This document shows positions 1 through 64,000 of a DNA stretch of 64,000 nucleotides, piece by piece. The notes under the pieces were generated by a model. That model saw only the letters and a program-made list of their open reading frames with translations. It was not told where the DNA came from and made no database searches. The DNA lies in assembly GCF_003353065.1 (NCBI RefSeq), contig NZ_CP027806.1:3058501-3122500 (forward strand), written 5' to 3'. This DNA is from Cyclonatronum proteinivorum. Lineage in GTDB: Bacteria; Bacteroidota; Rhodothermia; Balneolales; Cyclonatronaceae. A program made the translations under genes and the position numbers. The first letter of the stretch is position 1. Each line of letters starts with the position of its first letter.

Positions 1-1181
1 CAGCTCCACTCGGTACGCGCAAGACCAAGCGAAAACGCCATCTCGCTAAAAACCGGCATTCCGTCGCGGTCATTGCCGCGGTTGATGTGCAGGGTGTTGC
101 GCGCATTCTTGGCACCGAAGCCGAACTCGCGCTTGGTTTGCGCAATCGGCCAGATGTCGGGGCCGCCGGAGGTCATGTACACTTCGTATTCTTCCGACAT
201 CATATCGAGGGAGAACACATCCACAAAGCCGTTGTTGGTGAGGTCCGCAATGTCGTTGCCCATGCTCGACCGGCTTGTGTGCGAAAATGCCGAGTACAGC
301 ATTTCGGTGAAGGTGCCGTCGCCGTTGTTGATGTAGAGGTAGTCATCTTCGTGAAAATCGTTGCCGACGTAAATATCCGGCCATCCATTCAGGTTGATGT
401 CCGTTACGGCAACCCCCAGGCCGTAGCCCAAGGCGCTACTGATAATTCCGGCTTCCTGCGAAACATCCGTGAAACGGTCGCCATCGTTGCGGAAGAGGCG
501 GTCACCGGCTTTGGGATCAAACACCTGCCGCAGCCGTTCGGCCTGACCATACGTACGGTCGCTGTGGAAAGAGTGATTGAGCAGGAACATATCGAGGCGG
601 CCGTTGCGGTTGTAATCGAAGAAAATGGCCTGCGTGGAATACCCTTCAAAATCCAGCCCGAAATCGGCGGCCATTTCAGTGAAGGTCATATCGCCATTGT
701 TGATGAACAGCTGATTGCGGCCGGTCTTCACCAGATAGTTGGAGTGACTCACATAAATATCGAGATAGCCGTTGCCGGTAATGTCGGCCATCGTAACCCC
801 GGTTGACCACGAGCCTTCCTGATGGATGATACCCGCCTGTTCCGTAACGTCTTCAAAGCGGTAATCGCCCAGATTCATAAACAGCCGGTTCGGGCCGTCG
901 TTGGCGGTGAGAAATATGTCGGGCAGACCGTTGTTGTTCAGGTCACCAATAGCAACTCCGCCGCCATCATAAAAATAGAGGTAGTTGAGGATGTGAAATT
1001 CGGGCGTGTTTTCAACCGTATTGGTGAAGTCAAGCTGTGTGTAACCCGGATCGAGGCGTTCAAACCTGAAGTCTTCCGACTCTCTCTCCTTCGCACAAGA
1101 TAACAGAACGACTGAAAGCGCTGCCAGAAACAGGCAGTTAAAAGAAATACTAAGATTGGTTGAATGTGATGAATAGTTCAT
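1..1181 (-). CDS. FG-GAP/VCBS repeat (CRTAC-like) lipoprotein, 3' end outside window
   Basis: Minus-strand frame open from an ATG at 1181 to the window edge (393 codons, C-terminus missing). The N-terminus is a lipoprotein signal: a hydrophobic stretch ending VVLLSC, then an acidic linker. The rest is serial FG-GAP/VCBS blades with calcium-binding-like motifs such as GDLNNNGLPDIF, ADITGNGYLDIY, DYNRNGRLDMF and TDINLNGWPDIYVGNDF, separated by NNGD-type turns. This is the beta-propeller architecture of CRTAC1/ASPIC-UnbV proteins, usually outer-membrane or surface proteins in Bacteroidota. A ligand cannot be deduced. Plus-strand ORFs over this stretch are shadows, since the minus frame carries the repeat motifs. 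Confidence 0.85.
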   Translation of the reverse strand, partial: MNYSSHSTNLSISFNCLFLAALSVVLLSCAKERESEDFRFERLDPGYTQLDFTNTVENTPEFHILNYLYFYDGGGVAIGDLNNNGLPDIFLTANDGPNRLFMNLGDYRFEDVTEQAGIIHQEGSWSTGVTMADITGNGYLDIYVSHSNYLVKTGRNQLFINNGDMTFTEMAADFGLDFEGYSTQAIFFDYNRNGRLDMFLLNHSFHSDRTYGQAERLRQVFDPKAGDRLFRNDGDRFTDVSQEAGIISSALGYGLGVAVTDINLNGWPDIYVGNDFHEDDYLYINNGDGTFTEMLYSAFSHTSRSSMGNDIADLTNNGFVDVFSLDMMSEEYEVYMTSGGPDIWPIAQTKREFGFGAKNARNTLHINRGNDRDGMPVFSEMAFSLGLARTEWS

Positions 1182-1497
1182 TCAGAGAATCAGGAAGACG
1201 GCTTTTACAGTCGGATTGCCGGAAATTGGCGGATGAATTATGACAGAACAAATCAGAGACAAAAGATTTAACAGCAGTAAAAATAACAGCTACGGACTGC
1301 GCCTGCAAGTAAAATCCGCTCAGGATATGTACCGTGCAGGTATTGTTCAGCTGTCTGTTTATTAAGGCTTTGGGCCGCATTAAAATGGCCGTGACAATTT
1401 GACGGAATTTTATTTATTAAATCACTGACAAATTATTTTTGCAGTCCATTTAAGCTGAATTTGTACCTTATCAAAATTCAATCACAAAACATACTTC
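1182..1497. other. intergenic region between divergent genes
   Basis: About 316 bp between the FG-GAP lipoprotein start (minus) and the addiction-module gene (plus). The right half is AT-rich, as expected for promoters of both genes. A minus-strand ORF near 1150-1380 has no recognisable domain and overlaps the lipoprotein start, so it is not called. Confidence 0.5.
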
Positions 1498-1710
1498 ATG
1501 GATACTGTACTTATTCAAAAGATTGACAAGCTAAATAGACAGGAAAAGCTTGTTTTGATGGAAGTACTATGGAATTCAATAGCTTCTGAACCTGATGGTG
1601 TCCCATTACCGGATCACCATACATCTGTTTTGGATGAGCGACTGAAAACACTTGATGAGGATTTCGAAAAGGGTGAATCTTGGGACGTATTTATCAAAAA
1701 ATACATCTAA
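1498..1710 (+). CDS. putative addiction-module component (antitoxin-like), orphan
   Basis: 70-residue acidic protein beginning MDTVLIQKIDKLNRQEKLVL, with a leading helix, a central LMEVLWNSIA motif, and a C-terminal segment with LDERLKTLDEDFEKGESWD. This matches the putative addiction module component family (PF09720), which usually precedes a ParE/RelE-type toxin. No toxin ORF follows: the next gene is convergent on the minus strand and begins within about 80 bp. It may be an orphan antitoxin left by toxin loss, or it may act on a toxin elsewhere. The start ATG is the only one upstream of the conserved region. Confidence 0.7.
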   Translation: MDTVLIQKIDKLNRQEKLVLMEVLWNSIASEPDGVPLPDHHTSVLDERLKTLDEDFEKGESWDVFIKKYI

Positions 1711-1787
1711 GCTGTTTCCATTAAAATCAGCTTAACAATTCCAAAAGGTATTGTGGCTTACTCTTGTTCTTAAACACTCCTTGGAGG

Positions 1788-2243
1788 TTATCCACGACCA
1801 ACCAACTCATCAAACCAAGCGCGAAATTGCTTGTTGTCCTTGTAGCCCATCCAGCCAATATGCAGTTGATGTGTACCTTCAGCTGTTTCGATAGAAAGCT
1901 GATTGGCCTTCCACTGATGTGAACTGATGTCCCTGACCGGGATTTCCGTAACCCGAAATGGCGTATGATGAATTTTGAGTACGTTCTTCTCAGCGGTTGC
2001 AAGCAGCGCTATTTTGTTGTTGAAAAAGAACCACAAGAGCGCAGCCGCAAATAAAACGATCAGCAGACTCAGGAGCACGGTCATGCCCGTTGATGCTCCG
2101 GAAACCAAAATAAAGACGACATGTGCTGCAGAAAAGCAGGCACTGCCTATGCCAAGCCAAAACAGCTGATTCTGACGACGGAGAAGTTTCCGAAAATCAG
2201 GGGTGCTTTTTACGTCAGATTGGGAAGTAAGAACAGTATCCAT
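1788..2243 (-). CDS. hypothetical membrane protein, two transmembrane segments
   Basis: 151 residues. After a charged N-terminus there are two hydrophobic segments, roughly residues 28-48 (LFWLGIGSACFSAAHVVFI) and 53-74, separated by a very short turn, forming a membrane hairpin. The C-terminal half (about 80-151) is soluble and beta-rich, with a WKANQLSIETAEGTHQLHIGW segment resembling a PH-like or bPH-type domain. No family is recognised with confidence. It is convergent with the addiction-module gene and separated from the amylosucrase operon by about 85 bp. Confidence 0.6.
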   Translation of the reverse strand: MDTVLTSQSDVKSTPDFRKLLRRQNQLFWLGIGSACFSAAHVVFILVSGASTGMTVLLSLLIVLFAAALLWFFFNNKIALLATAEKNVLKIHHTPFRVTEIPVRDISSHQWKANQLSIETAEGTHQLHIGWMGYKDNKQFRAWFDELVGRG

Positions 2244-2327
2244 AGCTTATTATGACTTAGGTTAATGATTACGATGCATGTTAGGGCTTGCACTGGGTAA
2301 ATTCAAGCTTAATCGCAGTTTAACAGC

Positions 2328-4259
2328 TTAGTTTTGCTGCAACCAAAGCAGCTGATAGGGCGCGAGCTCGAGATGTTCGATCTGCGCGTACGCTTTTCCG
2401 GTGATGAGATCGGTGTGCGGCAGCAGGGTGCTGCCGTTGGGCAGGTGCGCGATCACCGGATGCTCGCTGAAGTTGGCGACGACGACCACCCTTCCCCGGC
2501 TGTTACTTTTCTCGAACGCCAGCACCGAGCCGTGATGCGTCTGCATCTGACGCAGTCCGTTTTCAGCAAACTGAGGCACCTCGCGGCGGATCCGCAGCAT
2601 TTTTTTAAGGCCGGTAAACAGCCTTCCCCGCGGGCCTTTGTCTTCGCGGACTTCCTTCAGCAGCTCCCAGTCCATCCTGGGGCGATGCACCCAGCGGCTG
2701 TCGCCTTTTTTGGCCGGATGTTCGGCGTAGCTGTAATCGTTGAGGGTGCCGATTTCATCCCCGAGGTAGAGCAGCGGGATGCCGCCTATGCTCATGCAGA
2801 GACCATACATCAGCAGGATGCGGCTGACCGCGTCGGCTGACCAGGCATCGTCTTTCATCTCCAGACCACGCTCGAGTCCGGCGAGGGAAGCCGTCGTGCC
2901 GCACACGCGCATGTCCTGATTTGAGGGGTTGTACTGAAATTTGACGCCCTTCGAGAACGTGCCAGGGAAGTCGCCGCAGTAGAACTGATTCAGGAAGTTG
3001 CGGTGATCGAAACCATTGATGCCCAGGGTCGCGGCATCTTCGTCGGCGAAGCTCCATCCGATATCATCGTGACTCCGCACGTAGTTGATCCAGGCTGTGC
3101 CCGCAGGCAGATTAAAGCGGTATTTGAGGGATTCGCGGAGCAGGCGGACTTCGCGGGTTGCCAGGCTCTCCCAGAGCAGCGCCATCACGGTCGGGTTGTA
3201 GGAAACCTGACATTTGTCTGGGGCGACGTAGGCGATCACATCGTCCGGGTGAACGATGGCTTCGGACTTGAACAGCAGGCCCGGCGCTGCGATGCGGGCA
3301 CAGGCGTTGAGCGCGCGGATGATGTCGTGTGCCTGCGGCAGGTTTTCGCAGACCGTGCCCTGCACTTTCCAGGTGAAAGGCACCGCGTCGAGCCGGAGGA
3401 AATCCACCCCGAGGTTGGCCAGAAACAGCATTTCCCGAACCATGGCCACAAATACTGCGGGGTTGCGGTAGTTCAGGTCCCACTGATAATTGTGGAAGGT
3501 CGTCCACACCCACTTGCCGGGCGGCTCGTGCCAGCTGTAATTGCCGCGGCGGACTTCCGGGAAGATCTCGCGCAGATGCGGCTCAAAGGCGTCCGGTATC
3601 TGCCGGTCATCAAAGAGGTAGTAAAACTCCTGATACGCAGCTTCCCCCTTCTTAGCCCGCTGCGCCCATTCGTGCTCACCGGAGGTGTGATTGTTGATGA
3701 AATCGAGTACCAGCGAAATGCCGTTTTCGGCCAGTTTGGCGGCCAGTTTTTCGAGCTGTTTGACCGTGCCGAGAGCCGGGTTGACCTCGCGGTAACTACT
3801 CACTGCATAGCCGCCGTCGTTTTCTTTTTCGGGCGATTTGAACAGCGGCATGAGGTGCAGGTAGGTGATGCCCAGCTCCTGCAGGTACGAAATGCGGGCT
3901 TCGATGCCTTTGAGGTCGCCGGCAAACAAGTCCACGTAGCAGACCGCGCCCGCCATTTCGGGTCCGCAGAACCAGTTGGGGTTTGCAAGGCGTGCTTCAT
4001 CAGTTTCGCGCAATTTGCGGCTGCGGGACTTCCACGACTCGCACAGCACATCGGTGAGGGCCGCAAGATGCAGCCCGAAATCAAACTGATCGCGGTAAAG
4101 TCCGTGCAGCAGATCGGTCAGGCGCGGGGCGAAGTCATCGAAGCGCGCCAGAAAGGCGTCCCGCTCCGCTTTGGGGCGTCCCTTAAAAAAAGCCTGTGCC
4201 TGTTCACGGCAGCTGCGGATCAGCCGCGCTCTTGATTTGGCAGTAAAGTAGTGTTCCAT
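2328..4259 (-). CDS. amylosucrase (GH13), cytoplasmic
   Basis: 643-residue GH13 enzyme that transfers glucose from sucrose to an alpha-1,4-glucan and releases fructose (EC 2.4.1.4 type). The barrel motifs are all present: FINNHT near 188-192, the nucleophile Asp291 in FLRLDAVPF followed by CENLPQAHD, the acid/base Glu333 in FKSEAIVHPDD, and Asp398 in VRSHDDIGW. The CENLPQAH and SHDDIGW signatures favour amylosucrase over sucrose phosphorylase or trehalose synthase. Length fits the family (about 630-650). There is no signal peptide, so it should act inside the cell. Its ATG overlaps the fructokinase stop (TAATG), which suggests translational coupling. Confidence 0.9.
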   Translation of the reverse strand: MEHYFTAKSRARLIRSCREQAQAFFKGRPKAERDAFLARFDDFAPRLTDLLHGLYRDQFDFGLHLAALTDVLCESWKSRSRKLRETDEARLANPNWFCGPEMAGAVCYVDLFAGDLKGIEARISYLQELGITYLHLMPLFKSPEKENDGGYAVSSYREVNPALGTVKQLEKLAAKLAENGISLVLDFINNHTSGEHEWAQRAKKGEAAYQEFYYLFDDRQIPDAFEPHLREIFPEVRRGNYSWHEPPGKWVWTTFHNYQWDLNYRNPAVFVAMVREMLFLANLGVDFLRLDAVPFTWKVQGTVCENLPQAHDIIRALNACARIAAPGLLFKSEAIVHPDDVIAYVAPDKCQVSYNPTVMALLWESLATREVRLLRESLKYRFNLPAGTAWINYVRSHDDIGWSFADEDAATLGINGFDHRNFLNQFYCGDFPGTFSKGVKFQYNPSNQDMRVCGTTASLAGLERGLEMKDDAWSADAVSRILLMYGLCMSIGGIPLLYLGDEIGTLNDYSYAEHPAKKGDSRWVHRPRMDWELLKEVREDKGPRGRLFTGLKKMLRIRREVPQFAENGLRQMQTHHGSVLAFEKSNSRGRVVVVANFSEHPVIAHLPNGSTLLPHTDLITGKAYAQIEHLELAPYQLLWLQQN

Positions 4260-5131
4260 TAGCGGATTTCGCTTAGAAATTGGGGATCAAAAGAGACCAT
4301 CGCGCCTTGCTGCGAAGCCACGTAGCCGGCGTAGCGGTTGGCGAGCCGCATGGTTTCGGGCATGGGCGTTTCTTTGAGCAGATGGTGTATCACGCAGGCG
4401 ATGAAGGCGTCGCCCACGCCGACGGAGTCGCCGGTACTTGTGTCGATGGGCTGGGTTGGGTAGTGCGTGTCGGTATCGGCGGTGATGCAGCGGCTGCCGT
4501 TTTTGCCGAGGGTGACGATCAGCAGACGCAGCCCGAACTCGTGAAGCAGCAGCCCGCGCAGGTCGCCCTGACCAAGCAGGGCTTCGATATCGGCATACTC
4601 GTGCTCATTCACTTTCACCACATTGGCGAGGCGGAGCGAGGCTTCGATGGTTTCGCGGCTGAAAAACGGCGGACGTAGGTTCACATCGAGCACGCGCAGG
4701 CAGTCGGAAGGCACCGCTTGCAGAAAACGCTGAATGGTCGCGGCGGAGGTTTCCGAGCGCTGCGACAGGGTCGAAAAGCAGACGGCATGGGTGCGGGACG
4801 CGAGCTCCTGCAGACCCGGATTCCAGCGAATGTCGTCCCAGGCCACATCCTGCGTGATGTCGTAGGAGGCTTCACTGCCCGAAAAAGTGACCTTCACCGT
4901 GCCGGACGGCTTGCCGGATTCCTGCACGTAGCGCGTATCGAGGCCGTTTTTAGCGAGGAAAGTGCGCAGCATGCGTCCGGTTTCGTCCGCGCCGACCGCG
5001 CTCACGAGCAGGGCTTCATTGCCGAGCTGACCCAGGTTGTACACCACATTGGCCGGCGCCCCGCCGGGCTTTTCGTAGTCCGGAAACTGATCGGTGAGCA
5101 CTTCACCGAGGCCTACGATGGTTTTGGACAT
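4259..5131 (-). CDS. PfkB-family fructokinase
   Basis: 290-residue ribokinase-fold sugar kinase. The N-terminus (GLGEVLTDQF) and PGGAPANVVYNLGQLG near residues 22-37 are the first PfkB signature and are typical of fructokinases. The second signature is DSVGVGDAF at about 235-243, with catalytic Asp241; it has GVGD where most members have GAGD, which is unusual but tolerated in some fructokinases. It lies directly upstream of amylosucrase with overlapping stop and start codons. The inferred role is phosphorylation of the fructose released from sucrose. Confidence 0.88.
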   Translation of the reverse strand: MSKTIVGLGEVLTDQFPDYEKPGGAPANVVYNLGQLGNEALLVSAVGADETGRMLRTFLAKNGLDTRYVQESGKPSGTVKVTFSGSEASYDITQDVAWDDIRWNPGLQELASRTHAVCFSTLSQRSETSAATIQRFLQAVPSDCLRVLDVNLRPPFFSRETIEASLRLANVVKVNEHEYADIEALLGQGDLRGLLLHEFGLRLLIVTLGKNGSRCITADTDTHYPTQPIDTSTGDSVGVGDAFIACVIHHLLKETPMPETMRLANRYAGYVASQQGAMVSFDPQFLSEIR

Positions 5132-5354
5132 AGCGCTGAAGAAGTTTCTGTTTAAGTTTTATCGATGGATGGGCTTCCGGCCTGAACCCGGTTCAAAAAC
5201 AAAAAGGAAGCTGCGGTTGCGTCCTCCGGGGAGTTGAGCCGGCTGTGAGGCGGATGAGGCAGGACCCCGGGACCTGACGGAAGCCCGGTTGAGGTCCGGA
5301 ACGGGAGATGCGCCCGTGAGCACATCCCCCTACCCCCAAACACTGCAGAACCGG
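5132..5354. other. intergenic gap inside the sucrose operon
   Basis: About 220 bp between the symporter stop and the fructokinase start, all on the minus strand. It is GC-rich with short inverted repeats, but I see no clear T-run terminator. A 63-codon minus ORF here has no recognisable content and is not called. A separate internal promoter or partial terminator is possible. Confidence 0.35.
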
Positions 5355-6968
5355 CTAAAAAATGATGAGCAGGGCCACGATCAGGAAGAGCAGAGCCACG
5401 GCCTGATAGCGGTAATTGTAGTAAAAAGGAAGATCGCTGAGCGACTGGGTTTCGGCGTGGAAAAATTTGGGCGTCCAGATGAGGGCTTCCCAGTCCTTGC
5501 CTTCATCGGGGCCGGACAGCAGGCTGACCCCGACCAGAATGACCGAGCAAAGGATGAAGATGAAGCCCGCGAGGTAGAGGTAGTGCGGCAGCAGGTTCTC
5601 CGCGCCGGTGATGTTGATGTAGAACTGATAGCCGATGCTGAGCGCACTGAGGGTGACGCCCGTCACGATGGAGGCGTTCGCGCCTTTGGTGTTGATGCGC
5701 TTCGAGAACAGGCCGAAGGCGAAGAGCGCTACAATCGGCGGACAAATGAACGAGAGCACCATTTGGAGATAATCCCAGAAGGAGTCGAATTTGATGATCT
5801 GCGGGGCCCAAAGCGCGGAAATAACCATGAGCACAAGAATCGTGATTTTGGCCACGCGCATGGCGTCATCCTGCGTAGAATTGGGGCGGAATTTCTTGTA
5901 GAAATCGAAGGTAAAGAGCGTCGAGGCCGCGTTGAGGCCGCTGTCCACACTGCTCATCAGGGCCGCGATGAAACCGGCGAGGGTGATGCCGAGCAGGCCG
6001 ACCGGCAGCAAATCGAAGATCAGGGCCGGGTAGGCGTTGACCGCTTCGATGCTGTCGCCGTAGAGGATGAGGGCCATCACGCCAGGCAGCACCATGATGA
6101 AGAGGGTCGAAAGCTTGAGGAAACCGGCGAAAAGCGCGCCCCACTGTCCCTGACGTGTATCCTTGGCGGCCAGCGCCCGCTGTGCGATGAACTGATTCGT
6201 AACCCAGAAATAGAACCCTAACAGGAAAACCCCGGAGAACAAACCCGGCCACGGCAGGTTGGGATCATCCATGCCGCGCACGATACTGAGGTGATCGGCG
6301 CTTACGCCTGCGGCGGCAACACCCGCGGTGATTTCTTCCCAGCCGCCAATCATGTTCCACGCAGCGACCGTCACGAAAATGGAGCTTACGATCAGCAGCA
6401 CGGCCTGAACGGTATCGGAATAGACAACCGAGGCAAGACCGCCCAGCAAGGTATAGAAGGCCGCGAAGATCGAAATGCCCCAGACGATCGTCACGATGGA
6501 TAACTCCGGGAAAGCCATTTTGACCACGACCGCACCGGCGTAAAGTCCGGCGGCGATATCCACAAACACGTTGAGGGTCATGGTGACGCCCGAAAAGTAG
6601 TAGCGAGCGAAGCTGCCGTAGCGGCGCTCGAGAAACTCGGGGACCGTGTAAATTTTGTTGCGCAGGTAGTACGGCAGGAAAAAGACGGCAAACAAGATGA
6701 GCACGAAGGTCGCCATCCACTCGTAGCTGAAATTGGCGAAGCCGGTCCGGTACCCGCTTTCAGCAAGACCGACCAGACTGATGCTGCCCATGTTGCTCGC
6801 AAAAAGCGAGAAGCCGATGATGGGCCAGGTGAGGGAGCGTCCGGCCAGGAAGTAGTCGTCCTGATTCTTGTTTTTATTCTTGAAATACAGTCCCAGCCAG
6901 ATGATGAACGCGAAATACAGCGCAATGATCACATAATCAATCCACGCAATGCTGACGTCAAATTCCAT
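5355..6968 (-). CDS. sodium:solute symporter (SSS/SGLT family), probable sucrose importer
   Basis: 537-residue polytopic protein with about 13-14 predicted membrane segments. The N-terminus (DYVIIALYFAFIIWLGLYF), the DDYFLAGRSLTWPIIGFSLFASNMG segment at about 37-61, and a region with QRALAAKDTRQGQWGALFAGFLK followed by AALMSSVDSGLNAASTLFTFDFY are diagnostic of the SSS family (vSGLT-like). The Ser-Ser/Asp region in LMSSVDSGLN corresponds to the Na2-site helix. Sucrose as substrate is inferred only from the adjacent fructokinase and amylosucrase. LacI-type palindromes lie upstream, between this gene and the divergent regulator. Confidence 0.88.
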   Translation of the reverse strand: MEFDVSIAWIDYVIIALYFAFIIWLGLYFKNKNKNQDDYFLAGRSLTWPIIGFSLFASNMGSISLVGLAESGYRTGFANFSYEWMATFVLILFAVFFLPYYLRNKIYTVPEFLERRYGSFARYYFSGVTMTLNVFVDIAAGLYAGAVVVKMAFPELSIVTIVWGISIFAAFYTLLGGLASVVYSDTVQAVLLIVSSIFVTVAAWNMIGGWEEITAGVAAAGVSADHLSIVRGMDDPNLPWPGLFSGVFLLGFYFWVTNQFIAQRALAAKDTRQGQWGALFAGFLKLSTLFIMVLPGVMALILYGDSIEAVNAYPALIFDLLPVGLLGITLAGFIAALMSSVDSGLNAASTLFTFDFYKKFRPNSTQDDAMRVAKITILVLMVISALWAPQIIKFDSFWDYLQMVLSFICPPIVALFAFGLFSKRINTKGANASIVTGVTLSALSIGYQFYINITGAENLLPHYLYLAGFIFILCSVILVGVSLLSGPDEGKDWEALIWTPKFFHAETQSLSDLPFYYNYRYQAVALLFLIVALLIIF

Positions 6969-7127
6969 GCGGTCGGCTCATTATTTTAGAAGATGAAGGA
7001 GAATTTCAGAAGAAGGTGCCCGCAAACCCGATCACTTTTCTATCAGGTTTGCGGGCCCGGCAAAGCGCACTGCAGCCTTTTTCTGCAGGCTGCAGCTGGA
7101 TTCATGAAATTAGTTGTTGTTGCATTG

Positions 7128-7137
7128 AAAGCGCTTT
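7128..7137. promoter_or_regulatory. putative LacI-family operator 1
   Basis: A 10-bp perfect palindrome AAAGCGCTTT lies inside the near-palindrome TTGAAAGCGCTTTTAA (about 7125-7140). The form fits the LacI/GalR consensus with a central CG and AA/TT flanks. It is about 160 bp upstream of the symporter start and about 135 bp upstream of the small ORF that precedes the LacI gene, so it could control both directions. Confidence 0.55.
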
Positions 7138-7177
7138 TAATTTATGCGCATGCAAGCGGGGATGGAAATCGAAATGC

Positions 7178-7189
7178 GCAAACGTTTGC
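7178..7189. promoter_or_regulatory. putative LacI-family operator 2
   Basis: A 12-bp perfect palindrome GCAAACGTTTGC has the AAACGTTT core typical of LacI/GalR/CcpA-family operators. It is 50 bp (centre to centre) from the first palindrome, about five helical turns, a spacing compatible with cooperative binding or looping. It lies in the divergent region between the symporter and the regulator gene. Confidence 0.6.
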
Positions 7190-7270
7190 ATTATGAAAAT
7201 GCGGGGTTTTGGGCTATTTTTTCGTTGCACACAAACCGCTTCCCGAACCTCCTATCTGACCGTTTTTACC

Positions 7271-7537
7271 ATGGAAGAAGAGCCACCGCATCTCTCCGCT
7301 AAACAAACTGCCTTTTTACGGCGCATACTCCGGGACACCGGAAGTCCGAAAGAAGAAAGCCTGCAACGCGTCGCGGAATACATCCGCTTTATTCAGCAGG
7401 CAGAGGCGCAGGAAGCCGACCCGCAGGCGCCGCCCGTAGCACCCGACCGGGCGTTACTGCTGGAACGCATCAAAAAAGCCCTCATCCAGAGCGGGCAGTA
7501 TCCCGGCAGCAGTACATCTGAAACACCAGGAGACTGA
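7271..7537 (+). CDS. small hypothetical protein coupled to the LacI gene
   Basis: 88 residues from the ATG at 7271, beginning MEEEPPHLSAKQTAFLRRIL. It is helical and charged, with Pro-rich linkers near 60 and at the C-terminus. An upstream in-frame extension to 7016 would run through the operators and is unlikely. The stop TGA overlaps the LacI ATG (TGATG), indicating translational coupling. No known family is recognised. It may be a helper of the regulator or only a leader ORF. Confidence 0.55.
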   Translation: MEEEPPHLSAKQTAFLRRILRDTGSPKEESLQRVAEYIRFIQQAEAQEADPQAPPVAPDRALLLERIKKALIQSGQYPGSSTSETPGD

Positions 7538-8565
7538 TGGCAGCAAAGCGGGCAACCATCAAGGACATCGCGCGGGAAGCCGGGGTTTCTCCCGCCACCG
7601 TATCGCGGGCGCTTTCCGACCACAGCAGCATCAGCAAAGCGACCCGGCTCAAAATCGCGGAAATCGCCCGGCAGCTCAACTACCGCCCCAACTTGCAGGC
7701 CAAATCCCTGCGCACGCACGCCACCAAAACCATCGCGCTCATTCTGCCGGAAATCAACTCATTTTTCGTGCCGGAAATGATGTACGGCATCAACACCGCC
7801 GCCGCAGAGCTGGGTTTTTCGGTGATGATGTTTCAGAGCGACAATCAGCTTGCACGCGAAAAAGAACTGTTGTGGTACGCAACCGAGCTCAGTGCCGACG
7901 GCATCCTTCTCAGCCTGAGCGAAGAAACCGAATCGCTCGAACACGTGCAGCAACTGCGCGACAGCGGCACCCCGCTTCTCCTGATCGACAAAACCGGCGG
8001 CACCACAGATATTCCAAGCCTTACCATCGACGGCGCCGCGGCGGCAGCTGACGCGGTCCGGCACCTTCTCGACAAAGGGCACCGGCAAATTGGCGGCGTA
8101 TTTGGTCACCCGGCACTCAGCATCACGCAGAACCGGCGCAGCGGCTACCTCCGCGCCCTCGACGCCGCAGGCCTCAGCGAAACCGACTGCCCCACGCTCG
8201 AAGTCAGCCAAATTCTCGAAATCTCCACCAACCTACACCGCTTCCTGAACGACTACCCGGGCCTCACCGCCCTCTTCCTGATGTCCGACGAACTCATGGT
8301 GCACACCCACCACGAACTCAGCGCCCTCGGCATCCGCATCCCCGAGCAACTCTCCCTCATTGCCATCAGCGACGGCATCGCGCCCTACTACCTGCACCCA
8401 AACATCACACACCTGCATCACTCCGGCTACGGCATGGGCTACGAAGCCGCCCGCATGCTCATCACCCACATCACCCAGCGCCCGACGCCCGCAAACCCCG
8501 CCCCCCTGCAAGGCGCCATCCTGCCAACCAAGCGCTGCGAACTCCACTCCGTCCGGCAAATCTGA
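7537..8565 (+). CDS. LacI-family transcriptional regulator
   Basis: 342 residues. Residues 5-50 form the LacI helix-turn-helix plus hinge (TIKDIAREAGVSPATVSRAL, then a hinge helix with LNYRPN). The rest is a periplasmic-binding-protein-like effector domain starting TKTIALILPEINSFF, with the DELMVHTHHELSALGIRIPEQLSL region typical of the family. An AGGAG site lies 5 bases before the ATG. It is divergent from the symporter and most likely represses the sucrose genes, with a sugar as inducer; both roles are inferred from position. Confidence 0.92.
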   Translation: MAAKRATIKDIAREAGVSPATVSRALSDHSSISKATRLKIAEIARQLNYRPNLQAKSLRTHATKTIALILPEINSFFVPEMMYGINTAAAELGFSVMMFQSDNQLAREKELLWYATELSADGILLSLSEETESLEHVQQLRDSGTPLLLIDKTGGTTDIPSLTIDGAAAAADAVRHLLDKGHRQIGGVFGHPALSITQNRRSGYLRALDAAGLSETDCPTLEVSQILEISTNLHRFLNDYPGLTALFLMSDELMVHTHHELSALGIRIPEQLSLIAISDGIAPYYLHPNITHLHHSGYGMGYEAARMLITHITQRPTPANPAPLQGAILPTKRCELHSVRQI

Positions 8566-8596
8566 CGCAGTCCCCCATTTCTCAAGCCAGTCTTCA

Positions 8597-8630
8597 AAAA
8601 CGGCCAATTGCCAGGCCGGTTTTTTTATTT
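8597..8630 (+). terminator. probable Rho-independent terminator after the LacI gene
   Basis: An imperfect stem (AACGGCC ... GGCCGGT) with the loop AATTGCCA is followed by a run of seven T. It lies about 35 bp after the stop codon, and its T-run merges with the start of dispersed element copy 1. Confidence 0.65.
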
Positions 8631-8710
8631 TTGGGTAAACTCCGTGCACATCAGGAGTTGCGGGGGCAGATTAGAGTCCCCAAACCTAAGATGAAGGCGT
8701 TGCTTTTTTT
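8621..8710 (+). repeat. dispersed 3'-end element, copy 1
   Basis: About 90 bp with the shared blocks T-run, GGGTAAACTCCGTGCACATCA, AGATTAGAG, CCCCAAACC and TTGCTTTTTTT. The flanking TTTGGG and CCCAAA blocks can pair, and CTCC can pair with GGAG inside. It follows the LacI gene in the same orientation. Confidence 0.75.
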
Positions 8711-8826
8711 GGCTTCCGGGCAGCACAAACTTAAACTGTCGAACGCCGGCTGTTGCAATCCTGCCCCCCGACCAGCGCCCCTGCCATTTCAGCCGACAAA
8801 TATGCCCGGCGTAAACGGCAAAGAAC

Positions 8827-10317
8827 TTAGCCGTTCACCATTTTTTCGGCTTGTGCCCTGAGTTTCGCCCTGCGTTCAGGGGAATCCGCAAGATCGGTGT
8901 GCAGCCGCTCACTGATTTTCGCAAGGTGCGCATCCTGATAGGAAAAGGCGATGTTCCTGACCTGATTGTAGCGCGCCTCTGTTTCTTTTTTGGTGAGCTC
9001 CTTCGCTGTCAGGGCCCGCGCTGCCCCCCAGTCGATGTGAATCATCATCGGAATTCCCGGCACAAACGGATTCGGTTTATCCGGCATCACAATAAAATTG
9101 GCCGCGTGCCAGTCGCCGTTTTCAACGCCCATCACCTCACACACCTGCTGATGGAGCTGAATAAACTCGTAAACTTCGGGCGTCAGCCGGTCATGCTGTT
9201 CCAGCACATACTCCTGCAGGGTCGGCCCGGTGACGTAGGGCTCGGTGATAAAGCCCATGAGCGAGCACAACCCGACATTGTGCTGAAACAAGTGATTCAG
9301 CCGCTCAATCAGGCCCTCTTTCAGAATCAAACCTATGCGGCCGGCGGGGGTAACAAGGGCACCGTCTTTAATCAGGCGCGGGTGATTTTCGGGTTGTCCC
9401 TTATGGGTGAAGGCGGCTAAATGGGCCTCGTGCAAAGGCTCGGGACCTGGTTGCTTTACCACGCAACCGAGCTCAGGGGCAATCATTACCGCGCTGCACC
9501 GGCCGCGCCCCATGATGTACTCGGCTTTCAGGATGAGCATCAGCCCGGTCTCCTCTTTAAGCTGCTGCTGCCATGCCGTAATTTGTGCATTGGCCTGCGT
9601 ATCATCCTCAAACAGCGCAATGCGGCGGCGCTCTTCAATCCGGGCCATTTGCCCGAGCAACTCGTCGAGCAACACCATGCGGGGCACCTGCGGCATATCA
9701 CCATCAGGCCTGGTCAGCGGACCGCCATCCCTGATTTCGAGATAGAGCGCTTTGGCAATCTTCAGCTTGTCTTCCAGATCCCGCTCATAGTGCAGGGCTG
9801 CGCGCCATTCCAGCATACGCACCACGGCCTTGCAGAGCTCATCCACCGTCTTAAGTCCGGTTTCCTGTTCCATGCGTTCGGCAACCAGCTGATGTCCTGC
9901 CCCCACGGCTCTGATCACGCGACCGTATTCCGTGAGAACGCGTGCATTGCGCAGCATAGGATCGGTTTTGACGGTGTCCCAGTTTGCGGCCATAACGCCG
10001 AACCAAACCGGGGCCCAGCCTCCGAGATTGCGGGTGAGAAAAGTGTCATCCGACGTAAGATGTTCAACCGGAATGAGACGGTCTGTTGTAGTCAGGCGCA
10101 GGTTGCAGTGCGGGTTATCCCGAAACAAAAGAGAATCAAGGCAGGGCTTATCCTTCAGAAGAGTCAGCCACCGCTGCTCTGCTTCGGTTGAAGGACGCTG
10201 CTTCAGAACTGCAACTTTAGCGCCCGTTTTCCGGGCAGGTGCGGGCAGGAGAAAATCAACGATTTCTTCTCTGTTTAGCGGGATGGTTACTACGCGAAGG
10301 GCCGAGCCGACATTCAT
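8827..10317 (-). CDS. uncharacterised protein with kinase-like catalytic motifs
   Basis: 496 residues, no signal peptide or membrane segment. The N-terminal half (to about 260) is helical and charged with no recognised domain. The C-terminal half looks like a protein-kinase-like/aminoglycoside-phosphotransferase fold: VVKQPG at 286-291 could supply the ATP-binding lysine, GDWHAANF at 401-408 resembles the HGDxHxxN catalytic loop, and IHIDWG at 426-431 resembles the metal-binding IDFG/IDWG motif. This suggests a phosphotransferase, but the substrate is unknown. It is divergent from dnaE and convergent with the LacI gene. The fold assignment rests only on these short motifs. Confidence 0.6.
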   Translation of the reverse strand: MNVGSALRVVTIPLNREEIVDFLLPAPARKTGAKVAVLKQRPSTEAEQRWLTLLKDKPCLDSLLFRDNPHCNLRLTTTDRLIPVEHLTSDDTFLTRNLGGWAPVWFGVMAANWDTVKTDPMLRNARVLTEYGRVIRAVGAGHQLVAERMEQETGLKTVDELCKAVVRMLEWRAALHYERDLEDKLKIAKALYLEIRDGGPLTRPDGDMPQVPRMVLLDELLGQMARIEERRRIALFEDDTQANAQITAWQQQLKEETGLMLILKAEYIMGRGRCSAVMIAPELGCVVKQPGPEPLHEAHLAAFTHKGQPENHPRLIKDGALVTPAGRIGLILKEGLIERLNHLFQHNVGLCSLMGFITEPYVTGPTLQEYVLEQHDRLTPEVYEFIQLHQQVCEVMGVENGDWHAANFIVMPDKPNPFVPGIPMMIHIDWGAARALTAKELTKKETEARYNQVRNIAFSYQDAHLAKISERLHTDLADSPERRAKLRAQAEKMVNG

Positions 10318-10612
10318 CAGGAAACCTTTTTTTACTTGGGATTAAGAACGAGCCTAAATATAAAAGTTAATCCGCTAAGACAAATCCAAAGAAGTCAGAT
10401 TCATAGGAAGATCGCGCATCAAGTACGGTATCAACTGCAGGCCGCGCCGGTTTTTGTTTGTAAAACAGCGGGGCTGTGCCTGCATGGAATTGTCAGAATG
10501 CTTAGCTTAATGAGCTGAACTGAAGCCCTGCAAGGGATCACCCAAATCATAGTATTTAATATACTTAGCTTCATATTACGCCCATCTTAAGCTTCCTTTA
10601 CTGCCTGAATTT
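10318..10612. other. intergenic region between divergent genes
   Basis: About 295 bp separating the kinase-like gene (minus) from dnaE (plus). The 80 bases before dnaE are AT-rich (AATCATAGTATTTAATATAC), consistent with a promoter. No gene or structured RNA is evident. Confidence 0.4.
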
Positions 10613-13600
10613 ATGAACCGATTTTCACACCTTCACTGTCACACCCAGTTTAGCATGCTCGACGGTGCTGCAAGCATCAAAGACCTGGTAAAAAAAGCCG
10701 CTGAACAGGAAATGCCCGCCATGGCCATTACCGATCACGGCAACATGTTTGGGGTTCCGTCTTTTGTTCGGGAAGCGCAATCCGCCGGCATTAAGCCCAT
10801 CATCGGATCCGAATTTTACATCACGCCCTCAGGCATGCAAGACCGGGAAGACCGGACCCGCTACCATCAGGTTTTGCTGGCAAAAAATATGACGGGCTAC
10901 AAAAATCTCGTCAAGCTCTGCTCTGTCGGCTATGTCGATGGCCTGTACTACAAACCCCGTATTGATAAGGAAACGCTTAAAAATCATTCGGAAGGACTGA
11001 TTGCCACGACCTGCTGCATTGCAAGCGAAGTGAACAAAACCATCATGCAAAAAGGCGAAGAAGAAGGGCGGAAAATCTTTGAATGGTACCTCGATGTATT
11101 CGGGGAAGACTACTACATCGAGATTCAGCGCCATAATCTCGCGGATCAGGACACCTGTAATGCCGTGCTGCTGCGCTGGGCGAAGGAGTACAATGTAAAG
11201 GTGATTGCGACCAACGACAGTCACTATGTGAACCGGGAAGACTCTGAGGCCCACGACATCCTGCTCGCCCTGCAAACCAATGCCGACCTCAACGACCCGA
11301 ACCGCTTCCGCTTTACGGACGACTACAACAACCTGAATCCGGAGTTTTACCTCAAAACACCGGAAGAAATGCTCGAGCTGTTCCGGGATGTGCCGGAAAG
11401 TATCGACAATACCGCTGAAATCGTGGATAAGGTCGAAGACTTCAGCCTGAAATCCGAACTGCTGCTGCCGCACTATCCGGTTCCGCAGGCTTTCTCAGAT
11501 ATGGACGATTACCTGCGGCATCTCAGCTATGAAGGCGCGCGCAAGCGCTATGGCGAGCTCACAGCGGAAGTCACCGAGCGGATTGACTCCGAGCTGAAGA
11601 TTATCGCCAAAATGGGCTTCGCAGGCTACTTCCTCATCGTGGAAAGCTTCACAACCGAAGCACGGCGGCGCGGCGTGTATGTTGGTCCCGGACGGGGATC
11701 CGCCGCAGGCAGTATTGTAGCCTACTGTATCGGCATCATCAACATTGATCCGCTGCGGTATGACCTGCTTTTTGAGCGTTTCCTCAATCCCGAGCGCGTG
11801 AGCCCGCCGGATATTGATATTGATTTCGATGATCACGGCCGGCAGCAAGTGATTGACTATGTGGTGGAACAGTACGGGCGTCAGAATGTGGCGCAGATTG
11901 TGACCTATAGCACCATGAAAGCCAAAACTGCAATTCGCGATGTCGGGCGCGTACTGCGCGTGCCGCTGCCGGAAGTCATGGCTATTTCAAAGTTGTTTCC
12001 AGAGCGGCCCGGTATCGATACCTTTGCGAAAGTGCTTGATCCCGCAAAAAATCCCGACACCGCAGAGCAAATCAAGGATCTTTTCAATCACCCGGATGAG
12101 CAAATCCGGAAAATGATGAAGTACGCGAAAGTCCTGGAAGGCTGCGCTCGGCAAACCGGGATTCACGCGGCGGGCGTCATTATTGCGCCGGGCGAAGTGT
12201 CGAACTATGTGCCGGTTGCCCTATCGAAAGATAAGGATGTGATCACGCAGTACGACGGTCCAAGCGCCGAAGAGTGCGGTTTGCTGAAGATGGACTTCCT
12301 CGGTCTCAAGACCTTGTCCATCCTGAAAACGGCCATCGCCAATGTGAAGGAAACGACCGGTAAGGAATACGATCTCGATGACATCACCCTTGACGATGAA
12401 AAAACCTACGAGCTTTATCAGCGGGGCGAAACCGTCGGTACCTTTCAGTTTGAAAGTGATGGCATGCGGAAATACCTTCGGGAGCTCAAGCCCACTGTTA
12501 TTGACGACCTGATCGCGATGAACGCCCTGTACCGCCCCGGCCCTATGAAATTCATTCCGGATTACATCAACCGCAAGCACGGGCGCGAGAAAGTTGACTA
12601 CCCGCATGAAGACCTCCGCGGCATTCTGGAGCCGACCTACGGCATCATGATTTATCAGGAACAAATCATGAAGGTTGCCCAGAAAATGGGCGGCTACTCT
12701 TTGGGTGAAGCGGATATCCTGCGGCGCATTATGGGTAAGAAAAAGCCCGACCTGATGGTGCTGGAAGAAGAGAAATTCATCGGCAGAGCCCTTGATTTGG
12801 GGTACGATAAGAAGGTTGCCAAAGAAGTTTTTGATAAGATGGCGATGTTTGCCGGCTACGGTTTCAATAAATCACACTCCGCAGCCTACTCAGTACTCGC
12901 CTATCAGACAGCGTATTTCAAGGCACATTATCCCGCGGCTTTCATGGCGGCCGTGCTCACGCATAACATGGGTGACATCAAGAAAGTCTCTCACTTTATC
13001 GAAGAAGCCAACGCCATGGGCCTGACCGTTGACCTGCCCAACATCAACACGGGTGCCGGAAAGTTCGTGGTGAAAGACGGGCGTATTCAGTACGGACTCG
13101 AAGCCATCAAAGGCGTGGGCGGCAACGCGGTTATCGCCATCGTGGAAGCCCGCAAGGAAGGCGGCGTTTTTAATTCGCTGTTTGATTTCACCTACAGGGT
13201 TGACCTGAAATCCTGTAACAAGAAAACCATCGAAAGCCTGATTCAGGCAGGTGCCCTCGACGACTTCACCAAGAACCGCGCACAACTGCTCGAAAGTCTT
13301 GAAGACGCCATCACCTATGCGGTACGCAAACAGGATGAAAAGAACCGGAATCAGTTCAGCCTTTTTGGCGATGGTACTGCAGGCGGCGCTGATACGACCG
13401 AACCCCGGCTCCGTGAAGGCGTAGCATGGACCAACATGGAGCGCCTGAAGCGCGAGCGCGAGCACATTGGTTTCTTCCTCAGTAGTCATCCGCTGGATAA
13501 ATTTCGTGAAGATATCCGGCTGTTCAGCTCGCATACCCTCGGTCAGGATTCGGTAGGTAAATGCGAAGACCGTGACAACGTTCGCATTGCAGGCATTATC

Positions 13601-14098
13601 ACCAGCGTGCGCATGGTACGCGACAAAAAAGGCCGCCCCATGGCATTTTGTCAGATGGAAGATGAAAATGCCGCCATTGAAGCCGTTGCGTTTTCGGAAG
13701 CCTACGACCGGTTTCTGAACCTGCTCGCACCTGACAATATTGTCATGGTAGAAGGCAGCATAGACCGCCGCAGGGGCGAGCCGCAAATCATCATTAAATC
13801 GGTTGACCGGATTGAGAACGTCCGCGAAAAAAATCAGGGGCGGATCAGGCTCAGCCTCACCCTTGATACGCGTATCATCAGTGACGAAGATATTCACCGG
13901 CTCGCCGGCCTGCTGCACGAACACAAGGGTCAGTGCAGCCTGAGCCTGCGCATCACCAACGCCGACATCAAAAACCTATCCATGAATTCACGGAAATTTG
14001 TAGTAGACCCCTCCGATCAGCTCATCCGGGAAGTCCGCAAAATCCTTGGGCGGGAAATGGTTGCCCTTTCCCTAAAGGAAAACGGTATGATTAACTGA
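10613..14098 (+). CDS. dnaE: DNA polymerase III subunit alpha
   Basis: 1161 residues, the usual DnaE1 length. It synthesises DNA in the replicative holoenzyme. The N-terminal PHP domain starts FSHLHCHTQFSMLDGAA and ITDHGNMFG. The palm carries GPGRGSAAGS and the metal-binding aspartates in PPDIDIDFDDHGR around residue 400. Further motifs are TGIHAAGVII, YRPGPM and FNKSHSAAYS. The C-terminal part has a helix-hairpin-helix region and an OB fold (VRIAGIITSVRMVRDKKGRPM). It is complete and follows the divergent kinase-like gene. Confidence 0.97.
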   Translation: MNRFSHLHCHTQFSMLDGAASIKDLVKKAAEQEMPAMAITDHGNMFGVPSFVREAQSAGIKPIIGSEFYITPSGMQDREDRTRYHQVLLAKNMTGYKNLVKLCSVGYVDGLYYKPRIDKETLKNHSEGLIATTCCIASEVNKTIMQKGEEEGRKIFEWYLDVFGEDYYIEIQRHNLADQDTCNAVLLRWAKEYNVKVIATNDSHYVNREDSEAHDILLALQTNADLNDPNRFRFTDDYNNLNPEFYLKTPEEMLELFRDVPESIDNTAEIVDKVEDFSLKSELLLPHYPVPQAFSDMDDYLRHLSYEGARKRYGELTAEVTERIDSELKIIAKMGFAGYFLIVESFTTEARRRGVYVGPGRGSAAGSIVAYCIGIINIDPLRYDLLFERFLNPERVSPPDIDIDFDDHGRQQVIDYVVEQYGRQNVAQIVTYSTMKAKTAIRDVGRVLRVPLPEVMAISKLFPERPGIDTFAKVLDPAKNPDTAEQIKDLFNHPDEQIRKMMKYAKVLEGCARQTGIHAAGVIIAPGEVSNYVPVALSKDKDVITQYDGPSAEECGLLKMDFLGLKTLSILKTAIANVKETTGKEYDLDDITLDDEKTYELYQRGETVGTFQFESDGMRKYLRELKPTVIDDLIAMNALYRPGPMKFIPDYINRKHGREKVDYPHEDLRGILEPTYGIMIYQEQIMKVAQKMGGYSLGEADILRRIMGKKKPDLMVLEEEKFIGRALDLGYDKKVAKEVFDKMAMFAGYGFNKSHSAAYSVLAYQTAYFKAHYPAAFMAAVLTHNMGDIKKVSHFIEEANAMGLTVDLPNINTGAGKFVVKDGRIQYGLEAIKGVGGNAVIAIVEARKEGGVFNSLFDFTYRVDLKSCNKKTIESLIQAGALDDFTKNRAQLLESLEDAITYAVRKQDEKNRNQFSLFGDGTAGGADTTEPRLREGVAWTNMERLKREREHIGFFLSSHPLDKFREDIRLFSSHTLGQDSVGKCEDRDNVRIAGIITSVRMVRDKKGRPMAFCQMEDENAAIEAVAFSEAYDRFLNLLAPDNIVMVEGSIDRRRGEPQIIIKSVDRIENVREKNQGRIRLSLTLDTRIISDEDIHRLAGLLHEHKGQCSLSLRITNADIKNLSMNSRKFVVDPSDQLIREVRKILGREMVALSLKENGMIN

Positions 14099-14200
14099 TT
14101 GCGGCACAGTCTTTGTAACTTATCCCCTCATACAAACAAACAGATGAACGTATTTTGCTTTCACTCTGTTTTGAAAACTAAACCTAAATACAATAATATC

Positions 14201-14530
14201 ATGGCATCAGAAACAACACTCGAATTTACCGACAGCAATTTTGAAGAACTCGTACTTAATGCCGAGCATCCCGTTTTGGTTGACTTTTGGGCTGAATGGT
14301 GCGGACCCTGCCGCCGGGTTGGTCCTCTTGTAGATGAACTCTCTCAGGAATACGAAGGCAAAGCCGTCATCGGAAAAGTAGATGTGGACAGCAATCCGCA
14401 GGTCTCTATGAAATATCAGATCCGCAGCATTCCGGCACTTCTCATTTTCAAGAACGGCGAAGTTGTAGATCAGATCATTGGCGCCGTGCCCAAGTCAGTA
14501 CTGAAAAAGCAACTTGAAGCACAGCTCTGA
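14201..14530 (+). CDS. trxA: thioredoxin
   Basis: 109 residues from the ATG at 14201, with a classical thioredoxin fold. The redox motif WCGPC is at residues 33-37 (VDFWAEWCGPCRR), and the cis-proline loop is RSIPALLIFKNGE. No signal peptide, so it is a cytoplasmic disulfide reductase. A longer frame from 14099 would add an atypical N-terminus and is rejected. It is the only gene between dnaE and a strong terminator. Confidence 0.95.
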   Translation: MASETTLEFTDSNFEELVLNAEHPVLVDFWAEWCGPCRRVGPLVDELSQEYEGKAVIGKVDVDSNPQVSMKYQIRSIPALLIFKNGEVVDQIIGAVPKSVLKKQLEAQL

Positions 14531-14555
14531 ACCTATTCGATACATAAACCCCCTA

Positions 14556-14590
14556 AAAAAGGCAGTGTCTGACCACACTGCCTTTTATTT
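14556..14590 (+). terminator. Rho-independent terminator after trxA
   Basis: A perfect 8-bp stem GGCAGTGT/ACACTGCC with a 6-base loop, extended by A-T pairs into flanking A and T runs (TTTTATTTTTT). It starts 26 bp after the trxA stop. The A-run on the left could also allow weak termination in the opposite direction. Confidence 0.9.
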
Positions 14591-14738
14591 TTTGTGCTCG
14601 TGAGTACGTATCCGTCAGCAAATTTCCTGAAGAGCGGGTCTGCCCGTCTGTGATTAGCGTTTTTTTAAAAGGCCGTTTTCAAATGCTAATCTCCAAATTG
14701 CTTATTTTAAGAAAAACTATCTCTCTTAGATCTCCTTT

Positions 14739-15326
14739 ATGTTTCGTGTCGACCACGTTTATTTGTCAGATGAAATCGCAACCGCACAGTTTGCCTGCAA
14801 CCTAACCGCTTGTCATGGGGTTTGCTGTGTTCGGGGTGACGCAGGTGCGCCTGTGCGACCGCAGGAAGTTCCGGTGCTGAAAAAAGCCTGGAACCTTCTC
14901 AAAGATGAGCTCAGACCAAGGGCACGGGAAGTCGTTGCAGAAACAGGCCTTATTCATGGTGAAGGCGTTGACATGGAACTCGCCTGTACAGATGGTGCAG
15001 AGTGCATATTTGTGCAGTATGATGAAGAAGGCGTTGCCCTTTGCGGCATTCACAAAGCCGCATTTGAAGGCCGCATAAGCTGGCCCAAACCGGTCAGCTG
15101 CCATCTCTATCCGCTCCGCATTTTGGAAAGCGGTGCAATTGATTACGTCAATTTTGAGTACATCCCGGAAATGTGTTCCCCAGCCTGCGATCATGCCAAA
15201 GCAAACGGCATTTACCTTGCCGAATACCTGAAGGATGCACTCGTGAGACGGTATGGTGAAGTATGGTATGATGCTTTTTTAGAAACCTGCCGCACGATCC
15301 GAAAAGAAAAAGGAATTCCCGTATGA
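14739..15326 (+). CDS. DUF3109-family cysteine-rich protein
   Basis: 195 residues with many conserved cysteines: CNLTACHGVCC near 20-30, later C at ACTDGAECIF, LCGIH, SCHLYPLR and MCSPACDHA. This spacing matches DUF3109 (PF11307), related to the YkgJ-type zinc- or iron-chelating clusters. Its biochemical role is unknown. It overlaps the rpoN start by 4 bp (ATGA), so the two are likely co-transcribed. Confidence 0.8.
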   Translation: MFRVDHVYLSDEIATAQFACNLTACHGVCCVRGDAGAPVRPQEVPVLKKAWNLLKDELRPRAREVVAETGLIHGEGVDMELACTDGAECIFVQYDEEGVALCGIHKAAFEGRISWPKPVSCHLYPLRILESGAIDYVNFEYIPEMCSPACDHAKANGIYLAEYLKDALVRRYGEVWYDAFLETCRTIRKEKGIPV

Positions 15327-16867
15327 TTACCCAAAAACAGCGTCAGGGGCAGTTTCAGAAGCAGGTACAGACACAGCAGCAAAAGCTTTCGCCCCAGCAG
15401 ATTCAGTACATCAAAATGCTGCAAATGTCCACGCAGCATATCGAGCAGCGGATCAAAGAAGAAATGGAATCCAACCCCGCGCTCGAAGATGCAGATTCCG
15501 GCGAAGACCTGTACGGCCCGGATGACAACAGCTATGATGAGCCCGCAATGCAGGATACCGATACCGATGCCACAGCCACAGAAGCTGAAACCGATGCCCC
15601 GGCTGTAGATGATGATCTGGATGTGGACTGGGATGCCTTTCACTCCGACAATTCCGAAGGCTACAGCTCCTCCACAACCTGGAATCCGGACGCCCCGGAT
15701 TGGATGGACATTCCGGCTCCCTACCGGGAAACGCAGCTGGAAAAGCTGGAACAGCAGGTGCTGTTGCTCGATCTCTCAGAAAAAGAAAACCTCATAGCCG
15801 ATCAGATCCTCGGTTCCATAGATGACGACGGCTATTTTCGCAGAGCCCTGAGCGCGGTAGCTGACAGCATCGCATTTCAGCACGGCATGCCGGTACACCC
15901 GGATGAAGTCGCCGGTGTGCTTGAGCGCATTCAGCGGCTTGACCCGCCCGGTATTGCTGCCCGAAACTTACGGGAATGTCTGAGCATTCAGCTGCAAATG
16001 CTCGATCCGCACACGCCTGGTCTGCAGACGGCCAAAGAAATTATCGGCAATCACTGGGAAGATTTCGAGAAAAAGCACTTCGAAAAAATTATGCGAAAGA
16101 TGGATGTCTCGGATGATGTTTTCCGCGAAGCTTACGATTGCCTGCGCATGCTTGACCCCAAACCCGGCTCATTTGAAACCGCCGCAGCCGACGCCGGTAA
16201 TTTCATCGTACCCGATTTTGAAGTCTATTACGAACCGGCAGAAAATGATACCGAAAAAGGCGGCTTTGTGATAAAGCTCAACCGTCGCAACCTTCCCGAT
16301 CTCGTTGTTTCCAAAAGTTACGAGCAGATGATTGCGGATATGGCCAAGCGAAAAGAGAAAAACAAGGAGCAGAAGGAAGCGCAGCTTTTTTTGCGAAGTA
16401 AGATTGAGTCTGCCCGTTGGTTTATTGAAATGCTTTATCAGCGGCAGCAAACGCTACTCGCGGTCATGCAGACCATAGTGAACATTCAGGAAAGCTTTTT
16501 CAAAAGTGGTGTAAACATCAAACCGATGATTCTCAAGGATGTAGCCGATGTGGTGAGCCTTGATGTTTCAACCATATCCCGGGTTGTAAACGGCAAATAT
16601 GTGCAAACCCCGTTTGGGGTGTACGAACTCCGCTACTTCTTTAATGAAGGCATCACCACCCAATCAGGGGAAGAAGTTTCCAACCTCGAAGTGAAAAACA
16701 TTCTGGCGGATATCATTGAAAACGAACCCAAAGCAAATCCTCTGAGCGATCAGAAGCTCACCGACATCCTCAAAGAAAAAGGATTTATTGTCGCCCGGCG
16801 AACGGTAACCAAGTACCGCGAGCAGCTGCGGATTCCGACCGCCCGGCTTCGGAAATCAGTTATTTAA
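15323..16867 (+). CDS. rpoN: RNA polymerase sigma-54 factor
   Basis: 514 residues. Region I is Gln-rich (QKQVQTQQQKLSPQQIQYIKMLQMS), region II is acidic (about 50-110), the core-binding domain follows, and region III holds the helix-turn-helix (KDVADVVSLDVSTISRVVNGKYV). The C-terminal RpoN box ARRTVTKYREQL is intact at about 491-502. It directs transcription from -24/-12 promoters and needs an AAA+ activator; one is encoded at 41567-42955. Its start overlaps the DUF3109 gene, and its 3' end overlaps the convergent membrane gene by 12 bp. Confidence 0.96.
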   Translation: MITQKQRQGQFQKQVQTQQQKLSPQQIQYIKMLQMSTQHIEQRIKEEMESNPALEDADSGEDLYGPDDNSYDEPAMQDTDTDATATEAETDAPAVDDDLDVDWDAFHSDNSEGYSSSTTWNPDAPDWMDIPAPYRETQLEKLEQQVLLLDLSEKENLIADQILGSIDDDGYFRRALSAVADSIAFQHGMPVHPDEVAGVLERIQRLDPPGIAARNLRECLSIQLQMLDPHTPGLQTAKEIIGNHWEDFEKKHFEKIMRKMDVSDDVFREAYDCLRMLDPKPGSFETAAADAGNFIVPDFEVYYEPAENDTEKGGFVIKLNRRNLPDLVVSKSYEQMIADMAKRKEKNKEQKEAQLFLRSKIESARWFIEMLYQRQQTLLAVMQTIVNIQESFFKSGVNIKPMILKDVADVVSLDVSTISRVVNGKYVQTPFGVYELRYFFNEGITTQSGEEVSNLEVKNILADIIENEPKANPLSDQKLTDILKEKGFIVARRTVTKYREQLRIPTARLRKSVI

Positions 16868-18349
16868 CCAGAACGCCAGCCGGAAAATACCGAAGAGCGT
16901 GCTTTCCCGGATAAAGAACAGGATAAGTATGCTCATGAGCACGATGTAGGGAAGCAGCGTCGCAAGAATGTGCGGACCCGGCTTAAGCGAAGGCTGCCGG
17001 CTAAAGGCAAGAGAAGCCACAATAAAGGCTGCAAGCTGCACGCCTAAGAACAGAAGCGCAACTATGAGCATGGCAAGCGAACCCGCACCGGCCCCCTGAA
17101 AAGTGAGCAGCAGCAGCAAAAGCAGCAGTCCGGCATGCATGGGCCAGAACAGCAGCGTACCCGACATGCTCACCACATCATTTCTGAAGCAGCTCAGAAT
17201 CAGCCACACCCATAGAATACCATTGAACAGCGCGCCGAAAAAAGCGCCTGCCCCAAACAAGATCACTTCAGAAGAAAACAGCGGGAAGTAGTACGTCAGC
17301 ACCTGCATGCCGGACGCCCCCAGATATGCCGTAGTGAAGCTCAGGCTGAAGACGCCCCACATCACGCTCAGCTGCACAAAAACAATGAAAATACTGCCTG
17401 AAAGCAGAATGTGCCGTCTCAGAATATCATCAATCAGAAAGGTATGGCTTAGAAAATACCGACCGACCGTTCTGTTGTAGTTAGGATTGTACCTAAGATG
17501 TACCGCAAAAGAGAGCCAAAGCAAGACCACCAGCAACACGCTGTAATTGATGGCCGGCATCACCTCTTCCGCTTCGGGCAGCGGAATCGCCGGATTTGAA
17601 TGGGCGGTAAAGCCGGACATTATCTCGGCAAAGGTGCTTTCATCATCATCAATGTAGGCCTGCAGATTATTATAATCCGTCAGGAATATGCCATAGCCCT
17701 GCGCAATTCCTTCCCTGACCTGCGCAGCAAAGGCAATCTTTTGATTTACGGATGGCGCGGGCGGCAGCAAAAGGGGTGCTTGCGCGAAGGAAGCCGGACC
17801 AATGCCCAACTTGGCATCCGCAATGGGGCGCAGCATTTCTGACGGCACGGCCGCTCCGTTTGTAATCAGGAAGAGTTTTTGAGCCGGCAGCTGATTGCGC
17901 AGGACCTCCGAAAGCGCCTGCAGCTGCGCGCTTACCTGAGCCGAGCCCAAATCTGCATGCCAGCCAACGATAACCCCATTGAAGGTTGTGAGACGCTCGA
18001 AGCGCCTCAAAAAGCGCAGATACACCTCAGGATCTGCAAGCTCCGTGCCGCGCAGCACATAGCGCAGCGGCAATACGGGCCACACCTCCATACCGCTGCC
18101 GGAGAGTGCGCCAAACGTTTCTTCCGAAAAATGGGCCTGCGGAGCCACGACCGAAACCCCCATCCGCTGCAGCCTGTCAAGCTCATGCGGATTGATTTGC
18201 TCGCTTTGTTCAGCCGATAAAATAACGCCAAAACGTACCTGCGCTTCTGCATCAACAAGCACTGAACTAAACAGGAGCAGCAAAAAAATCAGGCCATGCA
18301 GCCCGGTTCGGAAGAACTCAGGAAACTTCTTCCTGAAGCGGAATTTCAC
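16856..18349 (-). CDS. hypothetical membrane protein with an N-terminal exported domain
   Basis: Taken from a GTG at 18349 (498 codons incl. stop); an alternative GTG at 18400 would overlap lrp further. Near residues 15-37 there is a signal-peptide-like stretch (LHGLIFLLLLFSSVLVDAEAQ). The region to about 240 is soluble with alpha/beta character (RFGVILSAEQ, GVIVGWHADLG, FLTDYNN), reminiscent of a glycoside-hydrolase-like barrel but without clear catalytic motifs. The C-terminal half has about six membrane helices. No family is recognised. It starts inside the lrp gene, so translation may be coupled to it. Confidence 0.65.
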   Translation of the reverse strand: MKFRFRKKFPEFFRTGLHGLIFLLLLFSSVLVDAEAQVRFGVILSAEQSEQINPHELDRLQRMGVSVVAPQAHFSEETFGALSGSGMEVWPVLPLRYVLRGTELADPEVYLRFLRRFERLTTFNGVIVGWHADLGSAQVSAQLQALSEVLRNQLPAQKLFLITNGAAVPSEMLRPIADAKLGIGPASFAQAPLLLPPAPSVNQKIAFAAQVREGIAQGYGIFLTDYNNLQAYIDDDESTFAEIMSGFTAHSNPAIPLPEAEEVMPAINYSVLLVVLLWLSFAVHLRYNPNYNRTVGRYFLSHTFLIDDILRRHILLSGSIFIVFVQLSVMWGVFSLSFTTAYLGASGMQVLTYYFPLFSSEVILFGAGAFFGALFNGILWVWLILSCFRNDVVSMSGTLLFWPMHAGLLLLLLLLTFQGAGAGSLAMLIVALLFLGVQLAAFIVASLAFSRQPSLKPGPHILATLLPYIVLMSILILFFIRESTLFGIFRLAFWLNN

Positions 18350-18788
18350 GGGTTTCTTTGAAGGTAGAAAGTACAATATTGGATCGTGTTTTTTTAACAC
18401 CCGGCATCGTCTGAATCTTTGAAAGCAGCCGCTCTAAGGATTCCGTGTTACGGGTTCTGATTTTCAGGAAATGAGACCCGTCCCCTGTTATGGAATGACA
18501 CTCAAGCACCTCCGCCTCTTCTTTGGCCGCTTCCACAAAATCTGCATAGAAGGAAGAGTTATCGACCTGTACAAAAATGAAGGCCGTAATATCAATGTCA
18601 AAACTGCGCGGATCCAGGACAGCGTAGTAGCCGTCGATCAGGTTTTTCTCTTCCAGTTTCTTCATCCGCTCTGAAACAGACGGGACAGACAGTCCGACAA
18701 TTTCAGCAAGTTTATTGCGGCGCGCACGGCCGTTTCTTTGAAGCTCACGCAAAATTTTAATATCGGTACCGTCAAGTTGGTGCGTCAT
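18318..18788 (-). CDS. Lrp/AsnC-family transcriptional regulator
   Basis: 156 residues. The N-terminal winged helix (LDGTDIKILRELQRNGRARR, then LAEIVGLSVPSVSERMKKLEE) is typical of Lrp, followed by the RAM/ligand-binding domain (ITAFIFVQVD ... CHSITGDGSHFLKIRTRN). These regulators sense amino acids and bind DNA as octamers. The ATG at 18788 is followed directly by the conserved start MTHQLDGTD. The gene lies upstream of the membrane-protein gene and overlaps it. Confidence 0.92.
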   Translation of the reverse strand: MTHQLDGTDIKILRELQRNGRARRNKLAEIVGLSVPSVSERMKKLEEKNLIDGYYAVLDPRSFDIDITAFIFVQVDNSSFYADFVEAAKEEAEVLECHSITGDGSHFLKIRTRNTESLERLLSKIQTMPGVKKTRSNIVLSTFKETREIPLQEEVS

Positions 18789-18876
18789 ACAATTTTATTT
18801 TAAATGTTCACCGGATTTTGAATAATTGCGGCAATATATCCTAATAAATTAAGGCAATCAATCCTTTAACTTAACT

Positions 18877-19506
18877 TTATTTTGCCGGAAGGAGATCCAG
18901 TAGCTCACTTAAAATCATGGCGGTCGCACCCCACAGCGGTGTAGGTGTCACCTTCCAGTAGGGCACCGTCATTTTGGTTTGGCCGAAGGTCCACACTTCT
19001 TTCACCAGGTTTTCGGGATTTGTAAGGGCAGATAGCTCAGGCGTGAATATGCGGCTGACTTCCCGCGGGTCAGGTGTCAGGTTTTCGGGTGTTGCAGTAA
19101 GGGTTACATGCGGAAAAATCAGGTTATTGGTTACCGGGATATAAAGCTTGCTCAGCGCTCCAAGGTAACGGAGCTGCGAGCGGTGCAGGCCCACCTCCTC
19201 TTCCGTCTCCCGGTATGCGGCCTCAAGGGCAGATTCCCCGGCCTGCATGCGTCCGCCGGGACAGCTTACTTCACCGGCATGACTCGGCATTTTCGGGGAG
19301 CGCTCCGTAAGGATGAGCCGGTAAGCACCGGACTCCTCATCCCGATACAGCACAACCATCACCGCATTGCGTTTGCAGTCTTCAGGCGGCACGATATCGT
19401 GCATGAAACTACCGTCGTGCCGCACCGGACCCATACGCCGCTGCGCAGCAAAACCCGGCAGCGGCCGTGTCAGCCGGTCTCTCAAAAAGGATTCTAAATC
19501 ATCCAT
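18877..19506 (-). CDS. Nudix hydrolase, CoA-pyrophosphatase-like
   Basis: 209 residues from the ATG at 19506, which overlaps the upstream methyltransferase-like gene by 8 bp; a longer frame to 19626 would overlap it further. The Nudix box is intact at about 84-107 (GGRMQAGESALEAAYRETEEEVGL pattern; G, E, R-E-x-x-E-E all present). The preceding RSPKMPSHAGEVSCPGG resembles the CoA-pyrophosphatase (NudL/YeaB) signature. It probably hydrolyses CoA or a related nucleoside diphosphate derivative. Confidence 0.87.
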   Translation of the reverse strand: MDDLESFLRDRLTRPLPGFAAQRRMGPVRHDGSFMHDIVPPEDCKRNAVMVVLYRDEESGAYRLILTERSPKMPSHAGEVSCPGGRMQAGESALEAAYRETEEEVGLHRSQLRYLGALSKLYIPVTNNLIFPHVTLTATPENLTPDPREVSRIFTPELSALTNPENLVKEVWTFGQTKMTVPYWKVTPTPLWGATAMILSELLDLLPAK

Positions 19507-20119
19507 CTGATGTATACTGATAACGTTTGTAAGGGATGAAAGCCGGCACCCGCTTCCGGTAGTCTTCATACGTACGACCGTATCGCGCCAGCAAGCGGCG
19601 CTCCTCAAACCACGAACCGGCCACAAAGTAAATCACGCAGCAAAAGGTAAACAGCGCCCACTTGAGCGTCATCACCGGGTGCGCCACCAGAATCACAATA
19701 CTGAACACATACAGCGGATGTCGCACATACCGGAAAGGTCCGCGCACCACAAGCTGACCGGTCGCGGGTTCATCCAAGTCATAATCGGCTATCCCCTGAC
19801 GCGCATCACGAAGCTGCCTAAGCCCGAGAAATGAAGACGTTCCCGCATGGCGCACACTCACCCAAAGTCCGGCAAGGGCCCCTATCTGTATCAGATGAAG
19901 CCCAAACTGCAGGGGCGGCTCAACCTTGTACAGCATGTGAGACTCAACCGGCGCAGCAAACCATACCACAGCAAGGGTAAGCACGGCAATTACATTATAC
20001 AGCAAACGGTAGTACCAGCGCATCTGCGGGAAAATTCCGATGATGTTGCGCTTCACAACCCGACTTGCCAGAATGCTGTGCAGGATCGCGAACCCCAAAA
20101 AGGCGAGCACGAAAATCAT
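19499..20119 (-). CDS. isoprenylcysteine-carboxyl-methyltransferase-like membrane protein
   Basis: 206 residues with about five hydrophobic segments. The C-terminal signature GPFRYVRHPLYVFSIV followed by EERRLLARYGRTYEDYRKRVPAFIP is that of the ICMT/PEMT family, which uses S-adenosylmethionine at membranes. A substrate cannot be deduced; NnrU-like proteins are related. It lies between the wHTH gene (4-bp ATGA overlap) and the Nudix gene (8-bp overlap), so the three genes form a tight operon. Confidence 0.85.
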   Translation of the reverse strand: MIFVLAFLGFAILHSILASRVVKRNIIGIFPQMRWYYRLLYNVIAVLTLAVVWFAAPVESHMLYKVEPPLQFGLHLIQIGALAGLWVSVRHAGTSSFLGLRQLRDARQGIADYDLDEPATGQLVVRGPFRYVRHPLYVFSIVILVAHPVMTLKWALFTFCCVIYFVAGSWFEERRLLARYGRTYEDYRKRVPAFIPYKRYQYTSDG

Positions 20120-20424
20120 AGGTTTAGCCAGCCCAGTACCAGGGCTTTATATTCCTGCAGGGCATTAAAACCTTTGTTGGTGAGCGCAACATTGGTTTGC
20201 TTCCGGCTCACCTGCACGCTGCGGTTGATCGCCACATAGCCCGCTTCTTCCAGCTTCCGGAGCTGAATACTAAGATTGCCATCCGTGGTTTTAACCGCAT
20301 TCTTCAGGCTCATAAAATCAACTTCCTCCGAATGAGCCACTGCAGAAAGTATCGCAAGACGAAGCCGGTTATGAATCAGGGCATCAAGCTGCCGGTGACT
20401 AAAATTTTTATAGTAGGTTTTCAT
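20116..20424 (-). CDS. small winged-helix transcriptional regulator
   Basis: 102 residues. The pattern LDALIHNRLRLAILSAVAHS, DFMSLKNAVKTTDGNLSIQL, RKLEEAGYVAI and TNKGFNAL is that of the HTH_34/ArsR-like winged-helix regulators. It is first in a three-gene overlapping operon, so it probably controls its own operon in response to an unknown signal. Confidence 0.87.
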   Translation of the reverse strand: MKTYYKNFSHRQLDALIHNRLRLAILSAVAHSEEVDFMSLKNAVKTTDGNLSIQLRKLEEAGYVAINRSVQVSRKQTNVALTNKGFNALQEYKALVLGWLNL

Positions 20425-20834
20425 GAACCCTCCGTAATCGGCCTATAACGTTCAGGATGGCAAGGCGAAGCTGAAATCCGCAAAACAGCGCTGCCGGATG
20501 AATAACTCAGCTTTGAGCCTCCCGCCATTCGGTTTATACGCATAGAAAGCAACAGCATACGCAGAAGCTTTTGTTTTATCATAAATGAATGAAGATTAGG
20601 GATGTCGTTTAATTTTCTGCCAATATAGGCACGATTAACCCGAGCCTGCAGGCTTTCTTCAGCATTTGATGAAGACCATTTCTTTCTCCTTCAGATGTAA
20701 ATGGTATGCCCTTTTCATTTTTAAGGCTTCCGTTTCATCCGTACCTTTAGGCGGTCAATTCCGGAGCCGGTTTTCAGGCATGATCTGCCTCAGAAAGCTG
20801 CGCATATCTGCATTTCACAACTTTAAAATTTATT
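20425..20834. other. intergenic region between divergent genes
   Basis: About 410 bp between the wHTH operon (minus) and the PfkB gene (plus). Short ORFs here lack recognisable content. No hairpin with a T-run was found. It probably holds the two divergent promoters. Confidence 0.4.
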
Positions 20835-21764
20835 ATGAGCATTCTTGTTGTTGGTTCTGTTGCCTACGATGGCATCGAAACACCCTTTGGTAAAGTTGAC
20901 CGCATCTTAGGCGGTTCTGCGACCTTTATCTCCATCACAGCCAGTTACTTTCACAGCCCGCTTCAGCTTGTAGGCGTAGTCGGGCACGATTTCGCTGATG
21001 AAGACCTCAACAAGCTTAAGGCCCGGAATATTGACCTTGAAGGCCTGCAGATCGATTCAAGTGGTAAAACCTTCTTCTGGCAGGGCCGCTACCACTTCGA
21101 CCTGAACAACCGCGACACCCTTGATACGCAGCTCAATGTATTCGAAAAATTCGATCCGGTCATACCGGACTCCTATCAGAATGCAAAAGTAGTTTGCCTC
21201 GGCAACATTGCACCGGCCCTGCAAAGCAAGGTGCTCGATCAGATCGAAACGCCCGACCTTGTCATTCTCGACACCATGAATTTCTGGATTGAAGGCGCCC
21301 GTCAGGATCTTGAAGCAACCCTCAACCGGGTTGATGTGCTCATTATCAACGACTCTGAAGCACGTGAACTTTCCGGCGAACCCAACCTCGTGAAAGCCGC
21401 CGACCGCATCCGCGAAATGGGCCCCGACACCCTCATCATCAAAAAAGGCGAGCACGGTGCACTCCTCTTTACCAACGGCAGCATTTTCTCCGCCCCGGCC
21501 TTCCCCATCGTAGATATCTTCGACCCTACCGGCGCAGGCGACACCTTCCTCGGCGGATTTGCCGGCTGGCTTGCACGATCAGGCGACTTTTCCGACGACA
21601 ACTTCCGTCGTGCCGTCATCTACGGTTCCGCCATGGCAAGCTTCTGCGTTGAAAAATTCGGCCCCGAGCGCCTCCTCGCCCTCACCCCTGCCGAAATCAA
21701 CGAACGCTACACAGCCTTCCGCACCCTGGCAGAAATCCCGGTTCAACGCGACCACACCTTCTGA
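20835..21764 (+). CDS. PfkB-family sugar kinase, substrate unknown
   Basis: 309 residues. The N-terminus (ILVVGSVAYDGIETPFGKVD) has the ribokinase-fold start with GGSATFIS, and the C-terminal signature DPTGAGDTFLGGF carries the catalytic Asp. It is more divergent from classical ribokinase and fructokinase than the gene at 4259. It is followed 14 bp later by rdgB in the same direction, so the pair may be co-transcribed. The substrate could be a sugar or a nucleoside. Confidence 0.87.
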   Translation: MSILVVGSVAYDGIETPFGKVDRILGGSATFISITASYFHSPLQLVGVVGHDFADEDLNKLKARNIDLEGLQIDSSGKTFFWQGRYHFDLNNRDTLDTQLNVFEKFDPVIPDSYQNAKVVCLGNIAPALQSKVLDQIETPDLVILDTMNFWIEGARQDLEATLNRVDVLIINDSEARELSGEPNLVKAADRIREMGPDTLIIKKGEHGALLFTNGSIFSAPAFPIVDIFDPTGAGDTFLGGFAGWLARSGDFSDDNFRRAVIYGSAMASFCVEKFGPERLLALTPAEINERYTAFRTLAEIPVQRDHTF

Positions 21765-21778
21765 AGCGGCCCGACCCT

Positions 21779-22414
21779 ATGACCGAAATTCCCGCAGAAA
21801 AAGCCGACTTCAGCTTACCCGATACCATTGTGCTGGCCTCCGCAAACCCGCATAAGGTAACCGAGCTTCGCGAAATCCTGAGCGGAATCGGCGTCAAATT
21901 AAAATCAACAAGTGATTTTCCGGGCCTGCGGGACGTTATCGAAGACGCGGAAACCCTGCACGGAAACGCCCTCAAAAAAGCCGCCTACCTCTACGAAACA
22001 ACCGGCCTGCCCGCCCTCGCCGACGACACCGGTCTTGAAGTCGACCACCTCAACGGTGCCCCCGGCGTGTACTCCGCGCGCTACGCCGGAGAGCGGGCAA
22101 CCTACGAAGACAACGTCAACAAACTACTGCGCGAACTCGGCAGCACCGACAACCGCAGCGCGCGATTCCGCACCGTCATCGCCTTTAAAAATGATTCCGG
22201 CACCTTCTTCTTCAACGGCGTTTGTGAAGGCCGCATCACCAAAACCCCCATCGGCGACAACGGCTTCGGCTACGACCCCGTGTTCATGCCCGAAGGCTAC
22301 AACCTCACCTTCGCAGAGCTCATGTCCGAAATCAAAAACAACATCAGCCACCGCGGCCGGGCAGTCAAAAAATTCATCCGCTTCCTTGAAGAAATGCGCA
22401 AAAAGGAAGCCTGA
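21779..22414 (+). CDS. rdgB: XTP/dITP diphosphatase (RdgB/HAM1 family)
   Basis: 211 residues. It removes non-canonical purine nucleotides from the dNTP pool. Signature features are IVLASANPHKVTEL, ALADDTGLEVDHLNGAPGVYSARYAG and GFGYDPVF. Residues 1-15 are an extra N-terminal tail. The downstream sequence has a T-run, then dispersed element copy 2. Confidence 0.94.
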   Translation: MTEIPAEKADFSLPDTIVLASANPHKVTELREILSGIGVKLKSTSDFPGLRDVIEDAETLHGNALKKAAYLYETTGLPALADDTGLEVDHLNGAPGVYSARYAGERATYEDNVNKLLRELGSTDNRSARFRTVIAFKNDSGTFFFNGVCEGRITKTPIGDNGFGYDPVFMPEGYNLTFAELMSEIKNNISHRGRAVKKFIRFLEEMRKKEA

Positions 22415-22438
22415 CCCAAGCCACCGGGCAACACGCAG

Positions 22439-22531
22439 CTTTTTTTATTTTTAGGGAAAACTCCGTGAACATCAGGGGCTCTGTCATAGATTAAAAACCC
22501 CAAAACGAATACAAATGCGTTGCTTTTTTTT
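22439..22531 (+). repeat. dispersed 3'-end element, copy 2
   Basis: Same block order as copy 1: T-run with TTTTTATTTTTAGGG, AAAACTCCGTGAACATCA, AGATTAAAA, ACCCCAAAA and TTGCTTTTTTTT. It begins about 25 bp after the rdgB stop, co-oriented. The outer GGG...CCCC arms can pair. Confidence 0.75.
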
Positions 22532-22818
22532 CATTGACGACAAACCACGGACTCCAAAACAGCTCACAGTTTGTGAACAGGATTAATAGGATTCTCAGGA
22601 TAAACAGGATGGGTTCCAAATCGCACACGCTCATTACGGATACCGCCGGTAATTTGCCCCATAGTCGCGCCCATCACATTCCCTCCTTTTATAAACTATC
22701 GTTTTACACTGAAACCCAAAGCCTTCGACAGACACTCCCACACCCCGGCCCGCAAGCCTCCGGGCTTTGAAACAGAACCGGTGTCTTATTAATGCAGCTC
22801 GCCCAACAACACATCATT

Positions 22819-22957
22819 GGGGCCACCCCTCTCGAGAGGGGAATTAATAAGTGCTGTTATAATAATAACTTTCGTGGCTCTATTTACATAGTTTTTTGAC
22901 TTGAAAGTCCTGAAAAGCCACGAAGCCAAACTCCCCTCTGCGAGAGGGGGTGGCCCC
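22819..22957. mobile_element. MITE-like element, family 2, copy a (intact)
   Basis: 139 bp bounded by inverted repeats GGGGCCACCCC...GGGGTGGCCCC with the internal pair CTCTCGAGAGGGGAATT and AACTCCCCTCTGCGAGAG. No ORF. It is the empty-site reference for the insertion in copy d. Confidence 0.65.
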
Positions 22958-23129
22958 TGGAAAGACGTGATCAGCGGCAAGAGACCAGAAACAGCCACAA
23001 ATGATAAAACGACCCCGATGGTGTCGGGGCAGGGTGTGACAGCCCGGATACCAGAGTTCGCCTCCTTACGCCACGGAATAAAAACGAACGCGCGGATCTT
23101 AGCAAATAATACTATCTACACCCTGACCG

Positions 23130-23395
23130 CAGCCCTGAAAGGGCGATATATCACAGCCCGGGGTGCCACCCACGGGATTGCGGCCCCACACAAATGGAGC
23201 CCTGAAAGGGCGGCATATCATCGGGAGTTGCGTCCCGAATCGTGCGCAACCATTGCGGATACGGCTGATAATGTATTTCGGGAGCCGCACCCGCCTCGCT
23301 CCTTCTTTTCATTACTATTCGGGTTGCACTAAATAACAAAGCCTTCGGTCAGCATTCCCACACCCCGTCCCGCCACCATCGGGGCGCTGAAAGAG
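23130..23395. repeat. REP-like palindromic block, copy 1
   Basis: Contains AGCCCTGAAAGGGC palindromes twice, separated by ACAGCCCGGGGTGCCACCC and ATTGCGGCCCC, and ends in CACCCCGTCCCGCCACCATC. It is largely repeated at 23818-24082. Confidence 0.7.
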
Positions 23396-23439
23396 ATTGG
23401 AGGCTACTCAGGTCTAATCAACCCTAACAAATTCCTACC

Positions 23440-23675
23440 GGGGCCACCCCTCTCGAGAGGGGAATTTCATAACCCAAATAATATCAACATTATAACTCAT
23501 AAACGACAAACTGACATACTGTGCGGTGACATACTGAAAATGCCTTCTCGAGAGGGGAATTTGTAAGTCCCGTGATAATCATAGCTTCGGATACCTTAAT
23601 TTCTTTCTTCTTTTTTGGCTAAGAGTCCTGCAACGCCACGGAACCAAACTCCCCGCTGCGAGAGGGGTGCCCGGG
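23440..23675. mobile_element. MITE-like element, family 2, copy b
   Basis: Starts GGGGCCACCCCTCTCGAGAG and ends with AACTCCCCGCTGCGAGAGGGG. It is longer than copy a and carries an extra internal CTTCTCGAGAGGGGAATT. Confidence 0.6.
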
Positions 23676-23817
23676 TTGTAGGAGCGATCCTATGTGTCCG
23701 CCTGCAAACGGGCGGGGTGTGACCGCCCGGAAGCCGGAATTCGGGCACCTTACGCCACGATAGAAAACATCACGCATTTGTAATGAGCTCAAAAAAAGAA
23801 TTACCAAAGGCTAACCC

Positions 23818-24082
23818 AGCCCTGAAAGGGCGGCATACCACAGCCCGGGGTGCCAACCCCGGGATTGCGGCCCCTCACAAATAGAGCCCTGTAAGGGCGG
23901 CATATCTTCGGGGGTGCGTTTCGAATCGTGCGCAACCATTGCGGATACGGCTGGTAATTTATTTCCGGAGTCGCCCCCGCCTCGCTTCATCCTTTTATAG
24001 CGACTCAGCTTGCACTGAATAACATAGCCTTCGGTCAGCATTTCCACACCCCGTCCCGCCACCATCGGGGCATTGAAAGAGT
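23818..24082. repeat. REP-like palindromic block, copy 2
   Basis: Parallel to the block at 23130-23395, offset by about 688 bp, with the same order of AGCCCTGAAAGGGC, CAGCCCGGGGTGCCAACCCC, AGCCCTGTAAGGGC and a CACCCCGTCCCGCCACCATC end. Together with the adjacent family 2 MITEs it forms a diverged segmental duplication of about 0.65 kb. Confidence 0.7.
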
Positions 24083-24195
24083 GTAAAAATAATTCCGGCA
24101 CCACAAATTCTAACAAATTCCTACCGGGACCACCCCTCTCGAGAGGGGAGTTTCATATCCCAAATAATATCAATATAAAAATGGAGATAAAATGT

Positions 24196-24229
24196 AACCC
24201 TCCAAGGGTTTAGGAACCCTTGGAGGGTT
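24196..24229. repeat. perfect 15-bp stem-loop
   Basis: AACCCTCCAAGGGTT, loop TAGG, then the exact reverse complement AACCCTTGGAGGGTT. There is no T-run, so it is not a typical terminator. It sits at the edge of a truncated family 2 MITE (copy c, about 24126-24180). Confidence 0.75.
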
Positions 24230-24268
24230 GATTTGGCTCAAATATACCATAGCAAAAACCCTGAACCG

Positions 24269-24521
24269 CGTCATCCCGGAAAGGCCCACACTGAAGCCGA
24301 AAAATGCCCCAATGCGGCCGGCCTTATCCGGGATCTGCCAGCTTCGGCCTGCGACCATGCCGGTAGCTGGGCCTCCAATAGCGACCGGGGTCTTTGTGGT
24401 TCCGGCTTCCCAGGTCAGCTATTGCATTGCGGTAGTTCAGGCTTGGAAGATCCCGGATAATGCTGCACGCCTTTTCTTAATGGTAAAAAAACGCCGAATG
24501 GCAGCATTTCCGGGTTGACGG
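24269..24521. mobile_element. MITE-like element, family 1, copy A
   Basis: Outer inverted repeats GTCATCCCGGAAA (24270-24282) and TTTCCGGGTTGAC (one mismatch) near 24508-24520. A nested inner pair, TTATCCGGGATCTGCCAGCTT near 24324 and GCTTGGAAGATCCCGGATAA near 24441, is also present. No ORF. Two more copies lie at about 36604 and 49624. Confidence 0.7.
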
Positions 24522-24592
24522 GTTCTTTGTGGGATGGTATTTGAGAGAACAAATTCAGTTCCTCAGATTTGATTTTGATATCCGAAATTGTA

Positions 24593-24614
24593 GAGACGCG
24601 ATTCATCGCGTCTC
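24593..24614. repeat. 10-bp inverted repeat around GAGACGCGAT
   Basis: GAGACGCGAT, loop TC, ATCGCGTCTC. A related but weaker hairpin (AGACGCAA...TTGCGTCT) occurs at 49493-49512. Function unknown. Confidence 0.65.
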
Positions 24615-24831
24615 GGATTCACCACGCTTCGAATCAACTCGCCTCTACGCGCGGTCGTTGGGGCAAATGATCGGTTTCCAGCCCGAGAGGTGCCCCCTCA
24701 ATTGCCGCTGTGGTTGTTATTCGGCATCTCGCCTCCGACCGGCCTCCGGTCACACCCCGTCCCGCCACCATCGGGGCGTTGAATGAGATTTGAGGCTGCT
24801 CAGGCCTAATCAACCCTAACAAATCCCTACT

Positions 24832-25280
24832 GGGGCCACCCCTCTCGAGATGGGAATTTTATATCCCAAATAATATCAACATCATAACCCATAAACGACA
24901 CACAGACATACTGTGCGGTGACATACTGAAAAAGCCTTCTCGAGATGGGAATTGGTAAGTGCCGAGATAATAATACCTTTCGTGACCCTATTTAGCCCGC
25001 ATTATTCACCAAGAAATTTTCTTGCCGGCAAGGCGAAGCTCCAAACTCAGCGGAGGGGTACCCTAGTACCCTGAGCATGAGTTTTCAGCTTCAACGCCGC
25101 CAGCGGGGAAATTTCGCAGTCTTAACACCATACTCAAATTTGGGCTACTGGTGTTTTTCACTAAGCCAAATTTAAACATACATTTAGCAAATAAAACTTG
25201 TTTATTAGTGAATAATGCGGGTTAGATAGTTTTTTTTGACTTGAAAGTAGTGAAAGCCACAAAGCCAAACTCCCTTTTAT
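24832..25280. mobile_element. MITE-like element, family 2, copy d (interrupted)
   Basis: Begins GGGGCCACCCCTCTCGAGA and continues like copies a and b up to ACCTTTCGTGACCCTATTTA. It is then interrupted by a 228-bp insertion and resumes with TTTTTGACTTGAAAGTAG. Confidence 0.6.
24995..25222. mobile_element. nested MITE inserted in family 2 copy d
   Basis: Terminal inverted repeats GCCCGCATTATTCAC (24995-25009) and GTGAATAATGCGGGT (25208-25222; one terminal mismatch). TA flanks both ends, consistent with a TA target duplication. Copy a (22819-22957) shows the uninterrupted sequence at the same place. No transposase ORF is inside. Confidence 0.7.
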
Positions 25281-25460
25281 GGGTGTGCTGCCACATTTGC
25301 AAGGTTTACTGGCATCTCAGCCGAAGAAACTGAAAGAATCATCAACCGCATGGGCACCCTCGGGCTGGTTCAGATTGAAAAAAATGTGGGTGAAGGGTCT
25401 TGAAAAGACCTTAAATTGTGATTACATTGCAATCAAAACAAACATTGCAATCATATTGTT

Positions 25461-25928
25461 ATGGCAAGCGTAACCATCCGAAACCTCGACGAAGAAACCA
25501 AGCACCGGCTCAAGATCCGGGCTGCGCAAAATAACCGCTCCCTCGAAGAAGAACTGCGTATCGCCCTGCGGAGTCTTGCCGATAACGGCAGCCATAATAT
25601 GCTGCCTTCGGCTGATGCAGGCTACGAAACTGCGGATGAACCGCAAGCACCGGTTCATCTCGTTAATGACGACCTCGATTTCAGCCCACCCTACACCCCA
25701 AACAAGGAAACCATGTTCAGCGAATACATCCAAATCAGCCCCGAAGTACGGTTCGGGCGGCCTTGCGTGAAAGGCACCCGCATCTCCGTGTATGATGTGC
25801 TCGGCTACCTTGCCTCCGGCATGAGCATCAGCGAAATCACCGAAGATTTTCCGGAGCTTAGTCCGGAAGCCATTCAGGCCTGTCTTCAGTTTGCGGCATC
25901 CCGCGAGCGGCGCATTTTTTCCGTTTAA
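25461..25928 (+). CDS. fused RHH-DUF433 antitoxin
   Basis: 155 residues. Residues 1-40 are a FitA/Arc-like ribbon-helix-helix domain (ASVTIRNLDEETKHRLKIRA, then SLEEELRIALRSLA). A poorly conserved linker follows (41-85). Residues 89-148 are DUF433 (YIQISPEVRFGRPCVKGTRI, then VYDVLGYLASGMSISEITED). DUF433 alone is the usual partner of DUF5615 toxins. The RHH domain presumably binds the operon promoter and DUF433 the toxin. It is followed 12 bp later by the DUF5615 gene. Confidence 0.85.
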   Translation: MASVTIRNLDEETKHRLKIRAAQNNRSLEEELRIALRSLADNGSHNMLPSADAGYETADEPQAPVHLVNDDLDFSPPYTPNKETMFSEYIQISPEVRFGRPCVKGTRISVYDVLGYLASGMSISEITEDFPELSPEAIQACLQFAASRERRIFSV

Positions 25929-25940
25929 GTGCCGGGAGCC

Positions 25941-26285
25941 ATGCAGCTGTTTTTTGATCAGAACATCTCTTACCGGATTCTGCACCGCATCGAACCTTAT
26001 TTCCCGGATACGCGTCATGTGAAAACCGACGGGCTTACCGATGCTACCGATCTTCAGCTCTGGCATCACTGCCGGGAAAACCATTTATGTGTTGTCACTT
26101 TCGATGCCGACTTCATCGACCTGCTCAATCTTTATGGCCCGCCTCCGCCGGTTATCCGGATCAGAACGGGGAATATCAGCACCCGGAACCTTGTGCGGTT
26201 ACTGGCCGAAAAGCGGGACCTGATCCGGGATTTCCTCAGCGGTAAAACCGGTACGCCTCCGGAAGTGCTGGAAATCAGCGGTTAG
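25941..26285 (+). CDS. DUF5615 (Mut7-C-like PIN) toxin
   Basis: 114 residues from the ATG at 25941, which has GGGAG 3 bases upstream; a GTG at 25929 is an alternative. The DUF5615 family (PIN-like nuclease fold) is recognised by MQLFFDQNISYRILHRI and VVTFDADFIDLLN. The acidic residues D6, D55 and D58 could form the metal site. Cleavage of RNA or another nucleic acid is inferred from the family. It is probably silenced by the preceding fused antitoxin. Confidence 0.85.
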   Translation: MQLFFDQNISYRILHRIEPYFPDTRHVKTDGLTDATDLQLWHHCRENHLCVVTFDADFIDLLNLYGPPPPVIRIRTGNISTRNLVRLLAEKRDLIRDFLSGKTGTPPEVLEISG

Positions 26286-26323
26286 GTTTATTTGGGGGTA
26301 CCGAACGTACAACCCGCACACGG

Positions 26324-27022
26324 CTAAATCTGCACGATGCCTTCGAGCCAGGCTTTGCCAATGACGCAGGCAAACAGGCCGGATTCCTCCAAACGTTTGA
26401 GGTCATCGTTGGAGGAGACGCCGCCGCTTGCGATAAAGTTCAGGTCTGTGAACCGCTTTTGGAGGTCGGCATACATGGGCAGGTTGGGGCCGGTCATCAT
26501 GCCGTCGCGGGCGATGTCGGTGCAAAGCACTTCGGTGAGTCCGTAGCTGAGCATAGGCGCGAGCAGTTGTTCGAGGCTGCGGTCATCGGTTTCGAGCCAG
26601 CCTCCGACGGCGACTTTGCCGTCTTTGAGGTCCATCCCAAAGATGCAGCGGCCCGGCCCAAATTCTTCGAGTGCCCGCAACCATTCATCCTGCCGGTTTA
26701 CGGCCATCGAGCTTGAGACGACCCGGTGAATGCCTGCCTGAAGCAGACGCTCGACATCTTCAAAACGACGGATCCCCCCGCCCATTTGCACTTCAAGCGG
26801 CGTTTGCTTCACGATTTGCTCGACCAGCCGCAGGTTCTCAAAATTCCCGTCCCGTGCGCCGTTGAGGTCAACAATGTGCAGGCGGGGTAAATCTTCGCGC
26901 TCGCTGAGGCGGTCTGCAAACGACACGGGGTCATCAGCATACACGGTCACAGCTTCGTAGCTGCCCTGCTTAAGGCGGACAATTTTGCCGTCGTATAAAT
27001 CAATAGCGGGAATCCGGATCAT
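26324..27022 (-). CDS. hisA: HisA, ProFAR isomerase
   Basis: 232-residue TIM barrel. Signatures are IPAIDLYDGKIVRLKQG, GGGIRRFEDVERLL and ASGGVSSNDDL. Asp8 and an Asp near 127 (FGMDLKDG) are the expected catalytic pair. It catalyses the Amadori rearrangement of histidine biosynthesis. It is last in this operon; hisF and hisI/hisE are absent downstream. Confidence 0.96.
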   Translation of the reverse strand: MIRIPAIDLYDGKIVRLKQGSYEAVTVYADDPVSFADRLSEREDLPRLHIVDLNGARDGNFENLRLVEQIVKQTPLEVQMGGGIRRFEDVERLLQAGIHRVVSSSMAVNRQDEWLRALEEFGPGRCIFGMDLKDGKVAVGGWLETDDRSLEQLLAPMLSYGLTEVLCTDIARDGMMTGPNLPMYADLQKRFTDLNFIASGGVSSNDDLKRLEESGLFACVIGKAWLEGIVQI

Positions 27023-27050
27023 AGCTTTTTTTGGAATAATGTCACCGCGA

Positions 27051-27650
27051 TCAGCGGGTTAGGTTGATAAAGTTTAATAGCAGGCGTGCCCCGGCTGTGC
27101 CTGATTTTTCGGGATGGAACTGCACGCCCATTTTGTTGCCCTCGGCAGCCACGGAGGTAAATGTCACACCTGCGTAACTACATGCGCCGATGGTTTGGTC
27201 ACAAAGCGGGGCGTAGTAGCTGTGCACGTAGTAGAAGTAATCGCCCTGACCAATGCCTTCAAGCAGCGGATGTTCCGACTCGAAGGGTTCGACAAAAGTG
27301 TTCCAGCCCATGTGCGGGACCTTGGCGTCGCGGTCGTCGAAGCGCAGCAGTTTGCCGGGAAAGAGCCCCAGACAATCGGTGTCACCTTCCACGCTGTGTT
27401 CGAACAGCAGCTGCATGCCGAGGCAGATGCCGAGCACCGGCAGCGGGGTTTCACGCAGCCAGACATCGAGTCCGGTGGTTTTCAGTGCCTGCATCGCGGC
27501 CTGCGCGTGACCAACCCCGGGGAAAATGATGCCGGAGGAGGCTTCCAGCTTTTGGATGTCGCTTGTAATCTGATAGTCCGCACCGAGCCGTTTGAGGGCG
27601 TTGGAAACGGAGGCCGTGTTTCCGGCGCGGTAGTCGATGATGCTGATCAT
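27051..27650 (-). CDS. hisH: HisH, glutamine amidotransferase subunit
   Basis: 199 residues, class I glutaminase. The nucleophile Cys is in PVLGICLGMQLLFEHS, and the His/Glu pair is in GVQFHPEKSG. It supplies ammonia to HisF, which is not encoded in this window. The start overlaps the hisB stop (TAATG). Confidence 0.96.
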   Translation of the reverse strand: MISIIDYRAGNTASVSNALKRLGADYQITSDIQKLEASSGIIFPGVGHAQAAMQALKTTGLDVWLRETPLPVLGICLGMQLLFEHSVEGDTDCLGLFPGKLLRFDDRDAKVPHMGWNTFVEPFESEHPLLEGIGQGDYFYYVHSYYAPLCDQTIGACSYAGVTFTSVAAEGNKMGVQFHPEKSGTAGARLLLNFINLTR

Positions 27651-28540
27651 TACAGAATTCCTTTGCTGCTCGGGATTTCGAGGCTGCCCGTACGCTTCAC
27701 CGATTGCTTGAGCACAATGGCAAAACCTTTGAACATGGCCTCGATTTTATGGTGATCGTTCTCGCCGGTGACTTCAAAATGCAGGGTGCTTTTGGTGTTC
27801 ATTGCCAGGGAGTAGAAAAAGTGTTTGACCATCTCGGTGGGAACATCGCCCACTTTTTCGCGGCTGAAGTGTACATCAAACACCAGATAGGGCCGGCCGG
27901 AAAGGTCGAGCGCGGTCATGGCGCGGGTTTCGTCCATCGGGAGGACGGAAGCGTATCGGGTGATACCGCGTTTGTCGCCCAAAGCCGCTGAGATGGCGTC
28001 GCCGAGCGCAAGGGCACAGTCTTCGATGGTGTGATGTTCGTCAATATGGAGATCGCCCTTGCAGTGCAGGCGCAAATCTACGTCGCCGTGCCGCGCGATT
28101 TGCTCCAGCATGTGATCAAAAAATCCGAGTCCGGTTTTGATGTCGTGCTTACCGGAGCCATCGAGATTTATTTCGGCTTCGATGTCTGTTTCGCGGGTTG
28201 TGCGGCGTATGCGTCCGATGCGGGGCGGGAACAGCAGCTGATGCAGCAGCGCCTGCCAGTCGGGGGCTGTTCCCGGGGATGCGCCGTCTTGCTGCTGCTG
28301 CAGCAGGCCGCTTTCCGCGGCCAAAATGCGTCGGGTGCCGGACAGTGCCGGATTTTCGGCTTCGGTCAGCTCAAAGGAAAGGTCTTCCCGGCGGAGGCGT
28401 TCAATTAGCAGCTGCGGCGTTTGCGCGTCGAGCAGCAGCGCGGCACCGGCCTCGTGCAGGCGTATCAGAGCACGGAAAGCGAACGGGCGCAGCTCGCTTC
28501 CATCGCTTAGCGCTTCGGCAGAAATAAAAAATCGGGACAT
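27650..28540 (-). CDS. hisB: imidazoleglycerol-phosphate dehydratase with degenerate N-terminal domain
   Basis: 296 residues. The IGPD domain occupies about 107-296 (RTTRETDIEAEINLDGSG, GFFDHMLEQIARHGD, DEHHTIEDCALALG, ENDHHKIEAMFKGF), with the manganese-binding His clusters intact. The N-terminal 106 residues replace the phosphatase domain of bifunctional HisB but are shortened and lack the HAD DxDxT motif (FISAEALSD stands where FIDRDGT is usual). The protein should dehydrate IGP; histidinol-phosphate phosphatase activity is unlikely. Confidence 0.9.
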   Translation of the reverse strand: MSRFFISAEALSDGSELRPFAFRALIRLHEAGAALLLDAQTPQLLIERLRREDLSFELTEAENPALSGTRRILAAESGLLQQQQDGASPGTAPDWQALLHQLLFPPRIGRIRRTTRETDIEAEINLDGSGKHDIKTGLGFFDHMLEQIARHGDVDLRLHCKGDLHIDEHHTIEDCALALGDAISAALGDKRGITRYASVLPMDETRAMTALDLSGRPYLVFDVHFSREKVGDVPTEMVKHFFYSLAMNTKSTLHFEVTGENDHHKIEAMFKGFAIVLKQSVKRTGSLEIPSSKGIL

Positions 28541-28548
28541 GGTAGAAA

Positions 28549-29625
28549 TCAGGTTGTAGGGGATACGATGGCACTCAGCTTCTCAAAAGCGGCCAGCAGA
28601 CGATCGTTTTCTTCGGGCGTGCCTATGGTGACGCGCAGGCCGTCGGTGCAGTGCAGCTGATCGCCGCGGTAGCGCACAATCACTTCTTCCGCGGCAAGCG
28701 CTTTGTACCAGCCGGGGGCATCCTTCACCCTGACCAGCAGAAAATTGGCGTCGCTGGGTTCGACTTTATAAACAGCGGGAAATTTCAGGAGGGCTTCAGC
28801 CAGTCTTTCGCGTTCGGCGAGAATTTGCGCGATCAGTCCGGAGGTCCGCTCCGGAGAGGCAAGCGCTGCAAGCGCGGTTTGCTGGGTGAGCGTATTCACG
28901 TTGTAGGGCGGCTTCACGCGCATCATGTAGCTGATGATGGTTTCGGAGGCAAACGCCATCCCGAGACGGATGCCGGCAAGTCCCCAGGCTTTGGAGAGCG
29001 TCTGCATCACGACCAGGTTCGGGAACTCCCCGAGCCAGCGCAGGGCACTTTCCCCGGCACTGAAATCGATGTAGGCTTCATCCACAATCACAAGCGCGGG
29101 CACCGCTTCGAGCACCTGCCGAATGTGCGCGGCATCGAGCCGGTTGGCCGTCGGATTGTTGGGCGAACACAGGAAAACCAGCTTCGCCCCGGAGGTTTTG
29201 ACGGCTTCAATGACACCTTCGGGGTCAAGGGAAAAATCAGGGTTCAGGGGAGCTTCCACCGTTTGAATGCCCTGAATATCTGCGCTCACTTTGTACATGC
29301 CGTAGGTTGGCGGCGTGATGACCATAGTATCTTCGCCTGACTGACAAAACATGCGGATCAGAATATCGATGGCTTCATCGCTGCCATTTCCCAGAAAAAT
29401 CTGCGACGGCTTTACGTCTTTCAGCTCCGAAAGACGTGCGCGCAGGGCTTCAAAATGGGGATCGGGATAGCGGTTGAGTCGGGCTTCGGGATGCTGTTCC
29501 GGGGCGAACGGATTCTCGTTGGCATCAAGCAGAATGCCGGTTTTGAAGTCGTCGCGGGCGGAGCGGTAGGGTTTGAGGGAGCGGATGTTGGGCCGTAAAA
29601 GCGGAAGCGTATCAAAGGCGGACAT
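28549..29625 (-). CDS. hisC: HisC, histidinol-phosphate aminotransferase
   Basis: 358 residues, fold type I PLP enzyme. Motifs: FLGNGSDEAIDILIR, CSPNNPTANRL, VIVDEAYIDFSAGES, and the PLP lysine in MQTLSKAWGLAGIRLG. It converts imidazole-acetol phosphate to histidinol phosphate with glutamate. In the operon it lies between hisD and hisB. Confidence 0.96.
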   Translation of the reverse strand: MSAFDTLPLLRPNIRSLKPYRSARDDFKTGILLDANENPFAPEQHPEARLNRYPDPHFEALRARLSELKDVKPSQIFLGNGSDEAIDILIRMFCQSGEDTMVITPPTYGMYKVSADIQGIQTVEAPLNPDFSLDPEGVIEAVKTSGAKLVFLCSPNNPTANRLDAAHIRQVLEAVPALVIVDEAYIDFSAGESALRWLGEFPNLVVMQTLSKAWGLAGIRLGMAFASETIISYMMRVKPPYNVNTLTQQTALAALASPERTSGLIAQILAERERLAEALLKFPAVYKVEPSDANFLLVRVKDAPGWYKALAAEEVIVRYRGDQLHCTDGLRVTIGTPEENDRLLAAFEKLSAIVSPTT

Positions 29626-29655
29626 CAGTAAATTTCGGGAATTTTGAACTTTGGT

Positions 29656-30945
29656 TTAGGAAAGGTGGCGGAGACGGCGGCTAACGGCCTGACGGTGTGC
29701 TTCGAGGCCTTCCGCCTGTGCCATGACCTCGACCGTTGGGCCCAGTTCCCGGAGTCCGTCAGGAGTGAGTTCCTGAAAGGTCACCATTTTATAGAAGGAA
29801 TCGAGGGAGACGCCGCTGTACATGGCTGCGTAGCCGCTTGTCGGCAGGGTGTGATTGGTGCCGGAGGCGTAATCGCCGGCGCTTTCGGGCGTCCAGTTTC
29901 CCAGAAAAACCGAGCCGGCGTTGATGATGCCCGGTACGTACTCCGCGGCATTTTCTGACGCGATGATGAGGTGCTCGGGCGCCCAAAGGTTGGAAAATAC
30001 AAGGGCCTGGGCACGGTCTTCCACAAGCACAGCGCTGCTGTTGGCGAGGGCTTTACGGGCGGCTTCCATCCGGGGCAGGGACTGCAGCTGACGCTCGGTC
30101 TCGGTGAGGGTCTCCTCAATAAATCCCGCACTTTGCGCCACAAGCACAACCTGTGAATCGGCGCCATGTTCCGCCTGAGAGAGCAGGTCAGCGGCCACAA
30201 ATTCCGGGTTCGCGGTTTCGTCCGCAATCACCAGCACTTCGGAAGGTCCCGCGGGCATGTCGATTGCCACAACCGCATCAGACTGCGAAACCAGCATTTT
30301 CGCGCAGGTGACGTATTGATTTCCGGGACCAAATATTTTGTGCACTTTGGGGACGCTCTCTGTGCCGTAGGCCAGCGCAGCAACGGCCTGCGCGCCGCCC
30401 GCCTTTAGGATGTGCGTGATGCCCGTCAGCGCGGCGCAGTACAGAATTTCCGGTGCAATGGCGCCGTCTTGCTGCGGTGGCGTTGCCATGATACGGGTCG
30501 GACATCCGGCAATCATGGCCGGCACCCCGAGCATGAGCACGGTTGAGGGCAGCACCGCTGTGCCACCGGGCACGTAGAGTCCGACGGCTTCAACGGCCCG
30601 TGCTTCGCGCCTGCACACGACGCCCGGCATGGTCTCCACGACCAGATCGCCCGGTTTTTGTGCCATGTGAAAGGCATAAATATTGGCAAAAGCCCGGTCA
30701 AAGGCCGCTTTCTTATCTTCCGAAAGCGGCACATCTTCCGCGGCAGGGACCGGTATCACAAGCGGATCGGGGAGAAAACCGTCAAATTTCTGCGTATATG
30801 ACTGCAGGGCCACATCCCCCTGTGTTTTCACTGCCTGAATAATTTCCCGAACGGTTGGTTCAATCCGGTCGAAATCCACGGCTGTGCGTTTGCAGAGCGC
30901 TTTGATTTCTTCTGCGTTCAGGTTTTTATACGTGAAGACTTTCAT
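29656..30945 (-). CDS. hisD: HisD, histidinol dehydrogenase
   Basis: 429 residues, normal length. Motifs: GLYVPGGTAVLPSTVLMLGV, FGPGNQYVTCAKML, VAIDMPAGPSEVLVIADETA, and EHLIIASENA. The His/Glu zinc ligands are in SQAEHGADSQ and APEHLI. It oxidises histidinol to histidine in two NAD-dependent steps. Confidence 0.96.
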   Translation of the reverse strand: MKVFTYKNLNAEEIKALCKRTAVDFDRIEPTVREIIQAVKTQGDVALQSYTQKFDGFLPDPLVIPVPAAEDVPLSEDKKAAFDRAFANIYAFHMAQKPGDLVVETMPGVVCRREARAVEAVGLYVPGGTAVLPSTVLMLGVPAMIAGCPTRIMATPPQQDGAIAPEILYCAALTGITHILKAGGAQAVAALAYGTESVPKVHKIFGPGNQYVTCAKMLVSQSDAVVAIDMPAGPSEVLVIADETANPEFVAADLLSQAEHGADSQVVLVAQSAGFIEETLTETERQLQSLPRMEAARKALANSSAVLVEDRAQALVFSNLWAPEHLIIASENAAEYVPGIINAGSVFLGNWTPESAGDYASGTNHTLPTSGYAAMYSGVSLDSFYKMVTFQELTPDGLRELGPTVEVMAQAEGLEAHRQAVSRRLRHLS

Positions 30946-30957
30946 TATACATCCCGC

Positions 30958-31827
30958 TTAGTTGATCATATTTTGGATGGGAAGCATCACAATGCCCGTT
31001 GCCCCGGCAGCTTTGAGCTCTTCCATCACTTCCCAGAATTTCGCAATCGGAATTACGGTGTGTATGGCAATCATGCTCGGGTCGGCGAGCGGCAGCACGG
31101 TCGGACTGTTGAGCGCGGGAATGATGCGGGTGATGGTATCAAGCGCTTCCTTCGGGGCATTCATCATGATGTAGCGGCTGTTTTCGGCAAGCAGCTGCCC
31201 TTCGATCCGGACGAGGAATTTCTCAATGAGGTCAACTTTGTGCTGCGGCAGCGGCTTGTTGGTACGGATGAGCTGCGACTGACTTTGCAGGATGGTCTCG
31301 AGTTCGCGCAATCCGTTGGTTTTGAGTGTACTGCCGGTCGAAACAAGGTCACAGATGGCGTCAGCGACATCAAGGCGGGGCGTGATTTCCACTGCGCCTG
31401 AAATTTTGATGATGTGCACATCAAGCCCAAGGGAATCAAAAAACTTGCGGGTAAGCACCGGGTAACTTGTGGCAATGCGCCTGCCCCCTAACTCCTTAGC
31501 CGAGTTGATGTTCCGGCTTACGGGGCTCGCAATCGAAAGACGGCAATGACCAAAATCGAGGTCTTTTAAAATGGTGATATCGGCCTGTGTTTCGAGGGTA
31601 ACATTTGCCCCGACAACACCGAGGTCGCAGATGCCGTCCTGCACATACTCGGGAATGTCATCATCACGGATGAGCAGCAGTTCAACATCAAAATTAAGGG
31701 CTTTTACGAGCAGCCGGTTTTTGTAACCATCGAAGCGGATGCCGATGTTTTCGAGCAGGGTAATGGTTTTTTCTGTGAGCCTTCCGCTTTTTTGGATGGC
31801 AATTCGCAGGGTTTGTACAGGTTCCAA
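30958..31827 (-). CDS. hisG: HisG, ATP phosphoribosyltransferase, long form
   Basis: 289 residues, so the long form with a C-terminal regulatory ACT-like domain (about 215-289, ending PIAKFWEVMEELKAAGATGI), giving feedback inhibition by histidine. The catalytic core includes IRDDDIPEYVQDGICDLGVV, and ISGAVEITPRLDVADAICDLV. It begins with a TTG codon. First gene of the operon, preceded by the leader and terminator hairpin. Confidence 0.94.
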   Translation of the reverse strand: MEPVQTLRIAIQKSGRLTEKTITLLENIGIRFDGYKNRLLVKALNFDVELLLIRDDDIPEYVQDGICDLGVVGANVTLETQADITILKDLDFGHCRLSIASPVSRNINSAKELGGRRIATSYPVLTRKFFDSLGLDVHIIKISGAVEITPRLDVADAICDLVSTGSTLKTNGLRELETILQSQSQLIRTNKPLPQHKVDLIEKFLVRIEGQLLAENSRYIMMNAPKEALDTITRIIPALNSPTVLPLADPSMIAIHTVIPIAKFWEVMEELKAAGATGIVMLPIQNMIN

Positions 31828-31863
31828 AAAGGTTAATTATTTAGTGTTCAAGGGGTACCGGAA

Positions 31864-31904
31864 CAAAAAAGCCGGTCTGATTTCAGGATAGCGAATCAGC
31901 CGGC
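31864..31904 (-). terminator. his attenuator terminator hairpin
   Basis: On the minus strand GCCGGCTGATT pairs with AATCAGACCGGC (one bulge), followed by six T. It is between the leader ORF stop (31944) and hisG (31827). The segment GTCTGAT at 31963-31957 (end of the leader ORF) is the exact complement of ATCAGAC in the 3' arm (31881-31875), so the two structures are mutually exclusive. Confidence 0.8.
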
Positions 31905-31943
31905 AGTCATCTCGGTATTAAACGAAGCGTATTAGATTTACGT

Positions 31944-32135
31944 TCAGGATGGGGTCATCAGACTGACAGGCTTAGTGCACCACGCATGATGCAGGTGATG
32001 ATGACGGATACGATGATGTGTCGATGCCTGGGCCTTATCCCCTATCAGACAAATTTCATACACGCGCCCGGTCATTGCCTGCGCGGGAACAGCTTTGAAG
32101 TACAGCGTATCGGTAAAGTTTTCATATTTTCTCAT
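31944..32135 (-). CDS. His-rich leader peptide of the his operon
   Basis: Up to 63 residues from the ATG at 32135, or 43 from an internal ATG at 32075. The segment THHRIRHHHLHHAWC holds seven His codons within eleven (positions 40-50 of the long form; bases about 32018-31986). It ends just before the terminator hairpin and lies directly upstream of hisG in the same strand. This is the arrangement of a ribosome-mediated his attenuator. The peptide itself is probably not functional beyond its translation. Confidence 0.75.
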   Translation of the reverse strand: MRKYENFTDTLYFKAVPAQAMTGRVYEICLIGDKAQASTHHRIRHHHLHHAWCTKPVSLMTPS

Positions 32136-32391
32136 GGCTGCGAATATAGTCAGATTAAGACCACCAATTCATGCTGTCTTCAAACGCAAAACATCTCTTT
32201 ACAAATGCTGCCAAAGCTCTGAGTTTCACTTCGAAAAACCGCAGTTCAGGCCCCGGTGAAGACCGAAGCCCGTGTCACCCTACTCCTTATTCACACCTGT
32301 GAATGGCAAAATCTCAGGCGCGCTCAACTTCAAAATGAGGCGATAATTTGCTATTTTAACCAACTTTGCAAAAAACGATCTAACCACCTAC
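32136..32391. other. divergent intergenic region between the his leader and lepA
   Basis: About 256 bp. AT-rich stretches on the left (ACTATATT-like on the minus strand, about 15 bp upstream of the leader ATG) could be the his promoter. No other feature is recognised. Confidence 0.4.
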
Positions 32392-34188
32392 ATGAAGCAC
32401 ATCCGCAACTTTTGTATTATTGCTCACATTGATCACGGTAAAAGCACCCTGGCCGACCGGCTGCTTGAGCGCACCGGCACCATTACTGAACGCGAAATGC
32501 AGAATCAGGTGCTCGACGACATGGATCTTGAGCGTGAGCGCGGTATTACCATCAAGAGTCACGCCATTAAAATGGACTACACCGCCCGCGACGGTCAGAA
32601 ATATATTTTCAACCTGATCGACACACCGGGTCACGTGGACTTTGCCTACGAAGTATCCCGCGCGCTGAAAGCCTGTGAAGGCGCCGTTTTGGTTGTAGAT
32701 GCCGCACAGGGTGTTGAAGCGCAAACCATTTCAAATTTATATCAGGCGATTGAGCAGAATCTGGAAATCATCCCGGTACTGAACAAAATTGACCTGCCCG
32801 GTGCTGATGTGGAAGGCTCCGCACAGCAGGTGATGGATCTGATTGGGTGTGAGCGTGAAGATATTCTGCACGTATCCGGTAAAACCGGACTTGGGGTAGA
32901 TGAGCTTCTCGAACACCTTATTCATAAAGTTCCCGCTCCCAAGGGCGGCCCTAACAAACCGCTTAAAGCCCTGATTTTCGACTCCGTTTTCAATTCCTAC
33001 CGGGGTTCTATTGTTTATGTGCGGATTATGGATGGCGTGCTCCGCAAGGGCGATCGCATGAATTTCATGGCTGTCGAGCAGGATTACGACGCCGATGAAA
33101 TCGGTTATCTCCGCATGAAAATGACGCCTTGTGATGAACTCAAAGCAGGTGAAGTCGGCTACATCATCGGCAGCGTAAAATCTCTGGCCGATACCAAAGT
33201 TGGTGATACCATCACAACGGTAAAAAACGGCGCTACGGAACCCATCCCGGGATACAAGGACGTCAAGCCGATGGTATTCAGCGGGATTTACCCGACCAAC
33301 AGCGAAGATTTTGAAAGCCTGCGTTCTGCGCTCGAAAAGCTCAAGCTGAACGACGCTTCCCTGAACTATGTGCCCGAAACTTCCGCTGCGCTCGGTTTCG
33401 GTTTCCGGGCCGGGTTCCTGGGCATGCTTCACATGGAAATCGTGCAGGAGCGCCTCGACCGTGAATTCGATATGGATATCATCACAACGGTCCCCAACGT
33501 AGAGTATGAAATCCAAACAACGGGTGGTAAACGCATTGCGGTTGATAACCCGAGCGACATGCCAGAGCCGGGGCTGATCGATAAAATTTACGAGCCCTAC
33601 ATCAAAGCACAGATAATTGCACCGGCAGAGTACATCGGTGCCATCATGAAACTTTGTCAGGAACGCCGCGGGGTGTACATCAACACCATGTACCTTGACG
33701 CGACCCGCGTTGATCTCACCTATGAGCTGCCCATGGCGGAAGTCGTTTTCGATTTTTATGACAGACTCAAGAGCTCAACCCGCGGCTATGCCTCCCTCGA
33801 CTACGAGTTCATTGGTCAGCGGCCAGGCAATATGGTGAAGCTCGACATCCTCCTGAACGGCGAACCCGTTGACGCCCTCTCGAGCATTGTGCACCGCGAC
33901 AAAGCCTACGAATGGGGCAAGAAACTTTGCGCCAAGCTCAAAGAGCTCATCCCGAGACAGATGTACGAAGTCGCGATTCAGGCGGCCATCGGCAAGAAAG
34001 TCATCGCCCGTGACACCATCCGCGCCATGCGCAAAGACGTAATCGCCAAATGTTACGGGGGCGATATCACCCGGAAACGCAAGTTGCTCGAGAAGCAGAA
34101 AGAAGGAAAGAAAAGAATGAAGCAGGTGGGCTCGGTAGAAATACCACAGGAAGCCTTTCTCGCCGTTCTTTCTATGAACGACAACTGA
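32392..34188 (+). CDS. lepA: elongation factor 4 (LepA)
   Basis: 598 residues, the usual length. G motifs: [23 protein letters not shown] and [10 protein letters not shown]-terminal signature: GYASLDYEF and the family tail with [43 protein letters not shown]. This GTPase back-translocates ribosomes under stress. It is divergent from the his leader and followed by an exported protein and lepB in the same direction. Confidence 0.97.
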
Positions 34189-34231
34189 TTTCTTTCGCTC
34201 CCCTCATCCAAAATTCAGAAAAGTATTTTTA

Positions 34232-34858
34232 ATGACATTTTCCAGGCTGACCTTTATCATCGGCTTTTTCAGCGTATTATTTTTTACGGGCGCGTTGTCT
34301 CAAACGCAGCAAGCCTTCGCGCAGCAGACTGACGCCTTCACCGAAGCGGAAATTATCAAGGTTGAACGTGTTGACGCGGCAACTTTCGAGCGCCGGTTCC
34401 GCAACACGCGCTGGACAGGACAGGGTATGCAGGGCATTACCGATATTGACCGTATTCCTTCGATGGAATTGCGGGCGAGACTGCAAACCGTTTTTGGCGA
34501 CCCCACCCGGACGCTCGACGACCTTGCTTTTCGCCCGAATTTCCGGATGGCCGAAGCCATTCAATACGAATACTGGTTCATCGTAAACGACCGCTACCCG
34601 ATGATGATCCTCGATATTGACGGTCCGTTTGCACGCGGCCTTGTTTACGCGGTATCGGTGAGCTACATCGACCTCATGCCGCAAATCAAGCGGGCGCTCT
34701 CCCGCATGATTATGGAGCCGACAGAGCTCGAAGAATTTACTGATGTTTTCTATTCGCCTGAACGCAGCAACTGGTACGAAATATCATTTCAGGACGGCGA
34801 ATTCAACTATGTTGAAATACCGCAGCCTCAGCGATTCCGAAACGTCCGCTTCAACTGA
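34232..34858 (+). CDS. hypothetical exported protein
   Basis: 208 residues. The N-terminus is a signal peptide (MTFSRLTFIIGFFSVLFFTGALSQ) followed by a short linker. The mature part has conserved-looking blocks (RLQTVFGDPTRTLDDLAF, IQYEYWFIVNDRYPMMILDID, VSYIDLMPQIKRALSR) but no family recognised. It lies between lepA and lepB, all co-oriented. Confidence 0.65.
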   Translation: MTFSRLTFIIGFFSVLFFTGALSQTQQAFAQQTDAFTEAEIIKVERVDAATFERRFRNTRWTGQGMQGITDIDRIPSMELRARLQTVFGDPTRTLDDLAFRPNFRMAEAIQYEYWFIVNDRYPMMILDIDGPFARGLVYAVSVSYIDLMPQIKRALSRMIMEPTELEEFTDVFYSPERSNWYEISFQDGEFNYVEIPQPQRFRNVRFN

Positions 34859-34976
34859 TATGCGCAGCTAAACCCAAAGCAGCCTGCCTCTTAAATCCGG
34901 CCCGTTCATACGGTCGGATTTCTTATTTTTGGCGGGTGCAGGTTTCTCACAACATCACTCACTGAATTCCATACCA

Positions 34977-36068
34977 TTGGCCGACAAAAAAAAGATCTCG
35001 GGCCGGGCTGAGCGGGCCCGCAAACGCACCAAGGACAGCAGCAGTAAACAGGCGCAGGCAAAAACCTGGGCCCGCGAATGGGGAGAAGCCCTCATCTGGG
35101 CACTCGCTGCAGCAGTCATCATCCGCGCCCTGTTTTTCGGCGCGTACCGTATCCCGACCCCATCCATGGAAACAACGCTGATGACCGGCGATTTCCTCCT
35201 CGTTTCCAAAATGCACTACGGCGCCCGCACCCCGCAATCTGTAGGCATTCCGTTTACCGGCGTACACCTGCCCAACCTCCGGCTCCCATCCACACGACTC
35301 CCCGGCTTCTCCTCCATCAAGCGAAACGACATCGTTGTTTTCAATTACCCGATTGATGACGGCATTCCTTCACAAAAAACCAATTACATCAAACGAGCCG
35401 TCGGCATGCCCGCCGATACCCTGGAAATAGCAGACAAAATGCTGTTCGTAAACCATGAGCCGGCTGAAATGTTTGAAACCCTGCAGTTCATCCACGAAAT
35501 AACGCCCCTTGACGGTCTGCGAATCAGTACGGAGCGCCTCCGGAATGCGGGCGCTACCGTTATCGGCACAAGGGGCCCGCAGGGAGAGCGGCTGTTCGCG
35601 CACATGTCACCAACGGTAGCCCGTGAAGTTGAATCATGGGGGAGCGTCGAAGCTGTTGAGCTGTTCTTAAATCAGAGCGGCGGGTTCAGCACCAACTTCC
35701 GCTTTGTGCGCGGGCTGTCTGAAAACAGTACCGAGAACATGCCGCAAATTGTTGTGCCCTTCAGCGGACAGGAAGTCGCACTGAATACGGATAACATTGG
35801 CCTCTATGCTGACATTATTGAGCGGTATGAAGGCAACCGGCTCGATGTTCGCGGCGATCGAATCCTAATCAACGGCGTAGAACGCAACCGCTACACCATA
35901 CAGCGCGATTACTACTTCATGATGGGCGACAACCGCGACAACAGCGAAGACAGCCGCGCATGGGGCTTCGTACCCGACGATCACATCGTCGGTAAAGCCT
36001 GGGTCATCTATTTTTCCATCGACGGAAGAAGCCCGAGATTTAACCGGATTCTGCGGTCGATACACTGA
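34977..36068 (+). CDS. lepB: signal peptidase I
   Basis: 363 residues from a TTG at 34977 (MADKKK-type start); a TTG at 34929 is also in frame. One membrane helix (about 38-53) is followed by the catalytic Ser63 in YRIPTPSMETTL and Lys139 in TNYIKRAVGMPADTLEI. The final box MGDNRDNSEDSRAWGFVPDDHIVGKAW is intact. The middle region (about 155-260) is longer than in E. coli LepB, as is common in Bacteroidota. It releases exported proteins from their signal peptides. Confidence 0.95.
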   Translation: MADKKKISGRAERARKRTKDSSSKQAQAKTWAREWGEALIWALAAAVIIRALFFGAYRIPTPSMETTLMTGDFLLVSKMHYGARTPQSVGIPFTGVHLPNLRLPSTRLPGFSSIKRNDIVVFNYPIDDGIPSQKTNYIKRAVGMPADTLEIADKMLFVNHEPAEMFETLQFIHEITPLDGLRISTERLRNAGATVIGTRGPQGERLFAHMSPTVAREVESWGSVEAVELFLNQSGGFSTNFRFVRGLSENSTENMPQIVVPFSGQEVALNTDNIGLYADIIERYEGNRLDVRGDRILINGVERNRYTIQRDYYFMMGDNRDNSEDSRAWGFVPDDHIVGKAWVIYFSIDGRSPRFNRILRSIH

Positions 36069-36091
36069 CCGTCTCTGCCCCCCTTTTCCAG

Positions 36092-36122
36092 GCAACCTCG
36101 CTCAGTGGGGTTGCTTTTTTTT
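36092..36122 (+). terminator. terminator after lepB
   Basis: GCAACC...GGTTGC stem with a T-run of eight, about 25 bp after the lepB stop. Confidence 0.75.
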
Positions 36123-36167
36123 CGCAAACAACCCGAAATCCGGCTCAGGATGCAATTCCCCTATCCG

Positions 36168-36256
36168 TTTATTTGGGGGAAACTCCGAGAGCATCACGGT
36201 CTGCATTGCTGGTTCCAGGCATCCCAAATCGGTCTCATAGCGCCTTGCTTTTTTTG
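36168..36256 (+). repeat. dispersed 3'-end element, copy 3 (diverged)
   Basis: Begins TTTATTTGGGGGAAACTCCGAG and GCATCA, has CATCCCAAATC in place of CCCCCAAATC, and ends GCCTTGCTTTTTTT. The middle is the most divergent of the five copies. It begins about 100 bp after lepB, co-oriented. Confidence 0.65.
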
Positions 36257-36378
36257 CCTGTTACACGCTGACGGAACGCGGATTGGGCGGATTTAAACGG
36301 ATTTATGCGGATTGACGGTTGGGGCCTCCGTCCCGTACCATGTATCCACACAAATCAAAATCGTATATTTGGGGTAAC

Positions 36379-36434
36379 AAAGCTGTTATTATCACGGCAC
36401 TTATCAACTCCCCTCTTGAGAGGGGTGGCCCCTG
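36379..36434. mobile_element. partial family 2 MITE-like sequence, copy e (reverse orientation)
   Basis: GCTGTTATTATCACGGCACT, then AACTCCCCTCTTGAGAGGGG and GGCCCC is the reverse-oriented end of family 2. It is followed by CCCCGATGCTGGCGGGCCGG, which matches the reversed CACCCCGTCCCGCC end of the REP-like blocks. Confidence 0.55.
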
Positions 36435-36603
36435 TATGAGCCCGTTAGGGCTTCAATACCATGAACAGTTTGTGTACCCTTTCAAAGCCCCGATGCTGGC
36501 GGGCCGGGGTGTGGAGATGCTGCCCGAAGGCATGATACCATTTACCACAACAGCTACATTTAATTGGGCACCCTACGGCAGGAAACCAAAAATCAACCAC
36601 AAA

Positions 36604-36863
36604 CCCGTCATCCCGGAAACGCCCACACAGAAACAAGTAGCTGCGCAAAAACACAGCCAGCGTTATCCGGGATCTGCCAACTTCAGCCTGCGACCATGCC
36701 AGACTCCAGCACCCCAACGCTGTACCGGACTTTGTGGAACCGGCATCCCAAGCGAAAAAAAGATCGCGGCAGGTCTCGGCTTGGTAGATCCCGGATAATG
36801 CTGCACGAGGTTTCGTGCGGGTAATTCAACACCGTGCCGCAGCATTTCCGGGATGCCGGGTTG
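36604..36863. mobile_element. MITE-like element, family 1, copy B
   Basis: Outer inverted repeats CCCGTCATCCCGGAAA (36604-36619) and TTTCCGGGATGCCGGG (one mismatch) near 36845-36860. The inner pair is GTTATCCGGGATCTGCCAAC near 36662 and CTTGGTAGATCCCGGATAAT near 36780. No ORF. This copy shows the clearest ends. Confidence 0.75.
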
Positions 36864-37026
36864 GAGTGGGAAGGCGTGGAATTGCAGTGCTTAATAGGTA
36901 CGCAATGCAGACCCACATCCTACAGGCATATTTACCCCTCCCTCCTGCCCCGATCCGATTAGCCGGTTTAGGGTAAATCCTGTATTTTTATGCATGTCAA
37001 CCTTTACAATCCGAAATTCCAACAAC

Positions 37027-38640
37027 ATGTCTGACTGGTGGAAAAAAGCTGTTATCTATCACATTTACCCGCGTAGCTTCATGGATGCCAACGGGGATGG
37101 CATTGGTGACCTCAAAGGTATCCGGAAGCGCCTCGACTACCTGAAATGGCTCGGGGCCGACGCCATCTGGATCTCGCCGGTGTATCCCTCACCCATGGCC
37201 GACTTCGGCTATGACGTCACCGATCACTGCGATATCGATCCCATTTTTGGCAGTATTGCCGACATGGACGCCCTCATCGCACACGCGCATGAACGCCGCC
37301 TGAAAGTGATTCTCGACTTTGTACCCAATCACACCTCCAACGAGCACCCCTGGTTTCTGGAATCCAAAAGCAGCCGCGACAACCCCAAACGCGACTGGTA
37401 CTACTGGAAAGACCCTGCCCCTGGTGGCGGTCCGCCCAACAACTGGCTGAGCCGCTTCGACGGAAAATCTGCCTGGAAATGGGATGAGCAAACCGGACAG
37501 TATTACCTGCACACCTTCCTCGAAGAACAGCCCGACCTGAACTGGCGGAACCCCGAAGTGAAATCGGCCATGACCGACATCCTCCGGTTTTGGTTCAGGC
37601 GCGGCGTTGACGGCTTCCGGGTTGATGTATCCTACCGCGTCATGAAACACCGCGACTTTGCCGATAACCCCGTCAATCCGGACTGGAAGCCGGGCATGGA
37701 TCCCTCCTTCCGCGTCACCGAGCGGAACACCAAGAACACCGCCGATATACACCTGTTCAACCGCTGGATTCGCGAAACCGCCGATGAATTCGAAGACAAG
37801 GTCACCATAGGCGAGATGAACCTCACCCTGCCGGAGCTCGCCAAACATTACGGCACGGCAGAAAAACCTGAGTTTCACCTGCCCTTTAATTTCCGGCTGA
37901 TTTTCTCCCCCTGGCAGGCCAAAAATGTGGGAGCGCTGGTCTCCGAATTTGAAGCGACCGTACCCGCGCACGGCTGGCCCAACTGGGTGCTCAGCAATCA
38001 TGATCAGCCCCGCTTCGCAACCCGTGCCGGCAAAGATCAGGCGCGCAACGGCTACCTCTTCCTCCTCACCGTACGCGGCACCCCAACGATTTACTACGGC
38101 GATGAACTCGGCATGGAAAGCGTGCCCATTCCCGCCGATAAAGTGCAGGACCCCTGGGAATTACTCTCCCCCGGACTCGGTCTCGGCCGCGACCCGGTCC
38201 GTACCCCCATGCGATGGGACAGCGGACCAAACGCTGGTTTCTCCCCTGCGGGCACCGAACCCTGGCTGCCCGTCGGAGCAGACGCCGCACAGCTGAACGT
38301 AGCCGAAAGCCAAAAGAAACCGGACAGCATGCTGTGCATGGTCAAAACCCTGATTGACCTCCGTCGCACCCACAAAGTGCTCATCGATGGCGCCTGCACC
38401 GTACTAAGCGCAGAAGACGACATCCTCCAATACACGCGGGGCGAAACGGCCAAAGCCGGGGCCATGCTCATCGTGCTCAATTTCAGCAATGAACCCAAAA
38501 CCATAACCCTCCCCGAAGCTTTTCAGCACGGGGCAGAAATACTCCTGACGACCCGAATGGATGATTCTCCCGCCCTGGCAAACACGCCTCAGCTTTCGCT
38601 GAGACCTAACGAAGGATTGCTGATTCGGAAAACAGATTAA
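37027..38640 (+). CDS. GH13 alpha-glucosidase
   Basis: 537 residues from the ATG at 37027 (MSDWWKKAVIYHIYPRSF); an ATG at 36994 would add eleven atypical residues. Barrel motifs: DFVPNHTS, nucleophile Asp200 in GFRVDVSYRV, acid/base Glu263 in TIGEMNL, Asp326 in LSNHDQPR. It is closest to oligo-1,6- and alpha-glucosidases. No signal peptide, so probably cytoplasmic. It may act on alpha-glucans or maltose-type sugars made from amylosucrase product, though it is not linked to that operon. Confidence 0.9.
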   Translation: MSDWWKKAVIYHIYPRSFMDANGDGIGDLKGIRKRLDYLKWLGADAIWISPVYPSPMADFGYDVTDHCDIDPIFGSIADMDALIAHAHERRLKVILDFVPNHTSNEHPWFLESKSSRDNPKRDWYYWKDPAPGGGPPNNWLSRFDGKSAWKWDEQTGQYYLHTFLEEQPDLNWRNPEVKSAMTDILRFWFRRGVDGFRVDVSYRVMKHRDFADNPVNPDWKPGMDPSFRVTERNTKNTADIHLFNRWIRETADEFEDKVTIGEMNLTLPELAKHYGTAEKPEFHLPFNFRLIFSPWQAKNVGALVSEFEATVPAHGWPNWVLSNHDQPRFATRAGKDQARNGYLFLLTVRGTPTIYYGDELGMESVPIPADKVQDPWELLSPGLGLGRDPVRTPMRWDSGPNAGFSPAGTEPWLPVGADAAQLNVAESQKKPDSMLCMVKTLIDLRRTHKVLIDGACTVLSAEDDILQYTRGETAKAGAMLIVLNFSNEPKTITLPEAFQHGAEILLTTRMDDSPALANTPQLSLRPNEGLLIRKTD

Positions 38641-38663
38641 TACATCAGCAAAAAGCCAGATTG

Positions 38664-38721
38664 AAGGTAAAATCCCTGCCGCAATTACCGCATCTTTAGG
38701 TTGAAGCAGGGCTTTTACCTT
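38664..38721 (+). terminator. long hairpin after the alpha-glucosidase
   Basis: AAGGTAAAATCCCTGC pairs with GCAGGGCTTTTACCTT (one mismatch) across a 26-base loop, beginning 23 bp after the stop. The 3' arm contains TTTT but no clean T-run, so termination is plausible rather than certain. Confidence 0.5.
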
Positions 38722-38969
38722 TGTAACTTTTGGTATTGTGCATTGCGCGTCAGGCTTTGAAAACAAGGCCTTATCCGTAGCAAAAGCACAACACACCAAA
38801 AACAGGCGCTTAAAACAAATCAACTCAATTAGTCAGTACAATAAAAACAAATACCTTACTATTTTAGGCAATATTCGACAAAAAGCTAAAATAATCTAAA
38901 ACTTTATTTGGCGTTCCGAATAAATGTGCTGATATTTGGCCGTCAACTTTCATCATCAAAATATTTTAC
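38722..38969. other. intergenic region before the aminotransferase
   Basis: About 250 bp, AT-rich in the last 150 bases (AATAATCTAAAACTTTATTT), likely holding the promoter of the next gene. No gene seen. Confidence 0.4.
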
Positions 38970-40295
38970 ATGCGACTACCTCTGGTACCCTCCGGCAAAA
39001 AGAAAGCGAGCTATGAAATCCGCGGCATAGTAGACAAAGGCTTTCAGCTTCAGGCATGCGGAAAAAACGTCTTCTGGGAAAACATTGGCGACCCGGTTCA
39101 GAAAGGAATGAAGGTACCGGCCTGGATGAAGCAGATCGTGGCAAACGAAGCGCTGCGGGATGAAAGCTACGGCTACTGCGAATCAAAAGGCGTAGCCAAA
39201 ACCCGGGAGTTTCTCGCATCACGAACCAATGCGTTCGGCGGCGTAACCATCACAAGCGACGACATCACCTTCTTCAATGGCCTCGGCGACGCCATCGCAC
39301 GCGTATACGGCATGCTGAGTCCGGAAGCACGGGTGCTCATGCCCGCCCCAACCTACCCCGCACATTCCGGTGCCGAATCAAACCGCATCGGGCAGGCCCC
39401 GCTGCAGTACACCCTCGACCCCAAGCGCGACTGGCTCCCCGACGCCGATGAAATCCGCAGCATTGTCGCAGCCAACCCGGACGTCTGTGCCATTTTGCTG
39501 ATCAACCCCGATAACCCAACCGGAAAAGTCTTCCCCTACAGCACCCTGGCCGCTATCGTACAAATTGCGCGCGAATTCGACCTCTTCATCATCTGCGATG
39601 AAATCTACGAAAACCTGGTGTACGAAGGCGAAATGGTCCGGCTGTGCGAAGTAATCGGCGAAGTCCCCGCGATTGCCATGAAAGGCATTTCCAAAGAATT
39701 CCCCTGGCCCGGCAGCCGCTGCGGATGGCTCGAGTACTACAACCGCGACAAAGACCCCGCCTTTGCAGATTTCTGCGGCCGCATCGATCACGGCAAAATG
39801 ACAGAAGTTTGCAGTACCTCCCTCCCGCAGCGCGTCATCCCCGCCATCATGAGTCACCCGCTGTATCAAAGCTGGCAGCAGGGTATCAAAGACGACCTGC
39901 GCCGGAAAATGTCGCAGGTGCGCGAAGCCTTTCACGATATCGACGGCTTCCACATCTCCGGCGGCGGCGGGGCGTTCTACGCCACCGTACACATCGACTG
40001 CGACTTCGCCGGAAGCTGCGTGCCCTACACCTCGCTGAACGATACACAGCTCAACCTCATCCGCAAATGGCTCAAACCCGGCGCCGCGCAGGACTACAAA
40101 ATTGTGTACTACCTCCTCGCCGTACACGGCATCTGCGTCGTACCGCTGAGCGGCTTCTCAACCCCGCAGTGCGGCTTCCGCTTCACCTTGCTCGAGCAGG
40201 ACAGCGACCGCTTCAAAGCCTTGCTCGAAGAAATGAAAGCCGGCCTGAGCCTCTGGAGTCAGCACCGCAAACTCGAAGAAAGCGTAGTCGCCTGA
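38970..40295 (+). CDS. class I/II aminotransferase
   Basis: 441 residues, fold type I PLP enzyme. Motifs: FFNGLGDAIARVYGML, MPAPTYPAHSGAES, LLINPDNPTGKVF, IICDEIYENLVYEGE, and the PLP lysine in AMKGISKEFPWPGSRCGWLEY. The domain is related to alanine or aspartate aminotransferases; the substrate is not clear. It stands alone, followed by dispersed element copy 4. Confidence 0.85.
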   Translation: MRLPLVPSGKKKASYEIRGIVDKGFQLQACGKNVFWENIGDPVQKGMKVPAWMKQIVANEALRDESYGYCESKGVAKTREFLASRTNAFGGVTITSDDITFFNGLGDAIARVYGMLSPEARVLMPAPTYPAHSGAESNRIGQAPLQYTLDPKRDWLPDADEIRSIVAANPDVCAILLINPDNPTGKVFPYSTLAAIVQIAREFDLFIICDEIYENLVYEGEMVRLCEVIGEVPAIAMKGISKEFPWPGSRCGWLEYYNRDKDPAFADFCGRIDHGKMTEVCSTSLPQRVIPAIMSHPLYQSWQQGIKDDLRRKMSQVREAFHDIDGFHISGGGGAFYATVHIDCDFAGSCVPYTSLNDTQLNLIRKWLKPGAAQDYKIVYYLLAVHGICVVPLSGFSTPQCGFRFTLLEQDSDRFKALLEEMKAGLSLWSQHRKLEESVVA

Positions 40296-40430
40296 TCCAA
40301 AAAAACTTCCATCCTTGCACCTTCCCGAAGTCGCTGATTCCACGCGGCTTCGGGAAAGGTACAGCCCGCTACTGCAAAACGCAGGTCCGGCACCGGATTC
40401 CTGCACATTCCACAAGCTAACCGACGCTTG

Positions 40431-40518
40431 TTTTTTTTTGGGGAAAACTCCGTGAACATCAGGAGCTTGGGCGACAGATTGAGAGCCCCCAAACCTAAGA
40501 TAGGTCCCTTGCTTTTTG
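40431..40518 (+). repeat. dispersed 3'-end element, copy 4 (best preserved)
   Basis: TTTTTTTTTGGGGAAAACTC, CGTGAACATCAGGAGC, CAGATTGAGAG, CCCCCAAACCTAAGATAG, and CCCTTGCTTTTT. TTTGGGG pairs with CCCCAAA and CTCC with GGAG. It begins 136 bp after the aminotransferase stop, co-oriented. Confidence 0.78.
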
Positions 40519-40663
40519 GGACGGATACCTTCCCAAACACCGGTGTAAACAAAAGCCTGAAGAGCTTGCGTCAGGCTTTCAAACCATCAAGCTTACACAC
40601 CGATCCACCCGGCCTTGCATTACCCCGGCTTTCAGGTTTCCGGAAAAATTAACAGGCTGACTA

Positions 40664-41554
40664 TCAGCGGGGATAGATTGATTTCTTGGCCGCAAGCAGG
40701 GTGTTTTTCATGAGCATAGCCACAGTCATCGGACCCACGCCGCCGGGCACAGGCGTAATCCAGCTGGCTTTTTCTGACACGCTGTCGAAATCACAGTCGC
40801 CCGTCAGGCGGTAGCCGCGTTCGGTCGTGTGATCGGCAACCCGCGTAATCCCCACATCAATCACAACAACGCCCTCCTTTACCATCTGCCCTGTAATCAG
40901 CCCCGGCTGCCCGACTGCCACAATCAGGATGTCGGCTCCAATGGTGTGTTTGGTCAGGTCTTTGGTAAATTTGTGGCAAATGGTCGTCGTAGCCTTCCCG
41001 GTCGTATTTTCCCGGGAAAGCAGAATCGCAGCGGGTGAGCCGACAATATTGCTCGCCCCTACCACGACCGCGTGTTTACCCTTGGTCGTAATGCTGTAGT
41101 GCCGGAGCATTTCAATGATACCAGCGGGCGTACACGGGCGAAAGCTCGGCTGCCCGACCGACATCCGACCTACGTTCATGGGATGAAAGCCGTCCACATC
41201 TTTGCGGTAGTCTATCGCCTCAATCACAGACAGCGGCGTGATGTGCGCGGGAATGGGCAGCTGCACCAGAATACCATCGGTCGCCTCATCCCGGTTAAAC
41301 TGCCCGATCACCTCCGTCAGCTCCTGTTCGGAAACCGTATCCGGCAGCACGAGCGTATCCGACACAATGCCCACATCGGCACAAGCACGGGTCTTGGCCC
41401 CCACGTATGCAGATGAAGCCGGATTTTCGCCCACGAGAATCACCTGCAGTTTAGGCGCCCGGTTGCCGCGCGCCACCCAGCTCTGCACATCTGCAGCTAC
41501 CGATTCCCGCACTTTTTTGGCCAGCATAACGCCGTCTAAAATACTTGCCCCCAT
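40664..41554 (-). CDS. folD: FolD, methylene-THF dehydrogenase/cyclohydrolase
   Basis: 296 residues. Signatures: SSAYVGAKTRACADVGI, DGILVQLPIPAH, VVVGASNIVGSPAAILLSR and TPVPGGVGPMTVAML. It interconverts one-carbon folate derivatives. It ends the minus-strand cluster starting with EIIA and dacB. Confidence 0.96.
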   Translation of the reverse strand: MGASILDGVMLAKKVRESVAADVQSWVARGNRAPKLQVILVGENPASSAYVGAKTRACADVGIVSDTLVLPDTVSEQELTEVIGQFNRDEATDGILVQLPIPAHITPLSVIEAIDYRKDVDGFHPMNVGRMSVGQPSFRPCTPAGIIEMLRHYSITTKGKHAVVVGASNIVGSPAAILLSRENTTGKATTTICHKFTKDLTKHTIGADILIVAVGQPGLITGQMVKEGVVVIDVGITRVADHTTERGYRLTGDCDFDSVSEKASWITPVPGGVGPMTVAMLMKNTLLAAKKSIYPR

Positions 41555-41566
41555 CTGTTTCTCCGA

Positions 41567-42955
41567 TTATCGCTTGAGATTGAATTTTTTGATTTTGTTG
41601 TAAAGATGACTGCGCTGAATGCCAATCGCATCCGCCGTTTGCGAAATGTTCCACTGATATTTATCCAGCTGGTACTTCACAAAAATGAGTTCCGTAGCGT
41701 CTTTGAAAGACTGAAAATCAGGATAATCTTCCAGTAAATCCCGCATGCCCTGATTGCCGTCAGTCGCAGACTTACTTACCGGACCGGCCATCAGCTCAAC
41801 ATCCTCCGCGGTAATCACGGCGCCCCCGCTCAAAATACCCAGCCGCTCCACTACATTATGCAGCTCACGCACATTTCCGGTCCAGTCGTGCCGCTGCAGC
41901 TTTTCCAGGGCCTCATCCGAAAAAGATTTGCCCTCAAAAACAATGTCTTTGGTCGCCATCTGCCGCAGGAAAGCGCGGGCCAGCAGCGGAATATCTTCCC
42001 GGCGGTCACTCAGCGGCGGAACGTGTATCGGAATCACATTCAGCCGGTGATACAGGTCTTCCCGAAACTGTTGCTCCTGAATTTCGGTACGCAGGTCTTT
42101 ATTGGTAGCTGCCAGAATGCGCACATTCACGCGAATCAGTTCCGTGCCGCCAACCCGCGCAATGGTGTTTTCCTGAAGCGCCCGCAGCACCTTGGCCTGC
42201 GCCTGAAGGCTCATATCCCCGATTTCGTCCAGGAAAAGCGTGCCGCCGTGCGCCTGTTCAAACTTCCCGATACGCTGACTGACCGCGCCCGTGAAAGCGC
42301 CCTCTTCATGCCCGAACAGCTCACTTTCGAGCAGCTCGGTCGGGATGGCGGCACAGTTGACCTCCACAAAAGGTTCCCCTGAGCGGCGGCTCTGTTCGTG
42401 CAGGCTCCGGGCCACAAGCTCCTTTCCGGTCCCGTTTTCGCCGGTAATGAGCACCCGCGCGTCGGTCGGAGCCACTTTCGCGATGGTAGATTTGATGTGC
42501 TGAATGGCCTCGCTGTTGCCGATAATTTCCGAAAGCTGCGGTATGTTGCGGCGCATTTTCCGGTTTTCCTTCACCAGGGTGCCCTTATCAAGGGCGTTGC
42601 GAACCGTAATGAGCAGGCGGTTCAGGTCAGGCGGTTTCTGCAGGAAGTCGAAGGCACCAAGGCGGGTCGCCTGCACGGCCATCTCAATGGTGCCGTGTCC
42701 GGTGAGCATTATGACCGGCAGCTGCAGGCGGGCTTCATTCAGCTTTTCGAGCAGCTCAAATCCGTCCATGCCCTTCATTTTGATATCGAGCAGCAGCAGA
42801 TCAAACGACTCCGCCTGAAGCTTCTCAAACGCTTCATCGCCGGAAGCCGCTTCGCTTATTTCGTACTGTTCGAATTCCAGAATTTCACGCAGCGCACTCC
42901 GGATACTGGACTCATCGTCCGTTACAAGGATGCGGGGCTTTGCGGATGATACCAT
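41567..42955 (-). CDS. NtrC-family sigma-54-dependent response regulator
   Basis: 462 residues: receiver domain (Asp57 in LLLLDIKMKGMDG), AAA+ domain with Walker A GENGTGKE at about 172-179 and the GAFTGA sigma-54-contact loop at 219-224, and a C-terminal Fis-type HTH (ISQTADAIGIQRSHLYNKIK). It should activate -24/-12 promoters with RpoN. No histidine kinase gene is adjacent, so its input is unknown. It resembles NtrX/NtrC-type regulators. Confidence 0.94.
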   Translation of the reverse strand: MVSSAKPRILVTDDESSIRSALREILEFEQYEISEAASGDEAFEKLQAESFDLLLLDIKMKGMDGFELLEKLNEARLQLPVIMLTGHGTIEMAVQATRLGAFDFLQKPPDLNRLLITVRNALDKGTLVKENRKMRRNIPQLSEIIGNSEAIQHIKSTIAKVAPTDARVLITGENGTGKELVARSLHEQSRRSGEPFVEVNCAAIPTELLESELFGHEEGAFTGAVSQRIGKFEQAHGGTLFLDEIGDMSLQAQAKVLRALQENTIARVGGTELIRVNVRILAATNKDLRTEIQEQQFREDLYHRLNVIPIHVPPLSDRREDIPLLARAFLRQMATKDIVFEGKSFSDEALEKLQRHDWTGNVRELHNVVERLGILSGGAVITAEDVELMAGPVSKSATDGNQGMRDLLEDYPDFQSFKDATELIFVKYQLDKYQWNISQTADAIGIQRSHLYNKIKKFNLKR

Positions 42956-42987
42956 GAGAAGAAGGAAAAAAGGTTAGCCGCTCAGCA

Positions 42988-44559
42988 CTAAAACTCCTGC
43001 CAGAGCAGGTTTAGGATACGCTCATGCACGCTGTCAACCGTAGCAACGCGGCTCGTGAAGTTGTTGGTGAGAATGGAAAAATACAGGCGTGTTCCCGAAG
43101 GCACATCAAGGTAGCCGCTCAGGGTTCTGACGCCCGTAATGAAGCCGGTTTTGGCGTACATGTTACCCATCACCGGAGAAGCAATGAAGCGGTTTTCAAG
43201 GGTGCCGCTGTAGCCCGCCCGGGCAAAGGTGTTTTCCCATTCCGTGTGATGGGGCGAGCTCTGCATGGCATGTAACAGGGCGGTAATCACAGAAGCCGTA
43301 CCCAGATTAGCACTTGCCATCCCGGAAGCATCCCGCAGCCGCAGCTGATTGGTGTCGAGTCCGAGCGCACTGAGTTCGCCAAAAATGAGCTCAAGCCCGG
43401 CTTCTGTTGTGCCCTGTGCTTCCAGCGAATAGGCCGCGAGCGATTTCGTGAGCATTTCGGTGTAGAAGTTGTCGCTTTCCGCATTCACGCGCCTGAGCAA
43501 TACCGCAAGCGGCTCGGATTCATGCGAAGCCAGCTTCTCAAAACCCGACCAGTTCCGCTGTCGCTGATCCGGAATGAGCTCCCCTATCCACGAAAGCCCG
43601 CTGAAATCGGCTTGTTTGCTGAAGCTGTCAATAAAAAAGAGCGCGGGATCGGTGATGGTCAGCGACTCTTTTTCGAGATACCCCTGCGGCAGGGTGCTGC
43701 GCAGCATGATGGTGTTTGTGCCAAGCACGCGGGCATAGGATTCGTTGAAACGCACGCTGCGGGGCGTAATCAGCTGTTCATTCACCAGATTTACATAGTC
43801 TGTGTTGAACGGGAACCAGGTGATCTGCGGCTCACTCCCGACAGGCCCAACAGCGCGGACCGTAAGGTCGATACAGTTGCGGTTAAAGGAGAGCGCGCTG
43901 ATCTCCGGCGCGTAATAGTAGGAAAGGTCATCCCACTCCCATCCCCGCGGGTAGCGCACATCATCAAAAAGACCCTCATTCCCAAAAATATCCCCGCTGA
44001 TGTGGGTGATCCCCCGCTCCTGCAGCTGACGAATGAGCGCGTCAAACACATGCATGGCGTCATCATCATAGTGATATTTATCGATGGATGGGTCCCCGGC
44101 GCCGGCAATATGGATATCGCCCTCCCAAACATCGCCGACCAGTTCTCCGTCGCCGTAGATTGTTGTGCGAAAGCGGAAGGTCGGCCCCAGGCCGTGCAAA
44201 AGGCCGGCTGTCACAAAAAGCTTGCTGTTGGAAGCCATGCGCATAGGGGTGTTGCTGTTTAGCCGAACAAGCTCCTCACCAGCTTCGCTGCGGACCGAAA
44301 CAGCCCAAACTGCGTCCGCCGTAACGCTTTGGGAAATCAGCGCTTCAATCCGTTCGGCGACAGAAGCAAGTTCAGACGCCTTAACCCGCTCAGCTGCCGC
44401 ATTCGAAACGCCGCCGAAACCGCCGTAAACCGGTTGCGGCACCAGTATGCCGCAGACCAGCAAAAGCAAAAGGCTCAGTCTCAGCACGGGCTGCAGGAAG
44501 CGAACTCCTGCCGTTTTGCATACAGCGGCTGCGAAAGAAACCGGCACGGATGGGTTCAT
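42988..44559 (-). CDS. dacB: D-alanyl-D-alanine carboxypeptidase/endopeptidase (PBP4, S13)
   Basis: 523 residues. A hydrophobic N-terminus (about 20-45, ending PQPVYG) serves as signal peptide. The three penicillin-binding motifs are present: SxxK as S110-N-S-K113, SxN as SDN in NAESDNFYTEM, and KTG in YAKTGFITG. It trims and cleaves peptidoglycan cross-links in the periplasm. It lies between EIIA and the response regulator. Confidence 0.92.
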   Translation of the reverse strand: MNPSVPVSFAAAVCKTAGVRFLQPVLRLSLLLLLVCGILVPQPVYGGFGGVSNAAAERVKASELASVAERIEALISQSVTADAVWAVSVRSEAGEELVRLNSNTPMRMASNSKLFVTAGLLHGLGPTFRFRTTIYGDGELVGDVWEGDIHIAGAGDPSIDKYHYDDDAMHVFDALIRQLQERGITHISGDIFGNEGLFDDVRYPRGWEWDDLSYYYAPEISALSFNRNCIDLTVRAVGPVGSEPQITWFPFNTDYVNLVNEQLITPRSVRFNESYARVLGTNTIMLRSTLPQGYLEKESLTITDPALFFIDSFSKQADFSGLSWIGELIPDQRQRNWSGFEKLASHESEPLAVLLRRVNAESDNFYTEMLTKSLAAYSLEAQGTTEAGLELIFGELSALGLDTNQLRLRDASGMASANLGTASVITALLHAMQSSPHHTEWENTFARAGYSGTLENRFIASPVMGNMYAKTGFITGVRTLSGYLDVPSGTRLYFSILTNNFTSRVATVDSVHERILNLLWQEF

Positions 44560-44594
44560 AGGCGCAAAAATGGGGGTTATCCGGCAGAAAGCAC

Positions 44595-45059
44595 TCAGGC
44601 CGGCTGTTCTTCCTCATCCCGGAAGAGCGTGATTACTTCCTCACCGGAATCGGCCATCATCAGCTGATGACGGAAATTGTCGTGATTCATCAGTCTTGAA
44701 ATCTTGCTGAGAATTTTGATGTGATAGCTGCTTTTGGCGCAACCGCCCACAATCAGAAAAACCAGCGAAACCGGTGCGTCATCCACGGAACCAAAATCAA
44801 CCGGACGCTTCAGCCGGGCAAAAACGGCAAAATTGGGTTCCAGATCCTTGATTTTAGCGTGTGGTATTGCTACGCCTTTCCCAACCCCGGTTGACATCAC
44901 TTCTTCGCGTTCAAGCACTGCTTTCTTGATCTGTGTCAGCAAAGCCTCATCCACATCCTGCCTGAGCTCGTTGACCATTCTTTTGATGAGTTCTTCTTTA
45001 TTTCCTGCTTCAACATCCAGCACAACATGTCCGGTGCTGAGTATTTCAGAGATTTTCAT
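44595..45059 (-). CDS. ptsN: PTS EIIA (fructose/nitrogen type)
   Basis: 154 residues. The phosphorylated histidine is H67 in GVAIPHAKI. The domain matches the PtsN/FruA EIIA fold (SGTVGVGKGVAIPH region and FLIVGG). No EI, HPr or EIIBC gene is nearby, so it is likely regulatory, possibly linked to nitrogen or potassium control. The assignment to PtsN rather than another EIIA is inferred. Confidence 0.82.
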   Translation of the reverse strand: MKISEILSTGHVVLDVEAGNKEELIKRMVNELRQDVDEALLTQIKKAVLEREEVMSTGVGKGVAIPHAKIKDLEPNFAVFARLKRPVDFGSVDDAPVSLVFLIVGGCAKSSYHIKILSKISRLMNHDNFRHQLMMADSGEEVITLFRDEEEQPA

Positions 45060-45305
45060 AAGTGAAGGCTAATTCATTCGATTTAAGGCGTGCAACAGCC
45101 TGCCCGCAAACGGGGCACGACCTGTGCAATACGTCTGTCAAATTTAAGACTTTTTGAGCGGATACACACCTTAAACAAAAGATGAATCCGCAGGGCTTCA
45201 GGCGGGTCAGGAAGTAGGGGTACATAGCTTTGCTGCTGCGCCGCGGGCACGCCTCCAAAGGAACTACCGGTCGATTATTGTGCGCAATCTTCGTACTTTG
45301 GCCGA
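45060..45305. other. intergenic region between divergent genes
   Basis: About 245 bp between EIIA (minus) and ccmB (plus). A 70-codon minus ORF here has a CPVCGQ motif but no clear family and is left uncalled. It probably holds divergent promoters. Confidence 0.35.
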
Positions 45306-45974
45306 ATGCAGATGTTTAAAAGTGCCCTCGCTATTTTCCGGAAAGACCTGCAGCTTGAGCTGCGCACGCGCTACGCCTTTAATACCGTGCTCACGTTCGT
45401 GGCGGCGGCAACCATGGTCATGTTTTTTTCCCTGAACACCAGCCTGCTCACGGCTGATCTGTACAGCGGGCTCCTTTGGATTATCATCCTCTTTGCCGCC
45501 CTTTCCAGTCTTGCGCGCTCCTTTGTGATGGAGACCGATCAGCAAACCTTTGACCTGCTCCGGCTGAACACCCCCGGTCTTCCGGTTTATACCGGCAAGC
45601 TGCTGTTTAACTTCAGCTTCACCTACACGGTTTCCCTGCTTACCGCCCTGCTTTTTGCCATACTTACCGGCAGTTTTGAAACCGACCTCCTCCCCTTCAT
45701 GCTGCTGCTCCTGCTGGGCTCTCTCGGTTTTTCCAGCGTTGCCACCCTCATGGCTTCCCTTGTTTCCCGCTCTGTGCAAAAAGGCGCTATATTTTCAGTA
45801 CTTTGCCTGCCGCTGCTGCTGCCCCTGATTGTACTACTCAGCGACGCAACCCGCGAACTCCTCGGCGGGGCACCTTTCACCGGCATTGCAGAACAAACTG
45901 CGGCGCTCGTCGGGTACTGCGGCGTCACCATCACCCTTTCCATTATGCTTTTTGATTATGTCTGGACCGACTGA
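45306..45974 (+). CDS. ccmB: heme exporter protein CcmB
   Basis: 222 residues with six membrane helices. The N-terminus FRKDLQLELRTRYAFNTVLT and the ARSFVMETDQQTFDLLRL loop are typical of CcmB, the membrane part of the CcmAB ABC transporter in cytochrome c maturation. No ccmA, ccmC or ccmE is in the window. It overlaps the next gene by 17 bp. Confidence 0.88.
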   Translation: MQMFKSALAIFRKDLQLELRTRYAFNTVLTFVAAATMVMFFSLNTSLLTADLYSGLLWIIILFAALSSLARSFVMETDQQTFDLLRLNTPGLPVYTGKLLFNFSFTYTVSLLTALLFAILTGSFETDLLPFMLLLLLGSLGFSSVATLMASLVSRSVQKGAIFSVLCLPLLLPLIVLLSDATRELLGGAPFTGIAEQTAALVGYCGVTITLSIMLFDYVWTD

Positions 45975-47187
45975 ACTTCCCTATGCCGGCACGGCCATCT
46001 CACCCGGTAACCGCAGGCTTGTAGGCAACGAACAGGCGCGCGATCAGGTGAAACGCATTATCAGCTCCGGCCGGCTCAGCCATGCCTATCTCATCAGCGG
46101 GCCGCAGGGCGTCGGTAAAAAAGCCCTGGCCCTTACCCTTGCCGAACTCATCAACGGCATTGACAACCTGACCGACCTGCAAGGGTTGGCTTTTTCCAAA
46201 AAAAGCCGCTGGAGCAACCATCCGGATATCGGCATTTTCATCCCGCTTCCGGGCAGCGATCCTGATATTTCCATGCTGAGCGAACGGACGCAGCTGCTGG
46301 CCAAAGATCCGTACGAAGTCGTCGATTTCACCCTGCGTCCCAGCGTGAAAGACGATTCTGATCAGACCAACAAAAATGCCTTCTACTCCATCAGCTATTT
46401 CAAGGAAACCGTTCTCAGAAGTGCGTATCGTAAGCCCAATGAAGGCAACCGGAATATCATCATCATCAGTGAAGTAGAAAAAATGCGGAAGGAAGCTTCC
46501 AACACCTTCCTCAAGCTGCTGGAAGAACCGCCGCCGGGGGTTGTGTTCATCCTCACTTCCAACAATGTGAATGCGCTGCTGCCCACCATCATTTCGCGCT
46601 GTCAGCACATCCAAATGGCACCCCTGAAGCCGGATGAAGTTGCACAGGGCCTTCAGCAATTTGATAAGGTCCCCGAAAACGACGCCCGCTTTCTGTCCCG
46701 CATTACCAACGGCAACTACGCTTCTGCCCGCTTTTACGACACCGAACAGCTTCGCGCAATGCGCAACGAAATCATCACCTACCTGCGGGCCTGCTACACC
46801 CTCGATCCTGCCGAGCTGATTGATATTGCGGGTCGCTGGCAGAAGGAAAATAACCGCGAAGGCATGGCCAACATCCTGAATTTGATGGAAGTTCTGGTTC
46901 GCGACCTCGAAGTGTACCGCTCTACCGGAGAAGAGCGCTTCCTGGTAAATGCCGATCAGATCAAGGTGATTCACAATTTCTGCAAGGCGCTCAAAAATGC
47001 CCGGCTCGACGAAATGCAGCTGATGTTTGAAGAGTTTCGCAACATGCTCGGGGTGAACGTTACGGGCCGCTATATTTTTATAGTGCTGGCCTTCCGGCTC
47101 TCGCGCCTCATGCGGGGTAAGGACCCGGAAATCCCGGAAAGTAAACCCTGGCTCCATATTCCGGCCTACAAGCATTTGGCGACCTAA
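45958..47187 (+). CDS. holB: DNA polymerase III subunit delta'
   Basis: 409 residues from the ATG at 45958. AAA+ clamp-loader domain with a P-loop-like GPQGVGKKAL (GKK in place of GKS/T, as some delta' subunits do not bind ATP), an IIISEVEKMRKEASNTFLKLLEEPP block, and ISRCQ as the SRC motif. It loads the sliding clamp with the other clamp-loader subunits. It overlaps the ccmB end by 17 bp. Confidence 0.87.
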   Translation: MSGPTELPYAGTAISPGNRRLVGNEQARDQVKRIISSGRLSHAYLISGPQGVGKKALALTLAELINGIDNLTDLQGLAFSKKSRWSNHPDIGIFIPLPGSDPDISMLSERTQLLAKDPYEVVDFTLRPSVKDDSDQTNKNAFYSISYFKETVLRSAYRKPNEGNRNIIIISEVEKMRKEASNTFLKLLEEPPPGVVFILTSNNVNALLPTIISRCQHIQMAPLKPDEVAQGLQQFDKVPENDARFLSRITNGNYASARFYDTEQLRAMRNEIITYLRACYTLDPAELIDIAGRWQKENNREGMANILNLMEVLVRDLEVYRSTGEERFLVNADQIKVIHNFCKALKNARLDEMQLMFEEFRNMLGVNVTGRYIFIVLAFRLSRLMRGKDPEIPESKPWLHIPAYKHLAT

Positions 47188-47284
47188 CCGCTGAAAAGCT
47201 GCTTTGGAAAACGGGCTGAAACCGACCTGAATCCCTGTAACTGCAACCCCATCCCCTTTCAACCGGTACCCAATTCTTTTTTGC

Positions 47285-48121
47285 GTGACAATTAAATCTA
47301 TTGCTTTTACAAAAATGCACGGTGCGGGCAACGATTTTGTGGTTTTCGACAACCGCACCTACGGCTTTCTTCTCGATGAAATCATCGCACTCACTCCCCG
47401 GCTGTGTCACCGCCGGTTTGGCGTCGGGGCCGACGGCGTTCTGGTGCTCGAACCTTCCGAACGGGCCGACTACCGCATGGTTTACCGCAACGCCGACGGC
47501 AGCGACGCCGGCATGTGCGGCAACGGGGCCCGCTGTCTCGCCCGCTTCGCTGTCCGCTCAGGCTTTCCGGAAAAAGTCAGCTTCATGGTGCACGGGAGCC
47601 GCTACGAAGCGGAAGTTACGGCGCAGGGCGTCACGGTTGCTTTTCCGGTTGAGCCCAAGCCGTCTGCCCCCCTCTCCCTGCTCGGACGCGAAGCGGTAGC
47701 CATCAACTCCGGCACCGAACATGTCGTGACATGGGTTGAATCAGAAACCCTGCAGGATGAACCCGCACTGCGCGATCAGGGCCGGGAAATCCGGAACAAG
47801 CTGGAGCTGTTCCCCACAGGCACGAACGTCAACTTCGCCTGCACTGCCCGTGAATCCAATCAAATCTACCTCAAAACCTACGAACGCGGCGTAGAAGACC
47901 TCACCCTCGCCTGCGGCACCGGTGCCCTTGCAACGGCCGTAGCCCATCATCATAAAACCAAACCGGAAGAATCCGGCGCCTTTACCTACGAGATTCTGTG
48001 CAGCGGCGGCACCCTCAAAACCAGCTTCGAATATGATCCCGGTGAACAGCGCTACCGTACCCTGCGGCTGAGCGGTCCCGCGCTCTTCACCTTCGACGGC
48101 ACCTACTTCCTCGATATTTGA
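47285..48121 (+). CDS. dapF: diaminopimelate epimerase
   Basis: 278 residues from a GTG at 47285. FTKMHGAGNDFVVFDNRTY and a first catalytic Cys in GSDAGMCGNGARCLARF, and a second in LTLACGTGALATAVAHH, are diagnostic. It makes meso-diaminopimelate for peptidoglycan and lysine. Its stop overlaps the next start. Confidence 0.95.
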   Translation: MTIKSIAFTKMHGAGNDFVVFDNRTYGFLLDEIIALTPRLCHRRFGVGADGVLVLEPSERADYRMVYRNADGSDAGMCGNGARCLARFAVRSGFPEKVSFMVHGSRYEAEVTAQGVTVAFPVEPKPSAPLSLLGREAVAINSGTEHVVTWVESETLQDEPALRDQGREIRNKLELFPTGTNVNFACTARESNQIYLKTYERGVEDLTLACGTGALATAVAHHHKTKPEESGAFTYEILCSGGTLKTSFEYDPGEQRYRTLRLSGPALFTFDGTYFLDI

Positions 48122-49425
48122 AGGCAAGCCGCGCGCCATATCGCACCTTTGCTTTCATGCTGCTCCTGACTTGCGTGTTCAGTGCATGCAGCGTTATCCC
48201 CCGTGACAGCTATGATCCCGAAGACGGATCCCCCAATGCACGGCTGACCAACACCAAAGCGGTCAAGCCCCAACTGCCCCCGGACAGCCGTATCCGCAGT
48301 GTTGAGCTGTTCAGGGACCGTCCCGGAAACCCGCCCGTTCTCGTACTGGGTTCTGAACGGCAGCTCACCCTGCGTTTCGATGAACTTGCCGAAGCCGGTA
48401 ACAGCTTCCTCATCCGTGTGCAGCACTACAATGCCGACTGGACCGAAAGCCGGCTGCCCTCAGGCGTTGTAAGCCGCGGCTTCAGCGATGATACCATCAG
48501 CGGCGGCACTCCGTCTGTCGGGCAGTTTCCGTCTTTTTTCAGCTACAGCTACACCTTCCCGAACCGCAATCTCAATGTGCAGATCAGCGGCAACTTCATG
48601 CTTGAAGTGTACGACTATGTGAGCCGTGACCTTTTGTTTTCGCTGCCGTTTTTTGTTACCGAAGACCGCGGCAGCCTGCGGGCCGAAGTCTCCGAACACT
48701 TCCGCGACTCGCGTTTCCCGAACCATCAGATCTATACCGAGTATCAGTTTCCGGATTTTGTAAGCATGCCGCTGATCGACATTGACGTGTATGTCGTACA
48801 GAATCAGTTCTGGGGCCGGAGCCGGAAAACAACGGAGCGCGATGTCTCTGCACCGGGCCTGATCCGGCTGCACCTCAACCGCGATGACAGCTTCCCCGGC
48901 CGTTACGAATTCAGGCCCTTGTTAATCGACGACATCTTCAGCATTTCACGGGATGTGATTGAAGTGCGGCCCGAACGCGATCCCCCGCTGATCCGGCTGC
49001 AGTTCGATGTTGTTGACCTCGACATAAGCCCCCGCATTACGCGCGCACGTTCCTACAGCTTCGGCGAGCCCCGCACCGGACGTAATGCCCGCTATACCGA
49101 AGTTGAATTCAACCTTGAACGCCCGCGCTTTCTGAGTCCGGAAGAAGATATTTTTGTCCTCGGCTCATTCACCAACTGGAACCTGAGCGAAGAACAGCGC
49201 ATGGTTTATGACCCGGCATCCGACGCATTCTCAACCCGGGTTCTCATCAAAGAAGGCCGCTACGACTACACCTACGCCGTCATAGAAAACAACCGCCTCG
49301 ACGACCTCCGGCTCTCGTCCTTCTTCGCGCAAACAAGTCAGGATTATCAGATACTTGTTTACTTCCGCGATCAGCAACAGCAATTCGACCGCCTGTTGCA
49401 ATTCGGGACTATTCGCAGCCGGTAG
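48118..49425 (+). CDS. DUF5103 (type IX secretion plug-like) lipoprotein
   Basis: 435 residues from a TTG start overlapping dapF; a lipoprotein signal ends FSAC near residue 24. Residues 60-400 carry the DUF5103 architecture: IRSVELFRDRPGNPPVLVLG, RVQHYNADWTESRLPSG, FSYSYTFPNRNLNVQISGNF, LFSLPFFVTEDRG, then a C-terminal SFTNWNLSEEQRMVYDPASD. Members of this family include the plug of the T9SS SprA translocon in Bacteroidota. No other T9SS gene is in the window. Confidence 0.82.
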   Translation: MKASRAPYRTFAFMLLLTCVFSACSVIPRDSYDPEDGSPNARLTNTKAVKPQLPPDSRIRSVELFRDRPGNPPVLVLGSERQLTLRFDELAEAGNSFLIRVQHYNADWTESRLPSGVVSRGFSDDTISGGTPSVGQFPSFFSYSYTFPNRNLNVQISGNFMLEVYDYVSRDLLFSLPFFVTEDRGSLRAEVSEHFRDSRFPNHQIYTEYQFPDFVSMPLIDIDVYVVQNQFWGRSRKTTERDVSAPGLIRLHLNRDDSFPGRYEFRPLLIDDIFSISRDVIEVRPERDPPLIRLQFDVVDLDISPRITRARSYSFGEPRTGRNARYTEVEFNLERPRFLSPEEDIFVLGSFTNWNLSEEQRMVYDPASDAFSTRVLIKEGRYDYTYAVIENNRLDDLRLSSFFAQTSQDYQILVYFRDQQQQFDRLLQFGTIRSR

Positions 49426-49623
49426 GGTGATACTATCGGAAGCCCTCCGTGACTATGAGCACGTACTACTACAGTGTCGCTCTGGCAGAGACGCAAAATC
49501 TTGCGTCTATACTCTTGGTTCCGAAATCAAAAAAACGGATCACCTTGAACAGCGTGAAATGACAACACCGCAATCATGGTCACAACCTTAAGACCTGCCC
49601 CGACAGCCAATCGAAGCCTTACG
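49426..49623. other. intergenic sequence after the DUF5103 gene
   Basis: About 200 bp with a weak hairpin AGACGCAA...TTGCGTCT at 49493-49512 and no gene. Followed by family 1 MITE copy C. Confidence 0.4.
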
Positions 49624-49882
49624 GCGTCATCCCGGAAACGCCCACCCAGGTACTTGATAACTATAATCATAGCTCACCGGCGTTATCCGGGATCTACCAG
49701 CTTTGATCTGTGTCGGTGCCGATAGCAGGCTTCCCAATGATATCTGACATTATTCCGAACAAGCATCCCAAACCCGCTATCACACTGTGACAGCGCCAGC
49801 TTGGCAGATCCCGAATAATGCTGCACATCATCTGGTGGTGCTTAAAAAATGCCAAAACACAGCATTTCAGTGATAGCACACA
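49624..49882. mobile_element. MITE-like element, family 1, copy C (right end decayed)
   Basis: Left end GGCGTCATCCCGGAAACGCC; inner pair GTTATCCGGGATCTACCAGC near 49682 and CAGCTTGGCAGATCCCGAAT near 49797. The right outer end (ACAGCATTTCAGTGATAG) is diverged. No ORF. Confidence 0.65.
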
Positions 49883-49988
49883 CTGGGGGGGGCAGGATGA
49901 ATATGGAAAACCATCAGCCACTCAGCTACTCGCCGCCCGCGGTCTGTCCCGCTCATTAACCTACGCATGATCACGCTGCTGCATCACA

Positions 49989-50030
49989 AAAAAATACCCC
50001 GGCTGTCGAAAACAACCAGGGCATTTTTTA
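49989..50030 (-). terminator. terminator after the fused E1 gene
   Basis: On the minus strand ATGCCCTGGTTGT pairs with ACAGCCGGGGTAT (imperfect) and is followed by a run of seven T. It begins about 47 bp after the E1 stop. Confidence 0.75.
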
Positions 50031-50076
50031 TAGATTCGGACCGCTGAACTGCGAAAACAGGGCGGGTAACATTACG

Positions 50077-52149
50077 TCAGTAATTAATCAAACGCTCGAT
50101 GGCTTCGGTTACATCGTTGTCGTTGGGAAGGATGTAATCTTCGTAGGGCGCTGCGAATCCGATAGGGGCGAATTTAGCTGCTACGCGCGCGATGGGCGCA
50201 TCGAGGTGATCAAAACAAGCATCCGCAATTTGGGCTGATATTTCTGCGCCGAAACCAAGGAACTCGTAATCTTCGTGCAGCACGAGAATGCGGTTTGTTT
50301 TTCTGAGAGAGTTGTGAACGGTTTCCGCATCGTAGGGCACGATGGTACGCAGGTCGATGACTTCAATGCTGATGTCTTTTTTAGCGTACGCTTTGGCTGC
50401 ATTCAGCGCTTTCTGAACGAGTGCGCCGTAGGTTACAATAGTTAGGTCACTGCCTTCGCGAACGACAGAAGCTTTTCCAATAGGCACAAGGTAGTCCTTG
50501 CCGGGTTCCGGACGACGGGCAAAGCCCTGGCGATACAGGAATTTATGCTCGAGATAAATGACCGGATCTTCACCCCTAATGGCTGTTTTAAGCAGGCCTT
50601 TGGCATCTGCGGCATTCGAAGGCATCACAATTTTATAGCCGGGAATGTGGCCGAAAGTAGCTTCAATGTTCTGACTGTGACAGAGTCCGCCGTGAATGTA
50701 GCCGCCGCAGGGTACGCGGATGACCATGGGGTTGGCGAACTGATTATTCGAACGGTAGCGCAGCACCGACACCTGATTGCGGAGCATCTGCATGGCAGGC
50801 CAGATGTAGTCGGCAAACTGAATTTCCGGCACCGGCTTAAAACCTTTGATACTAAGTCCGCAGGCAGTTCCGATAATGGAAGCTTCCGCAATGGGAGCGT
50901 TGTAGCAGCGGCTGTTGCCGAATGCATCGGTAAGACCGCGGGTAGCCGTGAACACGCCGCCTTTACCGCCGGCTACGTCTTCCCCGAAAACAATAACCCG
51001 TTCATCGCGCTCCATTTCCTCATAAAGGGCATGATTGATCGCATCAACCATCACAATCGGCTCTCCGGATGGCTCCTCATTTTCGTAGTCGAGCTGGGTT
51101 TCGCCTTCAAACAGTACATGCTTCACCCCGTCTTCGGGTTTCGGATCTTCCTGACTCATGCACCATTTGGTGTCGTCATCCACCTGTTTTTTGACTTCAT
51201 CAAAAAGGGCATCGATTTCTTCCTGTGTTGCAATTTTAGCTTTCACCATTTGCCGGGCCAGCTTGGTGATGGGGTCGTGCACTTTGTCCGCTTCGAGATC
51301 TTCTGTAGTACGGTATTTACGGTGATCGTCAGAAGAAGAGTGCGGGAGCAGACGTACAACGTGCGCGTGAACCAGGGCGGGTCCTTTGCCGCTTCGGGCG
51401 TGCGTTACGGCTTTTTCCATTGCAGCAAAGGACTGCAGATAATCCGTACCATCACACTCAATAATTTCCAGATTGGCAAATCCCTGCACTGTTTTGGAAA
51501 TCGACTTGTTGCTTGTCTGTTCCTGAACCGGCACGGAAATGGCGTACTTGTTATCCTGTACCACAATTACGGCAGGTACCTTGTCGCGGGTTGCCCAGTT
51601 CAGCAGTTCGAAGAAAGAACCTTCGGAAGTACCTCCATCCCCTGTTGAGATATATACAACTTCATCATCTCCCAAAAACTTAATACCCTGCGCAATACCC
51701 AGACCGGGCAGAAATTGGGCACCCAACGCGCTGTTAACTGACACAATGTTCAGCTCTTTGCTGTTGAAGTGTGACGGCATCTGACGCCCGGCGCTCGTAT
51801 CCGTGACCTTGGAAAGGTGTGCGGAGAGCAGTTCCCTTGCGGTCATACCCATCGTAAGGGCGTAGGACATATCCCGGTAGTAGAGCATCCCCCAGTCTTT
51901 TCGGGGAATCATGTTTTTTCCGGCTGCAACCTGAATGGCTTCATGCCCCGAACCGCCGATGTGGAAGAAGCCCCGTCCCTGTTTCAAAAGCGTCAGCATC
52001 TTATCATCAAGACGACGTGACAGCATCATTGTCCGCAATGAGTCTGTCAGGTGATCTTTGGAAAACTTCTTGATTGAAGCAGATCTGATTTTGAAAGCAG
52101 AGTCTGCGGGCACCAGCTGTGTGGTACCGTTTAGGGTTTCAACACTCAT
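50077..52149 (-). CDS. fused E1 alpha-beta 2-oxoacid dehydrogenase
   Basis: 690 residues. The N-terminal half (to about 350) is E1 alpha with a TPP-binding GDG...N motif (STGDGGTSEGSFFELLNWAT, then VVQDNKYAISVPV). The C-terminal half (about 360-690) is E1 beta (INHALYEEMERDERVIVFGE, PIAEASIIGTACGLSIKGFK, and the RYRSNN region). The fusion is common in Bacteroidota, probably for branched-chain 2-oxoacids. Lipoyl E2 and E3 genes are not in the window. Ends at a strong terminator. Confidence 0.9.
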   Translation of the reverse strand: MSVETLNGTTQLVPADSAFKIRSASIKKFSKDHLTDSLRTMMLSRRLDDKMLTLLKQGRGFFHIGGSGHEAIQVAAGKNMIPRKDWGMLYYRDMSYALTMGMTARELLSAHLSKVTDTSAGRQMPSHFNSKELNIVSVNSALGAQFLPGLGIAQGIKFLGDDEVVYISTGDGGTSEGSFFELLNWATRDKVPAVIVVQDNKYAISVPVQEQTSNKSISKTVQGFANLEIIECDGTDYLQSFAAMEKAVTHARSGKGPALVHAHVVRLLPHSSSDDHRKYRTTEDLEADKVHDPITKLARQMVKAKIATQEEIDALFDEVKKQVDDDTKWCMSQEDPKPEDGVKHVLFEGETQLDYENEEPSGEPIVMVDAINHALYEEMERDERVIVFGEDVAGGKGGVFTATRGLTDAFGNSRCYNAPIAEASIIGTACGLSIKGFKPVPEIQFADYIWPAMQMLRNQVSVLRYRSNNQFANPMVIRVPCGGYIHGGLCHSQNIEATFGHIPGYKIVMPSNAADAKGLLKTAIRGEDPVIYLEHKFLYRQGFARRPEPGKDYLVPIGKASVVREGSDLTIVTYGALVQKALNAAKAYAKKDISIEVIDLRTIVPYDAETVHNSLRKTNRILVLHEDYEFLGFGAEISAQIADACFDHLDAPIARVAAKFAPIGFAAPYEDYILPNDNDVTEAIERLINY

Positions 52150-52429
52150 GAAATTAATGGTTTATGACAAGTTAACGGATCTGAATTCAATTCAATTAAA
52201 ATACGGTTTTCGGGATTGTTATTCCACAGAACGGAAAGGTTTTTACAGGCTTGCAATGCCCTTTATTACACAGAAAACCGCTTCCAAGATGGATTTAAAA
52301 GGTCAGCAGCTTAATAAATACCTAAAACGGTATCCGGTCCTGAACGCTGCGTCTTTCGCAACTAAGCTAAACTTTCTTCAGCCGGATAACACTTACACCG
52401 CCCTGCTTCATTCTCAAAAAAGGCCACTA

Positions 52430-53548
52430 TCAGATGTTGCGGCGGTAGATACGATAGGTTTTTTCACGCCAGCCGCCGATTTTCTCGGCTACCCGAATCA
52501 TGTCGGTATTGGTTTCCAGCAGCCAGCTCAGTTCTGAGGCGTTATAGCCCTTAGCCAGTCCTTTAACAATAGCTTCCCGGTGCAGCAGGGCGTCTATGCC
52601 TTTGCCCCTGTATTCGGGAATGACCCCCATAAGCGCAGTTCGGATACGGTTAATTTTTCTCCGGTACCACAGCAGCTTAAAAATGCCGAAGGGCAGCAAC
52701 CGCCCGTTGCGGATGTGCCGGAATGCCTGATTCATGTCCGGCAGGGCGACGGAAAATCCAACAGCTTTGCCCTTAATTTCGGCAATGTGCGCAATATCCT
52801 TATCAATAATCAGCTTGAGGTCTTTCGCAATATGGTCAAACTCTTCTTCGCTTACCGGGCTAAAGCCCCAGTTGTCTTTCCAGGCCTGATTAAAAATATC
52901 GCGAATGATACGGACTTCGTTTCCGAAATCTGACAGGTTCACAGGTCGTATACTCAGGTCCGGCATACGCTTGCGCACGATGGCTTCCGCTCTGTTAATC
53001 CGGTCGAGTGCCACATTTTTTTCATCGACAACATAGGCGAACAGGTCAATTTCCTTTTCCATCCCGGCCTCGGTGAGCAGCTTGTCGTAATACTTTTTGG
53101 TCCACGGCATCATAACGTAAGGCTCCGTCTCATGTCCGTCAACCAGCATACCCAGCTCATACATGAAGCCGGGATTTATAGGACCAATCATTTTATTCAT
53201 GCCCCGCTCCCTAAGCCAGTCTGTAGCTACTTCAACTAACAGTTTAACCAGATAGGGATCATTCTGACTTTCAAAAAAACCAAAGAAGCCGGTCTGCTGC
53301 TTTTGGAAAGTATTCCAGGACCGGTTGATAAAAACTGCAATACGGCCACATACCTGATCATTCTTTTCTGCCAGGAAGTAAGCGTGCGCTACATCTGCAA
53401 AATACGGGTTTTTATTCGCGTCGAGCAGATCCCGCTGCTGAATATAAAGAGGCGCAACCCAGTTTTCGTCGGTTGCATAATGATCATAAGGGAATTGTAA
53501 GAAAGCCTTCATTTGAGAAGGCTCTGACACATAGCTGATCCCGTACAT
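52430..53548 (-). CDS. GNAT-fold acyltransferase-like protein
   Basis: 372 residues. Two-part protein resembling YghO-like proteins: an N-terminal region with FAYVVDEKN and DNWGFSPVSEEEFDHIAKDL, and a C-terminal GNAT-like motif (IRTALMGVIPEYRGKGIDALLHREAI). The conserved R/Q-x-x-G-x-G/A element is seen as YRGKGI. It lies upstream-adjacent to the SPT-like gene, so it may acylate a sphingoid base. This is inferred only from position; its substrate is unknown. Confidence 0.7.
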   Translation of the reverse strand: MYGISYVSEPSQMKAFLQFPYDHYATDENWVAPLYIQQRDLLDANKNPYFADVAHAYFLAEKNDQVCGRIAVFINRSWNTFQKQQTGFFGFFESQNDPYLVKLLVEVATDWLRERGMNKMIGPINPGFMYELGMLVDGHETEPYVMMPWTKKYYDKLLTEAGMEKEIDLFAYVVDEKNVALDRINRAEAIVRKRMPDLSIRPVNLSDFGNEVRIIRDIFNQAWKDNWGFSPVSEEEFDHIAKDLKLIIDKDIAHIAEIKGKAVGFSVALPDMNQAFRHIRNGRLLPFGIFKLLWYRRKINRIRTALMGVIPEYRGKGIDALLHREAIVKGLAKGYNASELSWLLETNTDMIRVAEKIGGWREKTYRIYRRNI

Positions 53549-53626
53549 CGGTCGGAATTAGGGGATGAATGAAAGAAAGGATACTTACTTACACTTATGT
53601 TGCTGCATTACGCCGGCCTGTCCTGC

Positions 53627-54874
53627 TCAGGCAGGTGCTTCTACCAAAGACTGACCGTTTTTATCAATAATGCCGTGTTTCACGCCGATGGTGTGAAAAG
53701 CTTCAAGAATGGCATCAAGCTGATCGTCGGTATGCGTAGCGCTGTAGCTTGTCCGAATCAGGGACTGACCCGCAGGCACAGCCGGTGGAACCACAGCATT
53801 GGCATACACGCCTGCTTCAAACAGGTCTTTCCAGAACTGAAAACAGCTCATCATATCGCCGATAACAACAGGAATAATGGGCGTACTGCTCGTCCAAACA
53901 TTGAATCCGAGTTTACTGAGACCTTTCCGCATGTAGTTTGAAATATACTCCAGCCTTTCCAGGCGCCAGGGCTCCGTTTGCAAAATTTCAAGGGCTTTGA
54001 GCACTGTTGCGGCATTGGCCGGTGGCATGGACGCACTGAAGATGTGAGCCGGAGAATTGTGACGGATATACTCAATTACCGGACGATCCCCAACCAAAAA
54101 GCCACCCAGAGAAGCAAAGGATTTCGAAAAGGTGCCGCTGATCAGGTCAACATCATCATTCAGTCCGAAAACCGAGGCAGAACCGCGTCCGCCTTCACCA
54201 ATGACGCCAATAGCATGGGCATCATCAAGATATAGCCGGGCACCATATTCCTTGGCAATTTTAACAAGTTCCGGCACATTGGCGAGCTGTCCCGACATGG
54301 AAAAGACGCCGTCACTAACAATGATTTTGCCGGCTTCAGGATTGGACCGATCCAGCATTTTGCGCAGCTGATCCATATCATTATGCGCAAAGCGATAGGT
54401 TTTGGCGTTCGACACGAGGGTACCGACAACAATGCAGGCATGGTTGTCTTTATCGGAAAAAATTTCGTCGTTGCGCTGTGCGATGGTTTGAATGGCACCT
54501 TCATTGGTCTGATAGCCGGTGGAAAACAACACGCAGGATTCTTTCTGCATGTACTTAGCAAGCTTTTCTTCCAGCTCAAGGTGTAAATCAAGTGTCCCAT
54601 TCAGATAGCGTGAACCCGTACAACCTGTACCATATCGCGTAATGGCGCCTTGTGCCGCTTCTATCAGCCGTTCATCATTGGTCAGGCCCAAATAATTATT
54701 CGAGCCTGCCATAATAACTTTGCGTCCTTCAATAACAACAACAGTCCCGTCTGTTTCGGTAAGCGGCTTGAAATAAGGGTATAGGCCCAGGGCTTTGACT
54801 TCGTCTGCCTTGGTAAAATTGAAAGCTTTTGAAAAAATATCTGCTTTTTTCTTGGCCGTATGGGTTTCACTCAT
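53627..54874 (-). CDS. serine-palmitoyltransferase-type alpha-oxoamine synthase
   Basis: 415 residues from the ATG at 54874 (MSETHTAKKKADIFSKAF). Fold type I PLP enzyme; motifs: SNNYLGLTNDERLIEAA, TGYQTNEGAIQTIAQRND, LDDAHAIGVIGEGGRG, and the PLP lysine in SGTFSKSFASLGGFLVGD. It could be SPT, KBL or BioF; SPT is favoured by length and by the acyltransferase, glycosyltransferase and SDR neighbours. The first step of sphingolipid synthesis is the inferred role. Confidence 0.8.
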   Translation of the reverse strand: MSETHTAKKKADIFSKAFNFTKADEVKALGLYPYFKPLTETDGTVVVIEGRKVIMAGSNNYLGLTNDERLIEAAQGAITRYGTGCTGSRYLNGTLDLHLELEEKLAKYMQKESCVLFSTGYQTNEGAIQTIAQRNDEIFSDKDNHACIVVGTLVSNAKTYRFAHNDMDQLRKMLDRSNPEAGKIIVSDGVFSMSGQLANVPELVKIAKEYGARLYLDDAHAIGVIGEGGRGSASVFGLNDDVDLISGTFSKSFASLGGFLVGDRPVIEYIRHNSPAHIFSASMPPANAATVLKALEILQTEPWRLERLEYISNYMRKGLSKLGFNVWTSSTPIIPVVIGDMMSCFQFWKDLFEAGVYANAVVPPAVPAGQSLIRTSYSATHTDDQLDAILEAFHTIGVKHGIIDKNGQSLVEAPA

Positions 54875-55034
54875 ACTTTGGAAATTATAATCTGAATAAT
54901 AAATCAACTCGTAATATAGGCACTTCCTGCCATTGTTCAAACCACACCAAAACGGCCCTAAAAGGCTGAATTGACGCATTTATCATGGTTTTGGCTGAAG
55001 CTCAATTATAAAGCGTGAACACTGTTAAGAGCGT

Positions 55035-56153
55035 TCACTTTTTATAGACGAATTTCGTGAGGTAAAGGATATAAGCTTTTGAAACTGCTTCCCAGCTAAA
55101 GCGGCTTTTCACATGGTTGCGGGATTTACGGGACAAGGCATCAAGCTCATTTTCCAGCACCCGGTCGATGGTTGCAGCAAAATCTTTTGCGTCGTTTTCT
55201 GCAATCCTGTAGCCATTTACACCCTGCTCAATAACGTCCCGAATGCCTTCAATATCGCTTGCAACCGCAGGGGTGCACCGGATATTGGCTTCAAGGAGCA
55301 CAACACCAAAGCCTTCCATATCACCCGGCACGCGGATATTGGGCATGATGAACAGGTCTGCGGCGGAATACGCAATTTTAAGCACATCATCTTCCTGCCG
55401 TCCGTTAAAGAAAACCTTGTGCTGCTGACCGGTTTCCTGTATGGCCTGCCGGATGCCGGCTGCTTCTGCCCCATCCCCGATGATGATATACAGCACATCA
55501 GATTTCACCTGAGGCAGGATTTCACGAATAAACCAGGCATGCCCTTTTCGGCGTATGAGGCGCCCGACCGTCAGGAGCACTTTACGGGAACCCAGCTTCA
55601 GGCCGAGTGCCTGCTCCAGCTGCTTCCGGGCCAGCGGCTTGTCAACAGCTTCGGGCAAATCCCTGATATCAAAGCCGTTCGGAAGTACCTGCGATTTCTC
55701 GGGAGCCAGTCCGCGGCTGAGACACTCATCCCGCGTTGCCTGACTCACGGAAATGACGCCGTCCAGACCGATGAAAACCTTCTTCAGAAGCCACTGATAA
55801 ATACCCACGGAAAGCGTCACGTCGTGCCCGTGCGAAATGCTGATCATAGGAATGGAAATCCGTCGCCGCAAAAAATGCCCCAGTGTGCCGGTAACCATGG
55901 ATGAAAACAGGATGAGATCGGGCTGCATTTTTTTCACTTTTCGGGGCAGTCCGATGTAGAGGGAAAGCAAGAAGAAAAAGGTTTTTACGCCAATGAAGCG
56001 CCAGCCCGTTTCCATAGTTATTTCCTCGAGCTCGATCTCAGGGTTGAGCGACAACTCGCTGGTCAGCTGTAAACTCACACGCTGCATGCCGCCTATGTTT
56101 TTCAGCACGGCGTCTTTGGGCGGATGTAAATGTGAGATATAGAGGATTTTCAA
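55035..56153 (-). CDS. GT4-family glycosyltransferase A
   Basis: 372 residues. GT-B fold: an N-terminal domain starting ILYISHLHPP, then a C-terminal domain with VGRLIRRKGHAWF, and the EGFGVVLLEANI motif typical of GT4. It starts with a TTG codon. A nucleotide sugar is transferred to an unknown acceptor, possibly a sphingolipid. No signal or membrane helices. Confidence 0.82.
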   Translation of the reverse strand: MKILYISHLHPPKDAVLKNIGGMQRVSLQLTSELSLNPEIELEEITMETGWRFIGVKTFFFLLSLYIGLPRKVKKMQPDLILFSSMVTGTLGHFLRRRISIPMISISHGHDVTLSVGIYQWLLKKVFIGLDGVISVSQATRDECLSRGLAPEKSQVLPNGFDIRDLPEAVDKPLARKQLEQALGLKLGSRKVLLTVGRLIRRKGHAWFIREILPQVKSDVLYIIIGDGAEAAGIRQAIQETGQQHKVFFNGRQEDDVLKIAYSAADLFIMPNIRVPGDMEGFGVVLLEANIRCTPAVASDIEGIRDVIEQGVNGYRIAENDAKDFAATIDRVLENELDALSRKSRNHVKSRFSWEAVSKAYILYLTKFVYKK

Positions 56154-56295
56154 TGCAATTCAGAATTTGAAGCCGCAGGCAGTTAAGGACCGAAAGCCCG
56201 CGCTCAGGACGTAGTACGCTATTTTTAAGATTACGATAATAGTGAGCACAGCGGGATTATGAAAATGCCGGCACACATTTTTTGGAAGCGGTCAT

Positions 56296-57441
56296 TTATG
56301 CTTTCATCCGGTGTTCCGCCACAACATGCTGATAGCTCAGGATGAGGCTCTCCATCACGTGCTGCCAGTCAAAGCTGAGGGCTCGCGTGCGTGCCTGCTG
56401 TGCCATGCGCTGACGCAGCGCGTTATCCTGACTCAGCCGTAAAATAGCCCAGGAAAACGACTGTACATCCGCTACCGGCAGCACGTAACCGGTTTCTTCA
56501 TTAACGACCAGCGATTTGCTGCCCACCGCATTGGCCACAAGCGCCGGCACCCCGCTGCTCATGGCTTCCAGGGTTACATTTCCGAAAGTCTCAGTGTCGG
56601 AAGGGAACACAAAAATATCCGAGCTCGCATAAAGGACAGCCAGTTCTTCCCCAAAAGCAAAACCGGTAAATACGGCTTCGGGCAGCTCGGCTTCCATCTG
56701 CGCGCGGGCCGGACCATCGCCGCCGACCAGCACACGGATTTTGGGATCCAGCTGCTGCGCGCGATTTACGGCGTCGATAAACGTGCGCGGATCTTTTTCC
56801 CACACCAGGCGCGAGATGTAGCTCACAACTACATCATCCGGTGCAAAACCACATTGTTGCCGGAAAGCCTGACTGCGCTTTTCAGGGGAAAAAATCCCGG
56901 TTTCAACCCCGCGCGTCCACAAGCCTACTTTATCCGCGGGGAGACCATTGCGGGTGAGATACGCATTCATAGATTCCGAAGGGGAAACCACGAGGTCGCA
57001 CCGCTCATAAAACCAGCGCAGGTATTTCCACAGCACGCCCTCAAGGGCTTCAAGTCCGTAATAGCGCAGATAGCTGCTGAAGTGCGTATGATAAGACGAC
57101 AGTACGGGGATGTTGTGACGCAGCGCAAAACGAAGCGCTGCAAGTCCCAGAAAATCGGGCGTTGCAATGTGGATGAGATCGGGTTTGAAGGCTTCAATAT
57201 CATGCCGGTGAACCTCCGGCAGAAACAGCGAGACCCGATACTCCGGACGTCCCGGGGCCGGCACCGAAGGCACTTCCACAAAAGTACCCGCCGGCTCAAT
57301 AGCTCGCGGACGAATATCCGGACCAAAAACACGCACATCGAACCCGCGCTCCTCCGTCAGGTAGCGCACAAGCCGGTTCAGCGTGAGCGAAACCCCGTCT
57401 TTTATATGGACATAGTTGCCCGTAAATAATGCAATTTTCAT
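56296..57441 (-). CDS. GT4-family glycosyltransferase B
   Basis: 381 residues. Related to GT4 mannosyl- or sulfoquinovosyl-type transferases: MKIALFTGNYVHIKDGVSLT, FKPDLIHIATPDFLGLAALR, VGGDGPARAQME and ETFGNVTLEAMSSGVPALV. Membrane-lipid glycosylation is plausible. Divergent from the SDR gene. Confidence 0.84.
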   Translation of the reverse strand: MKIALFTGNYVHIKDGVSLTLNRLVRYLTEERGFDVRVFGPDIRPRAIEPAGTFVEVPSVPAPGRPEYRVSLFLPEVHRHDIEAFKPDLIHIATPDFLGLAALRFALRHNIPVLSSYHTHFSSYLRYYGLEALEGVLWKYLRWFYERCDLVVSPSESMNAYLTRNGLPADKVGLWTRGVETGIFSPEKRSQAFRQQCGFAPDDVVVSYISRLVWEKDPRTFIDAVNRAQQLDPKIRVLVGGDGPARAQMEAELPEAVFTGFAFGEELAVLYASSDIFVFPSDTETFGNVTLEAMSSGVPALVANAVGSKSLVVNEETGYVLPVADVQSFSWAILRLSQDNALRQRMAQQARTRALSFDWQHVMESLILSYQHVVAEHRMKA

Positions 57442-57647
57442 GAATAAGCATACTTGGTTTGGCGTCCGCTTTCAGGGGACAAGCCGTGATGAACAGCAAA
57501 AAACAGGGATTCCGGCCCGCTGCCGCTTCCTTCCCCCTCAAACCCGGATCCGGGTACCGCTGCTTCGGCCCTTCAATAAATCAGGGCTGAAGCGGCATTT
57601 TTTCGTAAATTTCATATCCTTCAAAAATACACAGTTTTCACTTCTTT

Positions 57648-58619
57648 ATGAAAGTATTCATCACCGGTGCCACCGGCTTCATTGGTTCACACCTCGCCGA
57701 CGCCCTGCTTGAAGACCCCAAAAACGAAGTCCGCTGCCTCGTCCGCTCCGATCTCAAATGGCTGCGCGAGAAAGGCGTGATCCCCGTAAAAGGCGACCTG
57801 CACGACCTGCCCGCGCTGCAGAAGGGCCTCGAAGGCGCCGACGTCGTCTTTCACCTCGCCGCCCACGTCAAAGCCCCCAAGCCGGAAATCTTCTACCGCA
57901 CCAATGTGGAAGCGACCGAAAACATCATCCGCATGGCCCAAAAAGCGGGCGTACCCAAAATGGTCGTGCTCTCCTCCCTTGCTGCTGCCGGACCCAGCTT
58001 CCAGCATCCTGTCTCCGAAAGCGACCCCATGCTGCCGGTCAGTATGTACGGGCAGTCCAAAAAGGAAATGGAAGAAATGATCCATCGCGTTGCCGCCCCC
58101 GGCGATTCCATCACCATTCTGCGACCGCCGGCGGTGTACGGTCCGCGGGAAGAAAACATCCTCTCCTTTTTCAAAATTGCCAGCCGCGGCATCTGCCCCA
58201 TCGTAGGCAGCGGCGCAACCAACCGCATCTCAATGGTACACGTCGCGGATGTGGTGCAGGGACTGCTCCTCGCGTGGGATCAGACCGAACCCGGCGTACA
58301 CACCTACTTTGTCTCGGGGCCGGAAGTGTACACCTGGAACGAGATCAAAGACGCGACCGCGCGCGCCCTCAATAAACGCCTGATCACCCTGCCGCTGCCG
58401 CCCAAAGTCGTGAGCCTCGTTGGCGCCTTCAGCGAAACCGCCGGCTCCCTTGTGGGCACGTACCCCATCATGAACCGCGACAAAGCCCGGGAAATGACCC
58501 TGCAGTGGACCTGTTCCATCGATAAAATAAAGCGCGAACTCGGCTTCAAACCCGAATACGATATTCGTGAAGGCCTGGCGCACACCATCACATGGTACCG
58601 CAGACACCGCTGGCTCTGA
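57648..58619 (+). CDS. extended-SDR NAD-dependent epimerase/dehydratase
   Basis: 323 residues. Rossmann fold TGATGFIGSHLADALL and the catalytic YxxxK in MYGQSKKEMEEM. C-terminal substrate domain ends GFKPEYDIREGLAHTITWYR. It could reduce a sphingoid/keto intermediate or epimerise a nucleotide sugar; the two cannot be told apart here. Its neighbours are GT4 and the SPT-like locus. Confidence 0.85.
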   Translation: MKVFITGATGFIGSHLADALLEDPKNEVRCLVRSDLKWLREKGVIPVKGDLHDLPALQKGLEGADVVFHLAAHVKAPKPEIFYRTNVEATENIIRMAQKAGVPKMVVLSSLAAAGPSFQHPVSESDPMLPVSMYGQSKKEMEEMIHRVAAPGDSITILRPPAVYGPREENILSFFKIASRGICPIVGSGATNRISMVHVADVVQGLLLAWDQTEPGVHTYFVSGPEVYTWNEIKDATARALNKRLITLPLPPKVVSLVGAFSETAGSLVGTYPIMNRDKAREMTLQWTCSIDKIKRELGFKPEYDIREGLAHTITWYRRHRWL

Positions 58620-58806
58620 GCAAACCGCATATTTTTTTCTTTCGGGGGGATGACACCCTTGTCCTTTCCTTTCCCGCTTTTTTCCGGAACATCTCCGACC
58701 AGCAATGCTGACGCGCCGCCTGCGTTGGAACCGCATCAGCGCAACCTGCCGAAACATCAGCCTCACCCTAACCACAGCCTCCAAGACTTTTACGCACAAC
58801 TCCTGA

Positions 58807-60372
58807 ATGCTACGATCTGCCCCCTCTTTCAGTCCGCTTTTCTTCCTGATTCTCTTTGTGCTGCTCCTCAGCGAGCCCGAAAGTGTCCACGCCCAAACCG
58901 AACAGGTGCTGGTCCGCGACCTGACCACCCTCATGGAAATCCCCGGCCTGCAGTCCGTCACCGCCTCCGAAACGCACCTCTACGCACTGTCTTCTGAAGA
59001 TGGCCTCATCGTGTTTCGCGTACATGCCGATTCCCTGCAGTGGCTCTACAGCTCGCAGGGCATGCAGCGCCGCGGCAATCAGCTCAGCGCGGATGTCCGT
59101 TTTGCCTACCTCACCGGCTCCAACAGCCGCCTCACCATCGTGGAACCCACCTCCGTGCTCGGCGTGTATTCCTCCACAACCCTGCCGGCCGCACCAGTCA
59201 GCATGGCACGTGTCGGCGACTTCCTTTTTATGGGGCTGGAAACCCCCGGCCTGTTCCGCCTCTCCCTCGCTACGCCGGAAGCCGTAGATGAAAGCCCCGA
59301 ACAGCTCGCCATGCAGCAAACCGGCCGCAACCGCGTATCCGCCGTGCGCGCCTTCGAAAACACCCTGCTCGTGCTCACCGCCAACAACAGCCTGCATCAG
59401 TTCCGGGTGCAGGAAGACGGCGCGCTGCAGCATCAGCACAGTTTCCGCTTCTCACCGGCCCTCAGCAACCTCTTCGTAGCCGACGGACGCCCCGTGCTCA
59501 CCGGCGCCGAAGGCAGCGTGTACAGCCTCAGCCCGGACGGCGAGCTGAACACCCTCTTCCGGATCGACGGCGCCGTCGATGACCTGCAGTTCTGGCAGGG
59601 CCGCTACCTCATCCGCTCCCGCACCGGTCAGCTCTGGCAAGCCCGCGAAGGCGGACAGGCGCAGCTCATCCGCCGCGACACCGAGCCCGGCAACCACATG
59701 GCGCAGACCAAAAGTCAGCTCTGGCTCACCGAATTCAATCAGCTTGGCCGCATGACGCTCGAAGAACGCCCCGTCGTAGAAATCCGCCAAAGCCCGCGCA
59801 CGGACCGGAACGGAACCCTCCGACTCAGCCCCATCCCCGATCAGGTGACCCACTTTCCCCGGCCCGTGCTCCTGCCCCTCACCTTTGAACAAGCCGTCGA
59901 GCCAGCCGATGTCCGATTTCAGCTGCAAACCAGCGCGGCCGGCGCAAGCATACGCGATCAGGGCTTCTTCTGGCAGCCTGCTTCCCGCGATGTAGGGCGT
60001 CAGCAATTCACCATCATCGCCAGCACGCCCGACGGGCAAACCGACCGCATCAGTTTCGAAATCGACGTACGACCCTTCAACACGCCCCCGCGCTTCAATC
60101 AGGTGCGCCCCATCTCCATCCCCGTAGGCGAATCCTTCAGCCTGCCCCTGCGCGCCACCGACCCCGACGGCCCCGACACCGGCCTGATCCGCTACCTCGC
60201 CGCCGACCTCCCCGACGGCGCCGTCCTCGACGAACGCACCGGCCTCATCACTTGGACCCCTACCCGCCGTCAGGAAGGACAACACCGCTTCCAGGTCATC
60301 GCCACCGACCAATTCGGCGCCGCCACCCAAATGAACGTCACCATAAACGTACTACAGCTCACACGGGAGTAA
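58807..60372 (+). CDS. exported protein with beta-propeller-like region and Ig-like domain
   Basis: 521 residues. Signal peptide (SPLFFLILFVLLLSEPESVHA). Residues 30-300 are a low-complexity, beta-rich WD/propeller-like series. The C-terminal region includes a dystroglycan-type Ig-like domain (PPRFNQVRPISIPVGESFSL, ADLPDGAVLDERTGLITWTP). Probably periplasmic or surface-exposed; function unknown. Followed by repeats. Confidence 0.72.
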   Translation: MLRSAPSFSPLFFLILFVLLLSEPESVHAQTEQVLVRDLTTLMEIPGLQSVTASETHLYALSSEDGLIVFRVHADSLQWLYSSQGMQRRGNQLSADVRFAYLTGSNSRLTIVEPTSVLGVYSSTTLPAAPVSMARVGDFLFMGLETPGLFRLSLATPEAVDESPEQLAMQQTGRNRVSAVRAFENTLLVLTANNSLHQFRVQEDGALQHQHSFRFSPALSNLFVADGRPVLTGAEGSVYSLSPDGELNTLFRIDGAVDDLQFWQGRYLIRSRTGQLWQAREGGQAQLIRRDTEPGNHMAQTKSQLWLTEFNQLGRMTLEERPVVEIRQSPRTDRNGTLRLSPIPDQVTHFPRPVLLPLTFEQAVEPADVRFQLQTSAAGASIRDQGFFWQPASRDVGRQQFTIIASTPDGQTDRISFEIDVRPFNTPPRFNQVRPISIPVGESFSLPLRATDPDGPDTGLIRYLAADLPDGAVLDERTGLITWTPTRRQEGQHRFQVIATDQFGAATQMNVTINVLQLTRE

Positions 60373-60459
60373 AAGTTTTTTGAGTTCAGAATTCAGAGTT
60401 CAGAATTCAAAGTTTGAAGAAAATTCAGCCTTAAGTAACAGATCACCATCACCTGTTTT
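60373..60459. repeat. short direct repeats after the exported gene
   Basis: GAGTTCAGAATTCAGAGTTC, then TCAGAATTCAAAG, a 14-bp direct repeat just before the heptamer tract. Confidence 0.6.
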
Positions 60460-60536
60460 CTGACCTCTGACCTCTGACCTCTGACCTCTGTCTTCTGTCT
60501 TCGGTCTTCGGTCTTCGGTCTTCGGTCAACGGTCTC
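60460..60536. repeat. heptamer tandem repeat
   Basis: Eleven consecutive 7-bp units: CTGACCT four times, CTGTCTT twice, CGGTCTT three times, then CGGTCAA and CGGTCTC. Fits a slippage-prone microsatellite. Confidence 0.85.
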
Positions 60537-60612
60537 CCTATGTTCACGCAACCTTCGCAACGCATACCCGCCCCTCCCGGGCCTGAGCCAGGCAACCGTA
60601 TCATTTCAGGGC

Positions 60613-60702
60613 TTTTTATTTTTTGGGGAAAACTCCGAGAGCATCAATGCCTCCGTGAAAGATTGTAAGCCCCCAAATCGGAGATGGGCCCCTTGCTTTT
60701 TT
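60613..60702 (+). repeat. dispersed 3'-end element, copy 5
   Basis: TTTTTATTTTTTGGGG, AAAACTCCGAG and GCATCA, AGATTG, GCCCCCAAATC, GAGATGGGCC, CTTGCTTTTTT. The pairing of TTTGGGG with CCCCAAA is kept. It begins 240 bp after the exported gene, the farthest of the five. Confidence 0.75.
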
Positions 60703-60747
60703 AATTCCGCAGCACACCCAAACCGGCAGCCCCAAAGCACCCATAAT

Positions 60748-63668
60748 TCCACCGGCAACGCGGGTGCGACCCCATTCGGGGTCGTGTATATCGGGGGCGT
60801 CATTCGGTGCTATAAACATGCAATCCCTTCGGGATTGGTACGGAGTCGAGCCTGCGCGAACGAGCATTCCGCAACGATTTTACGACCTCAACATTCATCA
60901 AACACCGAAGCCGCACAACCCACCAATCCACCAGCAACGCGGGTGCGACCCCATCCGGGGTCGTGTATATGGGGGTCGGCTTTGATGCTATAAACATGCC
61001 ATCCCTTCGGGATTGGTTCCGGGTCGGACGGATTGAAAGGTTTAAATACGAAACCCGTTACAGAACCAGCTATAAATTTCGCAGCCGAGCTAAGTGCATG
61101 GTATTCAATTGAATACACTTATCTTAAGCCTCGATTTCAATAAACATAACCTTACGGGTTAGTTACAGCCCAAATGTCAAATTCGATTTGTAAGCCAATA
61201 CAACATCCAAAGACGTCTCTGAAAGAGACACATATTTATAGAAAAGACACGTCCCCCCAAATAAACGACCCTGAAAGGGTCGAATTAACGCGTACGCGCA
61301 TTCCGCAACGATTTTACGACATCACCATCCATCAAAAACCGAAACCGCACAACCCTCCAATCCACCAGCAACGCGGGTGCGACCCCATCCGGGGTCGTGT
61401 ATATCGGGGGCGTCATTCGGTGCTATAAACATGCAATCCCTTCGGGATTGGTACGGGGTCGGACGAATTGACGGGATGATATACGAATCCCGTTACAGAA
61501 CCGGCTTTAAAATTCGCAGCCAGATTAAATGCATGGCATTCAATTCGATACACGGTTATTAAAGCCCCGATAACGCAAGAACATAACCTTACCGGCTCAA
61601 TTACAGCCCAAATATCAAATTCGATTTGTATGCCAATACAACATCCAAAGACGTCTCTGAAAGAGACACATGTTTATAGAAAAGACAAGTCCCCCCAAAT
61701 AAACGACCCTGAAAGGGGTCGAACCCACGCGAACGAGCATTCCGCAACGATTTTACGACCTCAACATTCATCAAACACCGAAGCCGCACAACCCACCAAT
61801 CCACCAGCAACGCGGGTGCGACCCCATCCGGGGTCGTGTATATGGGGGTCGGCTTTGATGCTATAAACATGCCATCCCTTCGGGATTGGTTCCGGGTCGG
61901 ACGGATTGAAAGGTTTAAATACGAAACCCGTTACAGAACCAGCTATAAATTTCGCAGCCGAGCTAAGTGCATGGTATTCAATTGAATACACTTATCTTAA
62001 GCCTCGATTTCAATAAACATAACCTTACGGGTTAGTTACAGCCCAAATGTCAAATTCGATTTGTAAGCCAATACAACATCCAAAGACGTCTCTGAAAGAG
62101 ACACATATTTATAGAAAAGACACGTCCCCCCAAATAAACGACCCTGAAAGGGTCGAATTAACGCGTACGCGCATTCCGCAACGATTTTACGACATCACCA
62201 TCCATCAAAAACCGAAACCGCACAACCCTCCAATCCACCAGCAACGCGGGTGCGACCCCATTCGGGGTCGTGTATATCGGGGGCGTCATTCGGTGCTATA
62301 AACATGCAATCCCTTCGGGATTGGTACGGGGTCGGACGAATTGACGGGATGATATACGAATCCCGTTACAGAACCGGCTTTAAAATTCGCAGCCAGATTA
62401 AATGCATGGCATTCAATTCGATACACGGTTATTAAAGCCCCGATAACGCAAAAACAAAACCTTACCGGCTCAACCACAGCCCAGATGTCAAATTCGATTT
62501 GCATGCCAATACAACATCCGAAGACGTCTCTGAAAGAGACACATGTTTATAGAAAAGACACGTCCCCCCCCAATAAACGACCCTGAAAGGGTTGAACCCA
62601 CGCATCCGAGCATTCCGCAACGATTTTACGACATCACCATCCTTCAAACACCGAAGCCGCAAAACCCATGAATCCACCGGCAACGCGGGTGCGACCCCAT
62701 TCGGGGTCGTCAATATCGGGGGCGTATTTCAGGGCTATAAACATGCAATCCCTTCGGGATTGGTACGGGGCCGAATCCGCGTGTACGCGCATTACGCAAC
62801 GATTTTACGACCTCAACATCCATCAAACACCGAAAACGCAAAACCCAACAATCCACCGGCAACGCGGGTGCGACCCCATTCGGGGTCGTCAATATCGGGG
62901 GCGTATTTCAGGGCTATAAACATACAATCCCTTCGGGATTGGTGCGGGGTCGAACCCGCGCATACGCGCATTCCGCGGCGATTTTACGACATCATCATTC
63001 ATCAAACACCGAAACCGAAAAACCCACGAATCCATCGGCAACGCGGGTGCGACCCCATCCGGGGTCGTGAATATCGGGGACGGAATTCGGTGCTATAAAC
63101 ATGCAATCCCTTCGGGATTGGTGCGGGGTCGGGCGGATTGACGAGGTGAGACACGAATCCCGTTACAAAACCGGCTTTAAAATTCGCAGCCAGATTAAAT
63201 GCATGGCATTCAATTCGATACACGGTTATTAAAGCCCCGATAACGCAAGAACATAACCTTACCGGCTCAATTACAGCCCAAATATCAAATTCGATTTGTA
63301 TGCCAATACAACATCCAAAGACGTCTCTGAAAGAGACACATGTTTATAGAAAAGACAAGTCCCCCCAAATAAACGACCCTGAAAGGGGTCGAACCCACGC
63401 GTACGCGCATTACGCAACGTTTTTACGACGTCAACATCCATCAAACACCGAAACCGCACAACCCACGATTTCACCGGCAACGCGGGTGCGACCCCATCCG
63501 GGGTCGTGAATATCGGTGCGGAATTCGGTGCTATAAACATGCCATCCCTTCGGGATTGGTACGGGGTCAAATCCACGCGTACGCGCATTCCGCAGCGTTT
63601 TTACGACATCACCATCCATCAAACACCGAAACCGCACAACCCAAGAATCCACCGGCAACGCGGGTGCG
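60748..63668. repeat. satellite-like hairpin array before mutY
   Basis: Nine copies of a hairpin CGACCCCAT(T/C)CGGGGTCG start at 60767, 60946, 61380, 61819, 62253, 62692, 62871, 63050 and 63489, and a tenth is broken at 63668. Spacings are 179 bp or 434/439 bp. Each is followed by CTATAAACATG plus a second hairpin, ATCCCTTCGGGAT. The longer units carry an added segment of about 255-260 bp with further hairpins (GTCTCTGAAAGAGAC, CGACCCTGAAAGGGTCG). ORFs in it are repeat shadows. Confidence 0.85.
60855..62600. repeat. 873-bp tandem duplication within the hairpin array
   Basis: Bases 60855-61727 and 61728-62600 are direct repeats with an offset of exactly 873 bp (434 + 439). They are nearly identical up to about 62450 and then diverge. 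Example: the same reading frames recur at 61174 and 62047. Confidence 0.8.
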
Positions 63669-63847
63669 TTTTTTTGGCGTGGGGCGCACACGGTCTAATG
63701 TTCCTTCATACAACATTTTTTGGCTTCGGAATTTCTTGAAAGAATCTGCGGATAAGAAACGCGGAAGGCCTGGCGGGCCTTTATGGTTGCGCCTTGCTTG
63801 TCTTATCTTAAGCTTTCATTCCTAATCCTGATTTTTCACCCATTCGC

Positions 63848-64000
63848 ATGATTTCTTCGCAATCGCAACAGAACGCACAACATTTCGCAGCCCCCCTTTT
63901 AAAGTGGTACGACGCCAACAAACGGGACATGCCGTGGCGGGATTGCGGGGATCCGTACCGGATTTGGGTCTCGGAAATCATGCTGCAGCAAACGCGGGTC
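63848..64000 (+). CDS. mutY: MutY adenine DNA glycosylase, 5' part
   Basis: 51 codons to the window edge. [20 protein letters not shown], then [15 protein letters not shown] is the N-terminus of MutY, which removes adenine opposite 8-oxoguanine. The catalytic residues and the iron-sulfur cluster lie outside the window. The last hairpin-array unit ends about 180 bp upstream. Confidence 0.93.

Follow-up and report, generated by a model that had tools for sequence, protein, structure and literature searches.

A probable histidine attenuator upstream of the hisGDCBHA operon of Cyclonatronum proteinivorum, with His-rich leaders across Balneolales

The genome of C. proteinivorum, whose nearest relatives are Balneolales, is a single contig of 4.29 Mb. 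We analyzed a 64-kb stretch of it (the window), which contains a his operon on the minus strand, where all the features of its leader also lie. The operon consists of hisG (30958-31827, TIGR00070), whose TTG start codon at 31827 alternates with GTG at the same codon in relatives, and of hisD, hisC, hisB, hisH, and hisA (26324-30945; TIGR00069, TIGR01141, PRK00951, TIGR01855, and TIGR00007, respectively). The divergent lepA is upstream of the leader. In HisB (27650-28540, minus strand), the IGPD domain is preceded by an N-terminal extension of about 105 residues that matches nothing in Pfam. Elsewhere in the genome, about 850 kb from the main operon, hisF (G000:C1:2236899-2237666) has a hisIE-like ORF beside it; a second leader considered at this site was dropped, with no His-rich leader directly upstream of hisF. 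For comparison with branched-chain leaders, the acetolactate synthase large subunit was sought, and none was found above the cut-off. Directly beyond the end of the operon, a FitA-like RHH fused to DUF433 precedes a DUF5615 protein (25461-26285, plus strand), likely forming a toxin-antitoxin pair. Acido-Lenti-1 RNA (RF01687) has 57 matches in the genome, two of them in the window (23818-23863 and 23131-23176, both minus strand). Many of these form pairs on opposite strands, separated by about 140-190 nt, and a Y1_Tnp (RAYT-like) gene (G000:C1:2323755-2324090) is flanked by several of them. In this genome Acido-Lenti-1 resembles a dispersed element of the REP/BIME type, instead of or in addition to an sRNA.

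Upstream of hisG and on the same strand, an ORF of 63 codons extends from an ATG at 32135 to a TGA stop at 31946-31944 and reads MRKYENFTDTLYFKAVPAQAMTGRVYEICLIGDKAQASTHHRIRHHHLHHAWCTKPVSLMTPS. Seven of the 11 codons at 32018-31986 encode His, precisely as a first-pass annotation of this DNA had described, with correct coordinates and letters. When the 330 nt preceding hisG were dinucleotide-shuffled, the count never exceeded five His codons in 11, seven being reached in 0 of 2,000 shuffles, and no other run of at least six in 11 exists in any of the six frames of the window. The leader is thus rich in codons for the amino acid of the operon it precedes, as are the leaders of amino-acid attenuators, and this His-rich ORF probably acts as a histidine gauge, with the His run as the sensor, deciding whether transcription goes on. 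The folding energy of the 276-nt leader as a whole is unremarkable (z 0.51). A hairpin within the His-codon region (P1), which by eye appears conserved in Balneolaceae, was dropped because its strength does not exceed that of synonymously shuffled sequence (z -0.8 and -1.1).

A -7 promoter box of the TAnnTTTG type (TATATTCG, 32141-32148) is found immediately upstream of the leader, its TATATT separated from the ATG by 7 nt, which places the inferred transcription start at about 32137 ± 3, at or beside the start codon. This spacing is general. In 66 of 80 Balneolales leaders, TAnnTT is found 5-8 nt (mostly 6 or 7) before an in-frame ATG or GTG, compared with 21 of 160 control frames. This makes a leaderless, or almost leaderless, leader mRNA probable. 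The promoter consensus of the aligned Balneolales leaders, TTtG-N20-TAnnTT, agrees with the Bacteroides -33/-7 consensus as quoted in PMC7366714; the -33 element of the window is off-register (ATTGG). Leaderless transcripts are rare in this group, 5' UTRs shorter than 10 nt amounting to about 3.7% in B. thetaiotaomicron (PMC7366714) and leaderless mRNAs to 5.5% in F. psychrophilum (PMC9723704). There is nevertheless a precedent for a leaderless attenuator in Sinorhizobium meliloti trpL (PMC7298713). The first-pass annotation had named a transcription start downstream of the leader ORF as an observation that would speak against attenuation. From the leader stop to hisG there is no TAnnTT box, the sole one in 32391-31826 being that at 32148, so the DNA gives no sign of such a start.

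To assess conservation, regions upstream of hisG were sampled from 110 loci and then from 75 more. In the first set, about 70 of 87 distinct upstream regions have, in the 330 nt before hisG, a stretch of 12 codons of which at least four encode His. The merged sets amount to 99 loci, with about 80 from Balneolales (including L147, which is probably misgrouped and probably has no true leader). Those outside this order, with order names inferred from kinship labels, include 10 Rhodothermales loci in which a leader and a terminator (type GGCATTCCGGTCG...CCGGGATGCCTTTTTT) precede hisG, and six Ignavibacteria with His-rich leaders and a terminator of the type CCCCGGC...GTCGGGGTTTTTT. The leader is thus kept upstream of the operon in relatives, being lost or shortened in some Balneolales, and the peptides have largely diverged apart from their His codons. 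At L012, a hisG relative with 70% identity, a strong T-run hairpin precedes hisG and no His leader was detected in the right place. Small His-rich proteins exist, and the ORF could in principle encode a functional, e.g. metal-binding, peptide that is merely next to hisG. We consider this extremely improbable, in view of the absence of peptide conservation beyond the His codons, a leader start tied to the operon promoter, and a terminator at the same place in Ignavibacteria and Rhodothermales. Although his attenuation had seemed out of place in such a lineage when the DNA was first annotated, the distribution of these leaders across Balneolales, Rhodothermales, and Ignavibacteria indicates that the His attenuator is standard there and no oddity of this genome. 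The simplest reading would be that the element is old in the class.

Between the leader and hisG, at 31904-31862, there is an intrinsic terminator, GCCGGCTGATT...AATCAGACCGGC + TTTTTTGTT, composed of a hairpin (3:4, 31904-31871) and a T-run (TTTTTTGTT, 31870-31862, read from the sequence). The folded stretch has an energy of -16.6 kcal/mol and the hairpin alone -15.4 kcal/mol, which none of 20 shuffles equaled, bearing out the T-run terminator noted earlier at this place. The sister species (genome G005, locus L002) also has a terminator (-17.0), although within the genus neither its place nor its sequence is conserved. An intrinsic terminator between the leader and the first gene, as in a classical attenuator, is therefore found in the window and the sister species, but not in most other Balneolales.

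What might prevent this terminator from forming? Just 3' of the His run, segment 2 (D, AGCC-T-G-T-CAGTC, 31972-31961), the candidate 5' arm of an antiterminator, can pair with segment 3 (E, GACTGC-C-GGCT, 31908-31898), which overlaps the 5' arm of the terminator. This classical 2:3 pairing has an energy of -14.4 kcal/mol, and the sister species has an equivalent (CCGGCTG with CAGCCGG, -14.6). In its loop are a small hairpin seen in the regional minimum-energy fold (GATG-ACCC-CATC, 31959-31948) and a stop-codon hairpin, P2 (TGAACGTA / TACG-C-TTCG, 31946-31923). The first-pass annotation had proposed a different antiterminator, in which GTCTGAT (31963-31957) pairs with the 3' arm of the terminator (31881-31875). 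The complementarity is indeed exact, and a 7-base match to this arm arises in only 54 of 2,000 shuffles (2.7%). Upon folding, however, that pairing reaches -7.7 kcal/mol and is outdone by pairing with the 5' arm, which forms earlier in transcription and suits the co-transcriptional order. Moreover, while relatives keep the His run, the GTCTGAT pairing is absent from the sister species, where at most four bases match, and we regard this version of the switch as highly unlikely.

When folding was followed stepwise along the growing RNA with the ribosome stalled on the His codons, the 5' arm of the terminator was sequestered with a probability of 0.83-0.89 until the 3' arm emerged; a ribosome placed at the stop lowered this to about 0.3. 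In a second calculation, the two ribosome positions gave 0.88 and 0.28, respectively, and when the last 13 codons were recoded synonymously, nine of 200 versions equaled the observed 0.88, which is marginal. As a bare duplex, D:E is no better than chance, being matched by 58-68% of shuffles, and once the 3' arm is present equilibrium folding favors the terminator at every ribosome position reported, so the antiterminator would have to be kinetic. On these three counts, the antiterminator is plausible in this species but undemonstrated. The lack of individual significance of D:E and the equilibrium preference for the terminator are also what would be seen if leader and terminator lowered operon expression constitutively, with no switch and a non-regulatory His-rich peptide. 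This is nonetheless very unlikely, considering that before hisG in three lineages the His codons alone are preserved in otherwise diverged peptides. We also considered, and set aside, translational attenuation by occlusion of the hisG start, around which the mean unpaired probability, computed without a shuffle control, is 0.54-0.65 and no dedicated sequestering hairpin was seen.

Taken together, the leader, its His codons, the placement of the promoter, the terminator, and the conservation of the leader, all of which are borne out by sequence and comparison, make it very probable that the window contains a classic, ribosome-mediated transcription attenuator of the hisGDCBHA operon. This is the anatomy recognized at the outset, a His-codon leader and a terminator before hisG, and it recurs in relatives. 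In the mechanism that we propose, transcription would start at or beside the leader ATG, and a ribosome would translate the leader behind RNA polymerase. With ample charged tRNA-His, the ribosome would get to the stop and cover 31972-31961, the terminator at 31904-31862 would form, and transcription would end short of hisG. If charged tRNA-His were scarce, the ribosome would stall on the His run at 32018-31986, leaving 31972-31961 to pair with the 5' arm of the terminator at 31908-31898 and enclose the stop-codon hairpin at 31946-31923. With its 5' arm taken, the terminator would not form, and the polymerase would read into hisG. For this species, we infer the stall, the mutual exclusivity of the hairpins, and the effect on expression.

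The pairing of the leader end with sequence past the stop, of which D:E is the case in the window, and P2 were assessed across clades, with z-scores whose significance is overstated because kin sequences are treated as independent. In favor of the attenuator, the former is significant in Ignavibacteria (z -7.1), the clade of loci L094-L098 (z -8.8), Rhodohalobacter-type (MRTLD-type) Balneolaceae (z -5.4), and held-out sets (z -3.8 and -4.3); it is weak in the window's own family (z -1.5). P2 is stronger than shuffled downstream sequence in the window's own family (z -4.7), is supported in most other Balneolales clades, and is weak in a held-out non-Fodinibius set (z -1.6). The possibility that P2 is a DNA operator rather than an RNA hairpin was rejected because the spacing of its arms varies widely, unlike that of a dimer operator. 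From the leader end to hisG in L095-L098, a hairpin of about -28 kcal/mol spans the leader stop codon, with an outer helix of 12-13 bp (GGGGATTTGTGC/GCGCAAATCCCC). Its 3' strand can alternatively pair farther 3' (GCGCAAAT/ATTTGCGC in L095), giving mutually exclusive hairpins with no U-tract.

The uneven distribution of terminators raises the question of how the leader would be read out elsewhere. In a single scan between leader and hisG, terminators were found in six of nine members of the window's own family (where their positions differ and their sequences are unrelated) and in all six Ignavibacteria, but in 0/22, 0/15, 1/6, and 0/5 members of four other leader-keeping Balneolales groups (about 1/48). 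The linker of the two largest of these groups contains 7-8% G and 24-26% C; in 84 upstream regions taken as controls, G makes up 16.6% and C 18.9%. This rut-type composition, C-rich and G-poor, is a feature of two Balneolaceae clades and not of the window's own family, whose linker has 13.6% G and is not especially G-poor. In terminator-less Balneolales, the stop-spanning hairpin together with a linker that is mostly C-rich and G-poor suggests that the switch may be read out by Rho. Two Rho RNA-binding matches are present in the C. proteinivorum genome, in separate open frames of 419 and 764 codons (G000:C1:1154225-1154434 and 1744489-1744707).

It could even be that the stop-codon hairpin and Rho are the conserved switch throughout, with the intrinsic terminator of the window a late, strengthening addition. 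A finished leader would expose C-rich single-stranded RNA to Rho, whereas a His stall would let the hairpin cover it. The conservation of the stop-codon hairpin, the near absence of terminators in the other leader-keeping clades, the composition of the linker in two of them, and the Rho matches are all in keeping with this. We nevertheless find it unlikely for the window, since the linker of its own family lacks the composition, the action of Rho is unreadable from sequence, and the same scan finds a terminator at only 4 of 20 convergent gene ends, so that these genomes may make little use of canonical terminators overall. A further reading, which we hold to be possible rather than probable, concerns the relatives. 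Balneolaceae and related Balneolales would have a leaderless His-codon attenuator that lost the intrinsic terminator, its only conserved RNA switch being the stop-codon hairpin, which would form on a His stall and hide the start of the C-rich, G-poor linker from Rho; the lineage of the window would have retained or regained a terminator.

These leaders extend His attenuation, in a form that can be tested experimentally, to a whole class beyond the enterobacterial textbook case, and provide many candidates for leader mRNAs that are leaderless. They also form a natural series, from a classical terminator (Ignavibacteria and Rhodothermales) through shifting terminators (the window's family) to none (most Balneolaceae), in which one can ask how an attenuator exchanges its output stage yet retains its sensor.

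The closest textbook relative is the enterobacterial his attenuator (Rfam His_leader; E. coli hisL), which likewise has a His-codon leader, a terminator before hisG, and a candidate 2:3 antiterminator. Compared with hisL, the leader in the window is longer (63 codons), with interrupted His codons, no expected 5' UTR, and a Bacteroidota-type promoter, and there is an extra stop-codon hairpin inside the antiterminator loop. The Rfam search advised in the first-pass annotation gave no match of any leader model to the window leader, whether the gathering score or an E value as high as 5 was taken as the limit. Vitreschak and colleagues (2004) are said to have listed candidates in Bacteroidetes/Chlorobi as well. 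The recently described Firmicutes his attenuators, for which comparison predicted a His leader, a terminator, and an antiterminator (PMC9413887), consist of the same parts, in independent lineages and with independent sequences. Within the same broad group, amino-acid operons in Flavobacterium psychrophilum have been inferred to be attenuated through leader peptides encoded upstream of them (PMC9723704), from strong clues and in less detail than here; the available text of that paper makes no mention of Balneolales. The attenuator transcript of S. meliloti trpL begins at the ATG (PMC7298713), as proposed here, but responds to Trp and is alphaproteobacterial, whereas the leaderless start in Balneolales is deduced from promoter spacing alone. 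Rho-dependent leader attenuators of the tna and mgtA type depend on Rho and on a C-rich, G-poor, unstructured rut region; two Balneolaceae clades show that base composition, and the window's own family does not. Like the Balneolaceae relatives, the Mycobacterium cys leaders are conserved peptides with no terminator hairpin, for which Rho was suggested from poly-pyrimidine stretches (PMC1262725); these concern Cys in Actinobacteria, with no conserved hairpin found, while the window does have a terminator. Set against these systems, it is the terminator-less, leaderless form in Balneolaceae that might be new.
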